Source: a virus. Taken from it: a DNA stretch of 20,074 bases. The notes beneath the pieces are model-generated. The model worked only from the letters and a program-made list of their open reading frames with translations. It made no database searches and had not been told where the DNA came from. Below are positions 1-20,074 of the stretch, one piece after another (the first letter of the stretch is position 1; each line of letters starts with the position of its first letter). The stretch spans positions 1 to 20,074 of the IMG/VR virus record IMGVR_UViG_3300006754_000264; one strand, 5' to 3'. The position numbers and the translations under genes are program-made.

Positions 1-1
1 A

Positions 2-160
2 AACGGAGACGGGCAACTGCTTAGAACTACTACCCCGTCAATAACAGTAGCAGAATTGAAAACACTCGTGGCTGGTATAACAGCCGAAGTAAACGACGAA
101 CCCGCTTTTGTAGCCTTTAAAGCCGCGATTGCGATTCTGAATGAAGAATCAATCGCTTAA
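2..160 (+). CDS. C-terminal end of an unidentified plus-strand protein (partial)
   Basis: An open frame runs from the left edge to a TAA at 158-160 and gives the last 52 residues of a protein whose start lies outside the window. The fragment begins NGDGQLLRTTTPS and ends AIAILNEESIA. It has a regular, alternating Ala/Val/Ile character and no stop in frame. The end overlaps the stop of the converging minus-strand gene by 12 nt (149-160), the kind of tight packing seen throughout this genome. I do not recognise a family from so little sequence. The plus-strand virion genes begin further right at 1681, so this could be a structural gene from a separate block, but that is only inference. Confidence 0.6.
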   Translation, partial: NGDGQLLRTTTPSITVAELKTLVAGITAEVNDEPAFVAFKAAIAILNEESIA

Positions 161-499
161 AAATACTTCTTCTAATACTGCTTTTTCTAGTCGGATCGCG
201 TAAATCGGCCCGACTTTTTTTAGTATGGCAAAAACTATGCCTTCTCTTTTATCTATTTCAGATGGCAGAAGCTTCTCTGTAACGTTCTTTAAGGTATCAT
301 CGCCTCCTAGCATAGGAGCAATATGAGTCTCTCCAAAAAGCCAAGTTATATCTGACTGGTCTTCTGTTGCTATATACAGCCCTATTGGCTCGTTATCCCT
401 AAGGCTTTTTTTAAATGCCGGGACCAATTCTTTCTCTAGTACTGATATATTTTTGAATATCTTCTTAATTTTTTCTCGTGATGCTGGATGTTCAAACAT
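149..499 (-). CDS. Hypothetical protein, 116 aa, coupled to dCMP deaminase
   Basis: This 116-residue protein has no family I recognise. It is charged, has no membrane segment or signal peptide, and contains no evident metal-binding motif. Its ATG (497-499) shares one base with the TAA of the upstream dCMP deaminase gene (a TAATG junction), so it is very probably translated by re-initiation from the same mRNA. The transcript would start at the promoter at 926-954. The 3' end overlaps the converging plus-strand gene. Position in an early-type operon with a nucleotide enzyme suggests a takeover or metabolism role, but the sequence itself does not show this. Confidence 0.75.
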   Translation of the reverse strand: MFEHPASREKIKKIFKNISVLEKELVPAFKKSLRDNEPIGLYIATEDQSDITWLFGETHIAPMLGGDDTLKNVTEKLLPSEIDKREGIVFAILKKVGPIYAIRLEKAVLEEVFLSD

Positions 500-906
500 T
501 ACATTTTTTCAATTTCTACACCAAGTTGCTTTAAAACATCAATGCCGTCAGTAATTCTGTATTCATGACGATAGTAGACTTTTTTAACACCCGCTTGAGC
601 AATCATTTTTGAGCAGTCAGGACATGGACTATGCGTGCAGAATAACTCGGCTCCATCAATAGACTCAGAAGACTTTGCCATCTTAATCAAGGCGTTTTGT
701 TCGGCGTGTAAAACGAAGGGATTAGTGCCTCCGTCTTCTTTTTCACAACAGTTAGTATGAAAACCTGAAGGAGTTCCGTTCCAGCCATGAGCTAGGATGC
801 TCCCGTTTTTGACTACAATCGCGCCTACTTTCATTCGATCACACTCAGAAACTTCAGAAAAAAGTTCAGCGGTCTTCATGTAAGCTTCTTTGATCTTAGG
901 CTTCAT
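499..906 (-). CDS. dCMP deaminase (deoxycytidylate deaminase)
   Basis: A zinc-dependent deaminase that converts dCMP to dUMP and so feeds thymidylate synthesis for phage DNA replication in the cytosol. The 135-aa product has the full cytidine/dCMP-deaminase signature: H67-A-E69 (zinc ligand and proton-shuttle Glu) and P94-C95-P-D-C98 (the two Cys zinc ligands). An N-terminal GAIVVKNG...GWNGTPSG stretch (about 28-48) is typical of dCMP deaminases. Length is a little shorter than T4 Cd (193 aa), lacking extra insertions. A near-consensus sigma70 promoter at 926-954 would give a leader of only about 13 nt with no Shine-Dalgarno. The next gene is coupled through a TAATG overlap. The family call is secure. 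I did not assign an allosteric type. Confidence 0.95.
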   Translation of the reverse strand: MKPKIKEAYMKTAELFSEVSECDRMKVGAIVVKNGSILAHGWNGTPSGFHTNCCEKEDGGTNPFVLHAEQNALIKMAKSSESIDGAELFCTHSPCPDCSKMIAQAGVKKVYYRHEYRITDGIDVLKQLGVEIEKM

Positions 907-925
907 AAAATAGATTCTTCTACCT

Positions 926-954
926 ATTATATCATTTAAATACGCTTGTGTCTA
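926..954 (-). promoter_or_regulatory. Sigma70-type promoter for the dCMP deaminase operon
   Basis: Read on the minus strand: -35 TAGACA (949-954, 5 of 6 consensus), a 17-nt spacer, then a perfect -10 TATAAT (926-931). It overlaps the end of the gene at 936-1205. The predicted start near 919 leaves a leader of about 13 nt before the deaminase ATG at 906. Confidence 0.8.
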
Positions 955-1205
955 ATATCTGTAATACCTTGTTCTTCTTTTAAGAACTTCTTATAGGCTT
1001 CAAAATGGCGTATGTCCTCTTGTCCTAAGAAGATCTTACCTGTCTTAGGAGGCCTTGCTTTCTTTTTTTGTACAGGAGGTTTTTCAGATGGCTCCGTGTC
1101 CGTAAGAAAGTTTTCTAACTCTTCTTGAGGGATTTTGTACTTCTCTTCTTGAGTAGGTTCTACAGCTTTAGCTGCCGCTGGCTTCCTAGGCTTTCTTACT
1201 GTCAT
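936..1205 (-). CDS. Small basic/proline-rich hypothetical protein, 89 aa
   Basis: An 89-aa protein with a strongly basic, Lys/Pro/Ala-rich N-terminal half (VRKPRKPAAAKAVEPTQ) and a charged helical C-terminal part (HFEAYKKFLKEEQGI). I do not recognise a family. The composition would suit a nucleic-acid-binding or internal virion protein, which is speculative. The ATG overlaps the TGA of the upstream gene by 4 nt (ATGA at 1202-1205), indicating translational coupling. The downstream deaminase has its own promoter inside the 3' end of this gene. Confidence 0.75.
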   Translation of the reverse strand: MTVRKPRKPAAAKAVEPTQEEKYKIPQEELENFLTDTEPSEKPPVQKKKARPPKTGKIFLGQEDIRHFEAYKKFLKEEQGITDIRHKRI

Positions 1206-1600
1206 ATCCTTCGCCTCCTACAAGTAGAACAGCCTGCCCAGCCATTTACCCTAGAAGGGCCTGGATATTGTGTTCCTGGGCCATCCGCACTAGAATTAAC
1301 TTCTACAAGGCCGGGGGCCAATGTAGATGCTTTCTTAGTTCTCTTATCAGCCCAATCTTGCCAGCCCCACATATCTTCTGATCCGTAGACGTGAGGATTT
1401 TGTTCAGAATTATTAGCCATAGAAGCTCTGGTATTTCTAGAAAGTCCTGGATTAACTCTATTAGAGGACTTTAAATATTTGTCCTGAGATAGGGCCTCTC
1501 TAACATACGCCATGTTCTGAGTTGTTCTGGCCCTGTAGTCAGAGTTTTGTCTTAGGGTTTTCCAAGACTCATATGGCGCATTTGAAGAATTAATAGCCAT
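1202..1600 (-). CDS. Hypothetical protein, 132 aa, Asn/Ser/Arg-rich
   Basis: A 132-aa protein of unknown family. It is rich in Asn, Ser and Arg, looks poorly ordered, and ends in a short Cys-x-x-Cys followed by four arginines (CSTCRRRRI). No membrane segment or enzyme motif is visible. It starts the minus-strand operon, diverging from the virion block across the 80-nt region 1601-1680, and is coupled to the 89-aa gene by a 4-nt ATGA overlap. No good Shine-Dalgarno precedes its ATG. Codon use looks like that of its neighbours and the frame is open throughout, so I take it as real. The ORF on the opposite strand at 1125-1388 is a shadow. Confidence 0.7.
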   Translation of the reverse strand: MAINSSNAPYESWKTLRQNSDYRARTTQNMAYVREALSQDKYLKSSNRVNPGLSRNTRASMANNSEQNPHVYGSEDMWGWQDWADKRTKKASTLAPGLVEVNSSADGPGTQYPGPSRVNGWAGCSTCRRRRI

Positions 1601-1680
1601 TTTTATTTCTATCTAAGATGTCTTTAAACAAAAAATCAAAATTAGAGTTTAAAGAAAAGAACGTATAACTCAATTAAATC
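1601..1680. promoter_or_regulatory. Divergent intergenic region, A/T-rich
   Basis: Eighty bases separate the minus-strand gene starting at 1600 from the plus-strand gene starting at 1681, so promoters in both directions are expected. On the plus strand a TATAAC lies at about 1662-1667 with only a poor -35 (TTAGAG, 16-nt spacer). On the minus strand there is a TTGATT followed 17 nt later by TTAGAT. Neither is convincing. The bases just before the plus-strand ATG (ATTAAATCATG) recur before the major capsid gene at 8519. Confidence 0.3.
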
Positions 1681-2025
1681 ATGGCTACCAGCAAAATGTC
1701 TCGGCCTGGGGCAGAAGAAAGCGGCACTTTAGAGACCATAAGCGCATTTGATTTTGGCGAACCCGAAGTTGTCCCTGTAGAAATCAGCGAGGGGAAGTTT
1801 CTGTATCTTAAAGAACCGTGTGCCGAAGATCTTATCTATATCTCGGAGATCAATGACGACAAGAAACTAGGAGAGATCGAAGCAACACTTCAGACAATCT
1901 GCATCCTTCATGCTCCCGAAGCTGGGGGCAAAAAGTTGTCTATGAGAGATGCTAAAAAATTAACTGCAAGACAACTAAAAAAGATTGGCGAGGCCCTTGG
2001 TAGCTTATTAGGATCTGATGAGTGA
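1681..2025 (+). CDS. Possible tail assembly chaperone, 114 aa
   Basis: First gene of the virion block. The 114-aa product has the general shape of phage tail assembly chaperones: a variable N-terminus, a beta-rich stretch (about 28-50), then a short helical domain ending in KLTARQLKKIGEALGSLLG. That resemblance is by eye and not diagnostic. The gene lies two genes before the tail sheath, a plausible place for such a protein. Its TGA (2023-2025) overlaps the next ATG (2018) by 8 nt in a different frame. Chaperone pairs are often joined by programmed frameshifting, but the alternative frame is open only from 2012 and I see no slippery sequence, so ordinary translational coupling is more likely. 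No clear Shine-Dalgarno precedes the ATG. Confidence 0.5.
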   Translation: MATSKMSRPGAEESGTLETISAFDFGEPEVVPVEISEGKFLYLKEPCAEDLIYISEINDDKKLGEIEATLQTICILHAPEAGGKKLSMRDAKKLTARQLKKIGEALGSLLGSDE

Positions 2026-2446
2026 GAAATACTCTACGATAAGAAGGCATAACTATACTATCTCTATAGTTGATAAGAATAGCAATGCTTTATATTTTAG
2101 AGATATCACAGGAGGAGACTTAGAATTTTTTGAGAGGTTTTTTGAAGAGAGCAAGGAATTATCAATAAGTGACGTTATAGATATACTAGAGGAGATAAAC
2201 TTATCGACTATAAAGATAGGCCAATTAACACCAAAGGTTATAAGAGAAGTTTTTGAAATTGTAGTGAAAGAGATATTTTGCAATTTTATGCCTAAACTCA
2301 AATGGTTAGAGGTATGTTACGCTTTACAAAATAATTCTTTTGTTGCGATGAATTTTTTTGAGTCTCAACCCATGACTAAAATTATGGCAATGATTCAAGT
2401 CCACCAGGATGCAATATCCGAAGCAAATAAATCGCAATCTAAATGA
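2018..2446 (+). CDS. Hypothetical virion-block protein, 142 aa
   Basis: A 142-aa mainly helical protein, noticeably rich in Ile, Phe and acidic residues and with A/T-rich codons compared with the sheath gene. It overlaps the preceding gene by 8 nt and the following gene by 4 nt (ATGA), so the three small genes form one translational unit feeding into the sheath gene. No motif identifies it. A role in tail or baseplate assembly, for example as the second half of a chaperone pair, is inferred from position only. It has no signal peptide or clear transmembrane helix. Confidence 0.7.
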   Translation: MSEKYSTIRRHNYTISIVDKNSNALYFRDITGGDLEFFERFFEESKELSISDVIDILEEINLSTIKIGQLTPKVIREVFEIVVKEIFCNFMPKLKWLEVCYALQNNSFVAMNFFESQPMTKIMAMIQVHQDAISEANKSQSK

Positions 2447-2685
2447 CAGACGAATTAAGACTGAGACTCATATTAATCTTGTGCTCGATCGTAGTACACA
2501 AGAATGACCCCGAGCTAAAGGGGTTTGTTAAAGTGTGTTCTCACCACGTTACAGACTCTGACTTTAATAGGATAATGCGTAAATCTCTTAAAATCTTAGA
2601 GTTTCAAAAATGTGGTAGTGAAAGCTGCCCAGATTGGTTAATGAATAACTTGTTTGAATTGTACAAAAACGATCCAGAAGATTAA
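2443..2685 (+). CDS. Hypothetical virion-block protein, 80 aa
   Basis: A small 80-aa protein with a hydrophobic N-terminal helix (LRLRLILILCSIVV, about 5-18), several Cys residues and an acidic end (LYKNDPED). The N-terminal helix is short for a membrane span, so it may be a buried helix. It begins with an ATGA overlap with the preceding gene and ends 66 nt before the tail sheath. I do not recognise the family. Its place between a chaperone-like gene and the sheath suggests a small assembly factor. Confidence 0.65.
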   Translation: MTDELRLRLILILCSIVVHKNDPELKGFVKVCSHHVTDSDFNRIMRKSLKILEFQKCGSESCPDWLMNNLFELYKNDPED

Positions 2686-2692
2686 AGCTTAT

Positions 2693-2704
2693 AAATGGCC
2701 ATTT
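2693..2704. promoter_or_regulatory. 12-bp perfect palindrome upstream of the sheath gene
   Basis: AAATGGCCATTT (2693-2704) is a perfect inverted repeat in the 66-nt gap before the sheath ATG. It directly follows TTATA, so TATAAATG (2691-2697 region) resembles a T4-type late promoter element. This may be an operator or late-promoter region or chance. No Shine-Dalgarno is visible before the sheath ATG at 2752. Confidence 0.25.
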
Positions 2705-2751
2705 GTTTAAAGGGTATCTGAAAGGCCTCTTACTTTGTAAAGATTTAATTT

Positions 2752-5700
2752 ATGGCTAATCCTGTAAACATCAATGTAGGCGCTCTACAGCGCCCCGGAG
2801 TGTTTGTTACTCAGTCTGCGACTGGCGGATTACCTCAGCCCTTGGCATCTCATGCCATTGGCTACATCTTTGGCTCTACACCCGTAGATCCATATGATGG
2901 GAATCCCCTGGACGAGTATTCATCTCTCCCCCCGTACCTACCAACACAAGTTGGTTCTCTAGAAGATTGGGTTCAAAAAGCTGGTGGAGTCCCCACCTCT
3001 TCTAACAACTTAAAATCTATCGCTTCATATGATTCCGTGAAAGCATTCTTTGAGAATGTTGGCGTTAATGGAATTCTATATTACACTCGCGTAACTCCTA
3101 CTCCAGAGTCCAAGGTCGTTATGACTAAGGCAGCTGGTTGGAACTTATTTTCATTAAAAATTGGCGATCGTTACTTCGGAGATAAGTCTCTGGGTATCAA
3201 CGATTCCGATGGCTTAGAGATCAGAGTTATTACAACTACTGCTCTTGATGCAAATGATAACGCGTTTGATATCGTAGGTTATCTTTCACAAGATGATCCT
3301 GACTTCAAGACGTTCTATAGAATCGAGCAAACAGACGAAGAAGCAAAACAAGCTACCTTCAGAATTTACTCTAAAGACGTTCGCGTAATCCCGACCATCC
3401 AAAGCTTCAAAGGTTATCAGATTTCTGATACCGCATACTCAACTCCAACAGATGCAGGAACTATTAGTCGCTATGTTCCGATCAAAGAGCTTGATTTTAG
3501 ATGCGTTGCTAGAGACGTATCATCACAAGAACCAATTCTTCCTATCTCTGGCTCTGCCATTGGTAATTTCTTAGAAGAAACATCTGTAACTGGAAAGACC
3601 GCTTCTGCTGGCTCGTTCACCGCTTCAACTGGCGTTGTTACAATGGGCTTAGGAGAGATCGCTAAGCTTAGCATTGGAGCCGATGCTCTTGCTGCTGGTG
3701 ATAAAGTTGTTTTTGAAGGAATCAATCCTGGCCAAGCTGCTTATAGTTCTGCCGGTGAGCTTCCTACTGGAAATATTTTCTATAGCACTACATACACTGT
3801 TTTAAGTGTATCTGGCGATACTTTTATCCTCGATAATGGTTCGAGTGCTGCTCTCACTTTCACGTCTAATTACGACTTAGAAGTAAGAGTTCGTAGACTT
3901 GCATATGACCCTGCTGTTCAAGCAGACGTATTTAAAGCAATCGAAGACTTCTTGCTTGATCAAGAGATCTACGCTGCTGACAGCAACATTCCAGATAACA
4001 AGATTGTAGCCGTTACTACTGACGAAAGAGTCGGAAAAGACGACCATATCAAATGGTCCGATGGATTCGCCGCTTATTATCAGTGGGATGCTGGCACTAC
4101 CGCTTTCACTGCAGGAGCAGCTGGAGGAGGCCTAACCGAGGTTCCTAATGGAACGATCACTTCTGTAGGCGGTAATGTTACAAGAACTGGATATGTTCCT
4201 GACAGCGTCCAAGTCTTCTATGTAAACATCGCAGGAGAGAACAGAGTCATTATTGCTAATGGCGCTACTCCAGACGAGCTTACAGCAGACATCGTTAAGT
4301 CGCTCAAAGAAGTTCTTGCAGAGAAAGAACTCGATCCTTACTATGATGTAGATGCAGTTACTGTTGACTACTCTGGTTTAGGAGCTGGTAACTTTGCACC
4401 TAACAACGGCGTCGGAATCTCCACATCTACTGCTAATGCAGGTAAGCCTGCTCTTCGTCCTACAAATGACGGAAAAGCACTTACAGGTAGTGTTGCAACG
4501 ACGGCTTCTAACACAACTATCCAAGGATCAACTTTAGCTCAGAGCGGCACAGTTGAGCTCTTAGCAAGCGGAGCTTTATTAGGTTCAGGCACGGATTTCC
4601 TTTCATCTATTGCCCCCGGATATAGACTCCTTATTGGATCCGCTACATATGAAGTTGTTACTGTTTCCTCTAACACTCAGGCTATTGTTAGTAACGTAGC
4701 TGGTGACACTATTGCTGCTGGCGCAAGCTACAGTTCAGTGACAACCAAATTTACTGAGAGCCTTTATAATGGATCTTATGTTGTTATTAATGGTTACAGA
4801 TTCGAGGTTGCAAGTGTAACCAACGATTCTGCTTTCGTTGTAACTTCTGCTCCTACATTCACTTCTAGTTCTACTACGGTGTTCCTAGATAGTTCTATTG
4901 CTAATGGATTCTATCGTCACGATTATATCCTTAAAGTAAAAATTACTTCTAAGAACGGCATCCCTTCTCCTGTTGTTCCCGGTCTTAACAGATACGGACA
5001 GAGAGATACTAACGTAGTTAGAATCAGTTCACTTTCTGAAGCTGCTGACTTCTCTGCTTATAAGTTATCTTCTAAAGCAAGAGCTCAGGACTTTGTTTAT
5101 GCTATCGAGCAAGGCATGGGTGCCAGCGAATATCGCCCTGGTTTCCTCTTTGCCCCAGAAGCATACGCAAGCTTCAAGCAAGAAACTAGTGTTCTTACCA
5201 AGAAAGAAGCAAGAGAAGAAAGAGTGAAAATCTCTCAAGCACTTCTAAGAGCTGCCGAAGGTAAGCTTGGTGAAGTTGAGGGTATCTCTGGTACTCAGCA
5301 CATCGCCCTTATCGATTGTGGAGGTGATGAACTCAGCTTGAGTGAAGTACAAGATGAACTCGCCTATGTTAAGTCTACAGCCGGTGCTCCTTTTGGACAT
5401 GGTGCTTTCTATGCTCCTTACATTAAGAACGGTGCTGATAGATTTGTTCCTCCTAGCGCGTACATTGCAGGTATTGCCTGCTCTAGATACGTTAACGAAG
5501 GATTCCAACAAGCCCCTGCTGGTGCAAGATATCCGCTAAGAGGGGCCAATGGCCTCCGCTTCGATATCACGGCTCAACAGCAAGAAGTTACATACCCTCT
5601 AGGCCTCAATCCAATTAGAAGCCTACCCAATAGAGGAATTGTTGCCTGGGGTGCTAGAACAATGAGTCCAAACGCCCTCTTCAAGTTTGTTAACACGAGA

Positions 5701-6084
5701 GCGATCCTTAACGTCCTTCTAGACGTTATGGCTAGGAGCTTCGACGATGTTCTCTTTGAGCAGATCGATTCCGCTGGTACACTCTATTCTAGAGCCAAGT
5801 CTATTGCCTCTCAGGTTATGGGCCAACTTTATCGTCAGGGTGCGCTCTTTGGCGCAAGACCAGAACAGGCATACCTGGTTGTTTGCTCTGATGCCAACAA
5901 CAGCCTGGCTGATCTGGAAAATGGAACATTAAGACTCGATGCTTATGTGGCTACATCGCCAACGCTTGAGCGTCTAGTTGTTACTGTGGTTAGAACACCT
6001 GCTGGTCAGGTTGCTCAGGTACAGGATTCGTTCTCTAGAAACGTAGATAGATTCGACTATCTCCTTAACCAAACTACCGTTTGA
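2752..6084 (+). CDS. Tail sheath protein (contractile tail), 1110 aa
   Basis: Forms the contractile outer tube of the tail. The N-terminus has the usual sheath strand RPGVFV (about 14-19) and a FFENVGVNGILYYTRV segment (about 100-115) like the 'FF..GG..aYvvRv' motif of sheaths. The C-terminal domain (about 890-1110) has the family hallmarks: WGARTM near 966, FKFVNTRAILNVL, a QLYRQGALFGARPEQAYLV segment, and a terminal strand typical of sheath interlocking. At 1110 aa it is far longer than T4 gp18 (659) or Mu L (about 495). The extra mass is a Ser/Thr/Gly-rich central insertion (about 280-750) with two similar beta repeats around 605-650 and 660-715 of the 'G(S/T)GTDF...PGYRLLIG...V.SNTQA' kind. 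The insertion probably forms surface domains. The sheath lies upstream of the head genes, unlike the Mu order. Confidence 0.92.
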   Translation: MANPVNINVGALQRPGVFVTQSATGGLPQPLASHAIGYIFGSTPVDPYDGNPLDEYSSLPPYLPTQVGSLEDWVQKAGGVPTSSNNLKSIASYDSVKAFFENVGVNGILYYTRVTPTPESKVVMTKAAGWNLFSLKIGDRYFGDKSLGINDSDGLEIRVITTTALDANDNAFDIVGYLSQDDPDFKTFYRIEQTDEEAKQATFRIYSKDVRVIPTIQSFKGYQISDTAYSTPTDAGTISRYVPIKELDFRCVARDVSSQEPILPISGSAIGNFLEETSVTGKTASAGSFTASTGVVTMGLGEIAKLSIGADALAAGDKVVFEGINPGQAAYSSAGELPTGNIFYSTTYTVLSVSGDTFILDNGSSAALTFTSNYDLEVRVRRLAYDPAVQADVFKAIEDFLLDQEIYAADSNIPDNKIVAVTTDERVGKDDHIKWSDGFAAYYQWDAGTTAFTAGAAGGGLTEVPNGTITSVGGNVTRTGYVPDSVQVFYVNIAGENRVIIANGATPDELTADIVKSLKEVLAEKELDPYYDVDAVTVDYSGLGAGNFAPNNGVGISTSTANAGKPALRPTNDGKALTGSVATTASNTTIQGSTLAQSGTVELLASGALLGSGTDFLSSIAPGYRLLIGSATYEVVTVSSNTQAIVSNVAGDTIAAGASYSSVTTKFTESLYNGSYVVINGYRFEVASVTNDSAFVVTSAPTFTSSSTTVFLDSSIANGFYRHDYILKVKITSKNGIPSPVVPGLNRYGQRDTNVVRISSLSEAADFSAYKLSSKARAQDFVYAIEQGMGASEYRPGFLFAPEAYASFKQETSVLTKKEAREERVKISQALLRAAEGKLGEVEGISGTQHIALIDCGGDELSLSEVQDELAYVKSTAGAPFGHGAFYAPYIKNGADRFVPPSAYIAGIACSRYVNEGFQQAPAGARYPLRGANGLRFDITAQQQEVTYPLGLNPIRSLPNRGIVAWGARTMSPNALFKFVNTRAILNVLLDVMARSFDDVLFEQIDSAGTLYSRAKSIASQVMGQLYRQGALFGARPEQAYLVVCSDANNSLADLENGTLRLDAYVATSPTLERLVVTVVRTPAGQVAQVQDSFSRNVDRFDYLLNQTTV

Positions 6085-6093
6085 TAATTAAAA

Positions 6094-7983
6094 ATGTCTG
6101 ATAATCAAGAACAGGTTATAAACTCAAAAGAACCTTTATCTTCTCAACAAAAGAAGAAATCTGTGCATATAGAGATGTTCAGGGCTGGTCCTCAGACCAG
6201 CTCCACTGGGCAAAAGCTGATGTTCACAGAGGAGGATCTGGATCAGGTCATCGGGACTTATGTCCCTGGTGACCACGAGGCCCCTCTTATTATCGGGCAT
6301 GATCAAACAGACGGGACCCCAGCATTGGGTTGGGTAAAAAATCTTTGGAGAAAAGGTAAGGCTTTATGGGGTAACGTTGAACTTACTCCTAAAGCTGAAA
6401 AACTAATTCGCGACGGTGTGTTTAAGAAAGTAAGTAGCTCGTTTTACTTACCCGAGGCTGAGACAAATCCTTACCCCGGAAAATTAGCACTTCGCCATCT
6501 TGGACTAGTATCAATTCCTGCCGTTAAAGGCCTCACCGCTTTTTCCGAAGGTGAACTTAATAACGAAAAAATTATTAACTTGGCTCCCGAAGAGGGGGAC
6601 ATCACTATTTCGTTTAAAGAAGCCTTAGAAACAAACAACTTTGCTATGACTAAAAAGAAAAACAATGACGTAGTCAAGGAGGTCTCGGTCGATCAAACTG
6701 CTGATCATACCGAGGGCGGAATGACCGTCAATATCAATATTGGCGGAGGCAAACCCTCCGTTTATGACGACTCAGGCAATGAAGTCAGCGAAACAGGTGC
6801 TCCTGCCGACTATAAAATGGAGTATGCTGCTGACGAAGAAACAGATGTAGAAATGGCCCCTGAAGCCGAATCTGAAGCCCCCGAGGGTGAAGGTGAAGGT
6901 GATGACATGGGTCTAGAAGATGAAGCTCCCACCGAAGAAGGTGTGGGCGATGAAGAAGCTCCTGCCGAAGAAGGTATGGGTGATGAAGAGGGAGAAGGCA
7001 TTGAGCCTGCTAAAGAGGAAGGCGAAGAAGATATCTCTGGTGAAATGGAGAATAACGACAAGAAAATTGCCTCTCTAGCTGCCGAGTACGACGAAGACGA
7101 GCTCTTCCAAGCACTGGCTCTCAAGAAGCAGGCCGGATCCATGATGGAGAAGGGCGCTTCCTATGGCGAAATGCCAGAAGGACTCAAAAAGCACGAGGAA
7201 GAGAAAGAAGGAAAGGGTGAGGATGACGAAGAGAAAAAGGAAGAGGCTGATCACGCTGAAGAAGTAGTTGATAACGCCAAAGAAAAGGAAGATGAGAAGA
7301 AAGAGAAAGAAGAGGAGGATCGCGCTGAGGAAGTAGTTAACAGCGGCGAAGGCTGCGACAACACGGAAGAAGAAAAGAAGAAAGAAGAGGACGAGGATGA
7401 GGATGAGAAAAAATCTGACACGTCCGAAAAGGTTAAAGAAGAAAAGAAAGAAGAGAAAGCTGACCTTGCTGAAGAAGCCGCATCCGTGGCTACAGAATCT
7501 CTAGATCATAGCGAATCCGCTATTGGAGATCAGAGCGTTGAGAATCTTAACGCCCGTGTAGCCGAACTCGAGGAAGAGCTTGGTAAGCAAAGAAAGCTAG
7601 CTCGAGAGAAAGAAATTTCTTCGTTTGCTGAAGGACTTTTCGAGTCCGGTAAGTTGACCGAACAAGTCGTTCCTAAGGGCGATCTCGTTCGTTTCATGGA
7701 GACTCTTAACAATAAGAACTCTGTGAATTTCTCGGAGACCGGAAAGGCATCTCAATTTGACTTCCTACGTGGAGTTCTTGATTCCTTACCATCTATGGTC
7801 TCGTTTGAAGAGTTTGCAACACCAGCTTCTGCACCCAAAAAGTCGAAGTCGGTTGAGCCCAACGCTTCTGGATACGCTTACGATCCAAACACCGCAAATG
7901 TTCATGCAGATGCATTATCTTATGCTGAAGAGAACGACTGCGATTACTTAACAGCTGTTAAGTTTGTTATTAACAACAACTAA
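6094..7983 (+). CDS. Prohead protease–scaffold fusion (Mu gpI-like), 629 aa
   Basis: Serves as the capsid maturation protease joined to the internal scaffold. Residues about 22-150 match Mu-type gpI proteases: IIGHDQTDGTPALGWVKNLW (H69, W80), then GVFKKVSSSFYLPE (Ser114-116), then LGLVSIPAVKGL. A long highly acidic Glu/Asp/Lys low-complexity region follows (about 225-470), then a coiled coil (about 490-520, ENLNARVAELEEELGKQRK). The C-terminus (ALSYAEENDCDYLTAVKFV) is like those of phage scaffolds that bind the capsid protein. The next genes are cement and major capsid, the expected order. An internal ATG at 6721 (residue 210) is preceded by GAGGGCGGA and could start a scaffold-only product of 420 aa, as Mu makes from its I/Z region. 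The catalytic residues were not assigned with certainty. Confidence 0.85.
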   Translation: MSDNQEQVINSKEPLSSQQKKKSVHIEMFRAGPQTSSTGQKLMFTEEDLDQVIGTYVPGDHEAPLIIGHDQTDGTPALGWVKNLWRKGKALWGNVELTPKAEKLIRDGVFKKVSSSFYLPEAETNPYPGKLALRHLGLVSIPAVKGLTAFSEGELNNEKIINLAPEEGDITISFKEALETNNFAMTKKKNNDVVKEVSVDQTADHTEGGMTVNINIGGGKPSVYDDSGNEVSETGAPADYKMEYAADEETDVEMAPEAESEAPEGEGEGDDMGLEDEAPTEEGVGDEEAPAEEGMGDEEGEGIEPAKEEGEEDISGEMENNDKKIASLAAEYDEDELFQALALKKQAGSMMEKGASYGEMPEGLKKHEEEKEGKGEDDEEKKEEADHAEEVVDNAKEKEDEKKEKEEEDRAEEVVNSGEGCDNTEEEKKKEEDEDEDEKKSDTSEKVKEEKKEEKADLAEEAASVATESLDHSESAIGDQSVENLNARVAELEEELGKQRKLAREKEISSFAEGLFESGKLTEQVVPKGDLVRFMETLNNKNSVNFSETGKASQFDFLRGVLDSLPSMVSFEEFATPASAPKKSKSVEPNASGYAYDPNTANVHADALSYAEENDCDYLTAVKFVINNN

Positions 7984-7994
7984 GGTAAATACTA

Positions 7995-8495
7995 ATGGCA
8001 ACAGACCCCCGCTATATGTCTTTTGACCACCAGTATGTCGAAACTGTATCGACCAGCGCCACAATTGCTGCTCACCGTTTCGTAACTCGTGCTGGTGCAT
8101 ACCCCGCCAATGATGGCGATTTCGCCTCTGGCGTTACTATTTTTGATGCTCCTGGTCAAGGTCAATTGACCGCTAAAGGATATCAAGTCAATGATGGATC
8201 TACTCTCGTCTACGAGGGTCAACTCAATCCATCCATCACTCCTTCTAAGCCTGGAGTGTTTCCATATCAAGGCCTCCTTTCTGTAGTAACAGAAGGAATC
8301 GTTATTGTAGAGGTTGACGCCGCTTCCGGTTCAATCGCTGTTGATGCCCCCGTATACGCGTCCGACTCCGGAGAAGCTCTTGCTTCTGGTGGTGGCGGTA
8401 CAAACTTCATTCTTGGTCGAGCTCTTGACACTGCCGCTGGTACTACAGATGGTCAGTTTATCAGAGTTAAGCTAGGTTCTGAAGGCGCGACTTGA
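7995..8495 (+). CDS. Capsid cement/decoration protein, 166 aa
   Basis: A 166-aa beta-rich, Gly/Ala/Ser-rich protein immediately before the major capsid gene. The pattern resembles the small capsid-stabilising proteins annotated as DUF2190: repeated short strands separated by glycines, 'GIVIVEVDAASGSIAVDAPVYASDSGEA', then 'FILGRALDTAAGTTDGQFIRVKL'. Such proteins bind the outside of the expanded capsid and hold capsomers together. Translation starts at ATG 7995 with TAAGG about 10 nt upstream. It follows the protease–scaffold by 11 nt and precedes the capsid gene by 23 nt, giving one head-assembly cluster. The family call rests on sequence pattern and position. Confidence 0.7.
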   Translation: MATDPRYMSFDHQYVETVSTSATIAAHRFVTRAGAYPANDGDFASGVTIFDAPGQGQLTAKGYQVNDGSTLVYEGQLNPSITPSKPGVFPYQGLLSVVTEGIVIVEVDAASGSIAVDAPVYASDSGEALASGGGGTNFILGRALDTAAGTTDGQFIRVKLGSEGAT

Positions 8496-8501
8496 TAAAA
8501 T

Positions 8502-8508
8502 AAGGAGA
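8502..8508 (+). promoter_or_regulatory. Strong ribosome binding site for the major capsid gene
   Basis: AAGGAGA lies about 11 nt before the first ATG (8519) of the capsid gene. A second ATG follows directly, so either could be used. This is one of the few strong Shine-Dalgarno sequences in the window and suits a very highly translated gene. Confidence 0.7.
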
Positions 8509-8518
8509 ATATTAAATC

Positions 8519-9499
8519 ATGATGAATCTAGATCAAGTACGCGTAATCGATCCTATTCTTACGCAACTCGCCCAAGGCTACAAAAACGCCGAAGGCGTGG
8601 CTACATTCTTCGGTCCGGCTGTATCTATGAATACACGCGCTGGCCGTACACTCGTATTCGGCAAGGAAGCCTTTGCCGCTCAGAATTTCCTCCGCGCTCC
8701 TGGAACTAATATCCAAAAGATCCAGAACGAGTTCGGAACCAGAAGCTTCGCGCTCCGTCAAGAAGCTATCAGCTGGGAAATTGCTGAGGAAATCGCAGCA
8801 GAAGCCAAGAATGGCGCTGCTCAAATTGACCTTCGTCAGTATGCTGCTAAGGACGCTGCAAATCGTCTTATGCAATCCTGGGAGATCCATGTTGCAACTG
8901 CCGTCCAAGACGACACTGCTTATGAGACTTCCTGCGTATTCGACCTTGCTACTCGCGCCTCTGGTGCAGACAAGTTCAATGCTGCTACTTCTGACATTGA
9001 GGTTCTAATTGACGAAGCTAAGGAAGCTGTTCGCGCTCAGATCGGTACCTATCCTAATAAGATGGTTATCTCACCTGACGCTTTCAACGCCCTCAAGCGT
9101 AACAAGAGAATCAGAGACTTCATGCAACGTGGCGTTCTTGTCAACGAAGCAACTCTTGCCAACATCTTTGGCCTTGACGAGATTCGTGTTGCACGTCGTC
9201 TTAAGCTTAACCAGTCCACTGGTTCACTTGAGAACATCTATAGCAATATCGCTGTTCTCTTCTATCAGCCTTCTGGTGCTACCGATGGTTTCGCTCCTGC
9301 TCTGGATGCAAACTATGGTAACCCTGCTTTTGGATACACCTACACCCTTGCTGGTTATCCTATCGCTACTCCTGAGCGCTTCAACATCGAACGCCGTGTA
9401 TTCACCGGCGACATCCTTGTCGAGCGTTCCTTCGAGCTAGTCGGCATGGGCGAAAATGGTAAAGTTGGTGCTGGTGCCGTTCTTAAGAACTGCGTCTGA
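8519..9499 (+). CDS. Major capsid protein (HK97 fold), 326 aa
   Basis: Builds the icosahedral head shell. The 326-aa protein has the usual size of a compact HK97-fold capsid protein. The region around 175-215 (IGTYPNKMVISPDAFNALKRNKRIRDFM) is the conserved stretch of Mu-type and related major head proteins. The C-terminal part (about 255-320), with beta strands and an FERSFELVGMGENG-type end, fits the A-domain and P-domain strands. The N-terminus starts directly with helix-forming sequence, in line with a separate scaffold in the preceding protease–scaffold gene instead of a fused delta domain. A strong Shine-Dalgarno precedes it and an intrinsic terminator follows 25 nt after the stop, so it ends a high-level transcript. 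Confidence 0.88.
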   Translation: MMNLDQVRVIDPILTQLAQGYKNAEGVATFFGPAVSMNTRAGRTLVFGKEAFAAQNFLRAPGTNIQKIQNEFGTRSFALRQEAISWEIAEEIAAEAKNGAAQIDLRQYAAKDAANRLMQSWEIHVATAVQDDTAYETSCVFDLATRASGADKFNAATSDIEVLIDEAKEAVRAQIGTYPNKMVISPDAFNALKRNKRIRDFMQRGVLVNEATLANIFGLDEIRVARRLKLNQSTGSLENIYSNIAVLFYQPSGATDGFAPALDANYGNPAFGYTYTLAGYPIATPERFNIERRVFTGDILVERSFELVGMGENGKVGAGAVLKNCV

Positions 9500-9524
9500 T
9501 TTATAATCAACAACCTAACAAACT

Positions 9525-9550
9525 GGCTGGCCTTCGGGTCGGCCCTTTTT
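9525..9550 (+). terminator. Intrinsic terminator after the major capsid gene
   Basis: An 8-bp stem (GGCTGGCC 9525-9532 with GGTCGGCC 9537-9544, two G-U pairs) closes a TTCG loop in a C(UUCG)G context, the extra-stable tetraloop. A T5 run follows at 9546-9550. Placed 25 nt after the capsid stop codon. It probably sets a high capsid-to-downstream ratio. Confidence 0.9.
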
Positions 9551-9581
9551 GTTTAAAGTAAAAAGAAGAATAATATAAGCT

Positions 9582-10379
9582 ATGTCAGGACCTCAGCCTC
9601 CAAGAGATATATACGGGGTAGCGAGTAATTGTAACCTAGCGACTGTTGATTACTTTGTATCTATTTTTGGATTCCAAGAAGCCGTAGAGTTATCTAATAT
9701 TGAAGACCCTACCGGAAACGGGATAGACGCAGATAAGATCCAGCTCGCGTTAAATGACGCTGCTCAGCTAGTAAATAACTACATTGAAAGTGCTCCGCCT
9801 CAGGGTAAAGTGCTTATAGCTGGCTCGTTTAGAAGAACTCAGGCTACTATTGCTAGATTTTATCTAGATGTACTCCGCCCTAGGACCCAAGTCCAAGAAG
9901 CAGCAGAGAAAGCATTACAGCAATTAGAGGCCTGGGGATCTAAAGGAAGCCCAAGTGCAGGGCTTAAATGGCAAGAAGCCTATCGCTATTGGAGATCTGG
10001 TTGCTCTATGACGAAGAGCTCTTATCAGAGAGGAAGGAGCTTCACTGACCCCTCGCTTAATAAGTGGGTGCTACGTGAAGGAAGTAATGATAGACGGTTC
10101 CCTTACGCTAATAGAGAGTCTCTAGTGCTCAACAGCTACAGCGAGAAGTCTCTCCAGCCAGAGACTATTGGCATGAAAGACGTTCAATCTGATAGCAATC
10201 AGCGTTCTAACGTACTATTTGAAGCCCTTGAGACTACAAGATCCCTATCCAGCTTTGTGAATACTGAGGATTCAGATAGCCCTGAAGATGGCGACGGTCT
10301 CGTTGCAGATAACACCACCCCGTCTGCAGATGGAGAATTTGATAATTATGGTGGTCTAACTACTGAGGATACTTTCTAA
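9582..10379 (+). CDS. Head–tail joining/neck protein, Mu gp36-like (DUF1320-type), 265 aa
   Basis: The N-terminal 125 residues match the small head–tail adaptor family typified by Mu gp36. An initial 'T.DYFVSIFGFQEAVELSN' is followed by 'DADKIQLALNDAAQLVNNYI', then 'ATIARFYLDVLRP', then a helix with 'AAEKALQQLEAWGSKGSPSAGL'. This is a helical connector that sits below the portal. Family members are usually about 140 aa. Here a C-terminal extension of about 140 residues is polar and Ser/Asp-rich with a probably disordered acidic end. The start has a weak purine-rich ribosome site (AGAAGAAT). The stop overlaps the next ATG as TAATG. The match is by eye but has several consecutive elements, and the position after the capsid gene agrees. 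Confidence 0.65.
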   Translation: MSGPQPPRDIYGVASNCNLATVDYFVSIFGFQEAVELSNIEDPTGNGIDADKIQLALNDAAQLVNNYIESAPPQGKVLIAGSFRRTQATIARFYLDVLRPRTQVQEAAEKALQQLEAWGSKGSPSAGLKWQEAYRYWRSGCSMTKSSYQRGRSFTDPSLNKWVLREGSNDRRFPYANRESLVLNSYSEKSLQPETIGMKDVQSDSNQRSNVLFEALETTRSLSSFVNTEDSDSPEDGDGLVADNTTPSADGEFDNYGGLTTEDTF

Positions 10380-10705
10380 TGTCTACAAGCTCTTATAAAG
10401 GATATAACCCATACCACCCAACCGGAGAAGGTGGTGGGGCGATGTATCTCACAAACAACGACTCAGGAAACTGCTATGGCTACTTAACGGGCTATAAGAC
10501 AGGTATTTTTCCTGATGGTACCAAGCATAAGGAAGACGCCGATGCGCTTCGTAAGTATATCATCTCCCTAGAATCTACTCGTAAGCTACAGGATCTATCA
10601 GACGTTAATTTCTCTAGAAATGTGGAGAAAGGGGATTTCCTTATATATGATAACACCAGCGGGAAGTGGGTTCTAACTGATTATCTGTCTGGCGGCGAGT
10701 TCTAA
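10379..10705 (+). CDS. Small virion-associated protein, 108 aa, with tail-type L-x-DL-x-DV motif
   Basis: A 108-aa protein of unknown family sandwiched between neck-type genes by TAATG overlaps on both sides, so all three are made as a coupled set. The N-terminus is Gly/Tyr-rich. The C-terminus has the short motif LQDLSDVNFSRNVEKGDFLI followed by YDNTSGKWV. This 'L.DL.DV...GD.L.YD...KW' pattern recurs in phage tail, fibre and neck proteins as a small beta module. A virion role is therefore likely. The exact part cannot be read from the sequence. Confidence 0.7.
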   Translation: MSTSSYKGYNPYHPTGEGGGAMYLTNNDSGNCYGYLTGYKTGIFPDGTKHKEDADALRKYIISLESTRKLQDLSDVNFSRNVEKGDFLIYDNTSGKWVLTDYLSGGEF

Positions 10706-11640
10706 TGCTTTTAGAAATAGAGAACCAGCTACATACGAGAGTACATAGCACTATAGGACAGAGCGCTGTAGTCTTGAGACTAGCCGAAGAGCTAGATCAA
10801 TCTGGTCGAGTTGCAGAACAGGCCATGATTATTGTTAGCTATGTCTCTGGTTCATCAACTAACGAGATGGGCGGTGGAGCTTATATACCCACAATCAGGA
10901 CAAGGAAGATGACATACAGCGTCACTCTTGTTCAGAAGCAGACCCAAAGAGAGGGGCATAGTTTTTCTCTGCCTATCTTAGACCTAATCGCCGATGCCGT
11001 GACAGGATGGGTACCAGAAGTACCAGGAGTAGAATTTGCTACAGGATTTGAGCTAGATAGCGAGAGATTTGTTCAAGTCACAGAAGCATCACAATTTATA
11101 TATGAACAAAATTATTCTGTTAATGTCTCTATATCTGATGGTAGATTTTATACCCAACCTTGTGCCGCTTTTGATCCTATCTCTATTGTCGATTTCTTAC
11201 CCACGAGAAAATGCTTACAGACCCAAAACGGAGAACCCACTGGTCTAGCAGTATGGTCTAGAGTTACTGGCCCAGAAACAACAGAAAGCTATATTGTAGA
11301 AGATGCAAAAGCCTGTAATTGTCCTAAATCAACAAGCTTAGAGCTCACTTGTGGAGATGCAGAAGACGGGTCAGGGACTTACAAGTTCACTCCTCGTGAT
11401 GCTAGAAAGATCGCCGCAGACGGATCTTTTGTTATAGACAACTCTAAGGTGGTACAAGGAACTCTTCAAAGAGTGTGGAAATGTGATAAATCAAACAAAG
11501 GCAAGTATCCGCCATGGTTCAAGCTCAATATAGACTTTGCTCTTTGGAGAAATGACGTAGGACGTCTAGGGGCCGAGGATGAGAATTCTGCTCAGACTCT
11601 TAATTTCAAGACCGATGATGCATTGGATCTAGACTGCTAA
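10705..11640 (+). CDS. Tail terminator/tail completion protein, Mu gp37-like, 311 aa
   Basis: The first 155 residues look like Mu gp37-type tail completion proteins: an N-terminal amphipathic helix (LLEIENQLHTRVHSTIG), a core strand pair with 'IIVSYVSGSS', an 'RTRKMTYSVTLVQKQTQREGHSFSLPILDLIADAVTGWVP' segment, and a terminal strand 'IYEQNYSVNVSI'. Such proteins cap the sheath and tube and join tail to head. Family members are about 150-190 aa. Here about 150 residues are added, containing a cysteine cluster (CNCPKSTSLELTC, about 199-211) and further Cys residues, perhaps a metal-binding or disulfide-linked domain. It is coupled to the preceding gene (TAATG), and its TAA overlaps the TAG of the converging minus-strand gene. 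Confidence 0.65.
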   Translation: MLLEIENQLHTRVHSTIGQSAVVLRLAEELDQSGRVAEQAMIIVSYVSGSSTNEMGGGAYIPTIRTRKMTYSVTLVQKQTQREGHSFSLPILDLIADAVTGWVPEVPGVEFATGFELDSERFVQVTEASQFIYEQNYSVNVSISDGRFYTQPCAAFDPISIVDFLPTRKCLQTQNGEPTGLAVWSRVTGPETTESYIVEDAKACNCPKSTSLELTCGDAEDGSGTYKFTPRDARKIAADGSFVIDNSKVVQGTLQRVWKCDKSNKGKYPPWFKLNIDFALWRNDVGRLGAEDENSAQTLNFKTDDALDLDC

Positions 11641-11954
11641 GCTCTAATAAATAGCATCCTATCTCTATGAATATTTCTTTTAAGGGTATTTAGAGTTATG
11701 CATCTGTGACCTGCATTAAGAGTCATACCAGCTTTCTTAGGATACTTTGTAGTAAGGTCTCCATTGGCTTTCAATAGAGCAAACTCGGTGCTAACGAGCC
11801 CCACCCAATACTGAGGCTTTTTGCCTGCCATTAAGTAAGGCTCTTCTTGCATGAAAAGAGAGAGCCCGTACTTCGTTTCGAAGTAGGTATTTATTTCTTC
11901 AAAGCTTGTTAAAGACGGGGATGAGGTCTTTGATTGTAATTGAGTTTCCATCAT
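11637..11954 (-). CDS. Hypothetical protein downstream of the DNA polymerase, 105 aa
   Basis: The frame is open further upstream (to 12104), but that part lies inside the polymerase gene in another frame and reads as non-protein-like. The likely start is the ATG at 11954, or the adjacent one at 11951, giving 105 or 104 aa with a 56-nt overlap with the polymerase end. The protein contains EEINTYFETKYGLSLFM and PQYWVGLVSTEFALLK, and a basic C-terminus. I do not recognise a family. It is the last gene of the minus-strand polymerase transcript and its stop overlaps the stop of the converging tail gene at 11637-11640, so the two blocks meet with no spacer and no visible terminator. Confidence 0.65.
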   Translation of the reverse strand: MMETQLQSKTSSPSLTSFEEINTYFETKYGLSLFMQEEPYLMAGKKPQYWVGLVSTEFALLKANGDLTTKYPKKAGMTLNAGHRCITLNTLKRNIHRDRMLFIRA

Positions 11955-14583
11955 TTTCTTTTTTCTGTTGGGATACTGTGTTAGTACTAGCGTCTGCAGC
12001 TTTGCGGAAGATATGATCAATCTCGATAGATGAGAGCCATGCGTTTGCCACGGGAAGTTCATAGATCCCATAGTTATATCGCATCCAAGCCCAGCACCAG
12101 GCATGAGCGACCTGGAATAAAGCTGCTAAAGTCTCTGCTTCTTCCTTTGGACACATATACAGAATACTATCATGGACTGACATATTAAACTTAGCATTGA
12201 GTCTGTGGTCTTTAATGAGCCATTCCATGGCGGCCATAAATGCATGAAGCATTGCGCTACCCGTGGACTGAATACACCAGTTATTCCTCATTGTCCAGAA
12301 GTCGTCGCCAACCGAGGATGGACGGAAGGCAGTTGACATTTTTGTGCCACTTAGAGGGTTAATAGGTGTTTTTTCACAGGCAATCCGGGCCATCTCATTA
12401 TAGGCATATGAGTCAGATCCGCCGATAAGTTCTCTCATTCCTCGATATGCCTTACGTCCTTTCTTAATCTCAATAAGCTTCTTACCCATGTCCACAGCTT
12501 GTTTCATAGGGATGGACTTATTGCCTTTACGGATAGTGTTGGCCAGAGTCTTTGCTCCGCAGCCATAAAGCATCCCGTAGTTACATCCCTTAGCAACTGC
12601 TCTAGAGATCCCGATAGCTCCAGCAGTCATCGAGTGCATGTCTGTTCCGTTGTCTTTTGATCCTGCGAGGATAGCATGAGAGAACTGAGTTGACCCGGCC
12701 ACTTGGTGATAGGAATCAGCAAAGATGGAAGCAACAACAGCTTCTTGGGCGTCAAAATCTGATTCAACAAATACCCAACCGTCAGGAGCTTGTACTCGGG
12801 TTTTGATCTCGGATCCAATTTTGTCATACTTTGGATCAGGAACTGTGAGCCAGAGATTTTCTCCAGCACGATTAGTAGAAGTATTGTGAGGGACTGTTGC
12901 TGGAACAATAAGATTGAATTCTTTACCGAGAGGATTTTTGACTTTAGCAACGTTTTGTTCACGGACTCGGCTTCTAACCGAGGTCCAATAAGATACGTTG
13001 ATAGCTAGTTTGATAAGCTCTTTTGCTTGAGGTAGATCCGAGCTAAGCATTCCAGACTCGAAATCGGCATTGTAATCTTTAGAGAGTACTCCACCTACAT
13101 TCTCTCCTTCGCCTTTAGGGTGGGGGACTCGGATATATTCTCCGAGGTCTTCGTTTATGAAGCACCAGCCACGATCAGTGAAATAAGTCATAGGCTTATC
13201 ATCCCACTTAAGACGAAGCAAGAAGTGGGATAGACGATTCTTAGTAGAGATACCACCGATGACGAGTTTGTTTCCTTCCTCTGTCTTTACGATCTCAGAA
13301 ACACTCCTCAACCACTTAGGGATCCCGTACCACTTAGAAGAAGGCTTTCCGGCTTTTGTGAGTTTGAAGTTGCACTCCCAGTCCATCTGAGATAGCCAAG
13401 GATCCGACTCTACGTCAATATCTCCTTGGTTCCAGGCATCATAGATCTCTTGAGCCATCTCTCCTAAGATCTCTTCTTGTCTAGCGATAGAGTTACGCCA
13501 GATCTCTTCACAACCTTCAAACCACTCACCCCAATCGTCTACGACTGGAAGGAACGCAGATGAGATTCCGAAGTGACCAAGCAGAGTAGTCAGAGAAGGA
13601 TTGTTTTGAAGATACTTAAGGATGACAATAGAGAAAAGCTCTTGAGTGATCTCAGCGTCTTTCAGTGCATATTGAGTTAGGTCCTTTCGAAGTTCACATA
13701 TCTGTTCCATAGTCTCGCTGACCACGAACACGTCTCGGATCTTCTTATCCTCTGGTTGCAGAGGGATCATAGGTCGGCAGTGGAAGTTATAACAATCTAC
13801 TAGTCCGTTAAGAGATCCTTTCTCGGCCCAGATAGGGTCGGCTTTATAACTAGATTTCTTAGCGGCTTTCTGTACGTACCACCATCGCTGGCCAGAAGCT
13901 AGTCCACTCACATTAATGTGGGCAGACATGGTATCAAACCAATAGTTTCTCTTAGTGATGTCGTATGATTCAGAACAACGAGCTCTATCATAAGCAACGT
14001 TATGAGCAATAAAAATCTTATCATCACCTACGGGTACGAGGGTCGTGTAATACTCAATAGAAGGATCTACGTAGCACTCATGCATCCAGATATAATAAGC
14101 AGTATCAGTAACTGCTGTGGCCAGGATAGGATGAGAGAAGTCTGATCCTTTAACAAAAGTCTCGCAGTCAAATACAGCGATACTTTCTTCGATCTCTCCT
14201 GGATGAGTAGTCTTAAATCCTGTCTTGGTTGGAGTATACTTGGTCCATCCCGGCGTGTTAACGATATATTCTGTACCAGGCTTTTTAGGTAGCTCGGAAT
14301 AAGCAAAATCTTTCATGATCTTGATTTGGTCCGATACAAGCAACTTAGAGATGTTCTCGAAGTGTTCTTTAATATTCTTTCCTTTCAGCTCCGGTAGTTT
14401 GAAGTCTTCCATGAAGAAAGCCTTAGGGTTCTCGATAGGGAACGTAACTCCGAAGTTTTCCATCGAAGCCTTGATGCTTTTAATAGTTTCAGGTCTTACA
14501 GGAGATGGCTCGCAATCTCCGAACACCTGTTGGTTCATCCCATCTGAAAGAGTGGCGTAACCCAGGACATTAAGTTTGGACAT
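11899..14583 (-). CDS. Family-A DNA polymerase, mitochondrial polymerase gamma-like, 894 aa
   Basis: The replicative polymerase with 3'-5' proofreading exonuclease. Numbering starts from the TTG at 14589. I prefer the ATG at 14583, which removes two residues. Exonuclease motifs: Exo I VFDCETF (D141, E143), Exo II AHNVAYDRAR (N197, D201), then TMSAHINVSGLASGQR, and Exo III YALKDAE (Y307, D311). Polymerase motifs: A ESDFDAQE (D611), B ISRAVAKGCNYGMLYG (R663, K667, Y671, Y675) and C SVHDSI (H806, D807). Remembered human POLG matches these closely: GHNVSFDRAH, TMSMHMAISGL, ADVDSQE, GISREHAKIFNYGRIYG, and the four O-helix residues R943, K947, Y951, Y955 are kept. The motif-C Glu (HDE) is Ser here. 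It is led by a consensus promoter at 14604-14632. Confidence 0.95.
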   Translation of the reverse strand: MSKLNVLGYATLSDGMNQQVFGDCEPSPVRPETIKSIKASMENFGVTFPIENPKAFFMEDFKLPELKGKNIKEHFENISKLLVSDQIKIMKDFAYSELPKKPGTEYIVNTPGWTKYTPTKTGFKTTHPGEIEESIAVFDCETFVKGSDFSHPILATAVTDTAYYIWMHECYVDPSIEYYTTLVPVGDDKIFIAHNVAYDRARCSESYDITKRNYWFDTMSAHINVSGLASGQRWWYVQKAAKKSSYKADPIWAEKGSLNGLVDCYNFHCRPMIPLQPEDKKIRDVFVVSETMEQICELRKDLTQYALKDAEITQELFSIVILKYLQNNPSLTTLLGHFGISSAFLPVVDDWGEWFEGCEEIWRNSIARQEEILGEMAQEIYDAWNQGDIDVESDPWLSQMDWECNFKLTKAGKPSSKWYGIPKWLRSVSEIVKTEEGNKLVIGGISTKNRLSHFLLRLKWDDKPMTYFTDRGWCFINEDLGEYIRVPHPKGEGENVGGVLSKDYNADFESGMLSSDLPQAKELIKLAINVSYWTSVRSRVREQNVAKVKNPLGKEFNLIVPATVPHNTSTNRAGENLWLTVPDPKYDKIGSEIKTRVQAPDGWVFVESDFDAQEAVVASIFADSYHQVAGSTQFSHAILAGSKDNGTDMHSMTAGAIGISRAVAKGCNYGMLYGCGAKTLANTIRKGNKSIPMKQAVDMGKKLIEIKKGRKAYRGMRELIGGSDSYAYNEMARIACEKTPINPLSGTKMSTAFRPSSVGDDFWTMRNNWCIQSTGSAMLHAFMAAMEWLIKDHRLNAKFNMSVHDSILYMCPKEEAETLAALFQVAHAWCWAWMRYNYGIYELPVANAWLSSIEIDHIFRKAADASTNTVSQQKKENDGNSITIKDLIPVFNKL

Positions 14584-14603
14584 AAACAAGGGCGGTTTTT
14601 ACT

Positions 14604-14632
14604 ATTATATACCAAGAAAGCGCTCCTGTCAA
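14604..14632 (-). promoter_or_regulatory. Perfect sigma70 consensus promoter for the DNA polymerase
   Basis: Minus strand: TTGACA (14627-14632), a spacer of exactly 17 nt, then TATAAT (14604-14609). Both hexamers match the consensus at all six positions. The -35 overlaps the end of the phosphoesterase gene. The predicted start near 14597 leaves a leader of about 14 nt with no Shine-Dalgarno before ATG 14583. Confidence 0.9.
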
Positions 14633-15330
14633 TAGTGGATTAAGAACTCCTCTCGGTCGGTGTAGTAGACGCCCACTCCCTCAAAGTTAGTCGCGTCTAT
14701 TATAAGTAGGTTCTTGCGCATATAAGGATAGCCATAATGGCCAAAGATATACATATCTTCTTCTATGGGGCAATACTCTTCAAGCCGGTCTTTCCACCAA
14801 GGGAAGCCAGGACCCGACAGTATCTTATCTCTGTTATGTTTGTTTACTTCCTTGTAGAACAGGCCGTGGCCTAAGTTAAATCTCTTAGATTTTGATTCTA
14901 TAGTTACAGTAAGAGGACAACGAGCTAGCCACGATATGATATCTAGTCTCTCGTCAAAATCTAATTCCCTAAGACACTTAAGAGTATACTTGACTTCTCT
15001 CTTGAGGATTTGATCTTCTGGAGACACCAAGTTCTCTAATATATAGTTTTCGTTATTTCCTAATATGAGCGTTGCTTCGTTACTAACTACTTTATTCTTG
15101 ATGAATTGAAGCGTACGAACCGGCGAAGTTTTCCTGGTCCTTTTAAAGAAGAGTTTGTGGTGAATACTATCCCCTATCAAAACAAAATGGTACCCAGGGG
15201 ACCTTTCGATTACTTTCTCTAAGGTCTCAATTCGGCCATGAAGATCACCAATTATACAGTAAGGTTTATTCTTCGGTAATAACAGGTGCCCACCAATGTG
15301 GGGCTTCGGTTTTCCAGGTGGCAAAATCAT
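14629..15330 (-). CDS. PPP-family metallophosphoesterase with altered GNHE motif, 233 aa
   Basis: A calcineurin-like phosphoesterase, a two-metal hydrolase related to bacteriophage lambda phosphatase and ApaH. Motif I is GDLHG (28-32), motif II GDS (53-55), motif III GNNE (91-94), then GH at 154-155 and GH at 197-198, all in the right order and spacing. Two departures stand out: motif III has Asn in place of the catalytic His of GNHE, and motif II lacks the DRG that follows in Ser/Thr phosphatases (here IHH). Substrate is unknown: phosphoprotein, dinucleotide or nucleic acid end. The ATG at 15330 lies 65 nt inside the upstream gene. It is the only ordinary start that keeps the first motif, and no Shine-Dalgarno is visible. 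The polymerase promoter begins within its last codons. Confidence 0.85.
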   Translation of the reverse strand: MILPPGKPKPHIGGHLLLPKNKPYCIIGDLHGRIETLEKVIERSPGYHFVLIGDSIHHKLFFKRTRKTSPVRTLQFIKNKVVSNEATLILGNNENYILENLVSPEDQILKREVKYTLKCLRELDFDERLDIISWLARCPLTVTIESKSKRFNLGHGLFYKEVNKHNRDKILSGPGFPWWKDRLEEYCPIEEDMYIFGHYGYPYMRKNLLIIDATNFEGVGVYYTDREEFLIHY

Positions 15331-15778
15331 GTTTGTGCATACAGTAATATTTACGATAAGCCGCTACCGCATTGCCTTCTATCTTACACTCATCTGGCAC
15401 AGCTTGGGCAAACTCTGTCATATCATGGGGAAGTTTCTTAGACAGAGCAATACGTGTCCTGAGCAAAGACTTAAGACTATCTTTGCCTCCATGAGGGTGG
15501 CCGAATCTTTTCTCAAACTCTACGCATAACGCCTCGGTCAAATGGTAGGCAAAGGCCCAATTGCCAAACGACTGGCTCATCCAGATAGTACAAGGATGTT
15601 TACGAAACGCTTTAGTCTTGTAAAACTCTCCGTTAGTTCGTTTTGCAGGATCGAGGTCATTGATCACAGCAACGATGCTCATCATCTGAAGATGCTCAAC
15701 AATCATTTTGTTGACATGCTTATCGCAGTGATATTCTGCCGCTTTAACAGGATCTTTGTCTAGTACAAATACATTCAT
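15266..15778 (-). CDS. Conserved phage protein with HCDKHVNKM motif, 170 aa
   Basis: A 170-aa protein of a family I recognise from cyanophages and other environmental phages, with unestablished function. It is marked by an N-terminal MNVFVLDKDPVKAAEYHCDKHVNKM (His/Cys/Asp/His/Lys cluster, about 17-24), a middle HPCTIWMSQSFGNWAFAY (about 61-78) and a C-terminal FAQAVPDECK...AVAAYRKYY...FATWK...PHWW. Some database entries may label such proteins as pyrimidine-dimer glycosylases. I cannot confirm that and see no resemblance to T4 DenV. The conserved His, Cys, Asp and Trp residues suggest an enzyme. Its end overlaps the phosphoesterase by 65 nt. The 26-nt A/T-rich gap upstream (15779-15804) contains TATAGT-like elements but no good -35. 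Confidence 0.8.
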   Translation of the reverse strand: MNVFVLDKDPVKAAEYHCDKHVNKMIVEHLQMMSIVAVINDLDPAKRTNGEFYKTKAFRKHPCTIWMSQSFGNWAFAYHLTEALCVEFEKRFGHPHGGKDSLKSLLRTRIALSKKLPHDMTEFAQAVPDECKIEGNAVAAYRKYYCMHKHDFATWKTEAPHWWAPVITEE

Positions 15779-15804
15779 AGCACTATAACATATACTATAT
15801 AATC

Positions 15805-15972
15805 TTAATCTAAATCTTGCTCTTTATCAAGGGGCTCGTTTAATTCCCTTGTCGCCAAACTTAGTATGTAGTATATCACATATATCGCGCCCACGACACT
15901 CATTGCGACCGTTATAATCACGCTCCACACAGGGTCATTAGGATTCTCAAGGAGGTGTGGTAATAGGTTCAT
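15805..15972 (-). CDS. Small membrane protein, 55 aa
   Basis: A 55-codon gene with ATG at 15970-15972 and TAA at 15805-15807. The product has a polar N-terminus (MNLLPHLLENPNDP), one clear transmembrane helix (about VWSVIITVAMSVVGAIYVIY) and a charged C-terminal tail (REL...KEQDLD). No family is recognisable. Size and topology would suit a holin, a spanin-like accessory or a membrane takeover protein, and nothing decides between these. It overlaps the 73-aa gene upstream by 26 nt, the third overlap of that length in a row, and ends 26 nt before the 170-aa gene. The reading frame is clean and the transmembrane pattern is unlikely by chance. Confidence 0.7.
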   Translation of the reverse strand: MNLLPHLLENPNDPVWSVIITVAMSVVGAIYVIYYILSLATRELNEPLDKEQDLD

Positions 15973-16168
15973 TTCTTCTTTTCCAAAGTTCTAAGAAATA
16001 GCGGTCAACTTGATATAAATCTCCGGTCGGAGGTTGTTCTTCGATTTTAGACCACTCTTGGCAGATACGTCTCATCTCCAAGGGTATACTGTTTGGCGTA
16101 AACATTCTAGCGAACGAAGACATGGCAAACGCGTATCTCATTCTAGTGCGCTGTTCCATTTCCGTCAT
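15947..16168 (-). CDS. Hypothetical protein, 73 aa
   Basis: The open frame extends to 16264, but starting there would overlap the upstream gene by 122 nt. The ATG at 16168 (or 16159) is a better start and gives 73 (or 70) aa, MTEMEQRTRMRYAFAM and so on. The protein is charged and helical with Trp residues (CQEWSKIEEQ, FLELWKRRNE) and no membrane span. I do not recognise a family. It overlaps the upstream gene by 26 nt and the downstream membrane protein by 26 nt, so it is embedded in a coupled chain of tiny genes. The C-terminal codons CCA CCT CCT on the mRNA are an anti-Shine-Dalgarno-like sequence, which is odd so close to the next start. Confidence 0.6.
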   Translation of the reverse strand: MTEMEQRTRMRYAFAMSSFARMFTPNSIPLEMRRICQEWSKIEEQPPTGDLYQVDRYFLELWKRRNEPITTPP

Positions 16169-16286
16169 AGTCGTATTCGATCCAGCAATCTTGGTCTTTG
16201 ATGTATCTCCAGTTAGGTATTGGTTTACCCTGTTCAACAACGTAGTACTGGTACAATGCATCATCTATAGTCTGTGCGATCACCAT
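16143..16286 (-). CDS. Hypothetical protein, 47 aa (up to 74 aa if an earlier start is used)
   Basis: The frame is open to an ATG at 16367, which would give 74 aa and a 107-nt overlap with the membrane protein gene upstream. The ATG at 16286 has a GAGG nine bases before it and gives 47 aa (MVIAQTIDDALYQYYVVEQG at the start, WIEYDYDGNGTAH at the end). The protein is small and acidic with many aromatic residues. It has no recognised family and no membrane span. The end DYDGNG looks like a calcium-loop fragment but is too short to count. Start choice is the main uncertainty. The overlap of the chosen start with the upstream gene is 26 nt. Confidence 0.55.
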   Translation of the reverse strand: MVIAQTIDDALYQYYVVEQGKPIPNWRYIKDQDCWIEYDYDGNGTAH

Positions 16287-16470
16287 ATTCTTCATCCTCT
16301 TCGTCAACGTCCTCATATGGGTTTTCCATATAGGGCCCTCGTTTTCGTAAAGGTTTATTTCTGACATATGTCTTCTCTTTATTTACTGCTGCCACCCAAA
16401 CGGCGAGTTTCATGACTATAAGCAATACGATTAAAGGTAAGAAGTAGCCTAACAGGATAACAGAGTTCAT
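16261..16470 (-). CDS. Small single-pass membrane protein, 69 aa
   Basis: A 69-aa protein with an N-terminal transmembrane helix (about 4-28, ILLGYFLPLIVLLIVMKLAV), a basic middle (NKPLRKRG) and a very acidic tail (EDVDEEDEEYGD). The positive residues after the helix predict an N-out, C-in anchor with the acidic tail in the cytosol. No family is recognised. Its ATG overlaps the TGA of a possible 24-aa upstream ORF by 4 nt, and its 3' end overlaps the 47-aa gene. A holin-like or membrane-modulating role is possible but nothing in the sequence is decisive. Confidence 0.7.
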   Translation of the reverse strand: MNSVILLGYFLPLIVLLIVMKLAVWVAAVNKEKTYVRNKPLRKRGPYMENPYEDVDEEDEEYGDRTDYR

Positions 16471-16541
16471 CTTACATCGTGCCCTCCGAACTTATACCTC
16501 ATATCGCTCATGCGCCCAAGGCCAATAATGCTAACTTTCAT
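16467..16541 (-). CDS. Possible 24-aa leader ORF
   Basis: ATG 16539-16541 to TGA 16467-16469 encodes MKVSIIGLGRMSDMRYKFGG and four more residues. A CGGAG lies eight bases before the ATG, better than most genes here have, and its stop overlaps the next ATG as ATGA. It is the first ORF after the promoter at 16566-16571, so it may be a short leader peptide or a tiny gene coupling ribosomes into the membrane protein gene. With only 24 codons, coding status is uncertain. Confidence 0.4.
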   Translation of the reverse strand: MKVSIIGLGRMSDMRYKFGGHDVR

Positions 16542-16565
16542 TTAATAAACTCCGTAACTTTTACC

Positions 16566-16594
16566 ATTATAACAACTTTCCTCTAGTTTTGGAA
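16566..16594 (-). promoter_or_regulatory. Probable promoter for the small-gene cluster
   Basis: On the minus strand a perfect TATAAT lies at 16566-16571. Seventeen bases upstream the -35 is poor (TTCCAA, 3 of 6). The position, about 25 nt before the first ORF of the cluster, fits a promoter for genes 16541 down to 15778. Confidence 0.5.
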
Positions 16595-16629
16595 AAAATG
16601 ATATGGACTATTCTTCTATATCGTCACAA

Positions 16630-17211
16630 TCAACAGTCGTTAAATACACTACCAACTTGTGAACCCAATTCGGAACCTGCTTTCTGTCCTAGAAGCAGTG
16701 CCCAACCACCCGCTAACCAGCCCACGTAGGGGATGTTAGCGACCGCTGGAACAGCGAGGCCAGCAGCAATGCTAGTTCCTGCCATCGCACCTTGTGATCG
16801 TGCTCCAGCGTCCGCCGCGATGCACTCTGCGCTTTTTGCATTCAACTTTCCCGCTTCGTCAGAGACGTTACCTCCCATATTACGTGTGCCGTCCATGGTG
16901 TATTGATCATGACGATATTCAGTTCTCTTTTCAGTTCCTCCACCGAGCCAGCCTTGCTTGGTTGCATCAAGTGTCATGGACCTACTAGACTCTAGAACTT
17001 TAGGATCATTAGCACGATACTCAATCTCGTACCCATCCTTGTCCGCTTTAATTGTATAAGATGAATAGTCACCCTTAGGAATATTAATCATTGGAACTGA
17101 TGGCTCAGGGTTTATTAAGTAGCCCAAAATGCCGATGTGGGCTACGCCAACCAATGTTCCTACTCCTAGCGTAAGCCATTTAAATACAGAAGGCCTATTA
17201 TTTTCTGACAT
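16630..17211 (-). CDS. Membrane-associated hypothetical protein, 193 aa
   Basis: A 193-aa protein with one N-terminal transmembrane helix (about 11-33, WLTLGVGTLVGVAHIGILGYLI), a soluble middle (about 40-130) containing IKADKDGYEIEYRAND and DQYTMDGTRNMGG, and a hydrophobic Gly/Ala-rich C-terminal part (about 140-185, AMAGTSIAAGLAVPAVANIPYVGWLAGGWALLLGQKAGSELG reduced here to its character) that may insert in a membrane. I have a weak memory of similar unnamed cyanophage proteins. Its function is unknown. A GGAG lies nine bases before the ATG, inside a possible hairpin (see the regulatory entry at 17214-17255). Confidence 0.75.
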   Translation of the reverse strand: MSENNRPSVFKWLTLGVGTLVGVAHIGILGYLINPEPSVPMINIPKGDYSSYTIKADKDGYEIEYRANDPKVLESSRSMTLDATKQGWLGGGTEKRTEYRHDQYTMDGTRNMGGNVSDEAGKLNAKSAECIAADAGARSQGAMAGTSIAAGLAVPAVANIPYVGWLAGGWALLLGQKAGSELGSQVGSVFNDC

Positions 17212-17213
17212 AA

Positions 17214-17242
17214 GGGTCTTCTCCGTATAATAAAAAAGACCC
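17214..17242 (-). promoter_or_regulatory. Hairpin enclosing the ribosome binding site of the 193-aa gene
   Basis: GGGTCTT (17236-17242 on the minus strand) is exactly complementary to AAGACCC (17214-17220). The GGAG ribosome site falls in the loop next to the stem, three bases before the start region. The GGGTC segment is shared with the terminator hairpin at 17232-17255, so the two folds exclude each other. Confidence 0.4.
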
Positions 17243-17255
17243 CCATACTAGGGCC
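17232..17255 (-). terminator. Weak intrinsic terminator or attenuator after cp12
   Basis: On the minus strand GGCCC (17251-17255) pairs with GGGTC (17238-17242) across an 8-nt loop, with one G-U pair, and a T6 run follows (17232-17237). The short stem makes partial readthrough likely. Confidence 0.5.
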
Positions 17256-17268
17256 TATTATTCATTCT

Positions 17269-17481
17269 TTAATCTTCGTAGATCCGACACTCGTCAGTCT
17301 CTGGATTCATCTCGCAATATAACTCTAAAGGAGAAGGATCGTTATGGTCCTCTGGATGTTCTTTATGATAGTATTCCAGCTCTTCGAGCTCTCCCTCGAT
17401 ATGACGCCGCTGGTCAGGTGAAGTCAGGGGATTGTCAAGGATCTCTTTGTCCTTGGAGATGTGCTCTTCAATGTTTTTCAT
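17269..17481 (-). CDS. cp12: CP12-like Calvin cycle inhibitor, 70 aa
   Basis: CP12 is a small, partly disordered redox protein that ties glyceraldehyde-3-phosphate dehydrogenase and phosphoribulokinase into an inactive complex and so stops the Calvin cycle in the cytosol of cyanobacteria. The C-terminal module here, LELYCEMNPETDECRIYED (52-70), has the CP12 hallmark: two Cys exactly eight residues apart (C56, C65) followed by R-I-Y-E-D. A central GELEELEYY (about 30-38) stands where CP12 has its AWD-x-VEEL core. The N-terminal Cys pair of many CP12 proteins is missing. Cyanophages are known to carry cp12, often with talC, and talC is nearby here on the same strand. Its ATG (17479-17481) follows the nuclease gene by 2 nt. 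A weak terminator follows the stop. Confidence 0.85.
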   Translation of the reverse strand: MKNIEEHISKDKEILDNPLTSPDQRRHIEGELEELEYYHKEHPEDHNDPSPLELYCEMNPETDECRIYED

Positions 17482-17483
17482 AT

Positions 17484-17912
17484 TTACTTAGATTCTTTGT
17501 ATTCAGAGAAAGATGTGTATCCTCTTAGTTTTACTAGCTGATCATATGCCTCGTTGCCCTTTTCTATTTTGGTTCCTCCATCATAACACCATGCGAAGCC
17601 GTCTTCCACAATTTTTTTGTTAAAACATTCCTCACCTTTGTAGAACCAGCCAAGCATGCGACCATACTTGCCGTCTTTTTCAGTCCTTACTTCTATCTCT
17701 TTAGGATCACAGCCGAACCAGTTTTCTGCGTACTCAGTCGCGTCTAACCCAAGGAGCTTTTCGTCCTTGTCTCTAGTGCGCTTTTCAGGAGTATCTATCC
17801 CGGCAATCCTACAACGTTCTTTTTTATAGAGGCCAAAGCCTAGATCAAGAATTACGTCTACCGTGTCGCCGTCAACTACTTTAGCTACTTCTTTGATTCT
17901 GTATTCGTACAT
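17484..17912 (-). CDS. Staphylococcal-nuclease-like (thermonuclease) protein, 142 aa
   Basis: An OB-fold nuclease of the SNase family. VVDGDTVDV (12-20) carries the metal-site Asp residues. R35, D40, T41 and E43 in RIAGIDTPE coincide in number with the catalytic R35, D40, T41 and E43 of mature staphylococcal nuclease, and R85 in YGRMLGWF matches R87. All catalytic residues are therefore present. There is no signal peptide, so it acts inside the cell. Degrading host DNA or scavenging nucleotides is plausible, and SNase homologues are common in cyanophages. An AAAGGA lies about 10 nt before the ATG. The 53-aa gene overlaps its 5' end by 28 nt, and cp12 follows after 2 nt, implying one transcript. 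Confidence 0.93.
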   Translation of the reverse strand: MYEYRIKEVAKVVDGDTVDVILDLGFGLYKKERCRIAGIDTPEKRTRDKDEKLLGLDATEYAENWFGCDPKEIEVRTEKDGKYGRMLGWFYKGEECFNKKIVEDGFAWCYDGGTKIEKGNEAYDQLVKLRGYTSFSEYKESK

Positions 17913-18046
17913 TGCGTTTTTCCTTTCTTTAATCTAGAAAGGAGTAGCCTAGCATACATTATCTCGCCGTCAGTATAATAATCTGAGTGCTTTTTAGCTT
18001 TTTTTAGTATCTTCTCCGCTGCTTTTCTTGCGTGCTTTCGCTTCAT
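17885..18046 (-). CDS. Small basic protein, 53 aa, overlapping both neighbours
   Basis: ATG 18044-18046 to TAG 17885-17887 encodes a 53-aa basic helical protein: MKRKHARKAAEKILKKAKKH, then SDYYTDGEIMYARLLLSRLK and a short polar end. The 'AKKHSDYYTDGEIMYARLLLSRLKK' section reads as genuine protein and resembles small unnamed cyanophage proteins ending in '(K)KHPELYTxxEllYm'. It fills the 81-nt gap 17913-17993 that would otherwise be empty, overlaps the 83-aa gene by 53 nt and the nuclease gene by 28 nt, each in a different frame. The shared region includes a run of seven A. A frameshift joining it to the 83-aa gene, natural or a sequencing slip, is an alternative. Confidence 0.65.
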   Translation of the reverse strand: MKRKHARKAAEKILKKAKKHSDYYTDGEIMYARLLLSRLKKGKTQCTNTESKK

Positions 18047-18245
18047 TCTGTTTTAGTACCTCTACGTCTTCTATATATCTTATAAACTCATTGACAATAT
18101 TACCTAAGTTATTACTACCTTGAGAGATCCACATGTCGCAAAACTCATAGACTTCGCGCTTTAATGTAAACGCTTTGCCTAGGATCTCAAGAGACTTAGC
18201 CCTGAGCTCTAGGCGTTCTTTAGAATATCGCCAATCATTAATCAT
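17994..18245 (-). CDS. Hypothetical protein, 83 aa
   Basis: The open frame extends to 18299, but that end lies inside the tRNA-Ala gene. The ATG at 18243-18245, just after the tRNA, is the sensible start and gives 83 aa (MINDWRYSKERLELRAKSLE at the start). It is a helical, charged protein with a LKREVYEFCDMW segment and a lysine-rich end (KARKKSSGEDTKKS) that overlaps the 53-aa gene in another frame. No family is recognised. It lies in the talC–tRNA–nuclease–cp12 string and is probably co-transcribed with them. Confidence 0.65.
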   Translation of the reverse strand: MINDWRYSKERLELRAKSLEILGKAFTLKREVYEFCDMWISQGSNNLGNIVNEFIRYIEDVEVLKQNEAKARKKSSGEDTKKS

Positions 18246-18268
18246 TATGTTATGTATGTAGTATACAA

Positions 18269-18341
18269 TGCTCGAAGAGGGGATCGAACCCCCCGACAAC
18301 CTCCGTGCAAAGGAGGTGCTCTACCGCTGAGCTATTCGGGC
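18269..18341 (-). tRNA. tRNA-Ala(UGC)
   Basis: A 73-nt cloverleaf with D-stem GCTC/GAGC, anticodon stem CCTCC/GGAGG, loop TTTGCAC (anticodon TGC, Ala), and T-loop TTCGATC on a 5-bp stem with one G-U pair. The acceptor stem GCCCGAA/TTCGAGC has a C-A mismatch at pair 3-70, the very position where alanine tRNAs carry their G-U identity pair. The discriminator is A73. CCA is not encoded. The variable loop is 6 nt. Confidence 0.88.
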
Positions 18342-18343
18342 AG

Positions 18344-18364
18344 AAAAGCTTACGCTTAGTAAGC
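18344..18364 (-). terminator. Weak hairpin at the talC stop codon
   Basis: On the minus strand GCTTAC (18359-18364) pairs with GTAAGC (18348-18353) around a 5-nt loop that holds part of the talC stop, and TTTT follows. The short T run suggests partial termination or an RNA-processing boundary before tRNA-Ala. Confidence 0.35.
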
Positions 18365-19012
18365 AAATGTTTGAACTTCGGCCCAATCTTTGTCGAATTG
18401 AGCGAGACCGGCATCTGTTAAGACGTGGCTGTACATTTTTTCAAATGTGCTAGGAGGCATAGTTACGATATGAGCTCCGTTATAAAATGATCTAGTTACT
18501 CTATGAACATCCCTAATAGAAGCAGCAAGAATTTCAGTCTCCTTTACTCCTTGCCTACAATAAAGATCAGAAATAGAACGGACAACTTCTAATCCAGCAA
18601 TAGAATTATCATCAAGTCTTCCAACAAAAGGAGAAACATATTTTGCTCCCGATTTAGCAGCAAGGATTGCTTGTGCTGCATTAAAGATAAGAGTTACATT
18701 TACATTAATATGATCTTTAGAAAGTTCTCTACATGCCTTAAGCCCATCTACAGTACAAGGGACTTTAATAGTAGATACCTTACCAAATTTTTTAAAAAGT
18801 CTACGACCTTCAGAGACCATATTGATCTTGTCTCCTATAACTTCCATACTGATGTCTTGGACACCAATATCTTTAATCTCTTGATAGACTTCTTCGGGAT
18901 TTCTACCACTCTTTCTAATGAGAGTTGGATTAGTTGTTACTCCGTCAATCAACCCGGTAGAAAAATACTTACGAATTAAATCTGTCTCAGCAGTGTCTAG
19001 AAAAATTTTCAT
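18356..19012 (-). CDS. talC: Transaldolase (small TalC/FSA-type), 218 aa
   Basis: Transfers dihydroxyacetone units between sugar phosphates in the pentose phosphate pathway, cytosolic. The 218-aa length is that of the small TalC/fructose-6-phosphate aldolase subfamily. Conserved parts: FLDTAETD (4-11, D6), GVTTNPTLI (24-32), TIKVPCT with the Schiff-base Lys K83, VNVTLIFNAAQA (104-115) and SPFVGRLDD (127-135). Glu57 and Phe129 are the residues that mark a true transaldolase; fructose-6-phosphate aldolase has Gln and Tyr at these places. Cyanophages use TalC with CP12, also in this window, to route carbon to NADPH and ribose-5-phosphate. The gene follows the tmRNA terminator by about 17 nt and shows no ribosome site or promoter of its own, so it probably depends on readthrough. 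Confidence 0.96.
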   Translation of the reverse strand: MKIFLDTAETDLIRKYFSTGLIDGVTTNPTLIRKSGRNPEEVYQEIKDIGVQDISMEVIGDKINMVSEGRRLFKKFGKVSTIKVPCTVDGLKACRELSKDHINVNVTLIFNAAQAILAAKSGAKYVSPFVGRLDDNSIAGLEVVRSISDLYCRQGVKETEILAASIRDVHRVTRSFYNGAHIVTMPPSTFEKMYSHVLTDAGLAQFDKDWAEVQTFAY

Positions 19013-19028
19013 AATTGATAGGTTTAAA

Positions 19029-19053
19029 TAAAAAGGACAGCTTCACACTGTCC
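19029..19053 (-). terminator. Intrinsic terminator of the tmRNA gene
   Basis: Minus strand: GGACAG (19048-19053) pairs perfectly with CTGTCC (19035-19040) around a 7-nt loop, and TTTTTATTT follows (to about 19026). It separates the tmRNA from talC. Confidence 0.8.
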
Positions 19054-19054
19054 A

Positions 19055-19272
19055 GTAACATTTGGGTTATAAGGCTGTTATCACCCCATCTCCTATTAGG
19101 CAGTCACCAGTTGGCGAGTGCGGGAGAAAGATACGATGTTATTAGCATCTGTTTATTTGTTCCGTCAACAATCACAACCTTTTCGCCCTGTCGAGACCAT
19201 GGCACCCCCATGATGGAGGTGAGGGGAATCGAACCCCTGTCCAGAACAACAGAATTTGCAATCTCTTGAACA
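19055..19272 (-). ncRNA. ssrA: Permuted two-piece tmRNA
   Basis: A trans-translation RNA that rescues stalled ribosomes and tags the nascent peptide. It is circularly permuted: the acceptor piece comes first (about 19272-19214), then the coding piece (19209 to about 19055). The acceptor piece ends with a perfect T-arm, AGGGG/TTCGATT/CCCCT (19222-19238), then CACCTCC and A73 (19214). The coding piece starts GGGGGTG (19203-19209), pairs with CACCTCC over 7 bp with a G3-U70 pair (the AlaRS signal), and continues CCATGGTCTCGACAGGG, the tmRNA D-region signature. Only TCAT separates the pieces and CCA is not encoded. The tag reads ANNIVSFSRTRQLVTA (19146 to 19099), then TAA TAG, and resembles cyanobacterial tags beginning ANNIV. 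A hairpin with a mismatch lies at 19064-19086. Marine picocyanobacteria use permuted tmRNA. 5' and 3' ends are estimates. Confidence 0.9.
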
Positions 19273-19278
19273 TAGTAT

Positions 19279-19307
19279 ATAATATCAAATATCAGTCTTT
19301 TTGTCAA
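19279..19307 (-). promoter_or_regulatory. Sigma70 promoter for the tmRNA
   Basis: Minus strand: perfect TTGACA (19302-19307), 17-nt spacer, TATTAT (19279-19284, 5 of 6). The predicted start near 19272 gives an acceptor piece of about 59 nt. The -35 lies inside the last codons of the preceding gene. Confidence 0.8.
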
Positions 19308-19488
19308 CCAATTCGTCAATCTGATCCATCATACTGTCAAAATTTCCAATATTATCCAACTCAAAAATAATCTTAGAGATATTGTGACAAACTATAGGAC
19401 GTTCTTGTCGTGCTGCATATGCTAAAGCGTTCCTTAGATTTGATGAAGCCTCTTGAAGACTTTCATTAACTTGATTACCTAATGCCAT
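19285..19488 (-). CDS. Conserved cyanophage-type hypothetical protein, 67 aa
   Basis: A 67-aa helical protein starting MALGNQVNESLQEASSNLRN. This start, together with 'ALAYAARQERPIV', recalls a family of short unnamed proteins I have seen in T4-like cyanophages. The function is not known. It has one Cys and no membrane segment. An AGAGG lies about 10 nt before the ATG, within the last codons of the 71-aa gene upstream, so the two are probably translated from one mRNA. The tmRNA promoter -35 falls within its 3' end, so it is not part of the tmRNA transcript itself. Confidence 0.75.
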   Translation of the reverse strand: MALGNQVNESLQEASSNLRNALAYAARQERPIVCHNISKIIFELDNIGNFDSMMDQIDELVDKKTDI

Positions 19489-19494
19489 AATAGA

Positions 19495-19710
19495 TCAACC
19501 TCTACTAATTAAATGATTTACAATAATCTTAGACAATTCATCACGAATATTATCATCCTTGATTCCTATCTTGTCTGTTAAAAACCGATGAGTGGCTTTT
19601 TTATAAACAAGAGAAACTTCATCATAATATTCATTAACAATATATTCAGTAACATCACTTAAGAGAGCATCTGCTACTTTTTTTCTAGTCTTGTGATTAT
19701 TATTAAACAT
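19495..19710 (-). CDS. Hypothetical protein, 71 aa
   Basis: A 71-aa charged helical protein (MFNNNHKTRKKVADALLSDV at the start, DELSKIIVNHLISRG at the end) directly after tRNA-Asp, with 18 nt between. The AAGAGA a few bases before the ATG is a modest ribosome site. No family is recognised, and there is no membrane span or metal motif. It is probably transcribed with tRNA-Asp from the extended -10 promoter near 19824 and linked to the 67-aa gene that follows after 6 nt. Confidence 0.7.
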   Translation of the reverse strand: MFNNNHKTRKKVADALLSDVTEYIVNEYYDEVSLVYKKATHRFLTDKIGIKDDNIRDELSKIIVNHLISRG

Positions 19711-19728
19711 TGTTTCTCTTATTTAATA

Positions 19729-19802
19729 CGGGATAGATGGGACTTGAACCCACGACCTCTTGCGTGACAGGCAAGCGTTCTAACCAACTGAACTACTACC
19801 CC
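19729..19802 (-). tRNA. tRNA-Asp(GUC)
   Basis: A 74-nt cloverleaf: acceptor GGGGTAG/CTATCCC with one G-U pair, D-stem GTTC/GAAC, anticodon stem CTTGC/GCAAG with loop CTGTCAC (anticodon GTC, Asp), T-arm GTGGG/TTCAAGT/CCCAT. Discriminator G73 is the expected Asp identity base. CCA is not encoded. Confidence 0.95.
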
Positions 19803-19823
19803 TCAACTCCCGCGGTGGTATAC

Positions 19824-19832
19824 ATTATACCA
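19824..19832 (-). promoter_or_regulatory. Extended -10 promoter for tRNA-Asp
   Basis: On the minus strand TGGTATAAT (TGn followed by a perfect TATAAT, 19824-19829) overlaps the stop of the upstream gene. I find no good -35, as is usual for extended -10 promoters. Transcription would begin about 15 nt before the tRNA. Confidence 0.6.
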
Positions 19833-20074
19833 GATACTTCAACTTGTTTACGTATTCGTAGGCATAAACCTCACGGTTGCCTTTAATACCCCATCCCAAC
19901 CAACGATAAGCAGCATTCATATAGTAACTAACAGTCTGCCCACTACCTTCAAAATAAGGAAGTTGTGTCTGGAAGATATTCTCATTAATCATATAACGAG
20001 TCTGACCTTCTAGACTGCTTGGATCACAATCGTACTTTGCACAGAATTTACCTAAGTTATTATATCGACCTGCA
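19825..20074 (-). CDS. C-terminal part of a phage-tail-lysozyme-like protein (partial)
   Basis: An open frame enters from the right edge and ends at TAA 19825-19827, giving the last 82 residues. 'RYNNLGKFCAKYDCDPSSLE' followed by 'GQTRYMINENIF' resembles the middle of the phage tail lysozyme family (the 'L..FA...g....l..Q..f...E' pattern that follows the catalytic Glu). 'MNAAYRWLGWGIKGNREVYA' with the terminal helix resembles the end of the same domain. Such enzymes cut peptidoglycan during infection or lysis. The catalytic Glu would lie beyond the window, so the call is tentative. The stop codon overlaps the -10 of the tRNA-Asp promoter. Confidence 0.5.
   Translation of the reverse strand, partial: AGRYNNLGKFCAKYDCDPSSLEGQTRYMINENIFQTQLPYFEGSGQTVSYYMNAAYRWLGWGIKGNREVYAYEYVNKLKYLV

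Follow-up and report, generated by a model that had tools for sequence, protein, structure and literature searches.

The minus strand of the window, a 20-kb IMG/VR virus record of 20,074 nucleotides, carries a complete circularly permuted (two-piece) tmRNA of the cyanobacterial type at about 19036-19288. Comparison with related phage and host loci makes it likely that this gene encodes a functional tmRNA of a phage-specific lineage, which would free stalled ribosomes with the help of host SmpB and whose degron would have been attenuated or retargeted.

Identity and anatomy of the tmRNA gene

The Rfam model of cyanobacterial tmRNA (RF01851, cut-off 70 bits) aligned over its full length (model positions 1-288) to 19288-19036 on the minus strand with 139.3 bits and an E-value of 2.5e-38. 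The model of permuted tmRNA (RF04321, cut-off 47 bits), a check proposed in an earlier note on this DNA, scored strongly with 97.1 bits (E 3.9e-18). ARAGORN separately called tmRNA* c[19005,19303] with the tag ANNIVSFSRTRQLVTA, followed by the two stops TAA TAG. Both scores and the ARAGORN call bear out the earlier reading as a phage-encoded, circularly permuted, cyanobacterial-type tmRNA, and all the parts then named were recovered on the minus strand from the sequence, ARAGORN and Rfam, including a promoter in front and a terminator behind in consensus and terminator scans (Table 1). A one-piece tmRNA is ruled out by the gene order. The folding energy of the single sequence is weak (z -1.54) and not convincing alone; the case for a tmRNA rests on the model match and on covariation in relatives. 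Scores above both cut-offs, the permuted order with G3-U70, and a tag with resume codon, A at -4 and stop place the RNA in the permuted family. The tag ends in LVTA and not in the VAA of the host degron; membership stands despite this end, because it rests on structure and VAA is not a defining feature.

The promoter-like site was the best among nine in the region, where shuffled sequences gave a mean of 6.1 sites, and it overlaps the end of the upstream ORF. The best limits for the predicted transcript are about 19272, the inferred start, and about 19030. No CCA is encoded after the discriminator A19214, and cofolding of both pieces recovered the acceptor and T-arm pairs. The TCAT spacer between the pieces would be removed by tRNA-processing enzymes; it corresponds in position to the spacer that, in relatives, contains an entire tRNA gene. 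The window has a mini-hairpin where hosts have a longer hairpin, and the form GTTGACGG of this element is common to S-CAM1, S-CRM01 and locus L115.

Table 1. Features of the tmRNA locus in the window
Feature	Position	Strand	Basis
Predicted sigma-70-type promoter TTGACA-17-TATTAT, extended TG	19279..19307	-	Consensus scan, 11/12
Permuted tmRNA gene, model extent	19036..19288	-	RF01851 alignment
First (acceptor) piece, including helix P2 5' strand	19214..19263	-	RF04321 alignment
T-arm	19238-19222	-	Sequence, RF04321 alignment
Acceptor 3' strand CACCTCC	19221-19215	-	Sequence, RF04321 alignment
Discriminator A	19214	-	Sequence, RF04321 alignment
4-nt intervening segment TCAT	19210..19213	-	Sequence
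Acceptor 5' strand GGGGGTG, 7 pairs with 19221-19215 including G3-U70	19203..19209	-	Sequence
D-region GGTCTCGACAGGG, followed by A-rich stretch		-	Sequence
Mini-hairpin TTGTT-GACGG-AACAA	19157..19171	-	Sequence and fold
Resume-codon hairpin GATG-CTAATAA-CATC around resume codon GCT	19135..19149	-	Sequence; covarying arms in relatives
Tag reading frame ANNIVSFSRTRQLVTA, stops TAA TAG, A at -4 of resume codon	19093..19146	-	ARAGORN
Hairpin TCGCC-AACT-GGTGA, made by tag codons	19104..19117	-	Fold
Intrinsic terminator GGACAGTGTGAAGCTGTCC TTTTT, T tract	19030..19053	-	Terminator scan

Conservation of the rescue parts and the resume-codon hairpin

Pattern scans of IMG/VR together with phage records yielded 142 phage-side loci of the cyanobacterial permuted type, of which 85 were left once near-copies had been dropped, and a scan of bacterial genomes yielded 43 host loci, 37 after removal of near-copies. 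Of 205 loci from phages and hosts, 202 kept all 12 acceptor and T-stem pairs; the best-pairing anchor was picked per locus, which favours pairing, while the two-sided compensations are independent of that pick. Across 71 phage representatives, pair 5 of the acceptor occurred as GC (43), AT (19), CG (5) and TA (4) and pair 6 as TA (65) and CG (6), and pairs of the T-stem swapped likewise; the pairs that vary in phages are invariant in the 37 hosts. All 71 phage and all 37 host representatives had G-U at acceptor pair 3, and the discriminator A was present in each of the 71 phages. Equally constant was the base at -4 of the resume codon, an A in all 85 phage and all 37 host representatives; this position dominates the choice of the resume frame in Escherichia coli (PMC2481249). 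In the insert-bearing phages the alanine of the old ANNIV motif could serve as an alternative start of the tag, which is disfavoured by a C or T at -4 in 69/69 cases; the upstream codon is preferred. The kept pairs, the compensatory changes and the constancy of G3-U70 and of the A at -4 argue that tmRNA function is under selection.

A hairpin of at least 4 pairs with covarying arms encloses the resume codon in 81 of the 85 phage representatives versus two of the 37 host representatives, and appeared in about 14 of 85 when the downstream bases were shuffled. The phage hairpins have 4 or 5 pairs, with the first G of the resume codon in the closing pair. Their arms read AGATG/CATCT (44), ATCTG/CAGAT (16), GATG/CATC (9, the form of the window) and others, the first two representing a compensatory swap, and in most phages 7-8 extra codons complete the hairpin. 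For an inactive E. coli mutant, the suggested cause is a helix that involves the resume codon (PMC2481249). By analogy, the phage hairpin could impede translation of the tag, a point against the functional reading; alternatively, it may gate resumption or be simply opened on the ribosome.

A phage lineage apart from the host genes

The tree of phage and host tmRNA genes, built without the tag columns, contains a single branch with 100/100 support that parts host from phage genes. The window copy, which the earlier note had expected to trace to a picocyanobacterial host, falls inside a phage set of 26 rows, again with 100/100 support, and a quick tree likewise put it on the phage side. Forcing the window copy into the host clade cost 34.7 log-likelihood units, a placement that the AU test did not reject (p 0.159), so that its nesting within the phages rests on branch support. 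Within the host family, 260 of 300 genomes have a tmRNA above the cut-off, and the scores amount to about 295-336 bits for hosts where listed versus 74-163 bits for the phage genes scored. From these comparisons the phage tmRNA lineage is distinct and probably old. Direct capture from a present-day host is not indicated by the split, the position of the copy among phages and the bit scores; an old origin from the picocyanobacterial lineage is still likely. The tag of one locus in the collection, L407, resembles those of hosts, and its contig may come from a host.

Changes at the tag C-terminus

The host tags end in AA in 37/37 representatives and in 50/50 further host loci, mostly as APVAA. 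A strict APVAA pattern matched 212 of 300 host-family genomes, and the further 50 loci include 20 missed by it. The 85 non-redundant phage tags end in TA (30), AA (26), AV (11), TV (8), LV (3), LA (3), VA (2), AL (1) and PA (1), so 59 of them have a non-AA end and loss of the degron is not universal in the phage lineage. On the tree, about 15 switches between AA and non-AA ends were counted (14 in the quick tree) and the last two residues changed 26-27 times. Even close relatives differ, as with DELVTA in S-SSM7 and DELVAA in L037 and L060. At their last two positions, the 53 distinct phage tags use only A, T, V, L or P (106 residues, none charged), and many R, E, D and K occur at positions -7 to -3. 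Other permuted phage tags recovered in the same scans end in AA in 12 of 13 distinct cases, and the non-AA ending is thus not general to phages.

In Synechocystis, ssrA tags ending in LVA, AAV and ASV decrease in strength in this order (PMC3446811). What a lambda-P22 hybrid phage requires of tmRNA is the release of ribosomes, and not proteolysis (PMC2481249, PMC2862035). By analogy with these systems, our preferred reading is that the phage tag has kept a degron in an attenuated or retargeted form. The earlier suggestion that the phage RNA might replace host tagging therefore appears too simple, since the phage tags depart from the host tags exactly at the degron. In the part of the literature covered, we found no report of a tag or degron change in a phage lineage, nor of a hairpin added at the resume codon. 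Constant rescue parts beside a changing degron would allow a test of whether phages want ribosomes freed without host proteolysis, and the alternative tag endings are ready-made reporters.

tRNA genes nested between the tmRNA halves

The tmRNA halves are separated by a whole tRNA gene of the same strand, for Tyr(GTA) or Asn(GTT), in 21 phage loci from IMG/VR (L282, L283, L291, L300, L302, L329, L359, L365, L366, L367, L373, L375, L376, L385, L390, L392, L393, L396, L401, L404 and L406). The tmRNA halves still pair 12/12 in these loci, Rfam aligns the full tmRNA across the insert and ARAGORN detects the tRNA within it. Sequence differences among the nested genes suggest several origins, and the arrangement supports a real two-piece processing in these phages, for which it offers a natural test. 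No paper reporting a nested tRNA in a two-piece tmRNA was found by title or abstract in the literature covered, which was partial.

Proposed function and its alternatives

The sequence, structure, conservation and lineage of the gene are consistent with the following course of events. Transcription from its own promoter would yield a short RNA from about 19272 to 19030, which host tRNA-processing enzymes would cut at the 4-nt spacer. A host enzyme would add CCA, the two pieces would remain paired and the tRNA-like domain would be charged with alanine via G3-U70. Charged tmRNA and host SmpB would then enter ribosomes stalled on truncated mRNA; SmpB of the host must presumably serve here, as no SmpB gene was found in the eight related phage records searched. 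Addition of the tag ANNIVSFSRTRQLVTA would end at TAA TAG and free the ribosome. Selection in the phage lineage would have kept rescue and not the host degron, and with a VTA instead of a VAA end the tagged products would be degraded more slowly or differently. More tentatively, and with somewhat less than even probability, these RNAs may form a tmRNA class of the cyanophages' own, in which rescue is uncoupled from host-type proteolysis, the resume codon is gated by a hairpin and, in some members, a nested tRNA shares the processing.

The tag could also still act as a full degron, so that a working phage tmRNA supplements the host system in infected cells and lets the amino acids of aborted proteins be reused, its C-terminal changes being neutral or compensating RNA structure. 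The 26 tags that keep AA would fit such a role, as would the small, uncharged C-terminus, which appears to be still selected; moreover, the tag codons form a stem whose turnover could drive the changes at the end. We regard it as rather unlikely, given that AA is invariant in all host loci read, yet was repeatedly lost in phages, and that ASV-type ends are the weakest of the three tags in Synechocystis (PMC3446811).

The RNA could instead act as a decoy that ties up, for instance, SmpB or alanyl-tRNA synthetase and so blocks trans-translation in the host, its sequestered resume codon making it a poor template. Such a decoy would recall the RNA of phage DS6A, which has little beyond the tRNA-like domain and resembles a strong tmRNA inhibitor (PMC4131195; also PMC11915505). 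The resume-codon hairpin, missing in most hosts, would suit this role, but a decoy needs no tag, and the open tag, resume codon, A at -4 and stop are kept in 85/85 phage representatives, which makes it very improbable. Slighter still is the chance of a non-functional passenger, such as a captured host gene or the remnant of a site-specific integration. The patchy presence of the gene, absent from three S-TIM relatives searched, and the fact that tmRNA genes are common integration sites would agree with a passenger; its own promoter and terminator, and full pairing with compensatory changes across a diverged phage-only lineage, disfavour one. Moreover, what is present is a whole, permuted gene instead of a fragment, placed among phage genes in the order of S-TIM5 (virion gene, tRNA, talC). 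An integration-site remnant was rejected because the gene is whole and has a promoter and a terminator.

Relation to known tmRNAs

The picocyanobacterial ssrA genes (Prochlorococcus, Synechococcus and Cyanobium; RF01851) share with the window the permuted order, acceptor, T-arm, D-region, resume region and downstream stems as well as the ANNIV..FSR tag core. Their tags end in Q(A/T)APVAA, whereas that of the window ends in RQLVTA, and the window gene further differs by a reduced 5' leader hairpin, the mini-hairpin after the D-region, the resume-codon hairpin and the tandem stop. The tmRNAs of S-CAM1/S-CAM3, Sf-FS3, S-SSM7, S-CRM01 and AG-345-P14 belong to the same phage lineage and have the same structure as that of the window. 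Unlike the window gene, most of them carry the insert of 7-8 codons after the resume codon; they also have other tag ends (STVAA, ELATA, ELVTA, LVAAL), and their genomes are not S-TIM5-like.

Among phages more widely, mycobacteriophages such as Bxz1 and Wildcat and Bacillus phage G have tmRNAs of the standard one-piece form and not of the cyanobacterial permuted type. Like the window gene, these are phage-encoded (PMC4131195). A survey of 2014 found tmRNA among the RefSeq viruses only in mycobacteriophages, phage G and DS6A coming from outside that set (PMC4131195). Of the 18,146 phage genomes surveyed in 2022, 402 had a tmRNA. The two-piece form accounted for 53 structures, of which marine or aquatic phages contributed 50, and phages shared a branch with cyanobacterial tmRNAs (PMC9004378); the tmRNA database holds 79 bacteriophage sequences (PMC11915505). 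The window gene is therefore not the first of its kind: permuted tmRNA carried by phages had been described before, and the features of the phage lineage make the window gene a variant of it. The RNA is of the cyanobacterial type as had been noted, but permuted tmRNA is not confined to one cyanobacterial lineage and occurs also in alpha- and betaproteobacteria (PMC11915505). The Methylophilales phage Melnitz and pelagimyophages are marine phages that encode a permuted tmRNA like the window, though of the alphaproteobacterial type and reported with a glutamine riboswitch (PMC9004378); an Rfam search gave no riboswitch match in the window. No test of what phage tmRNAs do for the phage was found in the literature covered, which was partial.

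Genomic setting among cyanophages

The contig is a fragment of an Aurunvirus-like (S-TIM5-like) cyanophage. The Aurunvirus isolates S-TIM54, S-TIM61, S-TIM5 and S-TIM66 match 78-83% of the window at about 78% identity, and the window is collinear with S-TIM5. The gene order in S-TIM5 is virion gene, tRNA-Gly, small ORF, petE and talC; in the window it is a virion-gene homologue, tRNA-Asp, two small ORFs (phrog_3562 and phrog_1179), tmRNA and talC. These two ORFs (19285-19710) occupy the petE position of S-TIM5 between tRNA and talC. No tmRNA match was obtained in the whole genomes of S-TIM5, S-TIM54 and S-TIM61, so the gene is dispensable in the genus, which counts against the functional reading. 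In S-CAM1 the tmRNA likewise follows a homologue of the first gene of the window and precedes talC. Either the line of the window gained the tmRNA, perhaps through recombination between conserved flanking sequences, or the S-TIM line lost it.

Six more phage records scored above the cut-off, namely Sf-FS3 (143 bits), S-CAM1 (128), S-CAM3 (127), AG-345-P14 (120), S-SSM7 (109) and S-CRM01 (74). In GenBank records of tmRNA-bearing phages the gene is unannotated or overlaid by a 'hypothetical protein', for example SSSM7_025 and BOW87_gp053, which are probably spurious because the tmRNA occupies their place. The tmRNA loci concerned lie at 1985-2299 of L002 (S-CAM1), 1986-2204 of L005 (S-SSM7) and 2000-2140 of L007 (S-CAM3).

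The partial virion-gene homologue at 19880-20071 of the window is 95.8% identical in DNA over 192 bases to positions 845-1036 of contig L265, while the talC genes of the two are merely 78% identical, a contrast that points to a mosaic exchanged between cyanophages. Elsewhere in the window, a 155-aa ORF (11637-12104, minus strand) overlaps, in a different frame, the 3' end of the DNA polymerase reading frame (896 aa; 11899-14589, minus strand; phrog_22619); it could have arisen by chance or be a gene of its own.
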